From a bacterium (GTDB lineage Bacteria; Arandabacterota; Arandabacteria; Arandabacterales; Arandabacteraceae), in assembly GCA_029933125.1 (NCBI GenBank), contig JAOZOU010000005.1:46352-110351 (forward strand): a stretch of 64,000 nt of DNA, in the 5' to 3' direction. A model generated the notes under the pieces. The model searched no databases. It saw nothing but the letters and a program-made list of their open reading frames with translations, and had not been told where the DNA came from. The position numbers and the translations under genes were made by a program. Below, piece by piece: positions 1 through 64,000 of this stretch (within the stretch, counting starts at the first letter, position 1; every line of letters starts with the position of its first letter).

Positions 1-1
1 T

Positions 2-655
2 TCTGAGGATCCCTACGCTTTGAGAAGGGTGGCTACGGGTCTTACGAGAATCCTCATCGCAAGGCGCCTCCATGTTCCACTCGATGCTGTGGTTGAAGAG
101 GCAGCTAACCTGTTTGGCGAAAAGCTATCCGTCCCTTTGGAGGAGCTTACGGCAAGCCTTAAGGATTTCATCCGCCAGAGACTGGCTACAATCCTTACCG
201 AAAGCGGCTATCGCCAGGATATGGTTGATGCTATCACAGATGTGGGTCTAGATGATGTTGCTGATGCTTTGCTGCGACTTGAAGCACTCAAAGAATTTGA
301 GACAGATGAGAGATTTGGTGTTTTGATAACCGCTTTCAAGCGAGCCTACAATATCACCAAGGGAAAGTATCGGGGCAATCTTGAGCCGAATGGCTTTGAG
401 AGTGAGTATGAGCGAAAGCTCTTTGAAATTTTCGGATCTGTAAAACCTCGCTTTCAAGAACATATTGAGAGACGCGATTTCAGAGGAGCCCTTGGTGTTC
501 TGCTAGAGCTCGCTGAGCCAATTGATAAGTTCTTTGAAAATGTGATGGTCATGGTTGATGATGAGAATCTGCGAAATCTGCGCCTTAATCTGCTCGGCAA
601 TATTACCCACCTTTTCTTAAGGATAGCCAACTTCTCCAGACTGGAATCGAGCTGA
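2..655 (+). CDS. glyS: Glycyl-tRNA synthetase beta subunit, C-terminal part (partial)
   Basis: This is the last ~217 residues of the beta subunit of the bacterial alpha2beta2 glycyl-tRNA synthetase, which charges tRNA-Gly with glycine in the cytoplasm. The frame is open to the left edge, so the N-terminal ~two thirds lie outside the window; an apparent TTG at 20 is internal. The partial begins with a DPYALRR-type motif, and near the C-terminus come FFENVMVMVDDENLRNLRL and a final NITHLFLRIANFSRL, both highly characteristic of the GlyS anticodon-binding (DALR-like) domain. Its TGA (653-655) shares one base with the ATG of the next gene, so a housekeeping gene heads, or is co-transcribed with, the envelope operon. 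The full protein is normally about 680-700 residues. Confidence 0.93.
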   Translation, partial: SEDPYALRRVATGLTRILIARRLHVPLDAVVEEAANLFGEKLSVPLEELTASLKDFIRQRLATILTESGYRQDMVDAITDVGLDDVADALLRLEALKEFETDERFGVLITAFKRAYNITKGKYRGNLEPNGFESEYERKLFEIFGSVKPRFQEHIERRDFRGALGVLLELAEPIDKFFENVMVMVDDENLRNLRLNLLGNITHLFLRIANFSRLESS

Positions 656-2364
656 TGGCATCTCGAGGAAGTCGCAAGGTTCTAATTCTAGGTTTGGACG
701 GTGCTACATGGGATCTGCTTCTTAAGCTGATTGAAGATGGCACTATGCCCAACCTCGGTTCTCTGCTCAAGAAGGGCGTCTGGGGGAACCTTGTTACGGT
801 TGTGCCTCCCGTAACAGCCACTTCCTGGACAACTTTTTTTACGGGTCTCGATCCTGGCAAGCACGGTGTCTTTGAGTTTCTCCTGAGAAGGAAAGGGATT
901 TCACAATCGGCTGTCTCGAAGCGCAATCCTTTTGGGGAAGTACCGGTTAACTCAACGCTCAGGGACGGTAAACCCCTCTGGGTACTTGCAGATGAGGCAG
1001 GTCTTAAGTCTGTGGTTATAAGTGTTCCTATAACCTATCCACCGGAGAAGATAAATGGTGTGATGATAAGTGGCTTTCTTACTCCACTTGGCAAGCGCGA
1101 CTTCGTGGAACCTCCCGGTGTTCTTGAAGAGCTCGAGGGGAAATTCGGACCATACAAGCTCTATCACAGGCAGGTTTATTCACGCAGGGGGGTTGGGAAG
1201 GTTATCGATGAACTCTATGACGTTCTTGATTTCAACATCAAGGTCACACGCTATCTTATGAAAACACGCGATTGGGATCTTTTCTTCGCTCATTTCTGGG
1301 GAACAGACCGTGCGCAGCATGAACTGTGGCATCTTCTTGATGATCAACATCCTCAGCATTCAGAAGAGGAAGCAAAGGTTTATGCGCCAAGACTTAAGGG
1401 ATTCTATAGGATGCTTGATGAGGGGCTTGCTCAGATCGTTGAAGATGCAGATGATGCCAGCATCGTTATAGCTTCTGATCATGGTTTTGGACCCATCCAC
1501 ACATTCTTGAGTTTCAATGTCTGGCTTATGGAGCGAGGATATCTTCACTTCAAAAGCGATTTCGTGAGCTGGTTCAAGCGAGTTTGGTTTTCGCTTGGAT
1601 TCACACCTGTATTGTTCTATAGACTATCGATGGCACTTGGATTGGCAAGACATAGACTCGCTGGTGGTTTTCACTCGAGGCAGAGGATGCAGATGCTTTT
1701 GAACAGGTTTTTCCTTTCGCTTGAGAATGTTGACTGGTCAAGAACTGTGGCTTATTCACGAGGTAATTATGGACAGATATACGTCAATCTCAAGGGCCGG
1801 GAGCCTTACGGGTGTGTAAATCCGGGAAGTGAGTATGATGACATAAGAGAAAAGATAAGGTCAGAACTTCTGGCAACGTCCGATCCCGCGACTGGCGAGC
1901 AGCTTATTGATAGAGTCTACCTTAGGGAGGAAATCTATCACGGTCCTTATGTTGACGAAGCCCCCGACCTCGTATTCCTGCCCAAGGACATGAAGAACAA
2001 GGCACTTGGTACACTTGACTTCACAAGCAATAGATTCATCTTCCCAGCCCATGGCAACTCGGGAGATCATCGCATGGAAGGCATTTTGCTCGGACTCGGC
2101 AATGGCTTCAGACGAGACCACAATTTTGGCTCGCTATCCATACTCGATGTTGCCCCAACTGTGCTTCATCTCTTGGGTCTTGAGGTTCCACGCCAGATGG
2201 ATGGTAGGGTGGCGCATGACATTCTTGACGATGATTTTGCACGTCACAATCCAGTGAAATATTCCGATAACCAATTGATAGGAAGGGCTAGGGGGTCCCT
2301 TCTTTCGGGTGAGGCAAGTGAGGAGATCAGAAGAAGATTGGAAGGGATAGGTTACGTAGGATGA
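655..2364 (+). CDS. Alkaline-phosphatase-superfamily phosphodiesterase/nucleotide pyrophosphatase-like protein
   Basis: A 569-residue member of the type I phosphodiesterase/nucleotide pyrophosphatase branch of the alkaline phosphatase superfamily. Metal-site motifs are visible in order: an N-terminal LGLDGATWD (first Asp), TATSWTTFFTG (candidate Thr/Ser nucleophile), FWGTDRAQHELWH, SDHGFGP and a late FPAHGNSGDHRMEG. It ends in RRLEGIGYVG, a tail common in this family. No signal peptide or clear membrane helix is seen, so it may act in the cytoplasm or at the inner face of the membrane. The ATG overlaps the glyS stop by one base, and the next gene starts in an ATGA overlap, so it belongs to the operon of glycosyltransferases and YfhO proteins. 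By context it may cleave or transfer phospho-headgroups on a glycolipid; the substrate is unknown. Confidence 0.85.
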   Translation: MASRGSRKVLILGLDGATWDLLLKLIEDGTMPNLGSLLKKGVWGNLVTVVPPVTATSWTTFFTGLDPGKHGVFEFLLRRKGISQSAVSKRNPFGEVPVNSTLRDGKPLWVLADEAGLKSVVISVPITYPPEKINGVMISGFLTPLGKRDFVEPPGVLEELEGKFGPYKLYHRQVYSRRGVGKVIDELYDVLDFNIKVTRYLMKTRDWDLFFAHFWGTDRAQHELWHLLDDQHPQHSEEEAKVYAPRLKGFYRMLDEGLAQIVEDADDASIVIASDHGFGPIHTFLSFNVWLMERGYLHFKSDFVSWFKRVWFSLGFTPVLFYRLSMALGLARHRLAGGFHSRQRMQMLLNRFFLSLENVDWSRTVAYSRGNYGQIYVNLKGREPYGCVNPGSEYDDIREKIRSELLATSDPATGEQLIDRVYLREEIYHGPYVDEAPDLVFLPKDMKNKALGTLDFTSNRFIFPAHGNSGDHRMEGILLGLGNGFRRDHNFGSLSILDVAPTVLHLLGLEVPRQMDGRVAHDILDDDFARHNPVKYSDNQLIGRARGSLLSGEASEEIRRRLEGIGYVG

Positions 2365-3086
2365 ATCCTGGAGAGCGCAAATCGATTTCCTTTGTCCTTC
2401 CGGCCTACAACGAGGAAGAGAACATAGAGCGGGCAGTGAGAGCCATTGTTGATGTTGCCGAAGGGCTTGATCTTGAAGATTGGGAAGTAATAGTCGTTGA
2501 CGATGGTAGTAGCGACAGAACCGGTGAGATAATAGATAGATTGCACGAAGAAAATGAGCGTATAAGGCCTATCCACCATGAGCAAAACCTCGGCTATGCT
2601 GATGCACTTCGTACAGGTTTTAAGAGCGCAAGGTGTAAGCTCATCTTCTATACAGATTCTGATCTTCAGTTTGATGTTAGGGAGGTAAAGAATTTCCTTC
2701 CGGCAATTGAGGATTACGATATAGTCACGGGTTTCCGTATCTACCGCTATGATCCCTTTTCAAGACTTGTGCTCGCATGGGGCTACAACTTAATTGCCAG
2801 AACGATATTCCGCCTGAAGGTAAGGGATATCGATTGTGCCTTTAAGCTTTTCAGGCGCGAGGTATTTGATGTGATAGATATACGTTCCAAGAAGTTTTTC
2901 GTTGATACCGAGATTTTGGCAAAGGCGCGCTATCATGGTTTCAGAATGACAGAGATTGGAGTAAGGCACTATCCGCGTGCAGGTGGGCGAAGTACAGTTC
3001 GCCCAAGCCATGTTTTGAGCACCTTAAGGGAGTTGGCCAAGATGTGGTTCGAAATATATCTCGGTATTGGCAAGAGAAAATCGTGA
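2361..3086 (+). CDS. Family 2 glycosyltransferase (polyprenyl-phosphate sugar synthase type)
   Basis: A 241-residue GT-A fold transferase resembling dolichyl-phosphate mannose synthase (DPM1) and bacterial polyprenyl-phosphate sugar synthases. Visible motifs are SFVLPAYNEEENIERAV at the N-terminus, VVDDGSSDRTGEI, the metal-binding DSDLQFD, and DIDCAFKLFRREVFD in the acceptor region. There is no C-terminal membrane pair, so it is the short soluble form. Such enzymes make the lipid-linked sugar donors used by ArnT/PMT-type transferases, and several of these sit just downstream, which supports the assignment. Start and stop overlap the neighbours (ATGA with the upstream gene). The sugar cannot be read from sequence. 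Confidence 0.9.
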   Translation: MNPGERKSISFVLPAYNEEENIERAVRAIVDVAEGLDLEDWEVIVVDDGSSDRTGEIIDRLHEENERIRPIHHEQNLGYADALRTGFKSARCKLIFYTDSDLQFDVREVKNFLPAIEDYDIVTGFRIYRYDPFSRLVLAWGYNLIARTIFRLKVRDIDCAFKLFRREVFDVIDIRSKKFFVDTEILAKARYHGFRMTEIGVRHYPRAGGRSTVRPSHVLSTLRELAKMWFEIYLGIGKRKS

Positions 3087-3087
3087 T

Positions 3088-5481
3088 ATGCACAAAGTGT
3101 CGAGAGATCTCGTTGCTATCCTTCTGCTCGTCGTCCTGATCACCCTTTTCTTCCTCAATGAACTGGTCACAGATGAGACGATAGTTACCTACAGGTTGAA
3201 AAATGTCTATCCCTGGTTGGCAGAGGCCACCAGTGAGGATCTCCAGAAGCCATCTATCACATCTGACTGCACCTTCTCCTACTATCCAAGACGCTTCTTC
3301 GCTACGGAGAGTTTGAGGCACGGCGAGATACCCTTCTGGAATCCACATCAGTTCTGCGGGATTCCTTTCCTTGCAACCTTCCAATCTGCTGTTTTCTATC
3401 CTGTAAACATCCTGCTCTATGCTTTTGATCCTCCTACACAGATGGATCTTTTTGTCTACATTCACTTCCTGATTGCTGCAATCTTCAGCTTTCTGCTTGC
3501 AAGGAAACTGGGAATCTCGATTGCTGGTTCATCAATAACCTCGCTAACTTTTACTTTTTGTAGTTTCATGATTACACGCTATGGTCAGCCAACTTTCATT
3601 TCAACAGCAAGCTGGGTTCCGGCATTGGTTTTGCTTGGAGAGCGCCTGAGAGAGAAGCCAACATTGAGGCGTGCAGGATTTCTGGCCCTCGGACTGGTCT
3701 TAAGTATACTTTCTGGATTTCCTCAGCTTGTAATCTACAGTATCTATATCCTGGGGATTTACTTGATCATAAGGAGTTCGCTTGAAAGGCAAAGGGGTCT
3801 AAGGGAGCGACTGATTCCCCTTATCTACATGCTCATTGCAGTATGTGTGGCTATTCTCATTACTTCCTATCAGCTTCTGCCAACCTATGAGCTTAGCAGG
3901 TTCTCTTATCGCAAGATACTCCCCTTTGAGATGATCGCATCGAGTGCCCATACAAAGCTTGCAGCAGTCAAGTATTTCATTCCTGACTTCCTAGGCAATC
4001 CCGTTGATCTTGGAGCAAAGAGCAAGATCCTTCATGGAGCTCATGGTGGCTCAACTTTCTCGCGCAACTATGTAAGCACAACTGGCTATGTGGGTATCCT
4101 TCCCTTGCTCCTGGCTCTTATTTCTTTCCTCAAGCCATCGCGTAGATCCCTTCCATTTGTTGCTCTTGCTGTCTTGAGTCTGCTGATAGTGTTTGGTACG
4201 GGCCTTCTTCGCATCGTCTATCATCTACCCGGGTTCAATTTTTCTCGAATTGATCGAGTCATTGTCGCCTATATGTTCTCGATTGCTGTGCTTGCGGGTC
4301 ACGGTTTTGATAAGATCTTCTCAGGCAGAGAAAGACATGTGCCTATTGCGGCGGTTTGCTTTGCTGCATTTGCGATCGTGTTGGCTTTGTGGATTGGCAA
4401 GGTTGGCGTCGCTAATATAATCGCTCAGGCTGGTGAACGTGTGCCAGCGGATCTCTATCGGAACTATGTGCTCAGAAAAATTGTCTTCTTTGTCATCCTG
4501 AGCCTTCCAGCTTCTTTGTTTGTCATACTTGCATGGCGCCAAAGATTATCGCATAGGGCTTTCACGATTGCAGCCTTGTGCATCCTGCTGGTTGATTTGC
4601 TTCCAGGAGCGGCTAAGTTCAAGGTGACTCAGAAGGCTTCTGAGATCGTGCCGGAGAGCGTTTTCATTGACCGTCTCCGTTCGGATGAGAGCATGTGGCG
4701 TTTCGCCAAGTTTGGGGCTGATGTAATCCCAGCAAACACGGCAACGCTTATTGGCCTTGATGACATTCATGGTTATGATGCCCTCAATGTGAACCACTAT
4801 ATCGAGGTGCTTGGAGCAATTGACAAGTCAGTCATATCCGTCAGCAATGCTGCCCTGAGAAGGCGCATAGGTCCCTTTGGCAGAAGCTCGGCTCTTACTT
4901 CGAAGATCCTAGATCTGCTCAATGTCAAATATATCTTGGGTGTTGCTGATGTTGGAAGCACACATCCTGAGGCTATTCGCTGGGTTAACAAAGATTGCTT
5001 GTCTCGGGCTTTTCTTGTAGCCAGGGCTCATTTTCTTGATACCTATGATGCTATTCTTGCATACATGGGAAGCCAGGAATTCGATCCGGCAAGTGAGGTT
5101 CTCCTTAAAAGAGATGAAAGTGTGGCGGGTGTGGTAAGTGAAGGTGGCATGGCAGGCGGCGAGGCATTGCCAGGGCACGCAAGAATAACAAGATATGAAT
5201 CAAATAGGGTTGAGATCGAAGCTATCTGTAATGGTCCCTGCTATCTTGTCGTCTCAGATGTTTGGTATCCCGGATGGAAGGTATATGTTGACGGAAATGA
5301 GGCGGAGCTCCTGAGGGCGGATTACGCCTTCAGAGGCGTGAGGCTGGAGGGTGGAAAGCACTCGGTTGTTTTTTCCTACTTCCCACGAAGCTTTAGGCTG
5401 GGCCTTTTGCTAACAATATCTGGTCTTGCCCTTCTTGGAGCGATGCTTTCCTCAGTAAAAGATTTCTACAACTTGAGGTAA
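3088..5481 (+). CDS. YfhO-family polytopic membrane protein
   Basis: A 797-residue membrane protein of the YfhO family (GT-C-like fold, many transmembrane helices followed by a soluble C-terminal domain and one last helix). The first helix follows MHKVSRD. A luminal loop with YPRRFFATESLRHGEIPFW and a WNPHQFCG-type motif lies near residues 75-95. The C-terminal domain has DVWYPGWKVYVDG and GGKHSVVFSYFP, the hallmark of the family, before a terminal helix. In Firmicutes YfhO relatives are linked to glycosylation of lipoteichoic acid; the exact role here is inferred. I start it at the ATG two bases after the GT2 stop rather than at an upstream TTG that would overlap that gene. A second, larger paralogue lies four genes downstream. 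Confidence 0.88.
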   Translation: MHKVSRDLVAILLLVVLITLFFLNELVTDETIVTYRLKNVYPWLAEATSEDLQKPSITSDCTFSYYPRRFFATESLRHGEIPFWNPHQFCGIPFLATFQSAVFYPVNILLYAFDPPTQMDLFVYIHFLIAAIFSFLLARKLGISIAGSSITSLTFTFCSFMITRYGQPTFISTASWVPALVLLGERLREKPTLRRAGFLALGLVLSILSGFPQLVIYSIYILGIYLIIRSSLERQRGLRERLIPLIYMLIAVCVAILITSYQLLPTYELSRFSYRKILPFEMIASSAHTKLAAVKYFIPDFLGNPVDLGAKSKILHGAHGGSTFSRNYVSTTGYVGILPLLLALISFLKPSRRSLPFVALAVLSLLIVFGTGLLRIVYHLPGFNFSRIDRVIVAYMFSIAVLAGHGFDKIFSGRERHVPIAAVCFAAFAIVLALWIGKVGVANIIAQAGERVPADLYRNYVLRKIVFFVILSLPASLFVILAWRQRLSHRAFTIAALCILLVDLLPGAAKFKVTQKASEIVPESVFIDRLRSDESMWRFAKFGADVIPANTATLIGLDDIHGYDALNVNHYIEVLGAIDKSVISVSNAALRRRIGPFGRSSALTSKILDLLNVKYILGVADVGSTHPEAIRWVNKDCLSRAFLVARAHFLDTYDAILAYMGSQEFDPASEVLLKRDESVAGVVSEGGMAGGEALPGHARITRYESNRVEIEAICNGPCYLVVSDVWYPGWKVYVDGNEAELLRADYAFRGVRLEGGKHSVVFSYFPRSFRLGLLLTISGLALLGAMLSSVKDFYNLR

Positions 5482-5485
5482 CTGG

Positions 5486-7117
5486 ATGGCGGGTAAACAC
5501 ACGGCGACTGTGGGGGCGCTCCTTGTCTTCGTAGCTGCCCTATTGTATTTCCTTTCGTATGCGCGCTATGGGCTTGCCTATGACGAGGGATACCTTCTCG
5601 ATGCTGTTAAGAAGATAATGGAAGGGCAAGTAATCTACCGTGACTTCCACCATACATATGCCCCGGGAAGATTTTATCTCATCGCTTGGGCTTTCCGCCT
5701 ATTCGGAAACGACCTCATGGTCGAGAGGATAATCTTTGCCATACTCGAATCCGTCAAATGCCTTCTGGCCTTTGTAATTGCGAGAAAACTGCGAGCAGGT
5801 GCTTTCGCCTGGCTAGCCCCATTGCTCATATGTCTTGCACCTGGACCGTGGCACAAGGTTTTCTTTTCCACCTTCGGGTTCTTGGCGATCTATGCGGTTC
5901 TCATCATGCTCGAGAAAAATTGGAAGGGGGCATTGGCTTGCGGGCTGATTGTTGGGATAAGTGGCATCTTCAGGCAGGATGCGGCCGCATTTGCTCTGCT
6001 TGGGGCTCTTGGAGGGCTGGCGCTTGCGAGAGCCACACATTTGCTGACCTGGCGTGATGTCTTGAAGCGTCTTGGTGGAATGATTGGTGGAACATTGGTC
6101 AGCGTTGTGCCGGTGCTTGGCTACTTTCTGTGGCAGCATGCCCTCGGTGCAATGATAGAGAAGGTCACGAGAGAGGGGATGCTAGATAACTTAACAAATC
6201 GCATTCCTTATCCTGGAATTCTTCCCACAACAAAGCTTGACGCAATGTACATAAAGGTCATACTTGGATCAAAGATCCTTTTTTATCTTCCCTTCATAGT
6301 TTATGCCCTTGCCGTCTTTGTCATAATCAGGACCTTGGTGAAGAAGCAAGATACTATCCTTACCGCCGGTATCGCGGTTGTGGCAACTGCTGCTATTTTG
6401 GCTTTCAACCAGAGTGTGTGGCGCTCTGACGTTGGTCACCTGCTCCAGACAATGCAATTTGTATTCCTTCTCTTCCCTATCGTCGCTGCACAGCTAAATA
6501 GGTGGGTTGAAGAGATCGTGAGAGCAAGAGTTGGCCGCAGAAGCGTGACCGTACTGCTCTTTGCTATCTTGCCTTTCATCGTTCTCTCGGCAATCTATGG
6601 TTGCTATCTCGCGACGACATCAAGACGGGTGGCAATGCGTTTCGTTGAGGAGGGTATATCGGTAGGTGATATCGAATATCTTGGATCAATTGTAGTGAGG
6701 TTTGGCAACGATACCAGGCTGGGGCTCGAGCGTGTACCTATTTATCTGCGCAGGGACGAAGCTGCCTTTTTCATGGCGATAAAAGAATTTCTTGATAAGC
6801 ATACTCTGCCAGGTGACTATGTGCTCGCTGTGCCCCAGCTTCAGATGCTCTATTTCTTCTACGATCGGAGAAACCCAACAAGATATGCCCACTATCGGAG
6901 GGCGCTGGACCCAGATGAGGAGGAGCGCTACATCGAGGATATAAGAACCCATGCAACAAAATATATTTTTCTCGTGGAGCCTTACGAGGGAGCACGCATA
7001 GGGGCAACTCGGCAGCCTTTCAGCCAGTATGCTCAACGGGTGAGATCGTGGATCCTGGCCAACTATGAAGAGGTTGAGAGAATAGGTCCTGTAAGAATCC
7101 TGAGAATGAAGAAATGA
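5486..7117 (+). CDS. ArnT/PMT-like membrane glycosyltransferase
   Basis: A 543-residue polytopic protein of the GT-C class related to GT39/GT83 (protein O-mannosyltransferase and ArnT). After the first helix it has AYDEGYLLDAVKKI with the acidic pair that marks the catalytic loop, then a YRDFHHTYAPGRFYL motif. Roughly ten hydrophobic segments follow, and the last ~150 residues are soluble. Such enzymes move a sugar from a polyprenyl-phosphate donor to a protein or lipid on the outer face of the membrane. A GAGG ribosome-binding site overlaps the upstream stop. Its position between a polyprenyl-phosphate sugar synthase and a flippase-like protein fits this role. The acceptor is unknown. Confidence 0.82.
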   Translation: MAGKHTATVGALLVFVAALLYFLSYARYGLAYDEGYLLDAVKKIMEGQVIYRDFHHTYAPGRFYLIAWAFRLFGNDLMVERIIFAILESVKCLLAFVIARKLRAGAFAWLAPLLICLAPGPWHKVFFSTFGFLAIYAVLIMLEKNWKGALACGLIVGISGIFRQDAAAFALLGALGGLALARATHLLTWRDVLKRLGGMIGGTLVSVVPVLGYFLWQHALGAMIEKVTREGMLDNLTNRIPYPGILPTTKLDAMYIKVILGSKILFYLPFIVYALAVFVIIRTLVKKQDTILTAGIAVVATAAILAFNQSVWRSDVGHLLQTMQFVFLLFPIVAAQLNRWVEEIVRARVGRRSVTVLLFAILPFIVLSAIYGCYLATTSRRVAMRFVEEGISVGDIEYLGSIVVRFGNDTRLGLERVPIYLRRDEAAFFMAIKEFLDKHTLPGDYVLAVPQLQMLYFFYDRRNPTRYAHYRRALDPDEEERYIEDIRTHATKYIFLVEPYEGARIGATRQPFSQYAQRVRSWILANYEEVERIGPVRILRMKK

Positions 7118-8085
7118 AAAAGTCCTCTCTGCTAAAAATTGTAAGACTGGTCGTAAGCACCGGGCTGATTCTTTATTTGATCTCGAGACTTGATCTTGGT
7201 GCTGTGGCTCATAATTTTCGATCACTGAGCCCCTTCTACTTAATTCTTGCAGGTGCCCTCATATTTGTGATGGTACTTGCCAATGCTTTACGCTGGAAGG
7301 TCATACTCAAGTCAAAGGATGTTAGAGTACCCTACTGGCGTCTGGTGTATTTTTATCTTGTCGGCATCTTTTTCAGTTCGATTCTGCCTACGAGCATTGG
7401 TGGCGATTTCGCAAGAGTCGTTGCAGTGGCTAATGCGACCGAAAGGGGAGCTGACGCTTTAGCCTCAGTTGTGGTTGAGCGATTTCTGGGTTTCTTTATT
7501 TTGCTTCCTGTCGCCCTTTTTTCACTACCCTTCGTCAGCGATAGAATCTCAGAATGGAAGCTACTGGTGATAGTCGGATGCGTTGCAATTGCTGTTTTTG
7601 TGGGGGCTTATCTCATGCTCCTGAGGCCTGTTGCCAGGCGGCTTGCTATGGTGCTCAATCCCCTCCTTAGTATTCTCGTGCGTTTCCGCGCAAGAGAAAG
7701 GCTTGAGAAGGCTTATGAAGCCGTTGTTGCGTATAGCAAGTACAGGGGTACTATCCTCATTGCACTGCTTCTCAGTCTGGTTGCGAGATTGCTATGGATA
7801 GGGGGTTGCTTCGTCCTTGCACAATCCCTTGAGATTAGATCGGGCTTCATGGCTCTTCTGCTTGTTGTTCCCGTTGTAGAGCTCGTGAGAATGATACCGA
7901 TATCGATAAGTGGTCTGGGACTGCGCGAGGCCGCTTTCGTTGTCATGTTGAAGCAGTTTGGTGTCGCAGATAGCAAGGCTTTCACGCTGGCCGTTACCAT
8001 TTATGTTCTTTTCTTCCTTCTTGGTATAGTGGGCGGCGTTCTCTATGGTACACGCCAATTGCTCCCGGCTAGGAGTGCGAAGTGA
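7114..8085 (+). CDS. UPF0104 / lysylphosphatidylglycerol-synthase-type flippase-like membrane protein
   Basis: A 323-residue integral membrane protein matching the transmembrane domain shared by MprF, YbhN and AglD (UPF0104). It has a short cytoplasmic N-terminus, about eight helices, and the family signature around residues 85-130 (SSILPTSIGGDFARV, then an ASVVVERFLGF motif). A second signature, ISGLGLREAAFV, lies near residue 265. The MprF soluble synthase domain is absent, so lipid aminoacylation is unlikely. Lipid flipping or assistance to glycosylation is the usual suggestion for stand-alone members. It starts in an ATGA overlap and ends in a GTGA overlap, showing tight translational coupling with both neighbours. 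Confidence 0.85.
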   Translation: MKKSSLLKIVRLVVSTGLILYLISRLDLGAVAHNFRSLSPFYLILAGALIFVMVLANALRWKVILKSKDVRVPYWRLVYFYLVGIFFSSILPTSIGGDFARVVAVANATERGADALASVVVERFLGFFILLPVALFSLPFVSDRISEWKLLVIVGCVAIAVFVGAYLMLLRPVARRLAMVLNPLLSILVRFRARERLEKAYEAVVAYSKYRGTILIALLLSLVARLLWIGGCFVLAQSLEIRSGFMALLLVVPVVELVRMIPISISGLGLREAAFVVMLKQFGVADSKAFTLAVTIYVLFFLLGIVGGVLYGTRQLLPARSAK

Positions 8086-11000
8086 AATCCCTCAAGATAG
8101 CCATGGTATGTGTGCTTTTCATTGTCATTGTTTGTGCATTCTTCAGTGATGTGATATTTGGTAAGCGCATTCTCTTGACATGCAATCCCCATATCTGGAG
8201 TCCATGGAAGGCTTATACATCAGCGCAGAGCGCCGCAACGAAGACATATCGAACAGATTCGGCGCTTACCTACCTTCCTCGTCTTTACGAACTCAAGCGT
8301 GCAATCGGCGGTGGGAGACTTCCTCTATGGAATCCCCATGTCTTTATGGGATATCCCTTCTTCGCTGATCCTCAATCGCGGGTTTTTTATCCTATCTCAC
8401 TCCTGCTTAGCCTCGGTGATCCTGAGCGAGCTCTTGGTTTTGATGTCGCAATTCACTTGGGAATAGCTCTAATGGGGATGTATGCTTTCCTGACATCGCT
8501 TGGAGCATCCAAGCCTGGAGCAGTTCTTGGTGCTCTCACCTTTGGATTTTCATCATTTTTCTTCACACGAATGGGGCATCCAACATTTGTTGCCACAGCC
8601 AGCTGGATACCCTGGCAATTCTTCGGTTTTCACTTAGCGCCTAGACGCTGCATGGGCAAGGCCGTATTGCTTGGCGCGCTTGTACTGGGATACCTTGCAG
8701 GCTTTCCACAGGTGTTTTTCCTCGGAGTTGGCGCACTCCTCTTCTATGCCATCTGGATCTCAGTCGAGGAGATCGTGCAACGCGATAGATCAAGGTTGTT
8801 TGAGAATGTGAAGATCTTGCTAATCATTGGTGGAATTGCCTTCCTCATTGTGTCACCGCAGCTTCTGGCTTTCATTGAGTTCATACGTAACTCCAGAGGA
8901 CTCGGCATTGATTTTGAAACAATGAAGACTTCATACATGTCAAGCCCATGGGTGCTTTTGAGGGTGCTCGTCCCTGGATTTTTTGGCAATCCTGTTGAGG
9001 GCACAAGCTGGCTAAGATTACTGAATCCAACCTTCCATCCTTACAACGAAGGCTTCCTGGTTTATGCTGGTGTGGGAAGTGCTCTCGTAGCACTTGGTGG
9101 CTTGGCTTTCTTGAAGAGCTCAAGAGAGATCAGAGCCTTCTGGGGTCTGCTTGTGCTTGCCTGCGCTCTCGCCCTTAGTTCCTCGCTTCTCAAGCCATTT
9201 TACGTTGCCATTCCGTTTCTGAGGTTCTCCCAGATCGACCGTATATCGGTCATAGCGTGTTTGAGTCTTTCAACTGTGGCAGCTCTTTCATTTTCCCAAA
9301 TCTCAGAGGCTTCGAGGAGCCAGAGGAGAAGATTTGTAATCATTGTTCTCGTTGCTACTACCATGATCCTTGTTGGCTATTTGGGCTTTAGCATCAATCG
9401 CTATTCCATAATGGGAAGTATAAAGCAGGAGGCAAAGAGATTTGGGCATTCCTTCTGGCAGACCCAGGCGTCGCATAGGATTTGGAACTGGGCTAGAAGT
9501 GAACGCCCAGAGTGGGCAAGGTTCGAGGCTGAAAACTTAAAGTTTTCACTCGTGATGGCGCTTGTCTCTGGATCACTCCTTCTGGGATATGTGATGAGAC
9601 GTGATAAGCGATGGTTCCCGATCGTCCTTGGCTGGGTTTTTGTTGCACTGACATCTGGCGATCTCATGAAGGTTGCAAGGTCATACTATGTTAGCCAGCC
9701 TTCGGGGAGTCTCTGTGAAACCGAGGGAATAGCCCTGCTCAGGGAGCTCGTTAGCGATGGGGCTGGGTGGCGAGTTCTTCATTATGGCAGTGCTAGTGAG
9801 GTTTTGCCTGCAAATACCAATGCGATTTTCGAAATCCCATCAATCTCAGGACGCTCAACCCTTGTTCCTGAGGGTTTTGCAAACTATGCACTCGTTTCAA
9901 GCAGCCTCTCTTCAAGATCTGCATCGAGCCAGGAAGTACTTAGCCTGAAGGATATTGCTTGTGCAAGATATCTTCTGGCGGATACGCTTTATCCTGAGAT
10001 GCTTCGTTCTCCTATCCTGGCTGGGATGATGGCAACCCTTAAGCGGAAGCCCGAGGTTTTGGCTGTAGCAAAGGAGGCAAGGCTGGCCTTTCCGCTCACG
10101 GTAGGTAAGATTGACATGGAAGTCGTACTCCCCCAGGCCGAGGGCCTGGAATTTTACTTCGCGTTTGAATCTCAAAGCACATTGAGAGACTCCATTTATC
10201 TCAGTCTCAACGTCTCAAACAGGCTAACGGTCAGTTCGACCTATGCCTTTGATTCGGCTTGGGATGCTGGGATATGGCACAGACTATATCTTGACATATC
10301 CCGCTTGAGCGGAGGCAGATCAAAGGTTGAGATTGAGCTCAGAAGCAAGCATCCGGCTCAGCCGCAATGTTACCTTGCGGGGGGAGACATTGTGGAGAGG
10401 ATCTGTGAGGTGAGGTCTTCTCAAGGAGGCTATACGCTTGAAGGGATAGGGAAGGAGGGGAGAATACTTATCGACCTTTCGAGTCACAATCCGCTGCTTA
10501 AACTCTCTTTGGACTGGGGTGACTTCAAGACGGTTGGTTACATTACATTTCCTCCTGGATGGGAGCACCGCTCCATAACTATCCCCGTTGAAGGCGGCGC
10601 TGGCAGGCTCAGAATCGAGGGGGATGGTGAATTTGAAATAGCAAGAGCAAGGGTCATCGAGACTGCTGAGGCATATGTCCCTGGATTCGAAGTTCTCTAC
10701 AATGGTGATATGGTCATAGTTGAGAACACGCGAGCGATTGAGAAGGGCATTTTCATAGACAAGTCTCGGACTGTATTCCATAGGAAAGGTGACGAGATCT
10801 TGCTCAGCTTCGATCCCTCAAGCATGCTTAGGGATGAGGCGGGCTCGTGCCTTATTCTTCATTATGGTCCCGAGCACATCGAAGCAGAGGTCACAGCAAG
10901 GCGAGAGGGTTATCTTTTGTTACAGGATGTTCACTACCCGGGTTGGAAAGGCTATGTGGATGGTAGGCCAACTGAGGTTTTGCCAAGCTATCCTGGGATA

Positions 11001-11132
11001 CGTGCTATAGATGTTCCAGCGGGCAAGCATCGCATCATCATGGAATATCGACCATTCTGGATGAGATTGGGATTGGGCCTTATGGTAGCAGGTCTTATTG
11101 TTGGAATCATTTATGTCAGGAAGTCAAGCTAG
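8082..11132 (+). CDS. Large YfhO-family membrane protein
   Basis: A 1016-residue YfhO paralogue, about 200 residues longer than the copy at 3088-5481. It shares the layout: an N-terminal helix, a loop ending WNPHVFMGYPFFADPQS, repeated helices to about residue 520, a long soluble domain, then DVHYPGWKGYVDG and AGKHRIIMEYRPFW before the last helix. The extra length lies in the extracytoplasmic part (roughly residues 650-880), which looks like a beta-sandwich sugar-binding type region, though I cannot name it with confidence. The GTG start lies inside the upstream stop (GTGA). Two YfhO proteins in one operon suggest two successive transfers onto the same envelope glycan. Confidence 0.87.
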   Translation: MKSLKIAMVCVLFIVIVCAFFSDVIFGKRILLTCNPHIWSPWKAYTSAQSAATKTYRTDSALTYLPRLYELKRAIGGGRLPLWNPHVFMGYPFFADPQSRVFYPISLLLSLGDPERALGFDVAIHLGIALMGMYAFLTSLGASKPGAVLGALTFGFSSFFFTRMGHPTFVATASWIPWQFFGFHLAPRRCMGKAVLLGALVLGYLAGFPQVFFLGVGALLFYAIWISVEEIVQRDRSRLFENVKILLIIGGIAFLIVSPQLLAFIEFIRNSRGLGIDFETMKTSYMSSPWVLLRVLVPGFFGNPVEGTSWLRLLNPTFHPYNEGFLVYAGVGSALVALGGLAFLKSSREIRAFWGLLVLACALALSSSLLKPFYVAIPFLRFSQIDRISVIACLSLSTVAALSFSQISEASRSQRRRFVIIVLVATTMILVGYLGFSINRYSIMGSIKQEAKRFGHSFWQTQASHRIWNWARSERPEWARFEAENLKFSLVMALVSGSLLLGYVMRRDKRWFPIVLGWVFVALTSGDLMKVARSYYVSQPSGSLCETEGIALLRELVSDGAGWRVLHYGSASEVLPANTNAIFEIPSISGRSTLVPEGFANYALVSSSLSSRSASSQEVLSLKDIACARYLLADTLYPEMLRSPILAGMMATLKRKPEVLAVAKEARLAFPLTVGKIDMEVVLPQAEGLEFYFAFESQSTLRDSIYLSLNVSNRLTVSSTYAFDSAWDAGIWHRLYLDISRLSGGRSKVEIELRSKHPAQPQCYLAGGDIVERICEVRSSQGGYTLEGIGKEGRILIDLSSHNPLLKLSLDWGDFKTVGYITFPPGWEHRSITIPVEGGAGRLRIEGDGEFEIARARVIETAEAYVPGFEVLYNGDMVIVENTRAIEKGIFIDKSRTVFHRKGDEILLSFDPSSMLRDEAGSCLILHYGPEHIEAEVTARREGYLLLQDVHYPGWKGYVDGRPTEVLPSYPGIRAIDVPAGKHRIIMEYRPFWMRLGLGLMVAGLIVGIIYVRKSS

Positions 11133-13467
11133 GGCAAAGGGCACCAGGCCCACAGATGGGGTCGTATCAAGAGGGCTTAGAAAGGGTGAGTGGCTTGCCT
11201 TTTGCTGCATCTTTGGTGTAGCCACTCTGTTGAGAATTGCCTATGCGCTTCAATCGCGCCAAAGTCCTTTCTTTGACCAGCTTGATCTCGATTCACGCTT
11301 CTACGACCTGTGGGCTAAGAAGATAGCCAGGGGCAATTGGATTGGTGATGATGTCTTTTTCATGGGCCCGCTCTATCCTTACTTTCTTGCAACCATCTAC
11401 TCTCTCTTTGGACCTAACCTGCTTGGGGTTCGTTTGATCCAGAGTGTGCTTGGCGGATTTACTGCTGGCTTCACCTTCCTGCTTGGCAGGGAATGCTTCA
11501 ATGCTACTGTTGGTTTAATTGCAGGGTGTTTGGTAGCTCTCTATGTTCCTTTTATCTTCTACGACAATGCCATTCTTTTTCCTGTTCTAGCTGCGTTTCT
11601 CAATACCATCATGCTGTATATGCTTTGCCGCGGAGTCACCCGTCGAGAGAAAGTTGCATTCCTTCTTGGAGGTCTCTTCTGTGGCCTTTCGGCTGCTGGC
11701 AACGCAAGTGTATTAGCATATGTACCCTTTGTGGCTATTTTTCTGCTTAAATATGGGCACATAAAGCTCGGGGCCAAGGTCCGAAGCCTTGCGCTTGTTG
11801 TTGCCGGCATAGCCATAGTTGTTCTTCCCATAACCATACGCAACTACGTCATTGGGAAGGATTTCGTACCTTTGACGTCTAATGCTGGTCTCAATCTCTA
11901 CATAGGGAACAATCTGCGATCAACAGGTGCATATGTCAAACCTGAGGGATTAGACATTTACAGTGACCCATCGGGTAGAACGATTGCGGAAGCGGCTCTG
12001 GGCAGGAAACTTAAGCCGTCTGAGGTTTCATCATATTGGACGGGGCGAGCTCTTGAATTCATCAAGACGCATCCCAGAGATTTCCTTGGCAATCTCGTGC
12101 GCAAGTTTTTCTTCTTCTGGTCAGTTTATGAAATACCCCAGATTGAGCACTTGGAGTTTGAAAAGCGCTTCTCATGGATACTCAGACTCCCGGCTCCATC
12201 ATTTGGCATAATTTGTCCACTCGGAATAGTCGGCATTGGAATTGCACTTCGCAGAAGAAGGAGGGCATGGCTGCTATTCCTCTTCATCGCTGTTTACTCG
12301 CTTACGATCATTGCCTTTTTCGTCGTAGCGCGCTACAGGCTCCCGATGATACCCGCCCTCATGACTTTCGCTGGTTACAGCATCTATTACTTTACCCAAA
12401 CAGATCGTCGCGAGCTTGTGAAGAAACTAATTTTGCTTGGAGCACTTTTTACTGTCGTCCATATAAACTTCTTTGGAATTGACCCCCACAGCGGCTATGC
12501 TCAGTCTCATTACAGATTGGGACTCGCATACGAGAAGAAGGGTAATTATCGAGCCGCAATCGAGAGTTATCGCAAAGCTACACAGATGGATCCCAAACTA
12601 AAGGCCGCTTATCTCAATCTTGGAATCCTGCTTTCAAGGCTTGGCAGATATGATCAAGCCAAGCAGCCAATCCTGGAGGCAATTCGCCTCGACTCAACTT
12701 ATGCAAAAGCTTACTATGACTTGGGACTTGTTTATGCTGAAGAGGCAAATCTCGACTCAGCTTTAGCCATGTTTGAGCGAGCACTAAAGATAGAACCCGG
12801 CTATGACCTGGCTCTTCTGGGGCGTGCGAGTGCCCTTTATGAGATGGGAAGGCTCGAAGAAGCGAATGAGTTGCTCTCTGGTCTCAGGCGCAAGGCATCT
12901 CTCGAGCCTGCGTCACTCAAGCAAGTTCGTGCGTTGCTGAGATTGATCCCCGAAAGAAAGGCATGGCTTGAGTCGAGAAAGCTCGAATATCAGCGACTTT
13001 CGGATAGATTTCTTCTCAGGGGTGATGATCTTCTTGCCATTGGGCTAATTGATAGGGCACGAAAAGCTTATCAGCGGGCGATCGGGGCGGATGAGCATTC
13101 TGCCCCTGCACTTTATCAGCTTGGGACAATTTACCTAAGAGCTGGCCAGATCAGACAGGCTGAGACCTATTTTAAAAAGGCAATTGCGAGTGATCCTTCC
13201 ATCAAGTTTGCTCATCTTGCCTTGGGGGGAATTGCCCTTAGAAGGGGTGACTTTGAAAAGGCATGCAAGGAGTTCGAAGCGGAGCTTGGGGTCAACCCGG
13301 ATTCACCTCAAGCTCACATCAACCTGGCAATGTGCTATGAGGAACATCTCGGGATTCTTCGCAAGGCAGCCTACCATCTTCGAAAGTATATAGAACTGAC
13401 GGGTGGAACGCAGGAGCTTAGAAGACATCTAAAGGAAATCGAAAGGAGATTGCAAAATGAAGGTTAA
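11113..13467 (+). CDS. ArnT/PMT-like glycosyltransferase fused to TPR repeats
   Basis: A 784-residue fusion. The first ~430 residues are a GT-C membrane domain with LDLDSRFYDLWAKKI (catalytic-loop acidic residues) followed by GPLYPYFLATIYSLFG and about ten helices. From about residue 455 a soluble tail carries tandem tetratricopeptide repeats, for example AYEKKGNYRAAIESYRKA, AAYLNLGILLSRLGRYDQA and YYDLGLVYAEEANLDSA, then a second block near the C-terminus. The tail is probably a protein-docking or substrate-presenting module. The ATG at 11113 lies within the end of the YfhO gene; a TTG five codons earlier is also possible. The next gene starts 11 bases before its stop. Confidence 0.85.
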   Translation: MSGSQARAKGTRPTDGVVSRGLRKGEWLAFCCIFGVATLLRIAYALQSRQSPFFDQLDLDSRFYDLWAKKIARGNWIGDDVFFMGPLYPYFLATIYSLFGPNLLGVRLIQSVLGGFTAGFTFLLGRECFNATVGLIAGCLVALYVPFIFYDNAILFPVLAAFLNTIMLYMLCRGVTRREKVAFLLGGLFCGLSAAGNASVLAYVPFVAIFLLKYGHIKLGAKVRSLALVVAGIAIVVLPITIRNYVIGKDFVPLTSNAGLNLYIGNNLRSTGAYVKPEGLDIYSDPSGRTIAEAALGRKLKPSEVSSYWTGRALEFIKTHPRDFLGNLVRKFFFFWSVYEIPQIEHLEFEKRFSWILRLPAPSFGIICPLGIVGIGIALRRRRRAWLLFLFIAVYSLTIIAFFVVARYRLPMIPALMTFAGYSIYYFTQTDRRELVKKLILLGALFTVVHINFFGIDPHSGYAQSHYRLGLAYEKKGNYRAAIESYRKATQMDPKLKAAYLNLGILLSRLGRYDQAKQPILEAIRLDSTYAKAYYDLGLVYAEEANLDSALAMFERALKIEPGYDLALLGRASALYEMGRLEEANELLSGLRRKASLEPASLKQVRALLRLIPERKAWLESRKLEYQRLSDRFLLRGDDLLAIGLIDRARKAYQRAIGADEHSAPALYQLGTIYLRAGQIRQAETYFKKAIASDPSIKFAHLALGGIALRRGDFEKACKEFEAELGVNPDSPQAHINLAMCYEEHLGILRKAAYHLRKYIELTGGTQELRRHLKEIERRLQNEG

Positions 13468-14716
13468 TCCGTGGAAAGCCGCGATTCTGGTTTGCCTCCT
13501 CGGGGTAATTGCAATCTTAGGCTGTTCGTCTGAGACCAAGCCGCCAACCAAGATAATTTTTGTAGGAATCGATGCGGCTGACTGGGATGTTATGAAGCCA
13601 TTGCTTGAGGCAGGCAAGCTCCCCAATTTCACTCGATTGATCAAGCAAGGGGCAACAGGGAGGATCGAAACGTTCATACCTCTTCGTAAGTCACCCGTGC
13701 TCTGGACTTCGATTGCAACATCCAAAATGCCTGATGAGCATGGAATCGGTGGATATATTGCTTCCACACCTTCGGGGGAGGCAGTCCCTTACACGGGAAA
13801 TACGCGGCGTGTCAAAGCCATATGGAATATTCTGAGTGAAAAAGGATACAAGGTTGCAATTGTTGGCTGGATGGTAACCTGGCCAGCCGAAGAGGTGAAT
13901 GGCTACCTCGTGAGCGATTACATCCAGTATGAGACTGACAAGCACATAAAGCTTGACAGGCAGACCTGTCCGGACAGTCTTTTCAAGGACATTGATCGGT
14001 TTAGGGTTACCCAGAACGATGCTACAGATGAGGATATTGCAAACATTTTCCCTGTTGATATTGATCTTGAGAAGGCGGGTATCGCTCCCTGGCAGAAAGA
14101 CTATGTCAAAATGATTTGGGCAACCGATGAGACATACAGAAGAATCGCTCATTACCTTAATGATAAAGGCATTGACTTTCTTGCTGTCTACTTCAATGGT
14201 ATAGACTCAATGGGTCATGCCTTCTGGGACTACAGAGACAAGGAAGGGCATCCTCTTCAGCATATTATTGATTACTATTATGTCTGGATTGATGGGGTGC
14301 TGGGTGAATTTCTTGACCTTGTGGATGAGAATACCCTTCTCATTACGTGTTCCGATCATGGCTTCCACGGACCTCGACATGCCGCCGACGGAAGTTTGCT
14401 GCTCGGAGTCTATATGCACGCCCGCTATGGTATTGTCGGTTTGATGGGTAAGGGTGTGAAGCCAGGTTCTCATATCGTTGGGGCTAGTATACTCGACATA
14501 ACCCCTACGATCCTCTATGCGTTTGGCCTTCCTGTAGCGAAAGATATGAAAGGCAAGATTCTCACAGATGCATTTGAGCAGGATTTCCTCAGAGCAAATC
14601 CTGTCAAGTTCATTGAGACCTATGAAACGGGTGAAAGGGTTGTGGGTGAGCCCATAAAGACTCCAGTTGATGAGAAGATAAAGAAGCGTCTCAAGACATT
14701 GGGCTATATCCAGTAG
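13457..14716 (+). CDS. Alkaline-phosphatase-superfamily lipoprotein
   Basis: A 419-residue second member of the phosphodiesterase/nucleotide pyrophosphatase-like branch. It differs from the 655-2364 protein in having a lipoprotein signal peptide: a hydrophobic stretch ending in AILGC with the lipidated Cys near residue 23, so it acts outside the cytoplasmic membrane. Metal motifs are FVGIDAADWD, a candidate nucleophile region around SPVLWTSIATSK, YFNGIDSMGHAFW and SDHGFHGPRH. It ends in KKRLKTLGYIQ, like its paralogue. It is the last gene of the plus-strand operon, with an AGGAG site inside the upstream gene, and converges with the minus-strand transferase. Likely a hydrolase or phosphotransferase acting on an exported glycan or lipid; the substrate is not known. 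Confidence 0.85.
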   Translation: MKVNPWKAAILVCLLGVIAILGCSSETKPPTKIIFVGIDAADWDVMKPLLEAGKLPNFTRLIKQGATGRIETFIPLRKSPVLWTSIATSKMPDEHGIGGYIASTPSGEAVPYTGNTRRVKAIWNILSEKGYKVAIVGWMVTWPAEEVNGYLVSDYIQYETDKHIKLDRQTCPDSLFKDIDRFRVTQNDATDEDIANIFPVDIDLEKAGIAPWQKDYVKMIWATDETYRRIAHYLNDKGIDFLAVYFNGIDSMGHAFWDYRDKEGHPLQHIIDYYYVWIDGVLGEFLDLVDENTLLITCSDHGFHGPRHAADGSLLLGVYMHARYGIVGLMGKGVKPGSHIVGASILDITPTILYAFGLPVAKDMKGKILTDAFEQDFLRANPVKFIETYETGERVVGEPIKTPVDEKIKKRLKTLGYIQ

Positions 14717-14718
14717 GC

Positions 14719-16659
14719 TCAATCCTTAAGCTTATAAAGCGTTATACGATTTGATCTGTGGATTGGCTCGAGGCGCTTGGTGATGAACTCCTTGAGGAGA
14801 TTGATGGCAGGAGCTTTGTAACGTGGTGCGAAGACTTGTCCAAGAAGATTATTTACGAGAAAGTATCTAAAGCCCATCGATCGAATCCACCTCTCAAAGT
14901 TCTCAACCGAGCCTGAGCGTTCAACTGTCCTCATCAAGGTTGATGCCTCGAAAAAACTATCCGCAAAATAAGGACGATCAAGGTAGTAGCCTCGATTTTC
15001 CCAGATGAGAAGTATAGGTTCATTTGGCGGCAGATTCTTGTTTATGTATTCCATCATTTCATACTCCTGAGTTGTTCGAGCGAGATAGGCTTGCTTTTGC
15101 TCGAGACCAGCAACAATAGGCAGACGATCGCAAAATGCTCCCGATGCAACAGGTTTGCCATATTGGTCGGGCAAGATCATACCTGATATCTCAACTGCAA
15201 AAATCAGTAGAAGCACTATTGCCAGAAACTTCTTTCCAAAATATGTCCTGAGGTTTTCGAGAGCATATGAAGCAGCGATTCCAAGAAGAGCGAGAACAGG
15301 CAATAAGAATCTAAGCTGCTGGCTTGTAATCATCCAGAACACAAAGCCGACTAGTGCAACAATGAGGACTTTCGTCATATTCCTGTCGCGTTTAAGGAAT
15401 ACCAGAGGCAGGAGAACAAGGAGGAGGGGATTGATCGTGCCATCAAACCTTGTGTAATTGAGTCCGGGTTTGCCCCGAGTGAAAACATTGAAAGGAAGCA
15501 TGAGGTAATCGCCTATTCCTCTTCCCATCCCCATCGATCTTTGCCAATTCATAAGCTGTGCTGCCTGAACATTATCCCAGTTCTTGCCATCAAAGATTCT
15601 CTCGAGAAGCGGATAGAGGGGATTACCTATGTAAAGTTGGTTCTTCACCATCCATGGCATAAAAGCTAGGAAGGTAACAAGGATTGCTATGCCGAGATGC
15701 TTGAGGTTTACTCTATCGTAAAGCACGGCGATGATGATACCAATTAGCATGCCAGCTGCACTGTACTTTATTCCAAGCATGAAGCCTAGGAGAAGACCGA
15801 GCACGAAGAACTTCCGGTTACCCGCTATCTCCTTGCCACTCATAAGCACCAGTACCACTGCGAGAGTAAACAGGGTGAGCAGGATATCAACATTGCAAAC
15901 GATGCGATTATCGATGAGAAGCGGCTCAACGATGAGAATACTTGTTGCCACAAGTGCCGCTGTTTTTCCACCGCAACGTCTTGCCGAAGTGTAAAGAGCA
16001 AAAGCCGTTGCCACAATGAGCAGGAAGTAAAATACCCTCGAGCCAACCTCTCCTGTTATTGAATAGGTTGCAGTGTAGAGTATCTCACCATTGTGGGGCA
16101 TGTTTGCATACACGTTGAAAGGCAATTTCTCCAAGTGATGGAAGCGACAGTATGTCTTTGGCAGGTTGATGTGATAGACGAGGGCATCATTGGCTGTCAG
16201 AGGTGCGAGGCAATTGATAAGAGTGATGGAGAGTGCGAAAGCCAGCATGCCAAGGAAGAGCACCTCAAGAATATGAAACTCCCTCGGAAGACGTTTCGCA
16301 ACAAACTTACCTATATCAATGATCTCATGGCGGGCGATCAAAGCAAGCAAGCCAAGTAAGAGACCCGTTGCAATTCCATATAGGAGACCAGCTGAGGCGA
16401 GGGCGAGGATCATGAGTCCGATGATGGCGAGACCAACACTTGTTCCAATTACGATCCTCGTCTCCCTGATTTCGCCCTTGCCCAAAATCTTTAAGCCAAC
16501 TCCACTGGCTATGACAAGAAATCCAGCACCAACCAAGATTGCAATTACAAAGATTGGGAGATTGTTTTGCTTGAGGAAAGGATGTGCCTGGCTCAAGATG
16601 AACACAAGCCACAGTATGATAGACCAGGCGCCGAAAATTATTGTCCATAGCTTTCGCAT
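14719..16659 (-). CDS. PMT/ArnT-like membrane glycosyltransferase, minus strand
   Basis: A 646-residue polytopic protein of the GT-C type (dolichyl-phosphate-mannose-like transferases, RgtA/B/C/D group). It begins MRKLWTIIFGAW with two early helices. The candidate catalytic loop LTANDALVYHINLPKTYC lies near residues 160-175, followed by a series of helices. A soluble tail includes NKNLPPNEPILLIWENRGYY and ends in RITLYKLKD. I chose the ATG at 16659 because an AAGGAT site lies seven bases upstream of it; a longer in-frame start 19 codons earlier lacks such a site. It converges on the envelope operon and probably works on the same pathway, but is transcribed independently. Confidence 0.8.
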   Translation of the reverse strand: MRKLWTIIFGAWSIILWLVFILSQAHPFLKQNNLPIFVIAILVGAGFLVIASGVGLKILGKGEIRETRIVIGTSVGLAIIGLMILALASAGLLYGIATGLLLGLLALIARHEIIDIGKFVAKRLPREFHILEVLFLGMLAFALSITLINCLAPLTANDALVYHINLPKTYCRFHHLEKLPFNVYANMPHNGEILYTATYSITGEVGSRVFYFLLIVATAFALYTSARRCGGKTAALVATSILIVEPLLIDNRIVCNVDILLTLFTLAVVLVLMSGKEIAGNRKFFVLGLLLGFMLGIKYSAAGMLIGIIIAVLYDRVNLKHLGIAILVTFLAFMPWMVKNQLYIGNPLYPLLERIFDGKNWDNVQAAQLMNWQRSMGMGRGIGDYLMLPFNVFTRGKPGLNYTRFDGTINPLLLVLLPLVFLKRDRNMTKVLIVALVGFVFWMITSQQLRFLLPVLALLGIAASYALENLRTYFGKKFLAIVLLLIFAVEISGMILPDQYGKPVASGAFCDRLPIVAGLEQKQAYLARTTQEYEMMEYINKNLPPNEPILLIWENRGYYLDRPYFADSFFEASTLMRTVERSGSVENFERWIRSMGFRYFLVNNLLGQVFAPRYKAPAINLLKEFITKRLEPIHRSNRITLYKLKD

Positions 16660-16723
16660 GACATCATCCTTTTGCGCTGTCATCTTAGGGTAACTCAGCT
16701 CTCCACTCAAGGGCAAAAATGGC

Positions 16724-16752
16724 TTGACACCCAGATTGGGCTTGCTTATAGT
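16724..16752 (+). promoter_or_regulatory. Sigma-70-type promoter for the TolB/PEGA lipoprotein gene
   Basis: TTGACA at 16724-16729 and TATAGT at 16747-16752 with a 17-base spacer: one mismatch from consensus and ideal spacing. It lies 75 bases upstream of the ATG at 16828 and points away from the divergent transferase gene. Confidence 0.75.
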
Positions 16753-16827
16753 GAAGCGAGCTAGTGGTGATTTCTAACCTATGGTGCCTTCCAAGGCGGA
16801 TAAAATACTGGAGGTTCGTGACCTATC

Positions 16828-18525
16828 ATGAATCGCAAGGCAATCTATCTGATCTTGGCTAGTGTGGTGCTAGCACTATGGAGTTCGTGTGGCGAAGAGG
16901 GCGGTGTAACCCCTCCATGTATCAACTGTGATTTTTGGACACAGGCTTTCGGAGGTTCTGGCCGTCTTCCATCTGTTTCACCTGTAGACCCTAGCCTGAT
17001 CGCCTTTTGCTCAACGAGGGATACCTCGGGTCTAGATACTTACTATCACATATGGGTTGTAAAACTCACTCAGACAGCTTCCGACACCAATTGGTTTTAC
17101 CAGATAACGGCTGATCCATATCATGACTTCAATCCCGCCTGGTCGCCTGATGGCAACAAGATTGCCTTTCAGCGCAGCGTAGGACCTGGCGACAGGTGGC
17201 AAATCTACGTCGTTGACGTCAGTGATCTCTCGAATCCTGGCACTCCTGAAGCAGTTACTGACGTTGTAACAGCCACCGATACCTTAACAATTCCATATTC
17301 TAACAAATGTCCCTCTTGGGTGAGCTTGGCTGGAGAGACCTGGATTGCTTTTTGCAACAGCCCCAAGGGTGGCGCCGACTCTGACATAGGAATGGTGCAT
17401 TATCCTGATCTCGATAGCCTTGTCTGGGTAACAATAGATCCGAGTGACTTTGCAAACAACCAGGAAGGTGGAGTTCTTTCTTTTACCTTTGAGGACTATC
17501 AGGAATATAGCAATGGCTCCAACAAGATTGTTTTTGCCTCACCGAGCAGGAAAAAGGTCGGAGACTTAAGAGTCGTAGCAAAGAGCGAGGAGCAGCCTGA
17601 CACAGTTGAAGCTGCCGATATCTTCATAAACGGAAAAGACTCTGGAAAGCGGACGCCTTATACTTTCAGGTATCGACCCGCAGGGGATGTTGTTGAGATT
17701 TCAGGTTTGCTTGAAGGTTACTGCTCCGAGGCGGTTGGATCGGTGGAGCTAGAACCTGATACACTCAATGTCTTCGTTCTTGATTTTGTGCATACGCATG
17801 GAACTTTGGGGGTCAGATCAGATCCCGGTGGCTACGATGTCTTCATAAATGGTGAGAAGCAGAAAGAACGTACATCTGTCGATCCTCAAGAGTATATTTA
17901 TTTTGCTTGCATGGTGCCAGATACCTATGTCGTTGAAACCCGGGATATCTATGGAACCCTTTGCGGTGTGGACAGCAGTGTTGTCATTCAACCCGGAGAT
18001 ACTACCTTGGTAACTTTCGTTTGCGGAGGAACCCCTCTCAAGACCACAACGGCAAGAAGCGAGCGACCAAAGTCTTCCGCCGAATCCAATAGCAGGTTGA
18101 ATAAGCACTTATCGTCGAGTCTTGCGTCTTCAGTTGGCTACGGCCTCTGGCTGATAGATCTTGGTAGCGAGACAGGCATTTCAGATGACAGGATATACCT
18201 CCTCGATACCTCTCCCTATACGATTCAGTATCCCGTCCTGAGTCCTGACGGCAGGTTTGTCGCTTATGCCGAAGGGCAGGGCTCAACGTGGAACATTGTC
18301 GTAGTCGATATTTCTCAGGTGGGAAGTGGTGGTACTCTTCCACGCTATGTTGTGGGACTACCTGGGTCAAGCGAGGATATTGAGTGCTGGCGAGAGGTCG
18401 AGAAGGTGAGCTGGATCATGGAGCCAGGCAAGATCAAGATTGTTGCATCTTTGTCACCTTGTCGTGGCGGCCTGCCTGAGGACCTACGAGTCTGGGTAGC
18501 TGACGTTACCGAAATTCTCGAATGA
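16828..18525 (+). CDS. Lipoprotein with TolB-like PD40 repeats and PEGA domain
   Basis: A 565-residue exported protein. The signal peptide ends in LWSSC, a lipobox, so it is probably anchored by lipid. Residues ~90-115 carry a clear PD40/TolB beta-propeller motif (FNPAWSPDGNKIAFQRS). A second one near residue 470 (YPVLSPDGRFVAYAEG) suggests that a propeller is split around an insert. The insert has PEGA-type segments (VRSDPGGYDVFINGEK and an earlier DIFINGKDSGKRTPYTF), small beta domains common in surface proteins. It likely binds a partner or the cell surface; no catalytic residues are evident. It is a single gene with its own promoter. Confidence 0.75.
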   Translation: MNRKAIYLILASVVLALWSSCGEEGGVTPPCINCDFWTQAFGGSGRLPSVSPVDPSLIAFCSTRDTSGLDTYYHIWVVKLTQTASDTNWFYQITADPYHDFNPAWSPDGNKIAFQRSVGPGDRWQIYVVDVSDLSNPGTPEAVTDVVTATDTLTIPYSNKCPSWVSLAGETWIAFCNSPKGGADSDIGMVHYPDLDSLVWVTIDPSDFANNQEGGVLSFTFEDYQEYSNGSNKIVFASPSRKKVGDLRVVAKSEEQPDTVEAADIFINGKDSGKRTPYTFRYRPAGDVVEISGLLEGYCSEAVGSVELEPDTLNVFVLDFVHTHGTLGVRSDPGGYDVFINGEKQKERTSVDPQEYIYFACMVPDTYVVETRDIYGTLCGVDSSVVIQPGDTTLVTFVCGGTPLKTTTARSERPKSSAESNSRLNKHLSSSLASSVGYGLWLIDLGSETGISDDRIYLLDTSPYTIQYPVLSPDGRFVAYAEGQGSTWNIVVVDISQVGSGGTLPRYVVGLPGSSEDIECWREVEKVSWIMEPGKIKIVASLSPCRGGLPEDLRVWVADVTEILE

Positions 18526-18583
18526 AGCCCTGAGAGAAGCAATTCCACGACCACCCCATTCCCTCACCAACCCAAAAAGCGTC

Positions 18584-18613
18584 TTGACAGTTCGAGGAAT
18601 TCTTTGGTATAAT
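18584..18613 (+). promoter_or_regulatory. Near-perfect sigma-70 promoter upstream of the 1083-residue exported protein
   Basis: TTGACA (18584-18589) and TATAAT (18608-18613), both exact consensus hexamers, separated by 18 bases. Transcription would begin near 18620, leaving a leader of about 190 bases before the ATG at 18809. Confidence 0.8.
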
Positions 18614-18808
18614 GACATCGGTCAGACGCAGAAGTTCGTATGTCCAATTCTCACTTGGGAAGGGGGTGATGCGTGAAATTCGAGCAATAACCTCCGATTT
18701 TCCGTTTGCCGCACGGGAAATGACCTGTCCGACAACAAGTGATTTCCCTTAGGTACTTGACCGGTTAAAACCGGTTTCAAAGTGACATCGCATCGGAGGG
18801 TTTGGACC
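18614..18808 (+). other. Long 5' leader with an inverted repeat, no riboswitch class recognised
   Basis: About 190 non-coding bases separate the promoter from the start codon. It contains a GC-rich stretch and an inverted repeat ACCGGTT-AAA-ACCGGTT (18760-18776) close to the ribosome-binding GGAGGG at 18795-18800. I do not recognise a known riboswitch core (SAM, cobalamin, c-di-GMP). It may just stabilise the message of an abundant secreted protein, or be a regulatory structure. Confidence 0.35.
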
Positions 18809-21800
18809 ATGAGAAGATTCAGAGCAGTATCTATCGTGGTAGCAGGGGTCCTGGTATTGGGACTGGCCTCCGTTGCTCTGGGTATGAAGGAGCAGCCAAA
18901 ACCTATCGAGCCACCTGATTATGCAATCGGTAGGTTGCCGGTTTCTTCTCCTTTTGTGATTCTGCAGCAAGGGGAGACGACATGGGTTCAGGTCTATCCG
19001 GATACCTCTCACTGCCCTGGTGATCCGCTTGGTGGTCACGGCGGTGAGGCCGAGGGTGGACCTGATGGCTCCGAGACCTGGTGCTTCGAAGGTTTTGATA
19101 GCTGCGGTGCCTACGACCTCTGTTTTGATCACGAAGATGTGAGGTCATTCCCATCCCAGACCGGCGTCAATTTCTGGCACCTCAGTGACTATGTTGGTGC
19201 TCAGACTGCACCTGATTACATCGGCAGCTATTGTATGTGGTGCGGTTCTGACTCACTGTGGATTGATGGGAATCCTGTCGAGTGCGGTACCTGGGTTTCA
19301 GGAAGGTTCCCCGGTTATGGTAACCAGTGGAACTGCATTGTCGAGTTGTCGCTTCCCGATACGTTCACGACGGTAAGCGGCTGTACACTTTACTTCGACC
19401 CCAGGTATGATACTGAGTGCAAGTACGACTACTTCTATGTTGACTTCTGGACGGGCAGCGAGTGGTACACACTTGCAACATTCAATGCAAGTAGTAATAA
19501 CCCTGGTAGTGAGTGCGGTGCTCCCACTGGTGGTAACCCTGACTACTGGGGTAACACCGATACCGGTCAGCCCAACAGCGCCGGGTGGCAGACACGTGCT
19601 GTCCAGGATGAGCCTGCTTTCAAGATGGCAATAGATGCTGTCTTGGACTCGATTCCAGAGAACGCACCGAGGTTCCGTTGGCGCTTCACATCAGACGGCG
19701 CATGGAGCGATGCTGACGGACGCGGTAACACTGATGGTGCGGCATATATCGATAACGTCTGGGTAGTGGGTGATCCTGGCAAGCGCTATGAGGAAGACTT
19801 CGAGGTCGGCGATTGGACGACTCTCCAGAGCCGCGGTTGGAGTCTTGTCGATCCCGAGGGTGTGGCACAGGCATGGCATCTTGTGCATGACCCTGATCCG
19901 CCATATGAAGGTGGAGACGGTGGTGACAGGACAACATGCTTGCTCGACTCCTCAATCGTTTGGCGTGCACGTCCTGAAGGTGGATATCCGGGTGGTGCTG
20001 CGTGGCGTAACGGCTGGTTCTACAGATTGAAGACACCTGCCCTCCACCTTGATAACACCGGTGCTGTGGTCCAGTATGATCAGTACATGTGTGCACTGGA
20101 CTATACATGCGACTACACCGACACCAAGGTCAGGTTCTATGACACTGCATTTGGTCAGTGGTGTCCGTGGATCAATATCGATGGATTCATTATCTATGGT
20201 GGTTGCTTCTTCTGGAACTTTGACCGCCAGGAGGATGTGACTCCATTCTTCGGTCCAACTGCTGATTCAATGCAGTTTGCCTGGGACCTGATGGATGTGT
20301 CGAATCCTGGGGATTTCTGTCGGGGTAAGCATAAGAAGACCGATAATATCGTGGACAATGTTTCGGTTGGCTTCTTCGACGGAAACGCCACGATCTTTAG
20401 TGCAAGAGTCATCGATATCTTCCAGGACAGCTTCTTCGACAGTTTGCCGCTGTTTAACTCTTTCTTTGATGCCTACGATCCTGATACCGTTGCTTATTAC
20501 TCAGGTCCTCCGTATACCAACACGCTTCCATTCGGCAACCAGCTTTACGTCACTGTGACGGACAAGAACAATGTCAATGACGTAAGGCTTTATGGTAGTG
20601 TGGATAAGGGTGCTACCTGGCAGTACGTCACCATGGACAAGCGCTATGACTACGATCCCAATCATCCCGAGCTTGGTGGTGACTACACAGGTACCTTCTA
20701 TCCTACTGACTTCGGTCTCACGAGGTGGGACAAGGGTACGGAGATCTGGTACTTTGTCTGGTGTCAGGATGGTCAGGGTAACGAGGAATACTTCCCTGCT
20801 GAGGCTAATCCAGCAAATCCAGACCACACTGGAGAGGCATCAGATTACTTCACCGTCTCGATCATGCCGATGTTCCCAGAGACTTACACAGGTGTGAGGA
20901 TTCTCCTTGTCGATGGTTACGGAAGACGTAACTACGACTATGCACCGTGTATGGCTTCTGATGACAATATCAAGCCTCTCGAGGACATCTATGAGGAGAC
21001 CTTGCGTGATGCTGGCTACTGCTATGATAAGTTTGACATAAGCGGTGCTGGCAGCAACATCCACATCCATCCGGTTGAGTACGGTGACTACGATGCCGTG
21101 GTGTGGTTCACTGGACCATACTTCTCCAACTATCTGTTTGATGCTGAAGCCCAGAGAGCAATACAGAATTACATCCAGACAGGTGGTAAGGTGGTTCTCT
21201 GTGGTGACCGCATTGCTTACAACATGGAAGTGGTTGGAGAGGATTCACTTGGAGGGGAGTTCCTCCATGGCATCATGGGGTGCACATATCAGGAGGAGAT
21301 GGAGTCGGCATTCGCCAAGCCTTATCTCTATCTCCAGGCTGCGCCTACAATCAGTGTCTTCGGTACTCCTAAGACGATCAATCCTACCTTCCTGGATTCG
21401 CTCGTCATCTACAGGGAGTGTCCGTATCTGAAGGATATGAGCTATATCTTAACAGATACATCACCTTCTCCTGGTTACACGGCGCAAGCACTTCTGTATG
21501 TGCTCAACCCAAGTCCGGAGTATGATCCTGCTGATGGTGCTATCTACGTGGAGCATGAGAATGGTGGCCAGTGCGTCTTCATCAACTATGACCTCTGCGC
21601 TTCCGTTAACCACACGAGGACGTACTGCGATGGTAGTGCACCTCCTGGAAGGCCGACATTCGCTGCCGGCTACTACTATGGTCGAGTTGAGTTGATACGC
21701 ACCATCCTCGAAGAGCTCTTCGGGCTGCAGTCCAACGGTACGGGTGGCGGTGGCACCAGTGGCGCTGATCGCAAGGCAACATTCCACTGGGCACTTAGCC

Positions 21801-22060
21801 AGAACACGCCGAACCCGATGACTGCTTCCACCAACATCCGCTTCGAGGTTGCTCGTACCAGTGACGTCTCGATTAAGGTTTACAATGCTATGGGACAACT
21901 GGTGAAGACCTTGAAGAACCAGAGGTTGGAGCCCGGAAGGTACTCAGTCCACTGGGATGGTACCAATGCATCTGGGCAGAGAGTTTCCAGCGGAGTCTAC
22001 TTCTACAAGATGGAGACAAAGGATTACCAGGCAACTCGTAAGATGTTGGTCCTCAAGTAG
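18809..22060 (+). CDS. Large secreted protein with GATase-like domain and C-terminal sorting tail
   Basis: A 1083-residue protein with a cleavable signal peptide (MRRFRAVSIVVAGVLVLG, ending near SVALG). The N-terminal half is rich in Cys, Gly, Trp and Tyr and resembles the beta-sandwich regions attached to immune-inhibitor-A-like secreted proteins. Around residues 690-800 a Rossmann-like segment (RILLVDGYGRRN, then VVLCGDRIAYN) resembles a class I glutamine-amidotransferase-like fold without an obvious catalytic Cys. The last ~85 residues are a FlgD-like/T9SS-type sorting domain: NTPNPMTASTNIRFEV, VYNAMGQLVKTL, SGVYFYKMETKDY and a final KMLVLK. I start it at the ATG with GGAGGG eight bases upstream, not at a GTG nine codons earlier. 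The strong promoter and terminator suggest high expression as a single gene. Function unknown; probably a surface or secreted structural or degradative protein. Confidence 0.82.
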   Translation: MRRFRAVSIVVAGVLVLGLASVALGMKEQPKPIEPPDYAIGRLPVSSPFVILQQGETTWVQVYPDTSHCPGDPLGGHGGEAEGGPDGSETWCFEGFDSCGAYDLCFDHEDVRSFPSQTGVNFWHLSDYVGAQTAPDYIGSYCMWCGSDSLWIDGNPVECGTWVSGRFPGYGNQWNCIVELSLPDTFTTVSGCTLYFDPRYDTECKYDYFYVDFWTGSEWYTLATFNASSNNPGSECGAPTGGNPDYWGNTDTGQPNSAGWQTRAVQDEPAFKMAIDAVLDSIPENAPRFRWRFTSDGAWSDADGRGNTDGAAYIDNVWVVGDPGKRYEEDFEVGDWTTLQSRGWSLVDPEGVAQAWHLVHDPDPPYEGGDGGDRTTCLLDSSIVWRARPEGGYPGGAAWRNGWFYRLKTPALHLDNTGAVVQYDQYMCALDYTCDYTDTKVRFYDTAFGQWCPWINIDGFIIYGGCFFWNFDRQEDVTPFFGPTADSMQFAWDLMDVSNPGDFCRGKHKKTDNIVDNVSVGFFDGNATIFSARVIDIFQDSFFDSLPLFNSFFDAYDPDTVAYYSGPPYTNTLPFGNQLYVTVTDKNNVNDVRLYGSVDKGATWQYVTMDKRYDYDPNHPELGGDYTGTFYPTDFGLTRWDKGTEIWYFVWCQDGQGNEEYFPAEANPANPDHTGEASDYFTVSIMPMFPETYTGVRILLVDGYGRRNYDYAPCMASDDNIKPLEDIYEETLRDAGYCYDKFDISGAGSNIHIHPVEYGDYDAVVWFTGPYFSNYLFDAEAQRAIQNYIQTGGKVVLCGDRIAYNMEVVGEDSLGGEFLHGIMGCTYQEEMESAFAKPYLYLQAAPTISVFGTPKTINPTFLDSLVIYRECPYLKDMSYILTDTSPSPGYTAQALLYVLNPSPEYDPADGAIYVEHENGGQCVFINYDLCASVNHTRTYCDGSAPPGRPTFAAGYYYGRVELIRTILEELFGLQSNGTGGGGTSGADRKATFHWALSQNTPNPMTASTNIRFEVARTSDVSIKVYNAMGQLVKTLKNQRLEPGRYSVHWDGTNASGQRVSSGVYFYKMETKDYQATRKMLVLK

Positions 22061-22086
22061 AAGTTGGGTTTCCTGGAATACAGTTA

Positions 22087-22120
22087 CTGGGGCTTCCGTA
22101 ATCGGAAGCCCCAGTTTTTT
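22087..22120 (+). terminator. Strong intrinsic terminator
   Basis: A perfect 12-base-pair stem (CTGGGGCTTCCG at 22087-22098 with its complement at 22103-22114), a TAAT loop and six T residues, 26 bases after the stop of the secreted-protein gene. Confidence 0.95.
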
Positions 22121-22143
22121 GCCTCACCACGAGACTTTTAGTG

Positions 22144-22173
22144 TTGACAACATTGGTAGCCCGTTGTTATAGT
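22144..22173 (+). promoter_or_regulatory. Sigma-70-type promoter for the lipoprotein operon
   Basis: TTGACA at 22144-22149 and TATAGT at 22168-22173, 18-base spacer. It lies just after the terminator and 65 bases before the ATG at 22238, and probably drives the three exported-protein genes to 27483. Confidence 0.75.
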
Positions 22174-22237
22174 CTCGTGAAAACTTTACTGTCAGGTCTA
22201 TTTAAGAACCAACGTTATTGAGCACAGGGGAGTGTTT

Positions 22238-23815
22238 ATGCGCAAGCTGGCGATTGCTTTGTTGCTTTCTGGCGCAGTACTCATTCTTATTGGTGGATGC
22301 ATCAAGGAGAATCTAGTGAGGCCCGATCGCAATCGTCCGCCGGAGACAATTCTGACTGTAGGTCCAGACATGAGCGATCGAGTGTTTCACAAGTATCGTG
22401 TGCGGTGGACGGGTTTTGATCGTGACGGTGTGGTCGTCGCATATAAGGTTGCGGCTGTTTCCGAAACTCAGCTTTACGGTGGACTGGTTAGTGAAGAAGA
22501 TATTGAGGCTTACCTTTTTGAATTGCCCTGGAAGGTGACAGATGCGACTGAAAGTCTCTTCGTCTTTCGTGCTGATCTTCCAAACTCCCGTAACTACAGT
22601 CTCTATGTTGCAGCTATCGATAACGAAGGCAAGGAGGATCCTACACCTGCAGCTACCAATTTCCTCGCTATCGACTATGGACTGCCTGAACTTGTTGTGA
22701 AGATCTCAAGCAATCTTGATCCTATTCCAAGGGTGCCACCTGAGAAAGGCGATACACTTCCTGCCTATAATCTGGTAAACCCACCTGAACCGATAACAGT
22801 AAAGGTGCAGTGGGAGGGGCATGATCCTGATGGTGTGGTTACGAGCTGGAAATACCGTCTGGATTCAAGCCCTGAAAGGACGGTTCCTGCAGATTGCACT
22901 TATGTCAACTTGCTCTATGATCCTTCAGATGCATCTGTTAGCGATGTCTGGCTGGGAACGCATGAGTTCAGGCTCATTGCAATAGATGATGCCAATGCCC
23001 AGAGCCCTGAGAAGGTGGCTCGCTTTGTTATAAATTTCGATCCCCAGACTGTGATCGACAGTATATGGAGTTACAGGCGCAAGGTAGACAATACTCCTAC
23101 GTCTTTTGACTCACTTCCGCCAAAGCTGGTCTATGCTCGTGCATGGCGAGATTCACCCCAGGTCTATGCCAACGTTGATCGCATTGCCTATCACTTTGGA
23201 CAGCTCAAGATAAAGTTTCATGCTACTGACATTGACGGACCAATTGGCTCGGCACCGCCAAGCGAGTTCAAATGGGTAATACTTGGTACACTCCAGAAGA
23301 CCGATAGATGGATTTCAAATCCGTGCGGCAGCTCAGATTCGATCTTCTTCTATTGCGATACGACGCGTACTGAGCCTTTCCTCGACAGTGATCGACCATT
23401 CATACTTGCGGTAAGGTCAAGGGATTACTACGGTAAGGCTGACGGAAGTCCCGATACAGTAATGTTCATGGTCAATGTGCCGCCTAAGATTGTTGAAGGT
23501 AGTCTCACTTACCAGGTCCTCGATCCTGATAGGGGGAAGGTGAAGTTTACGTGGGATGCTACCGACCCGGATGAAGGCTATGGCTGGGGAGTTGCTGTTG
23601 GCGAATATGAACAGGCTTTGATCAAGTACAGATACAGAATTGATGACGGCCTGTGGCAGGATGTAACGAGCAAGACACGTGCTCCAATAAGATATAAGAA
23701 GCTAGCGATTGTTGAAGGTATAGAGCCGGGAGAGCATAGATTAATATTGCATGCCTACAATGGTGACTACTTTGAAACCCGCGCAGATAGGGATACCTTG
23801 TATTTCCAATTATAG
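22238..23815 (+). CDS. Lipoprotein with Ig-like/fibronectin-like domains
   Basis: A 525-residue lipoprotein: the hydrophobic signal ends in LIGGC. It is built from repeated beta-sandwich modules, recognisable by RPPETILTVGP followed by YRVRWTGFDRDGVVVAYKV, then VKVQWEGHDPDGVVTSWKYRLD and VKFTWDATDPDEGYGW. The W-x-G-x-D-x-D-G pattern resembles Ig-like or fibronectin type III domains that bind calcium or partner proteins. The ATG has GGGGAG seven bases upstream; a GTG two codons earlier is less likely. It is closely similar in design to the next gene, suggesting tandem duplication. No enzyme motif is seen. Confidence 0.78.
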   Translation: MRKLAIALLLSGAVLILIGGCIKENLVRPDRNRPPETILTVGPDMSDRVFHKYRVRWTGFDRDGVVVAYKVAAVSETQLYGGLVSEEDIEAYLFELPWKVTDATESLFVFRADLPNSRNYSLYVAAIDNEGKEDPTPAATNFLAIDYGLPELVVKISSNLDPIPRVPPEKGDTLPAYNLVNPPEPITVKVQWEGHDPDGVVTSWKYRLDSSPERTVPADCTYVNLLYDPSDASVSDVWLGTHEFRLIAIDDANAQSPEKVARFVINFDPQTVIDSIWSYRRKVDNTPTSFDSLPPKLVYARAWRDSPQVYANVDRIAYHFGQLKIKFHATDIDGPIGSAPPSEFKWVILGTLQKTDRWISNPCGSSDSIFFYCDTTRTEPFLDSDRPFILAVRSRDYYGKADGSPDTVMFMVNVPPKIVEGSLTYQVLDPDRGKVKFTWDATDPDEGYGWGVAVGEYEQALIKYRYRIDDGLWQDVTSKTRAPIRYKKLAIVEGIEPGEHRLILHAYNGDYFETRADRDTLYFQL

Positions 23816-23844
23816 GACTTTTGGGAAAATAGGGGGATGGGAAG

Positions 23845-26043
23845 ATGTTTGAGAAAGCAGTCAATGTCCTCTTGATAATCTTAGTGGCGGCATTCTTGCT
23901 GATTGGCGGATGTAGTGAGAAGGGGGGTGGCACTAGATATGCGAATCTACCGCCTGACACCTTTATCTCATTTGGTCCCAGGGAGGAATCCTTTACCTAC
24001 TATAAGGTTCAGGCTTACTGGTATGGTGCGGATGAGGATGGTGACATTGACCACTATGAGGTTACCACTGTCAAGAATCTGACAGATTCGACATTGGCTT
24101 TGCTTGACTTTGATGCACTTGACTGGGGCGTAACTTTCTCTGGAGAAAGCACTTTCATAATGCTTGCCGATTCATGTTGCCTTGATAGCACTGACAAACC
24201 ATCTCCTGGTGCTGAGTATGCGGGTTCACCATGGGGTATCCTTGTGCGTTCGGTTGACAGGGAAGGAGCAGTCGATCCAACACCTGCAGCACTCTTTTTC
24301 ATTGCCACGAATGTTATACCGAAAGGCAAGATTGAAATTCCGCGTAAGCCAATTGGCTATGTCCCTCTTGTTCCACCACATCCTTATATTGAGTGGTCAG
24401 GCAAGGATCCAGATGGCGAAGCCCGTGAGCTCATGTACAAATATATTGTCATACCCTCTGACAGTCTTAAGGCCAAGTACCCCCGCCTGCCGCCGCTCGA
24501 CTATGAGGGACCAGGACCAGATTCTCTCAAGCATGATGCTCCTCCAATTGGGCGGTGGAGCGAATGGGTTCCTTCGGATTGCACATATGTTAAGGATCTT
24601 AATCTCTCGCGGTTCATCGAGAGCCGTGACACAATTCACGTTTATGTAACTGTGAAGGACGAGGGAGGCGCATATTTGCCCGAGAAGCTCTTCGGAGCAT
24701 ATAACAACTGGGCTAACTGGACTGTTTTTGGAATCACGCGGTTGGGTGGAGGTGTGACTATTGTTGTGGATGCAGGAGGGCTTGGTCGGCGCAAGAGCAA
24801 CAATGTTAGCGAGTACAAAAACAATGTGGCTGCGGTTTTCAAGGGCGCAGAGGTATCCTTTAGATTCTGGGGGCTTGAAGATAGGGTTAGGGGAAAGCTT
24901 GCTTCGGCCTACCGCTATTACTATGACAATCCCGATGCACCTGGTTCGGCATGGAACTACTGGACAGGCATTACGGACAAGGATCGCCAGCGTGGATCTG
25001 TGCCCGAATGGTTAGTTCGGTATCCTCCCGATGGGAGCAAGCTGATACCAGATTTTGGACCTCATGCCTTCGTTGTTGAGCTTGTCGATGTGAACCAGGA
25101 GACAACCCATTGTGAGTTCAACTTTGAAATCCTCCGGGGCCCAGATCCTTACGGTGAGCATAAGATTCTGCTTGTGGATGACACCTGGGCAGAGGAATGG
25201 CCTGAGCCAAGGCCACCGGCTTATGAGGATTCGTCGGATAATTTCTGGCTCGATGTGCTCAATGGTTACAACATTGAGGTTTTTGATACCAGGCGGGGCC
25301 AGGCCTATACCAAGAAGGTTCCAGTTAGAATGGTGGGATTAGCAACAACAGTGATCTGGGTTGTTGACGAAGATCTTGACCAACCTGACACCCAGCTCCT
25401 CCAGGCCTGCTGGGATTACGGTAACTATCTCTACTCTTACATAAAGGTTGGAGGCAATCTTATCATAGTTGGAAAAAGTCCTGTGCGTGACTGTGCTTAC
25501 TGGCCGGATAAGCAGCGTCTTGATCCTCAAGTTCGTTCAAGAATGACATCCTATGATTTCCGTCCCCAGGTATCCGGTGGGGATACCGTGTACAATTTCA
25601 TGTGGGACGTCTTCGGAATCAAACGCATGCGACAAAGTTCGGAACGCAAGATCAATGCACTCATATCTTGCGGGATCTGTAATCCTGAATGGGCAGACAC
25701 CATCTTTTCTCGCCCTTATCATGAGGGTGGTTATGAAGGAGAGATAGGTGGGGCGTTCTACATAACAGATTTGCGCTCACCGGATGACGAAGATTATCCG
25801 CTCTATGTTGAGCCAATGTTTGCAACCGGCTACTATAACTCCGCCCAAGGTGAATGGGAAGACGTAAGTGATGATGAGGTTATCGCTGTCTATGTGCCTG
25901 CTCATGACGGTTACGGACATGCTGCATACATAGGTCTTCCGGCTTACTACTTCAATCACGATGATATGAAGAGGGTTATAAGGAAGCTGCTGACCAGGTT
26001 TGGCGAAAGCCCGATAGGGCAACAAGATGAGGAGCATCGCTAA
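23845..26043 (+). CDS. Lipoprotein related to upstream gene, with GATase-like C-terminal region
   Basis: A 732-residue lipoprotein; the signal ends in LIGGC. The N-terminal half repeats the modules of its neighbour: NLPPDTFISFGP, QAYWYGADEDGDIDHYEV and YIEWSGKDPDGEARE. From about residue 435 a different domain begins (HKILLVDDTWAEEW, TTVIWVVDEDLDQPD, GGNLIIVGKSPVRD). It resembles the Rossmann-type GATase-like segment of the 1083-residue protein, again without a clear catalytic triad. The gene lies 29 bases after its paralogue with a GGGGGATGGGAAG ribosome-binding region. Probable role: an outer-surface assembly or binding protein that works together with the flanking exported proteins. Confidence 0.76.
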   Translation: MFEKAVNVLLIILVAAFLLIGGCSEKGGGTRYANLPPDTFISFGPREESFTYYKVQAYWYGADEDGDIDHYEVTTVKNLTDSTLALLDFDALDWGVTFSGESTFIMLADSCCLDSTDKPSPGAEYAGSPWGILVRSVDREGAVDPTPAALFFIATNVIPKGKIEIPRKPIGYVPLVPPHPYIEWSGKDPDGEARELMYKYIVIPSDSLKAKYPRLPPLDYEGPGPDSLKHDAPPIGRWSEWVPSDCTYVKDLNLSRFIESRDTIHVYVTVKDEGGAYLPEKLFGAYNNWANWTVFGITRLGGGVTIVVDAGGLGRRKSNNVSEYKNNVAAVFKGAEVSFRFWGLEDRVRGKLASAYRYYYDNPDAPGSAWNYWTGITDKDRQRGSVPEWLVRYPPDGSKLIPDFGPHAFVVELVDVNQETTHCEFNFEILRGPDPYGEHKILLVDDTWAEEWPEPRPPAYEDSSDNFWLDVLNGYNIEVFDTRRGQAYTKKVPVRMVGLATTVIWVVDEDLDQPDTQLLQACWDYGNYLYSYIKVGGNLIIVGKSPVRDCAYWPDKQRLDPQVRSRMTSYDFRPQVSGGDTVYNFMWDVFGIKRMRQSSERKINALISCGICNPEWADTIFSRPYHEGGYEGEIGGAFYITDLRSPDDEDYPLYVEPMFATGYYNSAQGEWEDVSDDEVIAVYVPAHDGYGHAAYIGLPAYYFNHDDMKRVIRKLLTRFGESPIGQQDEEHR

Positions 26044-26064
26044 TCTTTGGTAACGGAGGAGAGT

Positions 26065-27483
26065 ATGGCGCATTTTAGACCAGGGTTTCTCTTCGCTCTT
26101 ATAGCTTTGTTGCTGTTGGTTCCTGCCTGGTGCTCAGGGAGTGTCAAGCTCTATGCTCCAGAGATTCGAATTCTCGAAAACGATAGAGAGGTCTATCTTG
26201 AGTGGAACGATACCAAGCCCGATAGCATGGTTACTATAGAGCAGCCAGTGCTTGGAACCTTACTTGTTCCGTGGAGAGGTAATGCTTCACTTGAAGCTGA
26301 GGGAATCTATGTGGGTGCCTGTGACTGGACCTTCACTTTCAGAGTTGATCGCTCAGGTGATAGTCTAAAGCTCCTATGGTCAGAGGTTGCCAATTGGGAA
26401 ACCAAGGCTACCCGAGATCGCGACTTAGTGATAAGTGAACTTGATAGTCTCTATACGCTCTCACATGGGATAAAGGTGAGAATAAAGTCTGACGGACTAT
26501 TTGAGCCTGATACGAGCGGCTGGCACGGTCCTATGCCAGAGTTTGGCGGCATATATAGGCCCGAGCTTGATAGTGACCCGACTGTCCCAATCTACTTCGT
26601 ATTCACATGCACAGATGGCGGCGAGTTGGGTTCAGAAAGTGTTGCTTTCGATTGGATTGATGATCATGGTAACAGCGGTGATTTTACAGTTGATGATGCT
26701 GACTCATGGGTCGCTGTGAGCAGGGGTTTTAAGGTGAGGTTTGCTCCTGGCGAATACTATAGTGGCGAGTCTTTTGGCGTGGACGTTCTTATACCACTGA
26801 TGCTTGGGGATCAGTTCCGCATCAGCGCTGAGACTTTTGATGGATATCTGGTTCTCAGGCATTCCGTTGAAGATAGGGAAACTCCTGAAGGTGGTATAGC
26901 ACAGTACAAGGTAGTTGCTAACATAAGCAAGTGCGACACATTTAAATTCTTTCTCAACGAGTCGGGTGAATATGATCCTTATGGTACAAGGCATTTCACA
27001 GATAAAGGCGTAAAATTTGAGGCGGAGGGCGTCGAGCCGAGCTCAGACTTCGCAACTGTTCTCAATGGGTTCCCCTACTACTATACTGTTGTGACCTATG
27101 ATTGGACCGAGGACTATCAGCTTGCGATGAGTGATACTAACTGGCACAGGGTTGTTCCATCAGTTCCACCCGCTCCCAATGCTGAGCATGTTTATGTTGT
27201 TCCCAATCCTTATGTTGGAAGAGCTGGTTGGGAAGTTGGGGAAGCAAAGATACAATTTGTTAATATCCCTAAGTTTGCCAAGATAAGGATCTATGATGCA
27301 GCCGGTAGCTATATCAACACAGTCTATCCCAATCACTATAGCTATGATCCTACAAAACCTCAGGGTACAGCAGATTGGAATCTCAAGGACAGTGATGGTG
27401 AGGATGTTGTAAGCGGTGTCTACATTTACCGAGTAGAGTCGAATAGTGGAACAAAGATTGGCAGATTCATAGTCATTCGCTGA
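26065..27483 (+). CDS. Exported protein with FlgD-like sorting tail
   Basis: A 472-residue protein with a signal peptide (hydrophobic LLFALIALLLLVPAW-type core, cleavage near CSG). The middle is beta-rich and unrecognised. The last ~100 residues have VPNPYVGRAGWE, AKIRIYDAAGSYINTV, VVSGVYIYRVES and a final RFIVIR, the pattern of C-terminal sorting/FlgD-like domains in FCB bacteria. I use the ATG at 26065, with GGAGGAG four bases upstream, instead of an upstream TTG. It follows the two lipoproteins by 21 bases and is probably the last gene of their operon. Confidence 0.78.
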   Translation: MAHFRPGFLFALIALLLLVPAWCSGSVKLYAPEIRILENDREVYLEWNDTKPDSMVTIEQPVLGTLLVPWRGNASLEAEGIYVGACDWTFTFRVDRSGDSLKLLWSEVANWETKATRDRDLVISELDSLYTLSHGIKVRIKSDGLFEPDTSGWHGPMPEFGGIYRPELDSDPTVPIYFVFTCTDGGELGSESVAFDWIDDHGNSGDFTVDDADSWVAVSRGFKVRFAPGEYYSGESFGVDVLIPLMLGDQFRISAETFDGYLVLRHSVEDRETPEGGIAQYKVVANISKCDTFKFFLNESGEYDPYGTRHFTDKGVKFEAEGVEPSSDFATVLNGFPYYYTVVTYDWTEDYQLAMSDTNWHRVVPSVPPAPNAEHVYVVPNPYVGRAGWEVGEAKIQFVNIPKFAKIRIYDAAGSYINTVYPNHYSYDPTKPQGTADWNLKDSDGEDVVSGVYIYRVESNSGTKIGRFIVIR

Positions 27484-27567
27484 AGAATATGAGCCGACTA
27501 CCTCCTCAATACTTCTGAGATTTTTTCTTCTTTCTGATTTTCATTTGAGTCCAAGGAGGAAAAGCGC

Positions 27568-28908
27568 ATGAAATCCAGAAAACTGGGAATTTCGCGTATC
27601 GGGAAGAATGCCAGACGCTTGCTTGGCATCGACAAGAAGTACATCTCGCCATCCTATACCCGTGCCTATCCTTTCTTTATGAGTCGTGGTAAAGGGGCCT
27701 ATGTCTGGGATGTTGATGGAAATCGCTTTCTTGATTTTACATCAGGCATAGCAGTCACATCTACTGGACATAGCCATCCAAGGGTCGTGAAGGCAATTGA
27801 AAGACAGGCTCGCAAGTTTCTTCATATGTCAGGATCTGACTTCTACTATGATACCGAGATTCTGCTTGCCGAGAAGCTGGCTTCGATCACACCTGGTAGT
27901 AAGGATAAGAAGGTTTTCTTCTGCAACTCTGGTGCTGAAGCTGTTGAGGCTGCCATGAAGCTTGCGAGGTATTGGACACGAAGGCAGTATTTCATTGCCT
28001 TTCTGGGATCTTTCCATGGAAGGACGCTTGGAGCGCTTTCGCTTACATCAAGTAAATACGTTCAACGTTCACGTTTTGCCCCTTTGACCCCAGGTGTAAT
28101 TCACGTTGCCTATGGTGACTGCCACCATTGCACCTATGGCCTAAGCTATCCTCAGTGCGATATCGCATGTGTATCCTATATTGAGGACGTTATCTTCAGG
28201 CGGTATGTTGCACCTGAGGAGGTTGCTGCAATCTTTGTCGAGCCCATCCTCGGGGAGGGCGGCTATATAGTCCCACCACGTGAATTCCATCCAAGGCTCA
28301 AGACGCTTGCCTCCAAGTATGGAATCCTGTTTGTTGCGGACGAGATTCAGTCAGGCATGGGCCGAACGGGCAAGATGTTTGCAATTGAGCACTGGGGTGT
28401 TGTGCCTGATGTTTTAACGATTGCCAAGGGGGTTGCTTCGGGAATGCCGCTGGGCGCAACCGTCGCTCCTTCGAAGATAATGAACTGGAAACCCGGAAGC
28501 CATGGAAGCACATTCGGGGGCAATCCTGTATCATGCGCTGCTGCTCTTGAGACAATAGATCTTCTTGAGAAGGGTCTTGTGAAGAATGCAGCCAAGATGG
28601 GCGACTACATCATGAAAAAGCTTAAGCCTTTCGAGGAGAAATACCGCCATATTGGACGGATTGGCGGATTGGGCCTTATGATAGGCATAGAGATAGTGCG
28701 TGACAAGAAGTCTGGTAAGCCCGCACCGGAATTGAGGGATCGCATAGTCGAGGCATGCTTCTGGAAGGGGCTCCTCATCCTACCATGTGGTCCGACTTCT
28801 CTGCGTTTTGTTCCTCCACTTGTAATCGGCAGGCATGAGGCAGATGAGGCTCTGAACATTTTCGAAGATGTTGTTCGTGAGGTTGAAAGCAGGAGACACC
28901 GGAGATGA
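27568..28908 (+). CDS. Class III PLP aminotransferase (acetylornithine/GABA aminotransferase family)
   Basis: A 446-residue fold-type I PLP enzyme. Motifs in order are VWDVDGNRFLDFTSGIAV, FFCNSGAEAVEAAMKLAR (phosphate-binding turn), GSFHGRTLGALSLTSSK, FVEPILGEGGYIVPP, VADEIQSGMGRTGKMF (Asp that pairs with PLP) and TIAKGVASGMPLGA with the Schiff-base Lys. The unusual ~30-residue N-terminal extension and an insert with HHCTYGL and CDIACVSYIED resemble archaeal-type GabT/ornithine aminotransferases or broad-specificity amino-acid racemases of this family. The substrate is therefore uncertain. It has a good AAGGAGG site and is coupled to the DUF4438 gene by an ATGA overlap. Confidence 0.9.
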   Translation: MKSRKLGISRIGKNARRLLGIDKKYISPSYTRAYPFFMSRGKGAYVWDVDGNRFLDFTSGIAVTSTGHSHPRVVKAIERQARKFLHMSGSDFYYDTEILLAEKLASITPGSKDKKVFFCNSGAEAVEAAMKLARYWTRRQYFIAFLGSFHGRTLGALSLTSSKYVQRSRFAPLTPGVIHVAYGDCHHCTYGLSYPQCDIACVSYIEDVIFRRYVAPEEVAAIFVEPILGEGGYIVPPREFHPRLKTLASKYGILFVADEIQSGMGRTGKMFAIEHWGVVPDVLTIAKGVASGMPLGATVAPSKIMNWKPGSHGSTFGGNPVSCAAALETIDLLEKGLVKNAAKMGDYIMKKLKPFEEKYRHIGRIGGLGLMIGIEIVRDKKSGKPAPELRDRIVEACFWKGLLILPCGPTSLRFVPPLVIGRHEADEALNIFEDVVREVESRRHRR

Positions 28909-29813
28909 AGACCAATGCTGAAAGACTCGTAGAGGTTTCAGTTTGTGGACAGGTAGCAAGTCCCATGATGGCTCCTGTTGCCTATCGAGTCGCCTCGACC
29001 GGAAAGCCCGTCATCCTTCCCGGAACAGGTGGTATAACCTACAATATAAAGGTAGGCCATCCAGCCGTAGGATGGGTAGCTGACCACGTTGAGCCTGGTG
29101 TCAGTGTTAAGAATTTTCAAGCAAAGGAAGGGAACCGCAGCGCCAATGTAGCCCTCAATATCCTCTCATGCATCGGCAATGAGGCAATAGTGGTATCAGG
29201 AGATGCCAAAGGTGCTAAGGGGACAGTTACGGGAAAGCATGGTGGTATAGAGCATGTCCTTGTGGACTTTGATGATGCCACGCTCGAAAAGCTCAACATA
29301 GGAGATAATGTGCTCATCCGTGCTCGTGGAACAGGGCTCCAGATCGAAGGTCTTGAGGATGTAAAAGTGATGAACCTCGATCCTACACTCCTTGATCGAA
29401 TGAGGATCAAGATTGTTAAGGGTAAACTTGAAGTTGCCGTTGCCCACATTGTACCTTCCAGTGTCATGGGTTCAGGCATTGGCGCTTCCCATGCGCATTC
29501 TGGAGATTATGACATTCAACTTCTTGATCCCAAGACCGTTGCTAAGCTTGGACTCGGGACAATCAGGCTCGGTGATATTGTGGCTATAAAGGATGCTGAC
29601 AACACCTTTGGGAGAATGTATAGGAGGGGGGCTATGACGATTGGAGTTGTTGTCCATGCCGATTGTGTAACATCGGGACACGGCCCTGGAGTAACGACTA
29701 TTATGTCTCACCCGCGAGGCGCTATCATTCCTGTTATTGATGAGAGTGCGAACATCGCCAAATTGCTTGGAATTGGCATCCATCGAAGGCGGAGGGGAGG
29801 AAAGAAGCGATGA
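28905..29813 (+). CDS. DUF4438 domain protein
   Basis: A 302-residue protein matching the DUF4438 family known from Thermotogae and several candidate phyla. Recognisable are PVILPGTGGITYNIKVGHPAVGW near the N-terminus, GAKGTVTGKHGGIEHV, and GVVVHADCVTSGHGPGVTT near the C-terminus. Structures exist for thermophile members, but to my knowledge no reaction has been assigned. It is translationally coupled at both ends: ATGA overlaps with the aminotransferase before it and the HD protein after it. An accessory role in the amino-acid conversion carried out by the upstream enzyme is a reasonable inference. Confidence 0.83.
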   Translation: MKTNAERLVEVSVCGQVASPMMAPVAYRVASTGKPVILPGTGGITYNIKVGHPAVGWVADHVEPGVSVKNFQAKEGNRSANVALNILSCIGNEAIVVSGDAKGAKGTVTGKHGGIEHVLVDFDDATLEKLNIGDNVLIRARGTGLQIEGLEDVKVMNLDPTLLDRMRIKIVKGKLEVAVAHIVPSSVMGSGIGASHAHSGDYDIQLLDPKTVAKLGLGTIRLGDIVAIKDADNTFGRMYRRGAMTIGVVVHADCVTSGHGPGVTTIMSHPRGAIIPVIDESANIAKLLGIGIHRRRRGGKKR

Positions 29814-30358
29814 GCCAGGTTAACATTGGGAATCTTTTCCCCGAGGTAAAAGACATCCAGGAGGAGGATCTGCGAAAGTCTGTGATTTCAGTCTGGGAGG
29901 ATGCTGTTGAACTCGGAGGCTGGAAGGCTTCTGACCTCCATGAAATCCCTTTCACGCTCTTGATACCCGACTGCAGCGTGAGCCTTGTGGATCATACAAG
30001 AGCTGTAACAAAGACCGCTCTAGCAATTGCCGACATTCTCATGGATTCCTATGGAGACAAGGTTAAGATCGATCGTGATATCCTCATTGCGGGCAGCATT
30101 CTTCACGATGTCGGCAAGCTTCTTGAATACACCAGGGAGTCAGGTGAGGTTGTAAAGAGTGCCTTGGGGGCTCTTCTCAGGCATCCTTTCTCGGGTCAGG
30201 CATTAGCCTTCAAACACGGCTTGCCACCTCAAGTGCTTCACATGATCGCTTATCATTCCAAGGAAGGTGACCTCGGCAAGCGCAGTATCGAAGCCATCAT
30301 TGTTCACCATGCGGATTTTGTGAATTTCGAACCCCTTAAAGAGACTGCTGGCTCCTGA
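29810..30358 (+). CDS. HD-domain phosphohydrolase-like protein
   Basis: A 182-residue HD-superfamily protein. The metal-binding residues appear as VDHTRAVTKTALAI, GSILHDVGKLLEY (the HD pair), HPFSGQALAF and IVHHADFVNFE, which is the full H...HD...H...D pattern of HDIG phosphohydrolases. It is stand-alone, without helicase or cyclic-nucleotide domains. Its ATG overlaps the DUF4438 stop (ATGA). The substrate is probably a nucleotide or metabolite of the upstream pathway. It is unrelated to the HD nuclease of Cas3. Confidence 0.85.
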   Translation: MSQVNIGNLFPEVKDIQEEDLRKSVISVWEDAVELGGWKASDLHEIPFTLLIPDCSVSLVDHTRAVTKTALAIADILMDSYGDKVKIDRDILIAGSILHDVGKLLEYTRESGEVVKSALGALLRHPFSGQALAFKHGLPPQVLHMIAYHSKEGDLGKRSIEAIIVHHADFVNFEPLKETAGS

Positions 30359-30402
30359 GATTCAAAGACTCTGGGATCCTCCCCAGTCTCAAGCATCTAT
30401 CG

Positions 30403-30431
30403 TTGTCGAAAAGTGAAGAACATGGTATAAT
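30403..30431 (+). promoter_or_regulatory. Sigma-70-type promoter immediately before the subtilase gene
   Basis: TTGTCG (30403-30408) and TATAAT (30426-30431), 17-base spacer. The -10 element ends only six bases before the GTG start, so the transcript may be leaderless. Confidence 0.65.
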
Positions 30432-30437
30432 AGGTTT

Positions 30438-32111
30438 GTGAGAAGTGAGATCCAAATCGGCTTGCTCGTGATAATCCTTCTTGTCTCATCCTCACTTGGC
30501 TATGGATCTGACAAGATCAGTGCGTGTGTTAGAACATGGCTGGAAGAGGCCCATCCTGGTGATTCCCTCATAGTCTGGGTCTTTTTCACAGACAAGGGCA
30601 AGATAGGTGCATACCAGAAACAAAGCATGCTTGAGGAGATTGCCCTAGCCTATGATCCCAAGGCGCGCCAACGGCGTCTAAGGGCTGATCCTCAAGCACC
30701 TTTCGATGATGATGATCTGCCTCTTTTTCGCCCGTATATTGAAGACCTCAAAGCTCTTGGCGTAAGATTCAGAGCCTTCTCAAAATGGCTCAATGCGGTG
30801 AGCATAATTGCTAATCGGCGAGAGATTGAAGCTATAGCCCGGGAAGATTTTGTAAAGAAGATAAGGCGCGTTGGCGGGAGCAAGGCTCGCTTAGAACCGA
30901 AAGGTGAATCAGCCAGTCCTAAAGCATCTCTGGGCTATTACGGTGAGTCATATCGCCAGCTTGAGCAAATCCAGGTCACGGATCTCCAGGCAGAAGACTA
31001 TAGCGGCACTGGGATCAGAATTGCAGTCTTTGATACAGGCTTCTGGCTTGAGCACGAAGCGCTTTCTGGACTTAATGTGATTGCAGAGCACGATTTCATT
31101 AACGATGATGACGAAACCGCTAATGAACCTGGGGACGATCCCTATCAGCACTATCATGGAACATCTGTTTTGTCAGCAGTTGGTGGATATAGCCCCGGCA
31201 AGCTCATAGGGCCAGCCTTTGCTGCCGACTATATTCTTGCCAAGACTGAGGATATATCGATAGAGCAGCCGATCGAGGAGGATTGGTGGATTGAGGCTTG
31301 TGAATGGGCAGACAGTCTTGGTGCTGACATAATTACAAGCTCGCTCTGCTACAAGGACTGGTACACATATGAGGATATGGATGGCGATACAGCTCCCATA
31401 ACCAACGCTGCCGATAGAGCTGTTCTTAAGGGCATAGTTGTGACCAACGCGGCAGGAAATTCAGGCTCTTCATCCTGGCGCTACATTCTTGCTCCAGCCG
31501 ATGGCGATAGCGTTATCTCAGTGGGCTCAGTGGACTCAACCGGAATACGCTCCACGTGGTCATCGCAGGGACCAACTTTTGACGGTCGCATAAAGCCAAC
31601 AGTAATGGCAATGGGACAAGCTACATTCATAGCCAATGCTGATTCGGCGACTTCCTATATTCATGGTTCCGGGACATCCTTTGCAACTCCCCTTGTAGCA
31701 GGCGCAATTGCCTTAATACTTGAGAAAAACCCACTTTGGTTGCCTCCCCAGGTGATCGAGGCAGCCAAGATGACGGCTACACAGGCTGCGAATCCCGACA
31801 CTTTCTACGGCTGGGGTATTCTGCAAGCCTACGACGCTTCGCAATACGATGTGAGCGGCATCTCAGACGCTCGCATCCCAAATCTCCTGATCTATCCGAA
31901 TCCAACGCAGGGTGAAGTCTATCTTTGGCCCTGCAAACAGGCTAATACGAAGATTTGCATCTATGATGTTAGGGGTCGCCTGATTGCCACCTCAAGTGTT
32001 GATACTCATTCTCCTATTGACCTCGATGCCATAATTCCGGAAAGAGCTCCGTCCATCCTTTTCTTGAAAACCTCATCCGGGGCGTCTGCCAAGATCACTC
32101 TGCTGAGATAG
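30438..32111 (+). CDS. Secreted subtilisin-like serine protease (S8) with sorting tail
   Basis: A 557-residue exported protease. A signal peptide (GLLVIILLVSSSLGYG) is followed by an inhibitor-like propeptide to about residue 165. The catalytic triad appears as IAVFDTGFW (Asp), HYHGTSVLSAVGG (His, with VL in place of the usual A) and GSGTSFATPLVAGAIA (Ser). An oxyanion Asn lies in NAAGNSGSSS. The C-terminus (IYPNPTQGEVYLWP, ICIYDVRGRLIATSS) is a sorting domain of the FCB type, so it is probably surface-attached or secreted. The GTG at 30438 keeps a complete signal peptide; it lies right at the expected transcription start. Confidence 0.88.
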   Translation: MRSEIQIGLLVIILLVSSSLGYGSDKISACVRTWLEEAHPGDSLIVWVFFTDKGKIGAYQKQSMLEEIALAYDPKARQRRLRADPQAPFDDDDLPLFRPYIEDLKALGVRFRAFSKWLNAVSIIANRREIEAIAREDFVKKIRRVGGSKARLEPKGESASPKASLGYYGESYRQLEQIQVTDLQAEDYSGTGIRIAVFDTGFWLEHEALSGLNVIAEHDFINDDDETANEPGDDPYQHYHGTSVLSAVGGYSPGKLIGPAFAADYILAKTEDISIEQPIEEDWWIEACEWADSLGADIITSSLCYKDWYTYEDMDGDTAPITNAADRAVLKGIVVTNAAGNSGSSSWRYILAPADGDSVISVGSVDSTGIRSTWSSQGPTFDGRIKPTVMAMGQATFIANADSATSYIHGSGTSFATPLVAGAIALILEKNPLWLPPQVIEAAKMTATQAANPDTFYGWGILQAYDASQYDVSGISDARIPNLLIYPNPTQGEVYLWPCKQANTKICIYDVRGRLIATSSVDTHSPIDLDAIIPERAPSILFLKTSSGASAKITLLR

Positions 32112-32224
32112 CTAAAGGTCTAGCCGGCATTCTCCGAAACTTCTTGCGAAGGAACTGAGAAGTTTATTATTTTATGGAAAACCTATTGATTTGCGAGAGC
32201 TTAAGAGGAAGAGGTGGAGATTCG

Positions 32225-34984
32225 ATGGAGAGACTAACATATTTCTTTGGTGGCGGAAGAGCTGACGGTGATGCCTCAATGCGGGACCTTCTCGGCGGTA
32301 AGGGAGCCAACCTTGCGGAAATGTCACGTATCGGGCTTCCAATTCCAGCTGGGTTTACGATTCCAACGACTGTTTGTGCCTATTTTACGAAGCATGAAGG
32401 GCGTTATCCTGAAGGTCTGCAAGAAGCTGTCATGGAGAGCCTCAAGCAAGTTGAGCAGGTGATGGGCAAGACATTTGGTGACAGGGCAAATCCATTGCTT
32501 GTCTCGGTGCGTTCGGGTGCAAGGGTATCGATGCCTGGAATGATGGATACTGTTCTTAATATAGGGCTCAATGATGAAACAGTCCAGGGTCTTGCGAAAG
32601 CCGGAAATGAGCGCTTTGCGTATGATTGCTATCGCCGGCTCGTTCAGATGTATGGGGATGTAGTGCTTGGTCTTAAGCCTGAAGATGATACTACCCCTGA
32701 TCCCTTTGAGAGCGTAATCTCAGAGGTGAAGCACAAGCGAGGAGCTCAGAAGGATACAGACCTCACTGTCGAAGATCTCAAGGAGCTTGTCAGAAGATTC
32801 AAAGATCTTATCCGTGAAGCCAAAGGAATCGATTTTCCTGAGGATCCCTACAAGCAGCTCTGGGGTGCAATTGATGCAGTCTTTAAGTCCTGGAATAATC
32901 GCAGAGCGATTGAGTACCGTCGGATAAACAACATTCCCGATGACTGGGGAACAGCCGTAAATGTGCAGGCAATGGTATTTGGAAACCTGGGCTGGGATTC
33001 GGGCACCGGTGTTGCATTTACACGTAATCCTGCTACAGGTGAGAATGAATTCTATGGGGAATATCTCCTCAATGCTCAGGGTGAGGATGTTGTCGCCGGA
33101 ATAAGAACCCCTCAACCCATAAACAAGCATCAGAAGGGTGAATCAGATCTTCCATCGCTTGAGGAGGAGATGCCTGAGGTCTATCAGCAGCTCCTCGATG
33201 TTCGCCAAAAACTTGAGCAGCACTTCAAGGATATGCAGGATATCGAATTTACCATTGAGAAGCGCAGGCTTTGGGTGCTCCAGACAAGAGCTGGCAAGCG
33301 AACCGGATTGGCTGCCTTAAGAATCGCATTCGATATGTATCGTGAGCATCTCATTGATAGAGATACTGTTCTTTTAAGGATAGAGCCCGAGCAGCTCAAC
33401 CACATCCTTAGGCCTGTTTTTGACGCAGCTGAGAAAGACAAAGCAAAGCGTGAGAGGAGAGTCGTGGCAATAGGGCTTAATGCCGGTCCTGGAGCAGCGA
33501 CTGGAAGGGTTGTTTTCAGTGCGAACAGGGTAAAAGACTATGCCGAGAATAAGGAGCCTGTGATACTCGTCAGGGAGGAAACGAGCCCCGAAGATGTTGG
33601 TGGTATGAGTCTGGCTGAGGGGATACTTACAGCCAGAGGCGGGATGACTTCCCATGCGGCTCTCGTTGCGCGTCAGCTCGGTAAGGTTTGCGTTGTGGGA
33701 TGTGATGCGCTCGACATCAATTATGATGAGAGCCTCATGAGGGTTGGTGAGCACGTGATAAAAGAGGGCGACTTCATATCAATTGATGGCACAACTGGGG
33801 AGGTTATCCTTGGCAAGATTCCAACAGTCAAATCAGAAATAGAGAGGGTGCTTGTTGAGAAATCGCTTAAACCCGAAGATTCTGACACCTACCAGCTTTA
33901 TCAAACGATTATGGAGTGGGCAGACGAACTGCGCCGCCTGAAGGTCAGGGCTAATGCTGATCAGCCTGACCAGGCTGCCAAAGCCGTTGCATTTGGTGCA
34001 GAGGGAATCGGTCTGTGTCGCACAGAGCATATGTTCTTTGCAGAGGATAGAATAAATAAGGTCAGGCAGATGATTCTGGCTGCTAATCCTTCCGAGCGAC
34101 GTGAAGCACTTGCCAAGATCGAGCCGGTTCAGACTGAGGATTTTAAGGCGATCTTCAGGGCTATGGCTGGCAAGCCAGTTACGATCCGATTGCTTGACCC
34201 GCCCCTCCATGAGTTCTTGCCTAAGACTGATGAAGAGATGGAAGCAACTGCCAAGGAGATTGGTATCCCAAAGCAAGCCATCATTGAAAAAACTGAGACA
34301 CTGAGGGAGATGAATCCCATGCTTGGCAACCGCGGGTGTCGCCTTGGTATTACCCGCCCTGAAATCTATGACGTCCAGGTCAGAGCCATAATGGTTGCAG
34401 CTTGCGATTTGAAGCTTGAAGGGTTAGAGGTCATACCTGAGATCATGGTTCCTCTTGTGGGTGAAGCAAGAGAGCTCGCCTTCATAAGGGAAAGGGCTGA
34501 GGCAATCGCTAAGAAAGTGATGGAAGAGAAAGGCATACAGGTTAGCTATCTCATCGGCACAATGGTTGAGGTGCCCAGGGCGTGCATTACTGCTGACGAG
34601 GTAGCTAGTGTTGCTGAATTCTTTTCCTTTGGCACAAATGATCTTACTCAAATGACCTATGGTTTGAGTCGTGACGATGCTGGACCCGTAATCAGACGTT
34701 ATCTTGATGTAGGCATAATGAAGCGGGACCCCTTCGAAGCTCTTGACCGAACTGGAGTTGGTGGGCTTATGAAGGTGGCAGTTGAGAAAGCGCGTAAGGC
34801 GAGGCCCGGGATCAAGCTGGGCATCTGCGGTGAGCACGGAGGAGAGCCATCTTCAATTGAGTTCTGCGAGCAGATTGGGCTCGACTACGTAAGTTGTTCA
34901 CCTTATAGGATTCCCGTTGCGAGATTGGCTGCAGCGAGAGCTGTTCTTAAGAAGGCTCTGGCCGGGGTTGGCTCAAGCTTCTAA
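32225..34984 (+). CDS. ppdK: Pyruvate, phosphate dikinase
   Basis: A 919-residue PPDK, which interconverts pyruvate + ATP + Pi with phosphoenolpyruvate + AMP + PPi. It starts [11 protein letters not shown] with the N-terminal ATP-grasp domain ([40 protein letters not shown]). The central swivelling domain has [16 protein letters not shown] with the phosphorylated His. The C-terminal TIM barrel has [30 protein letters not shown] and [12 protein letters not shown] with the catalytic Cys. The length is normal for the family. The ATG at 32225 follows a GAGGTGGAG site; an in-frame ATG 17 codons upstream is less favoured. It converges on the sigma-54 activator with a 4-base overlap. This implies PPi-linked glycolysis/gluconeogenesis, typical of anaerobes and thermophiles. 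Confidence 0.96.
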
Positions 34985-36504
34985 GTGAGATTGTATTCTT
35001 TCATGCGGCGATAAAGGGTACGCTCTCCTATTCCGAGTAGCTGTGCTGCTCGTTTACGATTACCCTTGACCTTTCTCAGTGTGGACTCAATGAGCTCGCG
35101 TTCAACCTGCTTCAGAGGAGTACCAGGGCGGACAACTATCTCGTCATGCAGAAGGCTTTCACCGCTTTTGACCTCCTCAGCGTGTACTGGGTTGTAGGGT
35201 GCTGATACTGGTACGCTGTGCGTGTTGCCAGTGGCATTGAGTATCACATTGGTCAAGTAGGCTATGCGCTCTTCAATTGCTGCAAGTCTACCAAAGAGCA
35301 GGTCGCGCTCAACTTCCCAGCGTGGTCTCCCAACCCTGACTGGAAGATCAGGATGCTCAGTTTCTCGCCTGAGAATGTGTTCAGGCAGATCTTCAAGAGT
35401 GATTCGTCTGCCGCGGGAAAGAATCGCAAGGCTTTCAGCCACGTTCCTCAACTCGCGCACATTGCCTGGCCAATCATAGTTTTCCAAGGCAACAAGTGCG
35501 TCATCACTGATACCCCCAAATTCAATATCATTCTCCTTGCAGAAATCCTCTACGAACGCCAGAAAAATCGTCTGAATATCCTCGCGCCTCTCTCTCAACG
35601 GTGGCAGATCAATGGTCACAACATTGAGTCTATAGAAGAGATCGCGCCTGAAGGAACCTTCTTCGACAAGGTGTTTGAGATTGCGATTGGTGGATGCGAT
35701 CACTCGAACATCTACATGAACGTCGCGTGTTCCACCAACTCTCATAAAGCATTCTTCCTCGAGCACCCTGAGAAGCTTGACCTGAATGCCCAAAGGCATC
35801 TCACCAACTTCATCGAGCAAGAGGGTGCCCTTGTCAGCAAGTTCGAATATTCCCTTCCTTTGGGTTACTGCACCCGTAAATGAGCCTTTTTCATGACCGA
35901 AAAGCTCGCTTTCGAGAACACCTTCCGGCAGAGCACCACAATTCACCGCAATGAATGGACCTGCCTGCCGATTGCTCCTTTTGTGAATTGCTCGGGCTAT
36001 GAGTTCCTTGCCTGTACCGCTTTCCCCAGTTACGAGCACAGTGACCTTTGTGCGGGCGATACTTTCAATGATCTCGACTGCCTGAAGCATGCGCTCATTT
36101 CTACCGATGATACCGGTTCGTTTGCGAACCACGAGTCTACGAATTATTGTCTCTATATGGCCCGGTCCGGAATCTATCTCTATGTAGTCATCAGCTCCCT
36201 GCCTTACTATGCTCCTCCGCGCCTCAGCTGAAATCTGCGGCCCTACAACTGCCGCCAGTACCCTCGGATGGCGTCTCTTGTAGGTCTGTATAAGCTTGAG
36301 ACCACTTGTGAAAGGTAGATCTCTCCAGGCGAGAAGATAGGAAGGCAAGTTACGTTTGGATTGCCTCAGGGCAGCACTGCCATCACTCACCTTAATCGTT
36401 TCGATGCCGTTGCCTTGAAGAATCTCATCAAGCACTGCCATTTTGTCGCTAGGAATGCCTACCAAAATGGCAGTCTCACCGAGATTGCTTTGGGATTCTG
36501 CCAC
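34981..36504 (-). CDS. Sigma-54-dependent transcriptional activator with degenerate receiver domain
   Basis: A 507-residue NtrC-like protein. Residues ~140-375 form the AAA+ domain: [14 protein letters not shown] (Walker A), [15 protein letters not shown] (the GAFTGA loop that touches sigma-54, with Ser for Ala), [12 protein letters not shown] (Walker B). The C-terminal ~45 residues form a Fis-type helix-turn-helix ([24 protein letters not shown]). The first ~115 residues look like a receiver fold, but the acidic pair, the phosphoacceptor Asp (Trp in LLAWRDLPF), the Thr and the Lys are all lost, so it is probably not switched by phosphorylation. The GTG start has AAGGTG upstream. Which genes it controls cannot be seen. 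Confidence 0.92.
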
Positions 36505-36574
36505 TCCAAATCACCTTCCTCGCTCAACCTAACATAGCTACCGCAAACGGTCAACATCTAAACAAGAATTTCTC

Positions 36575-36602
36575 TTGACAACAAGGATATATATGCTAAA
36601 TT
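36575..36602 (+). promoter_or_regulatory. Probable promoter for the S21-L35 cluster
   Basis: TTGACA at 36575-36580 and TAAATT at 36597-36602 with a 16-base spacer, in an AT-rich stretch between the divergent sigma-54 activator and rpsU, 44 bases before the chosen ATG. Confidence 0.5.
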
Positions 36603-36645
36603 GAGCAAAAAACTGCAAGCCATGGAAGGAAGGTTGTGGTGGTGC

Positions 36646-36837
36646 ATGCCAGGCATCAAGGTAAGGGAAAATGAGTCAATCGACAAGGCAATCAAGCGAT
36701 TCAAGAAGGAGTGCGAACGCGAAGGGATTGTTCAAGAGATTAAGCGGGCTTCTCGCTTTATGAAGCCCAGTGAGAAACGGAGGAAAAAGGCTCTTAAAGC
36801 GGAGAAGCGGAGAAGGAGTAGCGAGGGTAGGAGGTAG
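36646..36837 (+). CDS. rpsU: 30S ribosomal protein S21
   Basis: A 63-residue basic protein beginning PGIKVRENESIDKAIKRFKK, the canonical N-terminus of bacterial S21, followed by a Lys/Arg-rich tail (KPSEKRRKKALKAEKRRR). S21 sits on the small-subunit platform near the 3' end of 16S rRNA and assists initiation. I start it at the ATG at 36646 because family members begin at this point; the reading frame is open for 15 further codons upstream and an AAGGAAGG motif precedes it. It is the first gene of a small ribosomal cluster. Confidence 0.92.
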   Translation: MPGIKVRENESIDKAIKRFKKECEREGIVQEIKRASRFMKPSEKRRKKALKAEKRRRSSEGRR

Positions 36838-36924
36838 AGCTTTTCGAGCCCTTTCAATTCTACTGTTTCAGGCGTTGGCTTGAAACAAGGCTTGGTTGGT
36901 AGAAACAGGAAGGGGGGAGCTCTA

Positions 36925-37107
36925 TTGGCTTTCAAGGATGACGGTAAGATCCTTATCAAGGATCAGACGAGCGCTACCTATGAGATGCTGCTCAGAAAGG
37001 CGGAGCGTGAGGGCAGGATAGGTGGCAAGTATCGTTGCCCTGTTTGCGGTATGAGATATAAGAGGGAGAGAGAAGCTACCAATTGCTGTAAGCAAATCAT
37101 GAGATAG
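36925..37107 (+). CDS. Small CxxC zinc-ribbon-like protein between rpsU and rpmI
   Basis: A 60-residue protein of unknown function. The C-terminal half has [14 protein letters not shown] and then TNCCKQ, a four-cysteine arrangement that could bind zinc. The N-terminal half is predicted helical and charged. I choose the TTG at 36925 because a strong GGGGGGAG site lies five bases before it; a TTG 15 codons further upstream has no such site. The position between two ribosomal-protein genes, 11 bases before rpmI, suggests a role in translation or ribosome assembly. I do not recognise a named family. Confidence 0.6.
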
Positions 37108-37118
37108 GAGAAAGATTC

Positions 37119-37316
37119 GTGCCCAAGGCAAAAACCAACAGATCGGCGGCTAAGCGTTTCAAGAAAACCGCTAAGGGTAAGCTTGCACGGAGGAAGTCCT
37201 CTTCAGGACATCTTTTCACCTCGAAGACTCGCAAGCGAAAGCGTAATCTGCGCAAGAAAGCACTAGTTTCAAAGGCTGATACCAAACGCATGAAGAGACT
37301 CTTACCTGGAGTGTGA
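37119..37316 (+). CDS. rpmI: 50S ribosomal protein L35
   Basis: A 65-residue, very basic protein with the L35 signature: [20 protein letters not shown] at the N-terminus, [19 protein letters not shown] in the middle and MKRLLPGV at the end. L35 binds 23S rRNA in the large subunit. It starts with GTG, with an AGGAG site upstream. In most bacteria rpmI is followed by rplT and preceded by infC; here neither is adjacent and a minus-strand gene follows directly. Confidence 0.93.
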
Positions 37317-37328
37317 TTGGGCATGAGT

Positions 37329-38264
37329 CTATGCCATCAATGCCTCGACGTGGGCTTCAATTGAGGTCGCAAGAGCTGTGAGATCATAACCACCCTCAAG
37401 GGCTGAAACTATTCTCCCTCTGGCACTTTGCTTAGCCGCCTTCACAATCTCCTGTGTCATCTTGCCGAAAGAGGTACTATCGAGCCTCATGCCACCTATA
37501 GGATCGTCTCTATGCGCATCAAATCCAGCTGAGATGAATACGATATCCGGAAGATGCTCAATCAGCGCAGGAAGTATGATCTCATCAAGTGAGGCAAGGT
37601 AGTCACTTTCTGTGCTGCCAGCGCTTAGAGGAACATTGACAGTTTTACCAACGGCTGCTCCAGAGCCTCTTTCCTCCTTCGATCCCGTTCCTGGATAAAA
37701 TGGCGCCTGGTGGATGGAGCAATAAAGGACTCTGGGGTCATCATAAAAGATCTCCTGTGTTCCGTTTCCATGATGCACATCGATGTCAACTATGGCAGCC
37801 CTTTCAAAGCCCAGATGCTCGATGGCTTTGAGTGCACCTATTGCGATGTTGTTGAAGATGCAGAAGCCCATTGCAAGCCCCTTGCGGGCGTGGTGTCCTG
37901 GGGGTCTCACAAGACAAAAGGCTCTTTCGAGGTCGCCGCGAACAATTCCCTCAATTCCGACGATGACGGCGCCAGCGGCAAAAAGGGCAGCTTCAAGTGT
38001 GCCAGGTCCGAAAATTGTGTCTGGATCCAGGGCAACTCTTCTGTCTTTTGGAATTGTCACTAGGGTCTCATAATAGCCTTCCGTATGAGCGAGAGTAATC
38101 TCATCTTTGGTGGCTGCTCTAGGAGGGATACTCTGGATATCTTTGAAAAGCGGAAGTGACTTGAGATACTCGTAGGTATGTTCTACACGGGCGCCATTCT
38201 CCGGGTGACTTCCAGTTTCGTGTCTTAAAAAGATCTTATCATAGATGAGTGCAACTTTTGCCAT
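37329..38264 (-). CDS. Histone-deacetylase-like amidohydrolase (acetoin utilisation/acetylpolyamine type)
   Basis: A 311-residue zinc hydrolase of the arginase/deacetylase superfamily. Zinc and catalytic residues are visible: VRPPGHHARKGLAMGFCIFN (tandem His), VDIDVHHGNGTQEIF (Asp and His ligands), SIHQAPFYPGTG, and VFISAGFDAHRDDPIGG (third ligand Asp). It ends with ALEGGYDLTALA. Bacterial members remove acetyl groups from polyamines or other acetylated small molecules or lysines. The ATG at 38264 is preferred over a TTG two codons upstream. It converges on the L35 gene and diverges from the nitroreductase gene. Confidence 0.92.
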   Translation of the reverse strand: MAKVALIYDKIFLRHETGSHPENGARVEHTYEYLKSLPLFKDIQSIPPRAATKDEITLAHTEGYYETLVTIPKDRRVALDPDTIFGPGTLEAALFAAGAVIVGIEGIVRGDLERAFCLVRPPGHHARKGLAMGFCIFNNIAIGALKAIEHLGFERAAIVDIDVHHGNGTQEIFYDDPRVLYCSIHQAPFYPGTGSKEERGSGAAVGKTVNVPLSAGSTESDYLASLDEIILPALIEHLPDIVFISAGFDAHRDDPIGGMRLDSTSFGKMTQEIVKAAKQSARGRIVSALEGGYDLTALATSIEAHVEALMA

Positions 38265-38352
38265 ATCCAACGCCCATTACAGCAGTTATAATACGACTTA
38301 GTCAAGGAGAACTTAGGAGCCACCTAAGGGAGACGATGAGGAGGTGGATACC

Positions 38353-38961
38353 ATGATAAACCTTCCAAGGGATATGTCCCTTTTGAAGAAGCATCTTGTC
38401 GATGTACTCATAGCGCGCAAGTCAACAAGGCAGTTTGCATCAAGGCCTCTTGATCTCAGACAAGTTGCTTGCCTCCTATGGGTATGTCAGGGAAGACGTA
38501 GTTTTGAGAAGCCATCTTCAAGAAGGAATGTGCCTTCGGCAGGGGCAACCTATCCTATGACAACCTACCTGATTTGCGGTGATTCCCAGGTGAACGAACT
38601 CGAGCGGGGCTTATATCGCTATGATGTTGCTTCCCACGGACTGGAGCCAATCTCCGATGGTGACTTGCGCGATGAACTAGCCAATGCCTGCTTCTCTCAA
38701 AGGTTCATCTCTGAGGCACCCGCCAGCATTGTCGTAGTAGCCGACTATGCCATCACAACCAGCGTATATGGCGAGCGAGGTGTTCGATATGTGCATATGG
38801 AGGCAGGCCACTCAGGTCAGAACATATATCTGGCATGCACAGCCTTGGGACTTGGTACAGTTGCGGTCGGAGCCTTCAATGATGAAGCTGTGTCTAGGGT
38901 TTTGAATCTACCCTTGAATCATGAGCCCCTCTATGTTTTTCCCATTGGCTATCCAAGGTAA
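38353..38961 (+). CDS. SagB/ThcOx-type nitroreductase-family protein
   Basis: A 202-residue FMN-binding nitroreductase-fold protein. It has IARKSTRQFASRPLDLRQVACLLW, the typical start of the fold, then NVPSAGATYPMTTYLI (SagB/McbC type), and a GHSGQNIYLACTALGLGTVAVGAFND motif that forms the FMN site. SagB proteins oxidise azolines in RiPP synthesis, but many stand-alone homologues act as general oxidoreductases; no RiPP precursor or cyclodehydratase is nearby. The ATG has GAGGAGGTGG five bases upstream, which decides the start. Confidence 0.85.
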   Translation: MINLPRDMSLLKKHLVDVLIARKSTRQFASRPLDLRQVACLLWVCQGRRSFEKPSSRRNVPSAGATYPMTTYLICGDSQVNELERGLYRYDVASHGLEPISDGDLRDELANACFSQRFISEAPASIVVVADYAITTSVYGERGVRYVHMEAGHSGQNIYLACTALGLGTVAVGAFNDEAVSRVLNLPLNHEPLYVFPIGYPR

Positions 38962-39145
38962 GATGCTTGGATAGGTGTTTGTCGAGACTTGATGCTGGGG
39001 CATGTTGCTCTTGCGAGGCCATGGATCTTATTTGCTTAGAGGCTGATACGTACCGGGGAAAGAGGCATTTGAGGACAGGATGCGCAGAAACGCTGAGGAT
39101 AACAAGGAGTATCAAGGCTAAAAGGATTGGAAGTGCTTGCTTCAT
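38894..39145 (-). CDS. Possible small membrane or secreted protein
   Basis: An 83-codon frame on the minus strand with a good ribosome-binding site (GGAAGGA, seven bases before the ATG) and a strongly hydrophobic N-terminus (ALPILLALILLVILSVSA) that could be a signal peptide or membrane anchor. The rest is polar and unrecognised. Its 3' end overlaps the end of the nitroreductase gene by 68 bases on the opposite strand. It fills most of an otherwise empty ~360-base gap. A chance frame cannot be excluded. Confidence 0.35.
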   Translation of the reverse strand: MKQALPILLALILLVILSVSAHPVLKCLFPRYVSASKQIRSMASQEQHAPASSLDKHLSKHLTLDSQWEKHRGAHDSRVDSKP

Positions 39146-39221
39146 CTTATCTTCCTTCCAATTCCGATGTTTGCATTAAGCATGCCATCCTAACCTAACT
39201 CCCGGTCAAGCGTATTTGCAA

Positions 39222-39250
39222 TTGACACAATAACAAATCGATGGTAAAGG
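39222..39250 (+). promoter_or_regulatory. Possible promoter for the ECF sigma gene
   Basis: TTGACA (39222-39227) with TAAAGG (39245-39250), 17-base spacer. The -35 is exact, the -10 weak. An autoregulated ECF-type promoter could also lie here. Confidence 0.4.
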
Positions 39251-39322
39251 GAGTTTTGAAGAGGCTGTCATATATCAGAAACTTTGCACTCTGTGTCTCT
39301 GTATGCAATCTGCAGCAGGTAT

Positions 39323-39925
39323 ATGAAAAAGGCAAAAGGCAAAGCAACGGATGAATCTCTTGTCAGGCGCGCCAAGCGTGGTGATAGTGCTGCGTTTGGT
39401 GAACTTATGAAGAGATATCAGAGCAGGATATACCGTCTGGCAAGAAGGATGACTGAGACTGATGAGGATGCTGAGGATGTCGTCCAGGAAGCCTTCGTCA
39501 AAGCTTTTAGGTCACTAGGTGGCTTTCAACAGAGATCACGCTTTTCGACATGGCTTTATCGCATAACTGTCAATCTGGCACTCATGAAGCTCCGAAGACG
39601 CAAGCCGGATCTCGTCTCCCTCGATCAGCCCATTTCTACGTCTGAGGGCATTGTTCAGAGGGATCTGGAGGACGAAGGCACAAATCCCCTCGAGCGGCTT
39701 TTGGAAAGAGAATCAGCTGAAGTACTCGATGCGGCGGTTGAGGCACTACCACCAACCTATCGAGCCGTTTTCATATTGAGGCATGTGGAGGGTCTTTCAA
39801 CTGAGGAAACTGCTAAGATTCTGGGAATATCAGTTCCAGCTGTTAAGTCACGCTTGCATCGTACAAGACTTATGCTTCAGGAGAAACTTTTGGACTATCT
39901 GAGGAGTCAAACTAAAGGGAGGTAA
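39323..39925 (+). CDS. ECF-family RNA polymerase sigma factor (RpoE-like)
   Basis: A 200-residue group IV sigma factor. Region 2 is visible in FGELMKRYQSRIYRLARRM, DAEDVVQEAFVKAFRSLGGF and FSTWLYRITVNLALMKLR; region 4 in LPPTYRAVFILRHVEGLS and ISVPAVKSRLHRTRLMLQE. It redirects RNA polymerase to a stress or envelope regulon. I start it at the ATG at 39323 (MKKAKGK), since the 13 codons upstream lack a ribosome-binding site. The next gene, nine bases downstream, encodes its likely anti-sigma partner. Confidence 0.93.
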   Translation: MKKAKGKATDESLVRRAKRGDSAAFGELMKRYQSRIYRLARRMTETDEDAEDVVQEAFVKAFRSLGGFQQRSRFSTWLYRITVNLALMKLRRRKPDLVSLDQPISTSEGIVQRDLEDEGTNPLERLLERESAEVLDAAVEALPPTYRAVFILRHVEGLSTEETAKILGISVPAVKSRLHRTRLMLQEKLLDYLRSQTKGR

Positions 39926-39934
39926 CTGAGCAAG

Positions 39935-40222
39935 GTGCGTCGAGCATGCAAGGCAATAATTGGACCCCTAACAGATTACCTCGAGGGAGATGCCTGCAAG
40001 GAAGTCTGCAGAAGAATCGAGGAGCACCTGAGAGGCTGTGAGAGGTGTCAGATGCATGTCGATAACATGAAGGTCATTATAACCCTCTACAAACGTTGGC
40101 GCGATGTGAAGATCCCGAGTGCCTTGTCAATGCGTCTAAGGAAGATTATAGCAAAGGAGATGTCTGTCGCATCGCCTTCCTCCAAGCGGCTCTCCAAGCG
40201 TCAAACACGGCGCAAGAAGTAG
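39935..40222 (+). CDS. Zinc-finger anti-sigma factor
   Basis: A 95-residue cytoplasmic protein with the anti-sigma zinc-finger signature: EEHLRGCERCQ (His-x3-Cys-x2-Cys), preceded by a Cys-containing helix. The rest is basic, and no membrane helix is visible, so it may be a soluble redox- or zinc-responsive anti-sigma (ZAS/RsrA type) rather than a transmembrane one. It starts with GTG ten bases after the sigma-factor stop, behind a GGGAGG site. Its placement directly after an ECF sigma gene is the main support. Confidence 0.75.
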   Translation: MRRACKAIIGPLTDYLEGDACKEVCRRIEEHLRGCERCQMHVDNMKVIITLYKRWRDVKIPSALSMRLRKIIAKEMSVASPSSKRLSKRQTRRKK

Positions 40223-40236
40223 TGCCCTCCAAAGCC

Positions 40237-43200
40237 TCAGGGTCTCTTGAGTTCACTTAGCCGCCTACGTGCCCCCTCGTGGTCAGGTTTTAGGGCTATA
40301 GTTCTGCGCCAAGCATCCTCAGCACCCTTGTGATCACCCACTTCGTATAGCGCATTACCCAGATTGAAATAGGCAGGATAGAAGGATGGAGCAGCTGCAA
40401 CGGTTTTCCTATAGTATTCTATAGCCCGCTTGAGGTCTCCCTTGGCCACATAGGCTTGAGCGAGATTGTAGAAGGCATGTGGGCGAGCTGGATTTATCTC
40501 CTCGGCTTTTTCGAATTGCTCGATTGCCTCATCGATCCTTCCACTCTTCAGGTACGCACTACCAAGGTAGATTCTCGCTTCGTAGTTTTGGGGGTCCAAC
40601 CTTACGGCTTGCTCGAATAGATCACCAGCTCTTCCTGTATCGCCTGTGGCACCCAAAGCAATCCCTAGCCTCAAAGCAATGCCACCATCCTGAGGCCTCA
40701 TTTTCTTAGCCTTCTCAAGGTACGATACTGCCTCTTGAGGTTTGCCCCAGCGCAAATAACATTCGCCTATGCTGACGTAGGCATCTGGTAGATCAGGTCT
40801 CATCGAGAGAGCCTGATTGAGTTTCTCGAGAGCCTGCTCGAACTTGCCCTCTGCTGTGTAGCGCAAGCCAAGGTTATAAACTGTCCTGAAGGATGATGCT
40901 GTACTTGCTGCTGCTTCAAGCTCCGCGATCGTCCGGTCAAGAGTTTCAATCGCATGTCTGGCAATACGGTTATCAGGATCGATTTCGGAGACCTTAGAAT
41001 ATTGGGCACGGGCAAGTCCCGTCTCTCCAAGCCCATTGTGGATGTGCCCACCGATGATATTGGATGAGATGAGAAAGCTTCCCATCACCCGCTTCATCAC
41101 CTCTGCCGAATCAAGTCCAGCCTCCTCGATCCCGGTTATGAATTTCATAGGATTGGGCCTGAGAGCAAGCAGCTGTTCAAGATTTGAGCTCAGATAGGGC
41201 TTAGCACTTCCCCGACGAGCAAGGCCGAACTCGAGGATGGGGTGATCATCTGAGTGCCGTGGTGCATCATCACAGAAGCGCCTTACGGCTTCGCCATCAG
41301 CGAGCAAGCATGAGATTAGAACATAGGGATCATCAATCAATATGGTCTGGAAATCCTTCCTTATCACAGAATCAGCGAAGGCTTTCTCAAGCTTAGCCAT
41401 GTCAACCGTGATAGGCTCATCCTTCTTACCTATCAAAAGAGCATGCTGGGAGAAAGTCATGTAGCAGTACCATACTGTCATGTTGGGGAAAACGTCGCTA
41501 AAGGCCTTAAGGGCTATTCTCAGATCCTGGGGACTCAAGTCCAGAGGAAGCCAGCATGATGCGATTCCCCCTGTATTGAGCTTGTCGCTGACTGCTTTGA
41601 AGTGATCGTAGGTATAAAGGGAAGAAGCCCCTCCTGTACCTGGATAAATGGAATCAGTCATTATTACGTCGTAGGTATCCTTTGAGAGAAGTACGAAGTT
41701 TTTGCCATCCATGATGATAATGTTGACTTCTGGTCGATCAAAGACGTTCTGATTAAGAGCAGCAAAGAAGCGCTTAGCGACTGATATGACATCCTTGCAT
41801 ATTTCAATACCATCAATTCGTTTCGCCTTATGTAAGGTGAGAATACGCAGGGTCTCTCCGCTCCCGAAACCAATGTGGACTATCTTGTTCTTTGCATTTG
41901 CAAGCAGTATGGGCAGATGCCCTTGGAGCTTCTGGGTGACCCTGAGCATATCACTTGTTCCGGCAACATTTACCCCATCTATTGCGAGAAGGTCGTAGTC
42001 GGGATAACGGTGCACTGTCACCGTTCCACTCACGCTTTCTTTGAAGTAAAGGAGCTCACTCCCCTTTTCCTTGATATTGAAAGTCTTGCTAAGGATTGAC
42101 GGCTTGATCACGTAGGTGATGGCCAGCATGACAGCCAATGAGGCTATAGCTGCTGACGACCATGTCCTTCTCGAGGCTGTACACGAGAAAAGGAATATGC
42201 CGATAGCCACATTGAAGGATGCTACCAGGGCAAGGGATCTTGCAGAGCCAAGCGCTGGAACAAGTACGAAGCCAGCCAGGAGTGAACCAGCAACTGCTCC
42301 AATGGTATTGAAGAAATAGATCTTGCCAACTGATGAAGCAATTCGATTCTTTTTCGTATAGATGCGCGTTACTGTCGGGAAGGTTGCACCCATGAGTGTG
42401 GAAGGTACAAGCATTATGAGGGAGGCTTGAAGGAAGTCGGCTCCACGCAGCTTGAAGATGTTGCCACCAGCATCTCTCAGAGCAAGATACTCGTGGGTTA
42501 CATCGAGACGAGAGAGCAGAAAGAGCGAGCCAAGGGCTGAAGCTCCGATAAGGATTTCAATAAGGCCGAAGGTCTCGGAAGGTTTTCGCAATTTGTCAAC
42601 CAGGCGAGATGCGATGGAGCTACCAAGGGCTAACCCTATGAGGAAAGTTGTAAGCATCACACTGAAAGCATGAGCTGTGGCTCCGAGTGAGAACACCAGA
42701 ACCTTGGTGTAGATGACCTCATACGCCAAAGCCGCTCCTCCGGAGATTGCGATTGCAATAAGTGATACCTTTGCAGTGTAGGGTAGGATCTTTACCGGTG
42801 GCTCCTCATCAGCGAGAGATTCAACTTCTAAGGGTTGCCTTTGCCCGACGACGAGCGCTATCACACCAACTCCCAAGCCAAGGACAGCAGCAAGATAGAT
42901 TGATGAGGTCACTCCCAGAGCCTCAAGGAGGAAGAAACCAGTGGCAAAAGAGCCAACAACAGCACCAAAGGTGTTTATGGCATAAAGCAAGCCAATGTTT
43001 TGGCCTATACGTTTGAATTCGCTGCCAGCATATTTACTCAGAACAGGGAGGGTGCCACCCATAAGAGTTGTGGGAATGAGAATCACTAGGAAGGAGAGCG
43101 CGAATCTTACAATTGTGACTGGCAGAGTCTCACGACCGAAGGCTTCAAAGATATCGGAATAGATGCCTACAAGGCTTCTTATGATGATTGGAATGACAAG

Positions 43201-43443
43201 CGCATATGCCGCAATTATCACTTCCAGAAGCCCATAGATTCTTACTGGCTTGAGGAGCCGGTCACCTATCTTGCCAAAGATGATGCTACCGAGAGCAAGT
43301 CCAGCCATGAATGCAGCCAGAACCGTGCTCACAGCATAGGTTGTGCTCCCAAAGACTGTTACAAAGAGGCGAGTCCAAGCTACCTCATAAATCAGACCTG
43401 TCACCCCAGAGATAAAGAAAAGCACAAAAATCAAAGCTTGCAC
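40237..43443 (-). CDS. Fused transporter-like / spermidine-synthase-like / TPR protein
   Basis: A 1068-residue fusion. The first ~450 residues carry about 14 transmembrane helices in two similar halves; both begin with GLIYEVAWTRLFV / LAYEVIYTKVLV-type motifs, suggesting an internal duplication. Next comes a methyltransferase-fold spermidine-synthase-like domain (IVHIGFGSGETLRIL, IMTDSIYPGTGGASSLYTYDHF). The tail from about residue 830 is a run of TPRs (AYVSIGECYLRWGKPQEAVSYLEKA, YLGSAYLKSGRIDEAIEQFEKA). Membrane-linked SpeE proteins are widespread in uncultured bacteria; true polyamine synthesis is not proven. The GTG start has a GGGAGG site. It lies opposite the ECF operon and diverges from the rhomboid gene. 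Confidence 0.87.
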   Translation of the reverse strand: MQALIFVLFFISGVTGLIYEVAWTRLFVTVFGSTTYAVSTVLAAFMAGLALGSIIFGKIGDRLLKPVRIYGLLEVIIAAYALVIPIIIRSLVGIYSDIFEAFGRETLPVTIVRFALSFLVILIPTTLMGGTLPVLSKYAGSEFKRIGQNIGLLYAINTFGAVVGSFATGFFLLEALGVTSSIYLAAVLGLGVGVIALVVGQRQPLEVESLADEEPPVKILPYTAKVSLIAIAISGGAALAYEVIYTKVLVFSLGATAHAFSVMLTTFLIGLALGSSIASRLVDKLRKPSETFGLIEILIGASALGSLFLLSRLDVTHEYLALRDAGGNIFKLRGADFLQASLIMLVPSTLMGATFPTVTRIYTKKNRIASSVGKIYFFNTIGAVAGSLLAGFVLVPALGSARSLALVASFNVAIGIFLFSCTASRRTWSSAAIASLAVMLAITYVIKPSILSKTFNIKEKGSELLYFKESVSGTVTVHRYPDYDLLAIDGVNVAGTSDMLRVTQKLQGHLPILLANAKNKIVHIGFGSGETLRILTLHKAKRIDGIEICKDVISVAKRFFAALNQNVFDRPEVNIIIMDGKNFVLLSKDTYDVIMTDSIYPGTGGASSLYTYDHFKAVSDKLNTGGIASCWLPLDLSPQDLRIALKAFSDVFPNMTVWYCYMTFSQHALLIGKKDEPITVDMAKLEKAFADSVIRKDFQTILIDDPYVLISCLLADGEAVRRFCDDAPRHSDDHPILEFGLARRGSAKPYLSSNLEQLLALRPNPMKFITGIEEAGLDSAEVMKRVMGSFLISSNIIGGHIHNGLGETGLARAQYSKVSEIDPDNRIARHAIETLDRTIAELEAAASTASSFRTVYNLGLRYTAEGKFEQALEKLNQALSMRPDLPDAYVSIGECYLRWGKPQEAVSYLEKAKKMRPQDGGIALRLGIALGATGDTGRAGDLFEQAVRLDPQNYEARIYLGSAYLKSGRIDEAIEQFEKAEEINPARPHAFYNLAQAYVAKGDLKRAIEYYRKTVAAAPSFYPAYFNLGNALYEVGDHKGAEDAWRRTIALKPDHEGARRRLSELKRP

Positions 43444-43545
43444 TGCTATAGCCTCCCTTGCAATATCTCAAATCTTACCGTGACTGGATAAGCAGGTCAA
43501 GTTGTCAGAATGTCAAGCCCTTGGTCGACTGTGCCTTGCATTCTG

Positions 43546-43574
43546 TTGACAGAGCCAGCGATGGCCTTTAGGAT
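43546..43574 (+). promoter_or_regulatory. Possible promoter for the rhomboid-clpB pair
   Basis: TTGACA (43546-43551) and TAGGAT (43569-43574), 17-base spacer, 28 bases before the rhomboid ATG. No CIRCE or HrcA-type inverted repeat was recognised. Confidence 0.5.
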
Positions 43575-43601
43575 TAAGACGAATCAGGGGTGTGAAGATC
43601 G

Positions 43602-44327
43602 ATGTTTCCGATCAGAGACGATGTGCCATCACGGATTTTTCCCGTAGTTACCGTCGTATTGATTGCTGTCAATGTTGTGGTCTTTATGTATGAGATTTCG
43701 CTGGGAAGATGGGAGCTCACCAGCTTCATTCAAACCTATGGATTCATTCCAAACAGGCTCACCCTCTACGGGGCTGGCTATGGTCTTAGTGCTCGTAGCG
43801 TCTTTGCACCTGCCTTTACAGCGATCTTCCTGCATGGTGGGTGGATGCACCTTATCGGCAACATGTGGTATTTGTGGATATTTGGGGACAATGTTGAAGA
43901 CCGCCTGGGGCATCTCCGCTTTCTCGCCTTCTACCTTCTGTGCGGTATTGCAGGTAATTTTGGCCATTACGTCTTCAACTATTCTTCTCAGATGCCTGCA
44001 ATCGGCGCAAGCGGTGCCATTGCCGGCGTTTTAGGAGCCTATCTCATATCATATCCGGCAGCACGGATATTGGTCCTTGTACCCATATTCTTCTTCCTTC
44101 AGTTCTTCGAGTTACCCGCAATTGTGGTGTTGGGCTTCTGGTTCGTGATTCAGTTTTTCCAGGGCATTGGGACACTCGTGGCTCGAGGTTGGGTGGGCGG
44201 GGTAGCGTGGTGGGCTCATATCGTGGGATTCGTGACGGGTATTGTGATTTTCAAGATTTTTCGTCCACGGCCGCGGATCTTTTACCGTCGTAGAAGGTAT
44301 AATTATTTTGATGATTTTGACATCTAA
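43602..44327 (+). CDS. Rhomboid-family intramembrane serine protease
   Basis: A 241-residue polytopic protease. After the first helix comes [23 protein letters not shown] (the conserved loop and His/Asn region), then [17 protein letters not shown] with the catalytic Ser in GASG, and finally [12 protein letters not shown] with the catalytic His. These are the two residues of the Ser-His dyad. The C-terminus is Arg/Tyr-rich. It cleaves transmembrane substrates in the membrane. It ends 42 bases before the ClpB start, so both may share a stress or protein-quality transcript. Confidence 0.93.
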
Positions 44328-44368
44328 GGTTCTTGGAAGGGTCGGGGGATCAACGAGGAGGATTTGCT

Positions 44369-46978
44369 ATGCGGCTTGATAGATTTACAATTAAAGCTCA
44401 GGAAGCCATTGCTTCGGCTCAGCGTATCGCAACCGATAGCACAAATCAGTACATAACCCCGGAACATCTCCTGGCTGCGCTTCTCCAGCAGGATGAGGGG
44501 ATAGTTGCTCCAATCCTTAAGAAGGTTGGAGCGAATGTCGAGGCGATCAAGCGAGATATCCAGGAAGAATTGAACAGGCTACCCAAGGTCTATGGCGCGG
44601 CAGAAGCAGGTGCCTATCTTTCGCCTGAGCTGCGTAAGGTTATTGATATTGCCTTCAAGGAGATGGAACGCCTCAAAGATGAATTTGTGAGCACAGAGCA
44701 TCTTCTGGTAGCAATGCTCGATGTGCCTTCTAAGGCTCGTGACGTGCTTACGAGGAACGGTGTTAGTAAGGATGCTATTTACAGGGCTCTTGCTGAAATC
44801 AGGGGGAGCCAGCGGGTTACGGACCAGTCACCAGAGGATAAGTATCAAGCGCTTCAGCGCTTTGCTAGGGATCTGACAGATCTGGCGCGAAAGGGCAAAC
44901 TTGATCCAGTCATTGGAAGGGATGATGAGATAAGGAGAGTCATCCAGGTTCTCTCACGACGAACCAAGAACAATCCCGTACTCATAGGGGAGCCGGGTGT
45001 TGGCAAAACGGCTATCGTTGAGGGTCTTGCCCAGAGGATTGTCAAGGGCGATGTGCCTGAGACTCTCAAGGATAAGCGTGTTGTTGCCCTCGATATAGGT
45101 GCGCTTGTGGCGGGATCGAAGTATCGAGGTGAATTTGAGGAGCGCCTCAAGGCAGTTTTGAGGGAAATAGAGCAAGCCGAAGGCAAGATAATTCTATTCA
45201 TAGATGAGCTCCATACCCTTGTTGGTGCAGGTGGGGCTGAAGGTGCAGTGGATGCCTCCAACATGCTCAAACCTGCTCTGGCACGTGGCGAGCTCAGAGC
45301 AATAGGAGCCACAACAATCGATGAATATAGAAAGCGCATAGAGAAGGATCCTGCCCTTGAACGCCGCTTCCAGCCTATTCTGGTGGATGAACCTTCTGTC
45401 GAGGACACGATTGCAATTCTGCGAGGGCTGAAGGAACGCTATGAGGTGCATCACGGTGTAGAAATAAAGGATTCAGCATTGGTCGCAGCGGCGCTGCTCT
45501 CCCACAGGTACATCACCGATCGCTTTCTTCCGGATAAAGCAATAGATCTTATCGACGAGGCAGCCTCTCGCCTGAGGATTGAAATTGATTCGATGCCGAC
45601 TGAGATCGATGAGGTGGAAAGGCGTATAATGCAGCTCACCATTGAGAAACAAGCGCTTGCAAAGGAGAAGGACAAGGCATCCAAGGAGCGGCTCGAACGA
45701 GTGGAGAGGGAGATTGCTGAGCTTAGCGAGAAAAGTAAAAGTATGAAGGCTCACTGGCAGGCTGAAAAAGAGGTTATAGAGAAGATAAGGAAGATAAAGG
45801 AACAAGTTGAAGCTCTAAAGGCTGAAGCCGAAAAGGCTGAACGATCGGGTAATCTTGATAAGGTTGCTGAGATTCGCTATGGCAAACTCATAGAACTGTC
45901 CAAGCAGCTTGAGAGCGAAAACAAGCGTTTGCAGGAGCTCCAGAAGGACCACAAGATGCTCAAGGAGCAAGTCGATGAGGAGGACATAGCTGAGATTGTC
46001 TCGAAGTGGACAGGGATTTCGGTTGCGCGACTCATGGAGGGCGAGATAGAGAAGCTTATATCCATGGAGGAACGCCTCAAGCAAAGAGTTGTTGGTCAGG
46101 ATCATGCCATTGAGGCTGTCTCCAATGCAATAAGACGAGCTAGGGCAGGGCTACAGGATCCCAACCGTCCGCTTGGTTCTTTCATATTCCTGGGACCTAC
46201 AGGTGTGGGAAAGACAGAGCTGGCGAGAGCTCTGGCTGAGTTTCTGTTTGACGACGAAAAAGCCATGATCAGAGTGGATATGTCGGAGTTTATGGAACGC
46301 CATTCAGTCGCCCGCCTGATAGGAGCACCCCCGGGATATGTTGGCTATGAGGAAGGTGGCTATCTGACGGAGGCTGTGAGGCGTAAGCCCTACTCGGTCA
46401 TACTATTTGATGAGATCGAAAAGGCGCATCAGGATGTTTTCAATCTCATGCTTCAGATACTTGACGACGGAAGACTCACCGATGGCAAAGGTAGGACAGT
46501 AGATTTCAAGAACACAGTCATAATCATGACCTCGAATATTGGAAGTCAGTGGATTCGTGACCTAGCTGGTAATGATGAGGAGATGCGCAAGCGTGTTACT
46601 GAGGCTCTTCAGGCACACTTCAGACCAGAATTTCTAAACAGAATCGATGAGATAATCATTTTCAACAGCCTTGGCATGGAGGAGATAAAGAAGATCGTCG
46701 ACCTACAGATCGAAAGATTAAGGAGCCGTCTCAAGGAGAAGGGTCTTGATATAGAGCTCACCGAGCGTGCCAAGGAATACCTTGCCAGGGAGGGTTTTGA
46801 TCCAGCCTTTGGTGCACGTCCGCTGAGAAGGACCATAGAGAAGAGGATCCAGAATCCTCTTGCACTTAAGCTGCTCGAAGGCGAGTTCACCGAAGGTGAT
46901 CTTGTAGAGGTTGACCTGGATCCTGAGTCAGCGAGTCTCACCTTCTCTAAGGCGATTTCAGAGGAGAAGGTTAGCTAA
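44369..46978 (+). CDS. clpB: Chaperone ClpB (AAA+ disaggregase)
   Basis: An 869-residue hexameric disaggregase that rescues aggregated proteins with DnaK. Domains in order are the Clp N-domain ([19 protein letters not shown]), AAA-1 with [18 protein letters not shown] and [14 protein letters not shown], the ClpB-specific long coiled coil (about residues 400-520, rich in [15 protein letters not shown] heptads), and AAA-2 with [17 protein letters not shown] and [12 protein letters not shown]. The coiled coil and the absence of the ClpP-binding loop separate it from ClpA and ClpC. I start it at the ATG behind GAGGAGG, 12 codons inside the open frame. Confidence 0.97.
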
Positions 46979-47019
46979 CGGTTGGTTATCTTAGAGTCCG
47001 AGAACGCTGGAATCCATTG

Positions 47020-47045
47020 GGTTGGGGCTACATGTAGCCCCAACC
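47020..47045. terminator. 26-base perfect palindrome between clpB and the sulfatase-like gene
   Basis: GGTTGGGGCTACA and its exact complement (47020-47045) form a symmetric hairpin 41 bases after the clpB stop. It includes the stop codon of the converging minus-strand gene. There is no T-run on either side, so it may be a weak bidirectional terminator or an end-protecting hairpin. Confidence 0.5.
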
Positions 47046-48239
47046 TCGAAGCCTTTCTCTTACCGTCTCATCAGCCGCAGCATAGCATTCAAGATCAACA
47101 TTCTGTGCCTTCAAAATGCCACGGCACTTCTCAATTAGATCACTGTCAGGCTCAATCTGTGCGGCTGTATAGAGATTGTCAGCAAGGATGAATGCGAATT
47201 CGCGGTTGCGATTGTAAAGATAGAGGTCGCTATTGATGAGAACTCCGCAGAAGCCGACCTTGTCGAACGAGGTGGAGATGAGATTGAAATGCTTCGAACC
47301 TGGAGTCCATCGAGACAGTCCAAAGTGGTCAAGGATCATCCAGTAGATATCCTCGTGATCCATCAGTGCTTTACTGACCTTCGCCTCCTGCCCTTGCCGA
47401 TAGTCAATGGCAAACACCTCGAATTGTTCGTAGCAAAAGCCTGTACTGTGATGCCAGAGGGGATTATCTGTGAGGTTCCAATTGCCATCGAATGCTTTCT
47501 TTCCACAGTGAGAGAAGCATTCACCATGGTCTGAGTTGACAATGATCCTTAGATCTGGAAATTCGCTAAGGGTTACTTCGAAAAGTAGGCGGACAAAGTC
47601 ATCCACAAGTAGACATTCATTGTAGTACATGGCTTCAAGCAGTCTCAGGTCATTATGATCGATTGCAAAGTGCTCCTTACGCCAGCGATTCATTTTCTCA
47701 CCCATCAGCTGTGATTGCTTCTCATCGAGAAAGAGGTACCGGCGTTTCAGACCCAGGCGAGGTGAGAGGTATGGACGATGATGCATATAATCATGCATGA
47801 GGAAAGTGTGAAAAAAGACGAAGTCATGGGAGCGAAGCGTTTTGGCTACGAGGTTGATTGCTCCATCCGGTTTGAGCATGTCATAGGGAGTTGCGAAGTA
47901 AGTCCCGCTTCTATACTGAAATATGTCAGCCTCAGCAAGCACACCACAGCAGATGAGTGCTGGTCTTATGCCTCGGGTGACGAGGTAGTCAAAGACAAGG
48001 TCAACCGATTGACCTGGAAAGAGGCGATATCCCCAGAAATTGTGAGCGACAGTTGGTTTGCCAGTAAACATTGAGGCATAGGCTGGTATAGTCCAGTTAG
48101 CACTCGCATAGTAGGAATCGTAGAAGCGAGATTGCTTCTTGAGAGATGTTAAAAAGGGTGAGATTGGGATACCATTGACTTCTTTGCCGAGATTGTCCTT
48201 GCGATAGGTATCGATTGAGATCAAGAGAAGCTTGTCCAT
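47028..48239 (-). CDS. Sulfatase-like protein of the alkaline phosphatase superfamily
   Basis: A 403-residue protein. The N-terminus KLLLISIDTYRKDNLG and the following YYASANWTIPAYASMFTG fit the sulfatase branch: metal-binding Asp and a candidate nucleophile region with Ser/Thr but no CxPxR formylglycine motif. A second metal site is VNSDHGECFSHCGKK. There is no signal peptide, so it is probably cytoplasmic or acts at the membrane face. It is likely a phosphotransferase or phosphodiesterase rather than a sulfatase. The ATG has GGAGG eight bases upstream; a longer start 26 codons earlier is unsupported. Its last codons lie in the palindrome shared with clpB. Confidence 0.78.
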   Translation of the reverse strand: MDKLLLISIDTYRKDNLGKEVNGIPISPFLTSLKKQSRFYDSYYASANWTIPAYASMFTGKPTVAHNFWGYRLFPGQSVDLVFDYLVTRGIRPALICCGVLAEADIFQYRSGTYFATPYDMLKPDGAINLVAKTLRSHDFVFFHTFLMHDYMHHRPYLSPRLGLKRRYLFLDEKQSQLMGEKMNRWRKEHFAIDHNDLRLLEAMYYNECLLVDDFVRLLFEVTLSEFPDLRIIVNSDHGECFSHCGKKAFDGNWNLTDNPLWHHSTGFCYEQFEVFAIDYRQGQEAKVSKALMDHEDIYWMILDHFGLSRWTPGSKHFNLISTSFDKVGFCGVLINSDLYLYNRNREFAFILADNLYTAAQIEPDSDLIEKCRGILKAQNVDLECYAAADETVRERLRGWGYM

Positions 48240-48328
48240 TTTTACCTCCGCTTGCCTTTTTTGATATCGGCATTTTGAGGCGGATCTTGAAGCCAATAGC
48301 ACATTCCCGTACCGCATGAGTGCAAGCG

Positions 48329-48357
48329 TTGACTGGACGGCCTCATTATGATATAAT
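48329..48357 (+). promoter_or_regulatory. Sigma-70-type promoter for the carboxypeptidase gene
   Basis: TTGACT (48329-48334) and an exact TATAAT (48352-48357) with 17-base spacing, 69 bases before the ATG at 48426. Confidence 0.75.
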
Positions 48358-48369
48358 GCTTTTGTGGTG

Positions 48370-48387
48370 GGCAGCCTGCGGGCTGCC
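48370..48387 (+). other. Stem-loop in the 5' leader of the carboxypeptidase mRNA
   Basis: GGCAGCC, a TGCG loop and GGCTGCC form a 7-base-pair GC-rich hairpin a few bases after the expected transcription start. It may protect the 5' end of the message; no T-run follows, so it is not a terminator. Confidence 0.45.
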
Positions 48388-48425
48388 TATTGCTTTAGGA
48401 TATAGAACCAGAGGAGGCAACAAAG

Positions 48426-50639
48426 ATGCGTCGCACCATTGCTTTGACCATTGTTTTAGGTTTGATGCTAATCTCATCGGCTTTTGCCGGAAAGGCTCTC
48501 GTACGTGTCTTTTTTGAGAGTCCGCAGCATATGAGGGAGGTCCTCCAGCAATTTGACGACGTCGCTGGCTGGGGTGGAAAGCGCTATGCAGACATAGTTG
48601 TTTCTTTCGAAAAACTTGATGAACTCAATGCAATAGCTCCCAACAATGAAACTCTCATTCCCGATGTCGATCGCTATATCCACGAGAGGGGTGTACTTGG
48701 TGTTGGTAGTGCTTATCATACGCAGGAAGAAGCCTATGCTGAGATGGATAGTGTTGCCACAGCTCATCCCGACATCTGCCAGCTTCAATCAATCGGCTTA
48801 AGCATCGAAGGTCGAGACATCTGGGCACTCAAGATATCGGACAATGTAACGGTCACTGAGGACGAACCACGTGTGCTTTACCTCGGGTGCCATCATGCCC
48901 GGGAGATCATAACAATCGAAATTCCCCTTTACATTATGCACTACCTTGTTGACAACTACGGGGCAGATAGTCTTGCAACTTTTCTGGTCGACAATCGCGA
49001 GATATGGATTGTTCCCATCTTGAACCCTGACGGTAGGGAGTATGTTGAGAATGTTGGTGACTGGCGCAAGAACCGTCGTGACAATGGTGACGGTACCTAT
49101 GGTGTCGACTTGAATCGCAACTATGCCTATATGTGGGGCTATGACGATGTAGGATCGAGTCCAAATCCAGGGAGAGAAACCTACCGTGGAACAGGTGCTT
49201 TTTCTGAGCCCGAGACCCAGGCTATAAGAGATCTTATGATCAACTACCAATTCGCGACCTGCATCTCCTATCACAGCCATGGTCGATTGATCCTCTATCC
49301 ATGGGGCTATGTCCCTTCGCTTTGCCCTGATGATGACATCTACTACGCACTCTGTGACAGCATGGCCAGTCTCAACGGCTACACTTTTGGGCCTGCAGCG
49401 ACAACGATCTATCCGACCAACGGTGATAGTGATGACTGGATGTACGGAGAGCAGGTAATAAAGGATAAAGTGCTTTCAATGACCTTTGAGGTCGGAAGCG
49501 AATTCTATCCACCCGAATCAGACATAATACCACTTTGTGAGGAGAATCTTGCACCAAGTTTGCTGGCAGCTGAGTTTGCTGGAAATCTCCGAAGGATTCT
49601 TGCCCCTGTGCCACCAGTGATAACCTCTATGGCAGATGATGACGATGGCAATTTCACGGTTGCCTGGACGCCTGATCTTTCTGATAGTGTGAATCTGCCT
49701 GTTGCTTATGCTCTCATGGAGAGAACCGGTCTCCAGCGGGTCTTGGATGATGTTGAGTCAGGTGACATTTACTGGAATCGCTCAAAGTTTAAGCTGAGCA
49801 CATCGCGTGCCTGGAGCGGAACGCAGAGCTTTTACGGAGGTTATACAGACAGCCGTGATGCGAAGCTCACATCACTTGTGGGCCTTGATGTCTCCGTGGA
49901 TGACACTCTCTTCTTCTACACCTGGTACGACATTGAGGAGGACTGGGACTATGCCTATGTTGAGGTTTCAACTGACGGAGGGGCTCACTTCCACTCAATT
50001 CCTGGTAACATCACGACAACATCAAATCCCAATGGTAACAATCTGGGTTATGGGATTACGGGCTCTTCAGGTGGCTGGGTGCGGGCGGTTTTCCCGCTAA
50101 CGAGTTTTGCTGACTCAACTATCCTTATAAGATTCCGCTACAAAACCGACTCCTATTATCTTGAGGAAGGTATATATATCGACGATATCTTTCCTGTTGA
50201 GACTTTTGATTCATCATTTGTCATAAGTGATGCCATAACTGAAACCCACTATGATCTCTCAAGGCCTGCTGGGACTTACTACTACGAGGTAAGAGCCAAG
50301 GATTCCGACGGTCAGTGGGGCTACTGGAGCCAGCGTGAATCAATCAATGTGACAGGCGCTGGGATTACTCCTCGGGAGAAGCCAGATGTGATTGCCTTCA
50401 CTAATCCTGTCTCAAGAGGTTCGAGCCTCAGGCTTGCTGGGTTACCAGAGAAAGCCTTAAACCTATATGTGGTCGATATCAGAGGGAGATTGGTACGTAG
50501 GATAGGGGTCAGCCCATCTGGATCAGGAGAATGGGATCTTACCGATGATAAGGGATGTGAGGTAGCGCCCGGAATCTACTTCATAAAGTTAGACCCCGGA
50601 ACCAATTCCAGGGTCTTCAAAGTTGTTGTCCTAAAGTAA
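48426..50639 (+). CDS. Secreted zinc carboxypeptidase (M14) with sorting tail
   Basis: A 737-residue exported metallopeptidase. The signal peptide is RRTIALTIVLGLMLISSAFA. The M14 catalytic domain has the zinc motif GCHHAREIITIE (His-x2-Glu), WIVPILNPDGREY, KNRRDNGDGTYGVDLNRNYAY, the third ligand in CISYHSHGRLILYPWG, and the catalytic Glu in MTFEVGSEFYPP, so it is probably active. It is followed by a beta-sandwich MAM-like segment and a terminal sorting domain (FTNPVSRGSSLRL, LYVVDIRGRLVRRI, PGIYFIKLDPG). It degrades extracellular peptides. It has its own promoter and a hairpin in the leader, and converges on the receiver gene. Confidence 0.93.
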   Translation: MRRTIALTIVLGLMLISSAFAGKALVRVFFESPQHMREVLQQFDDVAGWGGKRYADIVVSFEKLDELNAIAPNNETLIPDVDRYIHERGVLGVGSAYHTQEEAYAEMDSVATAHPDICQLQSIGLSIEGRDIWALKISDNVTVTEDEPRVLYLGCHHAREIITIEIPLYIMHYLVDNYGADSLATFLVDNREIWIVPILNPDGREYVENVGDWRKNRRDNGDGTYGVDLNRNYAYMWGYDDVGSSPNPGRETYRGTGAFSEPETQAIRDLMINYQFATCISYHSHGRLILYPWGYVPSLCPDDDIYYALCDSMASLNGYTFGPAATTIYPTNGDSDDWMYGEQVIKDKVLSMTFEVGSEFYPPESDIIPLCEENLAPSLLAAEFAGNLRRILAPVPPVITSMADDDDGNFTVAWTPDLSDSVNLPVAYALMERTGLQRVLDDVESGDIYWNRSKFKLSTSRAWSGTQSFYGGYTDSRDAKLTSLVGLDVSVDDTLFFYTWYDIEEDWDYAYVEVSTDGGAHFHSIPGNITTTSNPNGNNLGYGITGSSGGWVRAVFPLTSFADSTILIRFRYKTDSYYLEEGIYIDDIFPVETFDSSFVISDAITETHYDLSRPAGTYYYEVRAKDSDGQWGYWSQRESINVTGAGITPREKPDVIAFTNPVSRGSSLRLAGLPEKALNLYVVDIRGRLVRRIGVSPSGSGEWDLTDDKGCEVAPGIYFIKLDPGTNSRVFKVVVLK

Positions 50640-50646
50640 GTGAAAA

Positions 50647-51033
50647 TCAGCCGAGGACCTCTTTAACGGCCTGGCGAAGTTTTGCTGCATCAATAGGTTT
50701 CTCGATATAGGCATTGGGACGCTCGCCCATATAGGCCCTCATCTCTTCACCTGAGAAGCCAAGGCCAATCTTCTCTTTGATCCCGGTAAGCATTATCACG
50801 GGTATGGATTTAAGGTTGTCGTCTTTCTTCATTGCCTCGAAGACCTGAAATCCATCCAGCCCCGGCATCTGGACGTCAAGCACAACAAGATCAGGTTTCT
50901 CCTGTTTCATTGCTGCAAGACCTGAATTGCCGTCCGATGCCGAGACGACTTTATAGCCCTCGCCTTCGAGGATCTCTGTGACGAAGTCAACAGCGTCGGG
51001 TTCATCATCGACTACGAGAATCGTCTTAGGCAT
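50647..51033 (-). CDS. Single-domain response regulator (CheY-like receiver)
   Basis: A 128-residue receiver with no output domain. It keeps all phosphorylation residues: the acidic pair in TILVVDDEPDAVDF, the phospho-accepting Asp in LVVLDVQMPGLDGFQV, the Thr in IMLTGIKEK and the Lys in AYIEKPIDAAKL. An insert (GLGFSGEEMRAYMGERPN) between the Thr and Lys motifs is typical of a subgroup found next to sensor kinases. Its partner may be the FHA-GAF histidine kinase about 0.8 kb away on the other strand. It probably relays phosphate to another protein. Confidence 0.93.
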   Translation of the reverse strand: MPKTILVVDDEPDAVDFVTEILEGEGYKVVSASDGNSGLAAMKQEKPDLVVLDVQMPGLDGFQVFEAMKKDDNLKSIPVIMLTGIKEKIGLGFSGEEMRAYMGERPNAYIEKPIDAAKLRQAVKEVLG

Positions 51034-51278
51034 TGTACATCCTCCTCAGGTATCTGCTGTTCAAACATTATCAACACGCCAAGATCCTTGGCTTGAAGGC
51101 ATCCTCCAACTGGCTCCACCATTTTCTTATTTGATCGTGCGATTGTCAATACAATAGTTCACCATTTGAATTAGCATTGGTAGTGTATGGCCTGAAGGAA
51201 TCGCTTGTGCGGTGTCATGCCCCTTGAAACTTAGGTCACAAAGGTCTATGCTTTTCTTAATTTCAACAAGGAGGCCTT

Positions 51279-51797
51279 ATGATGCGCACAGCTGCAATTC
51301 TCATAGGCATCCTTACACTTGCCATGTTCATAGTCTGCTCTACTGAGGGGGTCGAGAGATCACCCAATGGTATCGCCTTGCCGCAGGATTTTGCCAGCTG
51401 GCAGCTCGTAGCTCCTTCCTATAGAACGGATAATGGTACAATAAGGACAATTCTGGGAAATAAAGCAGCACAAGAGGCAATTCTTAGCGGGAAGGTCAAT
51501 CCGTGGCCCGATGGGGTAATCCTCGCCAAGATTGTCTGGAAGGCTCAGGTCAGCCCTGACTGGCAGGGCGCCATAATACCAACAGATTTCGTGCATGTCG
51601 AATTCATGGTCAAGGATTCTAAGCTTTATCGAGAAACCGGAGGTTGGGACTTTGCCGGATGGGTTGGCAAGGATCTTGAGCCTTATGGCAAGGATCGGAG
51701 CTTCGTTGAGGAATGCTTCGCCTGCCATCAGCCAGTAAAATCCAGAGACTACGTCTTTACGAAGCCGGCTTTTCTCCCGAAAATCGAGACAAAGTAG
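51279..51797 (+). CDS. Cytochrome P460-like haem protein
   Basis: A 172-residue exported protein with an N-terminal hydrophobic signal (AILIGILTLAMFIVC; the Cys may also be a lipidation site). The body matches the cytochrome P460 family: GIALPQDFASWQLVAPSYR, ILAKIVWKAQ, FVHVEFMVKDSKLY and a C-terminal haem-binding CFACHQPVKSRDYVF with CxxCH. Relatives oxidise hydroxylamine or detoxify nitric oxide, or are simple electron carriers. The ATG has AAGGAGG seven bases before it. It is followed 26 bases later by a sensor kinase and may be part of its signal input. Confidence 0.88.
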   Translation: MMRTAAILIGILTLAMFIVCSTEGVERSPNGIALPQDFASWQLVAPSYRTDNGTIRTILGNKAAQEAILSGKVNPWPDGVILAKIVWKAQVSPDWQGAIIPTDFVHVEFMVKDSKLYRETGGWDFAGWVGKDLEPYGKDRSFVEECFACHQPVKSRDYVFTKPAFLPKIETK

Positions 51798-51823
51798 ATG
51801 GTCGCATTAACGGAGGATCACAG

Positions 51824-53392
51824 TTGGCGAAGATAGTTGTTAGCCTAGCTGGCAAGATAGTTGAGACCGTCACACTCGGTGAGGGCAATCTCGTTGTTGG
51901 AAGATCACCATCATGTGACATCCATCTTGATGACAAGACTGTTTCGCGTCGCCATGCGAGCATAAGAGTCTCGAGGGATGGCATAACCGTCGAAGATCTC
52001 AATTCACGCAATGGCACTTTCATCTCTGGCAACAGAGTGAGTCATCATGTTGTTTCACCTGGCGATGTGATCACTGTTGGCCCTTTTTCCATAAGTTTTG
52101 AGGACCTTCCTGCTTCGAGAGAGGCGACAGCTCAAGATACCTCGGGTCAGACAGTTGTGAATACCCTTGATGCAATCACAGTGAGTAAGGCAGAGGATGT
52201 AAAGGAAGGCGTGGTAAGTACAGAGGCTGCCTCAAGGCGGCTGAGTGCTATCTATGATCTTAGCCAGCGTCTCAGTGGAAGGCTTGATACTAACGATGTC
52301 GCGGAGGCATTTCTCGATACGATCTTTGAGGTTTTCCCGAAGATCGACAGATGTTTGATTTTCGTTGAGGATAGGTTCGCTCATGAACTAAGCCCGATTG
52401 CCGTGAGGCCAACTTCGGCCTCGGGTGAGGTGAAGGTATCGCGTACTGTTATCAAGACAATAATGGAAGAAAAGCGGGCTGTCCTCTGCACGGATACCCT
52501 GAGCGATGAGCGTTTCAAACATGCTGTGAGTTTACAGGACTTGCGTATCAGGGCGATCATGTGTGCCCCTCTGCTAATCGGTGAGCGTGTGATTGGTATG
52601 GTCGAACTTGATTCGGAGAGGGGAATGGTTCTTGACGAAGATGATCTGAGATTGCTTGTCGGACTTGCCTCTCAAGTGAGCATTGCACTTGACAACGCAA
52701 TGCTCTTTATGGAGCTGGAGCAGTCGCGACGCCTTGCAGCAATCGGACAAACAATCGCCAGTGTTGCCCACTGTGTCAAGAATGTACTCAACGGCATCGA
52801 AGGAGGGCTTTTCATTGCCAAGCGGGGACTTGAAGCCAATCTCGAGGAGAAGATTGCAAAAGGATGGGACATGCTTGAGCGCAATGCCTCTTTCCTCAAG
52901 ACACTTGTGCTTGATATGCTTGACTATTCAAAGCAACGCCCGCCTCAATATGAGAATGTCAACTTTGAGAAGCTCATCATCGAGATAAGGGATTTTGTCA
53001 GTGGCAGAGCTGATAAGGGAGGAATCCTGCTCAAGGTTGAAGTGGATTCAACCATAGGTGAGGTCAGGGTCGATCCGACTCGTATGAAGCGTGCGCTTCT
53101 CAACATAGTTGCCAATGCTATTGAAGCTACAGACGAAGGGGGTGCGGTTTCAATACGAGCCTCCAAGTGCGGTGACAGCATCGAAATTTGTATCACAGAT
53201 ACAGGCAAGGGTATACCTGAGGATAAGCTTGAGACCATTTTTGAGCCTTTCTTTTCAACAAAAGGAAACAAAGGAACAGGTTTGGGACTTGCTGTTACCA
53301 GGAAAATAATTGAGGAACACAGGGGAAGCATAGAGGTTGCATCTCAGGTGGGCCAGGGAACGACTTTCACGATTCTGCTTCCAATTGGGTAG
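51824..53392 (+). CDS. FHA-GAF sensor histidine kinase
   Basis: A 522-residue cytoplasmic kinase. Residues ~1-95 form an FHA phosphothreonine-binding domain (LVVGRSPSCDIHLDD, VSRRHASI, LNSRNGTFISGN). Residues ~150-300 form a GAF domain. The dimerisation helix has RLAAIGQTIASVAHCVKNVLNGIEG with the likely phospho-accepting His. The HATPase domain has NIVANAIEATD (N box), ITDTGKGIPED (G1) and GTGLGLAVTRKI (G2). The combination suggests it reads a Ser/Thr-phosphorylated partner. I choose the TTG at 51824 because GGAGGATC lies five bases before it; an earlier start would overlap the P460 gene. The CheY-like protein nearby is a likely partner. Confidence 0.88.
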   Translation: MAKIVVSLAGKIVETVTLGEGNLVVGRSPSCDIHLDDKTVSRRHASIRVSRDGITVEDLNSRNGTFISGNRVSHHVVSPGDVITVGPFSISFEDLPASREATAQDTSGQTVVNTLDAITVSKAEDVKEGVVSTEAASRRLSAIYDLSQRLSGRLDTNDVAEAFLDTIFEVFPKIDRCLIFVEDRFAHELSPIAVRPTSASGEVKVSRTVIKTIMEEKRAVLCTDTLSDERFKHAVSLQDLRIRAIMCAPLLIGERVIGMVELDSERGMVLDEDDLRLLVGLASQVSIALDNAMLFMELEQSRRLAAIGQTIASVAHCVKNVLNGIEGGLFIAKRGLEANLEEKIAKGWDMLERNASFLKTLVLDMLDYSKQRPPQYENVNFEKLIIEIRDFVSGRADKGGILLKVEVDSTIGEVRVDPTRMKRALLNIVANAIEATDEGGAVSIRASKCGDSIEICITDTGKGIPEDKLETIFEPFFSTKGNKGTGLGLAVTRKIIEEHRGSIEVASQVGQGTTFTILLPIG

Positions 53393-53396
53393 GTTG

Positions 53397-55082
53397 TCAC
53401 TCAGCCTTATTGACTTCAACAGGAGGCATTATCCTGTAGATGGCTGATTGCCAGCTTTGTGATCTGTAGGCAACAGGATACCCCTTTTGTTGGAGAATCT
53501 GGGATGCTTTGGGCTTGCGTGCTACAATATAGATATGGTTGCCGAGATTGCTAAGATACTGCCAATCCTCAGTGCTGAGGCATCCTGATTCATAGAGGGA
53601 ACTTGCAATCCTGATTCTTCTTTCAATCTCCTCGCGGCTGTAGCCACTCTGGCTGATTAGTATCATCTTGATATTGCCATAGCCCTTGCGCTGCTTCCGC
53701 TCCGTTGCGGAATAAGGGATGAGGATTTGTCGTTGCCCGAGCACGGGGATTTCAAGCTCCGTATCGATGAATATGGCATCGAGGGGCGTTTGGTTGCGGA
53801 TCCAATCGTAGAGATCTTGCTCCCCCGATCTGGTCTTAAGCACCATACCTTCTTCGAAAAAGGTGTTGGGCACTCTCTGGCCGACCGAGCTTCTGAGCCA
53901 CAGTATTCGAAAAGTTGGTAAGAGGAATAGCATGAGAATGAAAAATGCTGCCAACCTCCCGAATCTCTTCTGGAAGCAACATAGAATCGGACCTCCCAGG
54001 ATACCCAGAGTGGTGCTCGAAAGAAGCAGGAACTTATATTCGTTGTTGAAGGTAAGATGGATCGAAAGATATGCAGCAAGTGTGGAGATCACGGGAACGC
54101 TGATCACTAGAAGAGCTATTCTTCTCACCGTGGAAAGCAAGCACCTGAGGACGATCAGAAACAAAACCAGGATCGGTAGATTCACAATGAAATAGTTGAT
54201 GATGTTCTGCTTTAGATAGGTCTTATCAAGAATCATTGCATGCGCGGCAGATCCAGCAATGGATTTTAGATATGGGATCAGGATAGCTACTACGCCGAAA
54301 AAAGCAAGCCACATGACTGCCGTTCGCACGAAGTAGGCCATGTTGCTTCTTGAGACGAGCCAGGAGACTGGGAAGCCGAGAAGAATTGAAGCTGCGATAC
54401 CAGGTAGGAAAGCAGGGTAGAGAAATCCGGTTAGGGCTATGCCTGCAGCGACAACTAGGAAGGGCTTCCTGGGATTCGCATGGCTGTAATAGAGCAACGC
54501 CCCATAGATGGTAAGAAACCATCCAATGAGTCCAAGGGGAAGGGCATTGATAGTTATGAATTTATCAATAAGTGGTATACCTCGAATCTCCGGTTGTACT
54601 CTTGCATGGACCAGCCTTACCATCTCAACTATAAAAGGTGTAAATGCATAGATTGCAAATATCGCAGAGAGAAGATTAGTTCTCTCGTCATTCACAAGCA
54701 CTTGGGATATCTTCACAACGAGCAGGATCACCAGAATCGAGGAGATCATATTAAGTGCAGGTATTGCCAAGAATGGTGTAACATCGAAGATCTTGCAGAT
54801 TGCTGCAGCCAGAAGATGGGGTACCCACGGATAGTGGAGACTCTTTCCAGCCACAAGGGGATCTGGTGGGGGGATCCTGCCATTGACGATCTGATAGACT
54901 ATACTGCCATGCATGAAACTGTGGAATGAGAATATTCGAAAGCCTGGGTTAACCAGATAGGTCAATATTACCGGTGCCAAACCCCAGAGGATTACCCAGA
55001 GCTTGCGAATAGGGCGCAGGATGATGTTGGCAATGAGAATGGCTGTTGCTATGCTGTACAAGAGAACGACGAGTAAAATCAT
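53397..55082 (-). CDS. Polytopic membrane protein, GT-C-like
   Basis: A 561-residue protein with about 12 hydrophobic segments and a soluble C-terminal part of ~120 residues. The first loop after two helices contains NGRIPPPDPLVAGKSLHYPWVPHLLAA, similar in style to acceptor loops of GT-C transferases and to a DUF2298-like membrane group. A tail with DWIRNQTPLDAIFIDTELEIPVLGQR resembles those of the PMT-like proteins in the first part of the window. I cannot name the family with confidence; membrane glycosyltransferase is the best guess. It converges on the histidine kinase gene with a 4-base gap. Confidence 0.65.
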   Translation of the reverse strand: MILLVVLLYSIATAILIANIILRPIRKLWVILWGLAPVILTYLVNPGFRIFSFHSFMHGSIVYQIVNGRIPPPDPLVAGKSLHYPWVPHLLAAAICKIFDVTPFLAIPALNMISSILVILLVVKISQVLVNDERTNLLSAIFAIYAFTPFIVEMVRLVHARVQPEIRGIPLIDKFITINALPLGLIGWFLTIYGALLYYSHANPRKPFLVVAAGIALTGFLYPAFLPGIAASILLGFPVSWLVSRSNMAYFVRTAVMWLAFFGVVAILIPYLKSIAGSAAHAMILDKTYLKQNIINYFIVNLPILVLFLIVLRCLLSTVRRIALLVISVPVISTLAAYLSIHLTFNNEYKFLLLSSTTLGILGGPILCCFQKRFGRLAAFFILMLFLLPTFRILWLRSSVGQRVPNTFFEEGMVLKTRSGEQDLYDWIRNQTPLDAIFIDTELEIPVLGQRQILIPYSATERKQRKGYGNIKMILISQSGYSREEIERRIRIASSLYESGCLSTEDWQYLSNLGNHIYIVARKPKASQILQQKGYPVAYRSQSWQSAIYRIMPPVEVNKAE

Positions 55083-55321
55083 ATGAGGGATAGTCCTGTT
55101 GAGCGCAATCCCGTTGTGCCATCTGCCAGCATGGATTCTATACCTGCAGCATCAAGCTGGGCAAGAGAAAAGCTTTGCGCCTTTTTCCTTTCGTGAAGTG
55201 TTTTGCTTTCGGGCTCTGAGACGTGCTTTTTCGAAACTCACCCTCAAGAGATTGCCCAGGAGGAGTTAGGCACGATCGGTGGGTTAAATCGCCGCAGTGG
55301 CAACGCCTTGGAGAAGTACTT

Positions 55322-55352
55322 GGTGCCGCCCACCATGATTGCAGGCGGCACC
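55322..55352. repeat. Inverted repeat in the gap between the membrane protein and pseudogene
   Basis: GGTGCCGCC (55322-55330) and its exact complement (55344-55352) around a 13-base loop. It lies 26 bases beyond the stop of the minus-strand pseudogene and may be its former terminator, although no T-run follows. The rest of the gap 55083-55377 holds nothing I can support. Confidence 0.4.
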
Positions 55353-55377
55353 CTATCATATCCCTGTCTCATGTCTT

Positions 55378-55970
55378 CTATCTGTAGAGTGCCTTAATGG
55401 TGCCCCAGGTACTCGGATCTGTTGAAGTCGGTCCATCTACATATATCTCGATGTCGAGATAGTCAAAAGTGCTTTCGCTGGAAGCAGCGACGCCGAGGAC
55501 GTTCCAGCCTGAATGCCAGCCGGTTCCGGGCCAAACCCACATCGAGCCCTGCCACCACGGACAGGTTGGGGCACTTCCACTAGAGCCAAACCAGTTACCA
55601 TTCATGTAGAGACGGCAGTTCTGAGTCTCTCTTACATCGACATAGAGATCAGTAACCCCATCTGGTAGCTGGAACCAGACGCGCAAAGCTATCGTACCGT
55701 CAGTGCGGCTGCTCCACGCTGTTTCGACCGGCCCAACGTCGCATTCGGCGGAGGCGGTACCAAACGCGACTTTACCGATCAACCAGTCTCAGTCATCGAA
55801 GTCGGGTGCGAAGACTTCAGACGGCACTTCATTTACTCCAACCTGGAAGAATTCATAGGTAGCTGTTGCTGTCCCGAACGGAACAATCACAACGCTACCT
55901 GAGGCCAAACCCATGCTTGCTGCCGCAGTTAGAATGACTACACACCCAGGGAAAGAAAAACCGCTCTCAA
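55378..55970 (-). pseudogene. Exported protein gene broken by a frameshift and an in-frame TGA
   Basis: Reading the minus strand from a TTG at 55970 behind a perfect AAAGGAGG site gives RAVFLSLGV, the start of a signal peptide. The rest of it (VILTAAASMGLASGSVV) continues only in another frame. A two-base GT expansion in GGTGTGTAG (around 55940) would explain the shift. The second frame runs VPFGTATATYEFFQVG to APDFDD, meets a TGA (near 55787), and continues as DWLIGKVAFGTA. The protein then goes on for 130 residues with a beta-rich body and a final STWGTIKALYR. Restored length would be ~195 residues. I do not recognise a family. Two independent lesions make decay more likely than programmed recoding. 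Confidence 0.7.
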
Positions 55971-56117
55971 CTCAACCTCCTTTCTGTGAGCGCCGACCCG
56001 AGCTACGTCATAACGTTGGACATGTATTATATCATAACAAAGAAAGCGTGGCCACTTCTCCAGGGGTGAGAGCAGTGTACCATAGAGTTCGCAGATTTGG
56101 GTTTGAAGGGGAGGGAA

Positions 56118-56165
56118 ATGGGGGTGTCCTCCCCAGAAAAAACCTAAACGAGGAGACACCCCCAT
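56118..56165. repeat. Inverted repeat at the left edge of the transposase remnant
   Basis: ATGGGGGTGTC (56118-56128) and its exact complement GACACCCCCAT (56155-56165) flank a 26-base loop. The right arm contains the ATG of the broken transposase frame. It may be a relic of an insertion-sequence end or a hairpin that blocks translation. A matching right end was not found. The 55981-56117 stretch holds nothing else I can support. Confidence 0.45.
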
Positions 56166-56760
56166 GAAAGAACTCTACCTGGGTGATAGAGACATTGATG
56201 AGGTTTAGCAAGGGTTTAATCGACCGTGGTGGCAACAGGCAGACGGTGATGTGCGTATGTTGCTGAAGGGGATGCTTGAGCGATACGGTTATGAGGACTT
56301 GGTTTGGCAGACCTGCCTGTGCGTCGCGCGCAGAGAGGAGCTGATGCGAGTGCTTGGGATGATCTATGCGCGGGTAACGCGTCAGTTGTGCTGGGTGCGT
56401 AGGATGTGGAACGTTCTGGGGGAAGGTGCGTAAGGTGGACCATGAAGGCGTTAGATGGGGACTCATGGCGATGTATGAAGCCCGGAGCGGCAAGAGTGCT
56501 TTGGAAGCCGATCTTAGGTGGGCGAAGAGGCGGAGCGGGAAATATCCCCGAGCTGTAAGGAGTGTGGAGAGGTATCTTGAGGAGTCGCTGGATCTGTTTC
56601 TCTGCCCTGCCCATCACAAGGTGCTATATAAGGGGTGCGAACCCTATTGAGCGGTCGTTCAGGGAGATGAGGAAAGGAACAATACCCATAACTACATTCA
56701 TCAATCGTGACAGTTGTGACCGGACCATCTTCGGAGTGATATCTAAGTCGAATATGCAAT
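56164..56760 (+). pseudogene. Degenerate IS256-family transposase remnant
   Basis: Pieces of a mutator-type (IS256) transposase are spread over three frames. One begins MKELYLGDRDIDEV, stops at a TAG (56206), and continues with WWQQADGDVRMLLKGMLE and TRQLCWVRRMWNVLG. A second (from 56426) has VDHEGVRWGLMAMYEA and SGKYPRAVRSVERYLEESLD. A third has GANPIERSFREMRKGTIP and DRTIFGVIS. The NPIERSFRE and KYPRAVR.ERDLE-like motifs are typical of the C-terminal half of this family. Part of the catalytic core appears deleted between the N-terminal and central pieces. The element is dead, and it marks a mobile-element scar just upstream of the CRISPR-Cas operon. Confidence 0.7.
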
Positions 56761-57051
56761 GGAGGAGATCACCCTCAAAGAATTCGCAAACGAACCTTGA
56801 TGCTACCGTAGAGGTCTACAGGTTGAACTGTGATGCGCGGTGTGATAGACTTTTCATGGCGAACTGAAGCACAGTTATCGACCGAGGGCAACGAGCCTTG
56901 CATCAAGCCAACTGAGGGTGCGAGATTGCGAATCACCATCACAATCACGCTGCGATAGTTTCTCGACAAGAACCGTTGGCGGCTTCTGGACTACCTCAAG
57001 CGTTGGTAGCTCCATCAACAGCGGGTACTTGGCTCAACAGGGAATAAGAAA
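56761..57051. other. Gap between the transposase scar and the cas operon
   Basis: About 290 bases with stop codons in all frames at short intervals. Some of it may be further insertion-sequence debris. I see no convincing promoter hexamers for the cas operon, although one must lie here or be weak. Confidence 0.4.
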
Positions 57052-57156
57052 ATGAAGCCAATTCACACATCTCTTGAGAAGTTCAAATTTCGCGAAGATC
57101 AAGAGCCCGGCGATGAATTCAACAAAATTCGGATAAGCAAATCCGAAAGGAGGTGA
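57052..57156 (+). CDS. Possible 34-residue upstream peptide coupled to cas8e
   Basis: A short frame, MKPIHTSLEKFKFRED to KIRISKSERR, whose last two Arg codons (AGG AGG) form the core of the cas8e ribosome-binding site and whose TGA ends four bases before the cas8e GTG. This geometry would couple translation. It has only a weak site of its own (GGAATAAG). It is too short to separate from chance. Confidence 0.3.
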   Translation: MKPIHTSLEKFKFREDQEPGDEFNKIRISKSERR

Positions 57157-57160
57157 TCCT

Positions 57161-58645
57161 GTGGCACAGGATTCTCAACCAAAACCTGCAACAGTCGAAT
57201 TCAACCTGCTGAGAGAAGACTGGATTCCTGTCCTTCTCAACGACGGTACCTTCTTGCGGGTGAATCCAGTAAGGTGCCTTGAGGAGGCAAGGACGATAAG
57301 ATCGATAGCTGCACCAAGTCCTATGGACCGGCTCTCAATCCTCCGATTCCTTCTTGCACTCCTCTGCTGGTGCCGTGTTTACGAGAGAATGGACAAAGTA
57401 CACAGTGAAGAATGGATTGATTTAAGGGACTGCATTCCAAGGCTCAAGGATGAGATCGCATACTTCAATCTCTTCGGGGGTCCTCCCAGATTCTACCAAT
57501 TCAGGCTACCCGAAAAGGAGAAACAAGAGGAGTTCCTCTCAACGGCTTACCTCATTCACGAACTCCCCGCGGGCAGCAATGTCCCATTCTTCATAAAAGC
57601 AAGGGAATGCATCGATGGCCTCTGTCCCCGATGCTGTGCGCTGGGACTTCTCAGGCTGCCACTTTTCACAACTATGGGAGGGCGAGGGAAGAAACCAGGA
57701 ATAAATGGGAAACCTCCCGTCTATTTTGTCCCGCTTGGAAAAACACTGGGCGAAACACTCATGCTGTCCCTGAGGAAGATCAGCTCTCTCAACCTTGCGC
57801 TTGGAGAGCCTTCATGGAAGAGCCCAGAGCCAACGGTTGAAGGCAATTCGGTTCCGCTACTGAAGGGTTTGACGTGGCTACCGCGGGCTGTTTGGCTCCA
57901 GGAGCCCTTGTCACATGAATACAGCCAAAATGAAGTGTGCATCTATTGCGGAAGAAGTGGTCCGGTAGTGCGAAGTATGATTTATGCAGGAAGAAAGTGG
58001 GCGAAGAACCTCAAGTGGCGAGACCCTCATGTACTCTATCAAAACGATCGACCACTTGTATTGCGTGACGAAAGCAAACTAAAACAGCTAAGATATAAGC
58101 GAAGAAGCGGGGCTCTGGCCATCCTGCTTGCTATGCTAGAAGACTCTGAGCTAAGAGAGACACTTCGAGCAATATCGGCAGGCAGAGAGACAAATCTGTG
58201 GGCAATTGCATTGGTTAGCCAACAGAACAAATACATCGAAGCGGTAGAGCATATATTCCCCGTGTCCTCGATTCTCGAGGATCCCGATAGTCTTGCCAAA
58301 AAGATAGATGAGCAACTCAGTCCGCTCACCAAAATAGAAAAGAATCTCACCAAAATCCGCAGGAAGCCTCAAGATCAGAAGGGTAAGAGAAAAGCCCCTT
58401 TAGTAGCCCAGGCAATTCTTAACCACTTCTATCCGCATTTCGAGCGAAGCCACATGGAAGGATTACTCAGAAAAACAGCTGCACAGCCATTGATAGGCGA
58501 ATCATTGAGCGAGCTGCAAACGGCGATTTCCCGCACCTCATTGCTATCAATGCTTCCAAATAAAATATCTGCATTGCGTAAGGCGAACTGGCTTGAGTCC
58601 CGCATCCTACCCGATAGGCCAAGAAAAGACCCAAGGAGGAGGTAG
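57161..58645 (+). CDS. cas8e: Type I-E Cascade large subunit Cas8e (Cse1/CasA)
   Basis: A 494-residue large subunit that in type I-E Cascade recognises the PAM and starts DNA unwinding. It opens with FNLLREDWIPVLLNDGTFLRVN, the standard Cse1 start, then IRSIAAPSPMDRLSILRFLLALLCW and FFIKARECIDGLCPRCCALGLL. A CIYCGRSG lies mid-protein; the cysteine pairs could bind zinc. The C-terminal helical bundle that contacts Cse2 follows. The GTG start has an almost perfect anti-Shine-Dalgarno complement, AAAGGAGGTGATC, so expression could be strong. It is the first gene of the operon. In Cas3-type systems this subunit also recruits Cas3; here that partner is missing. Confidence 0.95.
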   Translation: MAQDSQPKPATVEFNLLREDWIPVLLNDGTFLRVNPVRCLEEARTIRSIAAPSPMDRLSILRFLLALLCWCRVYERMDKVHSEEWIDLRDCIPRLKDEIAYFNLFGGPPRFYQFRLPEKEKQEEFLSTAYLIHELPAGSNVPFFIKARECIDGLCPRCCALGLLRLPLFTTMGGRGKKPGINGKPPVYFVPLGKTLGETLMLSLRKISSLNLALGEPSWKSPEPTVEGNSVPLLKGLTWLPRAVWLQEPLSHEYSQNEVCIYCGRSGPVVRSMIYAGRKWAKNLKWRDPHVLYQNDRPLVLRDESKLKQLRYKRRSGALAILLAMLEDSELRETLRAISAGRETNLWAIALVSQQNKYIEAVEHIFPVSSILEDPDSLAKKIDEQLSPLTKIEKNLTKIRRKPQDQKGKRKAPLVAQAILNHFYPHFERSHMEGLLRKTAAQPLIGESLSELQTAISRTSLLSMLPNKISALRKANWLESRILPDRPRKDPRRR

Positions 58646-58648
58646 AAG

Positions 58649-59134
58649 ATGTCGTCAACTCAGGAATTTGTTCAGCTCTTGCTAGGCCTCAAAGAAGGAG
58701 AGATTTCATTGCTGAGGCGACTGGCATTCGCGCCTCTCGATAAGTCCGTCACCGGATTCGATCTGTTTACAGGTCTATGGTGGCCAATTAGGGCAAAAAC
58801 TCCAAGGGCACCCCGAAGAGAGGCTGCATGGTTGGTGCTTAAGCTATACGGATTCCGTCCCATAAAACATACGCCAGGAAAAACTTTCAGCATGCTTCTC
58901 GCTAGATGGCGTGCTGAGGACCCGGAGAAGAGAGAACCAAGAGCAGATTTCATTATGAACAGAATAACAACTTCCCCACTTGACGGTCTAGAGCTTCCAA
59001 TGAGGATGGCATTTGCGAGGTTTTCAGAATCAGATTCCATTGATTGGGTAGCCCTGACCGATGATCTTTCCTTCTGGGAGAAGCAGGAGATAAGAACTAA
59101 GTGGATAAATGATTTCTTCAAAGACAGGAGGTAG
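58649..59134 (+). CDS. cas11: Type I-E Cascade small subunit Cas11 (Cse2/CasB)
   Basis: A 161-residue helical protein matching Cse2: GEISLLRRLAFAPLDKSVTGFDLFTGLW near the start, ARWRAEDPEKREPRADF in the middle and FARFSESDSIDWVALTDDLSFW near the end. Two copies normally line the belly of Cascade and hold the displaced DNA strand. It starts three bases after the cas8e stop behind AGGAGG, and ends five bases before cas7. Confidence 0.92.
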   Translation: MSSTQEFVQLLLGLKEGEISLLRRLAFAPLDKSVTGFDLFTGLWWPIRAKTPRAPRREAAWLVLKLYGFRPIKHTPGKTFSMLLARWRAEDPEKREPRADFIMNRITTSPLDGLELPMRMAFARFSESDSIDWVALTDDLSFWEKQEIRTKWINDFFKDRR

Positions 59135-59139
59135 TTGCA

Positions 59140-60330
59140 ATGTCACTAATACAGATTCACATGATCCAGAACCATGCACCATCGAACCTGAATCGTGATG
59201 ACCTTGGTAGCCCTAAGACCTGTTACTTCGGAAATGTCTTGAGACTGCGTATCTCCAGTCAGTGTCTCAAGCGAAGCATAAGAATGAGTAACGAGTTTAG
59301 AAGGCTTAGAGGCGGAATAAGAACACGGAGACTGGCTGAGCTAATCGCTGAGGGCATGAGCGAAGATGTTAGGAAGCGCGTTGAGAAGATACTCGACATA
59401 GGAGGGATAAGCCCGAGGCGAGCAAGATCAAGAAGCGAAGAAACAGAGTCTGAAGCACAAGGAAGCAAAATGCTTGTCTTTACAACAAGGTCCGCAATCA
59501 AGGAGATGCGGAACCTCCTAGCTCAGACAGCTAAGAAGCAACCCGGTGAAAAGGAGGCAGCAAGGGAGTTCGCGAGAATCATAACCCAACGCACTGCAGC
59601 CCCGGATATGGCTCTCTTCGGAAGAATGCTTGAACCCACACAAAACGAGCAAAAGATATGGGACGATCTGAATACGACAGTGGAAGCGGCTGCACAGGTA
59701 GCACATGCGATTTCAACGCATGAAGCGCACCCAGAGATCGACTACTATGTGGCAGTTGATGACATACCTGGTAAGGACCCTGGGGCAGGCTATGTTGACG
59801 AAGCGATGTTTGGCTCAGCTTGCTACTACAAGTACTTCTCAATAAGTTGGGATGCTCTCCTTGAAAATTTGACAGGCTTCCCTGGAAATAGGGAGCATCT
59901 TGCTGCCCATACCATAGGAGCATTCATCAAAGCCGCAGCACTTACATGTCCCACAGGCAAGCAAAACAGTTTCGCAGCTCACAATCCGCCAGAAGCCATA
60001 ATGGTTGAATTGAGAGACTACCCACTGAGCTATTCGAATGCCTTCGTCAACCCCGTAAGAGCAACTGACACCGATCTGGTTACAAGAAGCATCATGCAGT
60101 TTGTCAAGTATGTCAAAGACATTGATGCAGGATATGGGAAACCAACAAGCCGCTTCTGGTTCTCACCCAATCTGCGTCATCGGTTTGTCAGTGATTTGAG
60201 CGAAAAAGAAGACAGCGAAGTCAAATCTCTTGGTTCGCTGGATGATTTGATAAGCCATGTCATAGAGGGAATCAACCCGGCGCTAAGCTGGGATGAGGCG
60301 AGAAAGACATTCGTGACGGAGGATGCGTGA
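59140..60330 (+). CDS. cas7: Type I-E Cascade backbone Cas7e (Cse4/CasC)
   Basis: A 396-residue RAMP protein. The N-terminus IQIHMIQNHAPSNLNRDDLGSPKTC followed by LRISSQCLKRSIR is diagnostic for Cse4. Six copies normally form the helical backbone along the crRNA spacer. Other conserved pieces are YYVAVDDIPGKDPGAGYVDEAMFGSACYYKYF and FIKAAALTCPTGKQNSFAAHN. Length is slightly above the usual ~350-370 because of a charged insert near residues 90-110. The AGGAGG site lies six bases before the ATG; the stop overlaps the beginning of the Cas5 reading frame. Confidence 0.96.
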   Translation: MSLIQIHMIQNHAPSNLNRDDLGSPKTCYFGNVLRLRISSQCLKRSIRMSNEFRRLRGGIRTRRLAELIAEGMSEDVRKRVEKILDIGGISPRRARSRSEETESEAQGSKMLVFTTRSAIKEMRNLLAQTAKKQPGEKEAAREFARIITQRTAAPDMALFGRMLEPTQNEQKIWDDLNTTVEAAAQVAHAISTHEAHPEIDYYVAVDDIPGKDPGAGYVDEAMFGSACYYKYFSISWDALLENLTGFPGNREHLAAHTIGAFIKAAALTCPTGKQNSFAAHNPPEAIMVELRDYPLSYSNAFVNPVRATDTDLVTRSIMQFVKYVKDIDAGYGKPTSRFWFSPNLRHRFVSDLSEKEDSEVKSLGSLDDLISHVIEGINPALSWDEARKTFVTEDA

Positions 60331-60332
60331 AG

Positions 60333-61436
60333 ATGAAACCGAACACACTCTTTCTGCGACTTGAGGGACCTCTGCAGTCGTGGGGTGATCATCAATCTGA
60401 ATTCGTAATAAGAAGAACAGCAGAGGCTCCAACCAAATCTGGAGTTGCTGGGATAATCTGCGCTGCAAAAGGATTGACTCGGGAGCAATCACCACGACTG
60501 CTCGAAAAGATATCAAGGCTTGCCATGGCGGTTCGAATTGACAGACCTGGAGTGCGCTGGTGGGATTTCCACATAGTAGGAGGAGGGAAGCAGATGAGAA
60601 AAGCCAGCGGCGGGATAAGGAAGGACGCAATCATAAGTCTCCGTGAATACCTCTGCAACGCTTCCTTCCTCGTCGTGCTTCAGGGTGACAACGATCTCAT
60701 AGAGGACTTTGAAATTGCGCTCAGGAAGCCAAGATGGCAGCTCTATCTGGGTAGAAAAAGTTGCGTCCCCTCCTCTCCGATCCTCGACGGGCAGGCAGAT
60801 TTATTCGAAACGCTCGAGGACGCACTTCGTTCAAAACCCCTTCGTTGGACAGAGGAGTTCGGTAACGGGAACAAGCCTCAAAGGCTTGGGTGCATAATTG
60901 AGTGGAGAGCAACACCCCAAGAGCCTCAAATGCCTCAGGATGCCGAGATTTGGTATGACACGCCCGTATCATTCAAGCCCCCGGCCCACGCACCGAGGGT
61001 CGTCATCCGAAAGTCAATCAATGTGGGTAAAGGAGGAGTGCCAGTTGAAATTCTCAAGGCAACAAGAATTCCGGAGAGGCAACGGACAAGCCATGCAGAT
61101 TATGCTAACTCAAAATACAAGAAAGTGCGTGAGAAGAGGCTTGACCTTGACCGCCGCCTGTGCGTCTTCTGCAAATCGCCGGCTACCACCGTCCAACATG
61201 TCACATACCGCCGTGCTGGAGGCGAAGAAGAACTCCAGGACCTTAGGTCGTTATGTCGTCTTTGCCACGACGCGGTAACGATGGTCGAGTATGGACTGTC
61301 CCTGGGAATTGACCGCATAAATCCCGAAGACGAGCAGTGGAGAGAAATGATACTTGCAAAGAGAGACGAAATAATAAGATTCCGCTCCATCCAGATGAGG
61401 AGAAGGTTGCTTGGAAGAGAAGAGGAGGGATTCTAA
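60333..61436 (+). CDS. cas5: Cas5e fused to a C-terminal HNH nuclease domain (Cas5-HNH)
   Basis: A 367-residue fusion; ordinary Cas5e has ~220-250. Residues 1-235 are Cas5e (NTLFLRLEGPLQSWGDHQ, PTKSGVAGIICAAKGL, YDTPVSFKPPAHAPRVV), which caps the crRNA 5' handle. After a ~35-residue linker a zinc-type HNH (beta-beta-alpha-metal) domain follows: CVFC (Cys277, Cys280), VQHVTYRRAGG (His289, probable general base), LQDLRSLCRLCH (Asp303 at the N position, Cys308, Cys311, His312). The rest is helical (INPEDEQWREMILAKRDEI, FRSIQMRRRLL). I start it at the ATG at 60333; a GTG at 60327 in the cas7 stop is possible. Known: HNH fusions to Cas5 (I-E) and Cas8 (I-F) were reported in a 2023 large-scale survey of rare CRISPR systems (Altae-Tran et al.). 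Inference: it is the interference nuclease of this operon, in place of Cas3. Confidence 0.95.
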   Translation: MKPNTLFLRLEGPLQSWGDHQSEFVIRRTAEAPTKSGVAGIICAAKGLTREQSPRLLEKISRLAMAVRIDRPGVRWWDFHIVGGGKQMRKASGGIRKDAIISLREYLCNASFLVVLQGDNDLIEDFEIALRKPRWQLYLGRKSCVPSSPILDGQADLFETLEDALRSKPLRWTEEFGNGNKPQRLGCIIEWRATPQEPQMPQDAEIWYDTPVSFKPPAHAPRVVIRKSINVGKGGVPVEILKATRIPERQRTSHADYANSKYKKVREKRLDLDRRLCVFCKSPATTVQHVTYRRAGGEEELQDLRSLCRLCHDAVTMVEYGLSLGIDRINPEDEQWREMILAKRDEIIRFRSIQMRRRLLGREEEGF

Positions 61437-61437
61437 G

Positions 61438-62283
61438 ATGTATCTTTCATATCTTTACATAGATCTCGGCAGAAACCCCGACAGATTGAGACCCGGGCGA
61501 ACCTGGCTCCGCAACTTATACCGGGTCCATCAGCGTCTCTGTATGGCTTTCCCGAGGCCATCAGGCAAAGAAAGAGACCCGTTTTTCCTGAAGCCATTTG
61601 ATCCTGAAAACATCAGCGATCGCCATGTTCATGTGCAGAGATCTGAGAGCAGTGGCTTCCTGTACAGAATAGACCCGCTGCCTCCATCCTCGGCACAACC
61701 CCAAAGAGCAGTAATCATTGTCCAATCTTCCATAATTCCTGACTGGGAATATGCCTTCAAGAATTGCATCGATCTTCTTCTTGCTCCACCTCTGGTCAAA
61801 CCGTACAATCCAACATTCTCAGCCGGTCAGAGATTCAAATTCAAACTTCTCGCCAATCCAACCAAGAAGATTGGCACGATCCTGAAAAGCAAGAGGATGG
61901 CATTACCAGCTGAGACTTTGAAGAATAGCCCAGGCAGACATGGCAAAAGAGTCCCCGTACCTTCTCATCAGCTGGCCGATTGGCTCATCCAAAGAGCAAA
62001 TGAAAACGGATTCAAACTCTATGAAGATTCTTTGGAGATAATCCCTGGTTATGCCAATTTCTCGAAGGGCTTACCAGAGCATTCAAGAACCTATCGCCTT
62101 CGCTCAGTTCGTTATCAAGGCATCTTAGAAGTGACCGATCCCCAACGATTCCGCAAGGCAGTGACTGCCGGCATCGGGCCAGGAAAGGGTTTCGGTTTCG
62201 GTCTTCTGTCTCTGACACCAGCTTCCAAGAATGAGAAAGAGGTGAGGGTTAATGAAACCGTCAGATTTGCACATCTTGCCTAA
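61438..62283 (+). CDS. cas6e: crRNA-processing endoribonuclease Cas6e (CasE)
   Basis: A 281-residue RAMP endoribonuclease that cuts the CRISPR transcript at the base of the repeat hairpin and stays on the 3' end of the crRNA. The start YLSYLYIDLGRNPDRL, then LRNLYRVHQRLCMAFP with the family's catalytic-region His (VHQRL), and the C-terminal Gly-rich GIGPGKGFGFGLLSL fit Cas6e. It is longer than the E. coli protein (~200) through inserts in the middle, as in many other Cas6e. The ATG has GAGGAGGG upstream and lies one base after the Cas5 stop, showing operon organisation. The stem-loop repeats downstream are suitable substrates. Confidence 0.93.
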   Translation: MYLSYLYIDLGRNPDRLRPGRTWLRNLYRVHQRLCMAFPRPSGKERDPFFLKPFDPENISDRHVHVQRSESSGFLYRIDPLPPSSAQPQRAVIIVQSSIIPDWEYAFKNCIDLLLAPPLVKPYNPTFSAGQRFKFKLLANPTKKIGTILKSKRMALPAETLKNSPGRHGKRVPVPSHQLADWLIQRANENGFKLYEDSLEIIPGYANFSKGLPEHSRTYRLRSVRYQGILEVTDPQRFRKAVTAGIGPGKGFGFGLLSLTPASKNEKEVRVNETVRFAHLA

Positions 62284-63226
62284 AATTGAGGCTAGATGGA
62301 GTTACCTCTATGTTGAGCATTGTAGAATCGACAAGGAAGAGCAAGCGATTGCCTTACACGATGCAGATGGGAAAACCCCTGTCCCATGCGCCAATCTTGC
62401 CTTGCTTATGCTCGGACCAGGGGTGTCAATAACTCACGCTGCTGTCACTGTTCTTGCCGAGCATGGTTGTCTCGTTGCCTGGAGCGGCGAAGGAGGCATC
62501 CGCTTTTACGCATGTGGGCTTGGAAACACTCGAAGCTCCTCAAACCTTCTTCACCAGGTCAGAATGTGGGCTGATGAGTGCCTGCACATGCAGGTAGTTC
62601 GAAACCTATATCAATTTCGCTTCAGTGAGAAACTCGACCCATCATTGACCTTGAGACAGATAAGAGGAATGGAAGGGATACGAGTAAGGAGTGCTTACAA
62701 GGAGTGGAGTAAGAAAACTGGCGTGCCATGGTCAAGAAGATTCTACAGGCGGGATGCCTGGAATGCATCGGATCCAATAAACAGAGCAATCTCAGCGGCA
62801 AACGCATGCCTCTACGGCTTATGTCACAGTGCTATAGTAGCATCGGGCTTCTCACCAGCCCTTGGCTTCATCCACACAGGAAATATGCTCTCTTTCGTTT
62901 ATGATGTTGCTGATCTTTACAAGACTGAGACAACCATCCCAGCGGCTTTCGAAACAGTCGCTGAGGGATGTGAGGACCTGGAAAGACGGGTGAGAATAAG
63001 ATGCCGTGATCTTTTCGTATCAACCAAGTTGCTTCGGCGGTTAGTTGGAGACATCAAGTCTGTTCTGATGCTTGATGAGCAAGATGCCAGTGGTGATACC
63101 GATTCAGGGGTCGAAACGAAAGACAAATTGGTGTATTGGGAACCAACCTCCCAGCAAGATCGAGAACGGAAAAACGATCATGGCACTTCTTGCCGGAGGA
63201 AACGCTATGACCGTCTTGATACTTGA
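62252..63226 (+). CDS. cas1: Adaptation integrase Cas1 (type I-E)
   Basis: A 324-residue Cas1 that, with Cas2, inserts new spacers at the leader end. It aligns with E. coli Cas1 almost without gaps, and the metal-binding residues occur at the same positions: Glu141 (RGMEGIRVR), His208 (LGFIHTGNM), Asp218 and Asp221 (VYDVADL). ITHAAVTVLAEHGCLVAWSGEGG and AISAANACLYGLCHSAI are also typical. It should be active. The ATG lies inside the cas6e 3' end (32-base overlap), with GAGGTGAGG upstream. Confidence 0.96.
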   Translation: MKPSDLHILPKIEARWSYLYVEHCRIDKEEQAIALHDADGKTPVPCANLALLMLGPGVSITHAAVTVLAEHGCLVAWSGEGGIRFYACGLGNTRSSSNLLHQVRMWADECLHMQVVRNLYQFRFSEKLDPSLTLRQIRGMEGIRVRSAYKEWSKKTGVPWSRRFYRRDAWNASDPINRAISAANACLYGLCHSAIVASGFSPALGFIHTGNMLSFVYDVADLYKTETTIPAAFETVAEGCEDLERRVRIRCRDLFVSTKLLRRLVGDIKSVLMLDEQDASGDTDSGVETKDKLVYWEPTSQQDRERKNDHGTSCRRKRYDRLDT

Positions 63227-63488
63227 ATCTGTCCCACCGTCGCTGAGAGGTCAGCTCAGCAGATGGTTCATCGAAATCAAACCAGGGGTTTTCGTTGGCT
63301 CTGTTTCAGCTCTGGTGCGTGATCTACTGTGGAAGATGTGCTGCAGGAAAGCATCCACTGGTTCCTGCTTGATGGTTTACGCTCGCAGGAGCGAACAGGG
63401 GTTCAGTATAATGACTCACGGAGAACCGAGCAGGAAAGTTGTGGATATCGAAGGGCTGATACTCGTGCGCAAAGCTAAGGAAAGCTAA
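63207..63488 (+). CDS. cas2: Adaptation protein Cas2 (type I-E, Cas2e)
   Basis: A 93-residue Cas2e: TVLILESVPPSLRGQLSRWF, IEIKPGVFVGSVSALVRDLLW and GLILVRKAKES match the type I-E form (CasCT1978 family), which bridges two Cas1 dimers. I start it at the ATG at 63207, six bases after GGAGGA; the open frame extends upstream into cas1 but the family start is here. It overlaps the cas1 end by 20 bases and stops only 29 bases before the first repeat. Confidence 0.94.
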   Translation: MTVLILESVPPSLRGQLSRWFIEIKPGVFVGSVSALVRDLLWKMCCRKASTGSCLMVYARRSEQGFSIMTHGEPSRKVVDIEGLILVRKAKES

Positions 63489-63517
63489 GGGAATCTAAGA
63501 ATCGCAAGATTTGTAGT
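63489..63517 (+). promoter_or_regulatory. Very short leader between cas2 and the array
   Basis: Only 29 bases, purine-rich at the start, separate the cas2 stop from repeat 1. No promoter hexamers and no clear IHF site are visible here, so the array may be transcribed from the cas operon or from a promoter inside cas2. The last bases (GTAGT) recur just before repeat 2. Confidence 0.5.
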
Positions 63518-64000
63518 ATCGTCCCCACGCGTGTGGGGGTGACCCGTTTAGCATCGCTAGGGACTTCAACTGGTAGTATCGTCCCCACGCGTGTGGGGGT
63601 GACCCGTATATCGTACACCGCGCACTGTTCCCGTCTAAATCGTCCCCACGCGTGTGGGGGTGACCCACTATGGGTACTGCTATATCAGAGGCCGAGTAAA
63701 TCGTCCCCACGCGTGTGGGGGTGACCCGGGACATTGCCCTCAGAGCGTTGGAACGGCTCGAATCGTCCCCACGCGTGTGGGGGTGACCCTCACATTGAGC
63801 GAGGGCGGCGAGCGCTAAAGATATCGTCCCCACGCGTGTGGGGGTGACCCGCAACCACCCTATACCCCAACCTATACTAGTCACATCGTCCCCACGCGTG
63901 TGGGGGTGACCCGTACCATATAGGCGGGATTGATTGGGGTTATACATCGTCCCCACGCGTGTGGGGGTGACCCGTCTAGTGACGTGTTAGAAGCGTGTGG
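63518..64000 (+). CRISPR. Type I-E CRISPR array, eight repeats visible, continues beyond the window
   Basis: Eight identical 28-base repeats start at 63518, 63578, 63639, 63700, 63762, 63823, 63885 and 63946. Each begins ATCGTCCCCAC and ends GTGGGGGTGACCC. Spacers are 32, 33, 33, 34, 33, 34 and 33 bases, plus a partial eighth. CCCCAC and GTGGGG with a GCGT loop form the hairpin that Cas6e would cut, leaving a GGTGACCC-like 5' handle. The repeat direction agrees with transcription from the cas side. All repeats are identical, so this is probably the leader-proximal, young end. Confidence 0.99.

Follow-up and report, generated by a model that had tools for sequence, protein, structure and literature searches.

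The window, by which we mean the whole 64,000-nucleotide stretch of bacterial DNA that was analysed, carries near its end a CRISPR-Cas operon in the order cas8e-cas11-cas7-cas5HNH-cas6e-cas1-cas2 (57161 to 63488), followed by a CRISPR array from 63518. All of these features lie on the forward strand. The large subunit gene cas8e (cse1; 57161..58645, GTG start, 494 aa) matches Pfam CRISPR_Cse1 (1.8e-36) and PADLOC Cas8e (7e-37), has 8yb6_J as best PDB match (1.6e-44) and stays under the cut-off of the NCBIfam Cse1 equivalog model (62.5 vs 70.05 bits). It is followed by cas11 (cse2; 58649..59134, 161 aa), encoding the small subunit (Pfam CRISPR_Cse2, 1.6e-09; only PDB match 8yb6_K, 2.2e-32), and by cas7e (59140..60330, 396 aa), encoding the backbone subunit (Pfam Cas_CT1975, 1.2e-91; best PDB match 8yb6_D, 5.4e-114). 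Downstream of the cas5 gene lies cas6e (61438..62283), for the crRNA-processing nuclease (Pfam CRISPR_assoc, 1.7e-39; best PDB match 8yb6_B, 3.6e-50); its start was set by inspection, the open reading frame being listed from 61411. With cas8e, cas11, cas7, cas5 and cas6e the type I-E effector set is complete, and for all five Cascade subunits the best PDB match is the HNH-Cascade entry 8yb6.

The two spacer acquisition genes are cas1e (62252..63226, 324 aa; NCBIfam cas1_ECOLI, 4.9e-112), which is the sole Cas1 gene found in the genome, and cas2e (63207..63488; Pfam Cas_Cas2CT1978, 1.3e-33), the start of which was set by inspection within a longest frame that begins at 63072.

The Cas5-HNH protein

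The cas5-HNH fusion gene (60333..61436, forward strand) encodes 367 aa without an internal stop; with a GTG at 60327 as start it would be 2 residues longer. The Cas5e part covers approximately residues 1-232 (60333..61028) and the zinc HNH domain, delimited by PF01844, the predicted fold and conservation, approximately residues 256-322 (61098..61298), after which comes a C-terminal helix. Pfam places Cas_Cas5d (2.3e-40) and HNH PF01844 (residues 279-317, 25.1 bits, cut-off 21.4) in this frame, and NCBIfam casD_Cas5e (150.5 bits). Both domains are thus matched in one open reading frame, as the preliminary description of this DNA had proposed.

The solved Cas5-HNH Cascade chains match the protein from end to end (E 4e-115). 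Structure alignment to solved Cas5-HNH with VIA-align gave 52-54% identity over the whole length, and as most of its rows test residues 1-241 only, the comparison of the HNH part rests on five whole-length rows. VIA-align was run on the better of two models, obtained from an 89-row alignment (mean pLDDT 87.6), and Foldseek on the poorer one, obtained from 27 sequences (67). In the better model the HNH part is predicted to form strands at 286-289 and 304-307 and a helix at 309-322.

A frame-splitting sequencing error at the Cas5/HNH junction, which the preliminary description had kept in mind, appears very unlikely. The nearest homologue is 96% identical, also has 367 aa and lies on another contig, and the best 120 of 1342 homologues (E <= 0.001) are of similar size (363-377 aa, 54-96% identity, 95-100% coverage); the fusion is therefore taken to be real and not an assembly slip.

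The residues C277, C280, H289, D303, C308, C311 and H312, listed earlier as those of a zinc-type HNH domain, are all at the positions given for them, and the zinc residues and the catalytic histidines are intact. Conservation was assessed across an alignment of 83 Cas5-HNH proteins (89 rows minus 6 plain Cas5e). C277, C280, H289, C308 and H312 are invariant, C311 is kept in 82/83 and Q288 in 81/83, so the list stands for the cysteines and histidines. It does not stand as strictly for Asp303, a position where 60 of the proteins have D, 22 have E and one has A. Position 303 would take the place that N has in the common HNH pattern, and since it is not strictly conserved, the central member of the catalytic set is less certain. 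Overall, conservation reaches the same level in the HNH part and in the Cas5 part (mean majority fraction 0.81 vs 0.78 in the 83 rows).

Relatives, frequency and origin

A profile scan of genome contigs with alignment A1 gave 47 loci, 39 with HNH and 8 with plain Cas5e; a scan of the same contigs with a single Cas5-HNH protein gave no loci. As A1 favours Cas5-HNH, the 39:8 ratio is not a frequency. The open reading frames of the 39 HNH loci, taken from stop to stop, are 363-513 aa long, some being cut by contig ends. Seven of the eight plain Cas5e frames have 221-246 aa. The eighth (L050) has 358 aa, no HNH and an N-terminal stretch without assignment. A profile search placed an HNH in frame with Cas5 in 49 of 88 rows, including all 39 loci; a search for the residue motif alone misses it in 5 of these.

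The variant is broad: the 39 loci are spread over 12 named phyla, of which one, Thermoplasmatota, is archaeal; six bacterial loci among the 39 lack a named phylum, and one record carries no rank. The order of the effector genes is constant wherever the contig shows the genes. A cas1 gene was found in 34 of the 39; the other five are L021, L034 and L036, where the contig ends, and L028 and L043, where the DNA is present. L028 and L043 have an array and a weak cas2 piece only, and perhaps their acquisition genes have decayed. One 645-aa frame of L144 (6085-8019) carries both the cas8e and the cas11 match, a long matching query suggests the same fusion in L145-L149, and no separate cas11 was seen in L143. 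A Cas8-Cas11 fusion is described for some Cas5-HNH members in the published work (PMC10910872). Another Cas5-HNH locus (L057) lies on a contig filed as viral in IMG/VR, the one such contig from a scan with two short patterns.

In a Cas7 tree of 84 rows, built quickly, without bootstrap and unrooted, a single branch (SH-aLRT 99) separates the 45 HNH rows (43 distinct) from the rest. The tree left out L023 and L041 (no cas7), L012 (a short piece) and L036 and L048 (odd lengths); the rows L094/L025 and L106/L013 are identical and were taken as the same contigs twice. A tree of the Cas5 part (88 rows, without L048) also has one change of HNH label, with weak support (55); the claim of a single branch is based on the Cas7 tree. 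Far phyla interleave in the latter, for example Planctomycetota with Chloroflexota, Nitrospinota or Myxococcota. Together with the single supported branch this fits one putative Cas5-HNH fusion followed by transfer between lineages.

As to the donor of the domain, a search with the HNH part gave 60 proteins that are 55-74% identical, which were considered as free-standing HNH proteins and rejected; since for each there is a full-length Cas5-HNH protein to which it aligns at 60-91%, they are read as pieces of Cas5-HNH genes. The search, which detects only proteins of similar length sharing exact words, found no HNH outgroup.

The frequency of the fusion was estimated from Cas5e matches over the curated cut-off. 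HNH was present in 5/24 such matches among 386 genomes around the window genome (4/23 without the window's own) and in 7/19 among 392 genomes from the phylum to which G059 belongs, G059 being the genome that holds the Phycisphaerae locus L028 (6/18 without G059). These samples are small, with G088, G239 and G051 apparently also among the 39 HNH genomes, and as HNH was sought within about 1.5 kb on either side and some contigs end sooner, the counts may have missed HNH domains.

Absence of cas3 and the probable mode of interference

No piece of cas3 was found upstream of cas8e in the window (52000-57360, E <= 1). Across the window genome Cas3_HD had no match, while the same search matches 7 of 14 named control genomes; as this genome has 176 contigs and a completeness of 96.74%, it is possible that a cas3 lies on missing DNA. 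Four matches to cas3_core in this genome, all under the cut-off, were read as other helicases. Nor was a full-length cas3 found at any of the 39 HNH loci, 27 of which have at least 2 kb upstream of cas8e, and seven further HNH loci (L143-L149; L150 repeats L013) gave no cas3 match. Remnants do occur: L027 (6587-6805) and L039 (6496-6699) have pieces of the Cas3 HD part immediately before cas8e, a short piece of the helicase region lies upstream of cas8e in L031, and a further HD remnant is found next to a cas8e in L156 (1094-1282), where a contig of the L026 genome begins. Altae-Tran et al. (PMC10910872) also report Cas3 remnants at Cas5-HNH loci. Among the eight plain Cas5e loci, cas3 is present in six and was not seen at L050 and L052, a count to be taken as presence and not as sensitivity because the Cas3 queries come from the same genomes and the comparison is partly circular.

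Elsewhere in the HNH genomes, 15/39 have Cas3_HD over the cut-off: three full-length, two remnants (in G057, which holds L026, and in G070, which holds L039) and ten partial and mostly weak. In two of the three genomes with full-length Cas3 it sits in a separate operon with plain Cas5e (L153, L155); the third is L154. It is possible that some hosts of HNH loci contain the Cas3 of other systems.

The locus is a new, apparently intact member of the known Cas5-HNH variant of type I-E and not a new kind of system. That kind has been published (2023), solved by cryo-EM and named I-E2 in 2025; the name comes from the updated classification, which gives the variant as typically without Cas3 (PMC12669027). 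The preliminary description had inferred a Cascade acting as its own DNA nuclease and had linked the gene to reported HNH-bearing Cas5 systems, and by sequence, predicted structure, operon make-up and the absence of cas3 it is the same system. With the I-E2 system of 'Candidatus Cloacimonetes' (PDB 8yb6, 8yha, 8zlu, 8zp7, 9jxs) it has in common the five I-E Cascade genes, the C-terminal HNH on Cas5 and the lack of a detected cas3, although its Cas5-HNH has 367 residues and the known one 388. In type I-F4 (Cas8-HNH, Selenomonas sp.; described by Hirano et al., PMC11459484) an HNH within Cascade likewise replaces Cas3, but there it is in Cas8f, whereas the Cas8 of the window is of the Cse1 type and Pfam found no HNH in it. 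Canonical type I-E shares the Cascade subunits, Cas1e, Cas2e and the repeat type; it differs in that no cas3 was found in the window genome and that the window Cas5 is about 120-145 residues longer. IscB and Cas9 are also RNA-guided nucleases with an HNH, and the NCBIfam IscB model touches residues 259-317, but its 25.4 bits are far under the cut-off of 175 bits and the window system is multi-subunit. No RuvC family was among the Pfam and NCBIfam matches.

For a relative, the published work describes a Cas5-HNH Cascade whose crRNAs carry 32-nt spacers and whose cutting of dsDNA depends on a PAM and leaves 3' overhangs, with cut sites past the PAM-distal end (3-4 bp on the target strand and 8 bp on the non-target strand); the complex also has collateral ssDNA cutting; its indel activity in human cells is gone when HNH residues are inactivated (PMC10910872). 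According to a commentary, the HNH sits between Cas6 and Cas11, and R-loop formation moves it, widening the channel (PMC11822464). By homology to such relatives, on which every mechanistic step rests here, the crRNA-guided Cascade of the window would bind matching DNA, and the HNH borne by Cas5 would cut both strands and so stand in for the missing Cas3. We consider it highly probable that the operon is of type I-E2 and that its Cascade works in this way; cutting by the window's own complex is inferred.

Other readings have been weighed against this. The fusion could be real and the locus still mainly bind or silence DNA, or use a Cas3 in trans, with the HNH adding minor nicking only. Full-length Cas3 in 3/39 HNH genomes and partial Cas3_HD over the cut-off in ten more make co-occurrence possible, but the window genome has no Cas3_HD match and the full-length Cas3 belongs in two of three cases to a different operon. 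The zinc and histidine residues are, moreover, strongly conserved, and a published relative cuts by itself (PMC10910872); we regard this explanation as improbable. That the HNH is a mobile-element nuclease which landed in cas5 as a passenger, or that the fusion reflects a damaged or wrongly assembled gene, we consider extremely improbable: genes for HNH nucleases typically belong to mobile elements, as stated in the classification (PMC12669027), yet this fusion recurs in 39 loci of 12 named phyla, its members form one branch of the Cas7 tree, its HNH part is conserved to the same degree as the Cas5 part, and structures of the same fusion have been solved.

With the variant so widespread along a single Cas7-tree branch, it becomes testable how a precise cutter came to replace a processive one, Cas3, in such a large number of hosts. 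Genome editing is a further possible use of new Cas5-HNH proteins, the published one having given short indels (PMC10910872).

The CRISPR array and spacer uptake

The array (63518..64000, forward strand) has 8 perfect 28-nt repeats inside the window. On the contig it extends over L058 9869-10783, with 14 perfect 28-nt repeats and 12 spacers of 32-34 nt, mostly 33, counted. Just past the window end 100 N (L058 10352-10451) mark where the scaffold joins two pieces, and as the spacers flanking this gap begin alike, one repeat may have been counted twice.

Primed spacer acquisition as known in type I-E depends on Cas3, and spacer uptake in Cas5-HNH systems is therefore a question, which the present loci make testable. 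The HNH-Cascade might also feed immunity: its staggered cut, which by the published positions would leave a 4-5-nt 3' overhang, could hand target ends to Cas1-Cas2, giving primed acquisition without Cas3. We hold this to be doubtful. Hints, and hints only, are the cas1 genes in 34/39 HNH loci, the arrays in 35/49 HNH rows and two spacer pairs in opposite orientation. These pairs come from a comparison made on the HNH arrays found, in which 3/7910 within-array pairs share at least 14 nt vs 0/139,786 between-array pairs (raw counts, without the 5 plain arrays or a correction for composition). In one of the three pairs the shared stretch has the same orientation. In the other two it is inverted, namely in spacers 6 and 10 of the window array, which share 18 nt, and in a pair in L146 with 23 nt in common. 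Such pairs fit repeated sampling of one target. Six spacer cores of the 12 counted spacers (5 spacers and the partner of the overlapping pair) had no target in the viral contigs of IMG/VR, so no PAM was derived.

The repeat of the window ends in TGACCC; of the 34 other HNH arrays found, 32 end in TGAACC and two in TGTACC. Position 29 is G in most related arrays, and in the window array G, A or T stands there as first spacer base. From the cas2 stop to the first repeat there are 29 bases (63489-63517), little room for a leader, which may extend into cas2 or be situated on the far side of the array.
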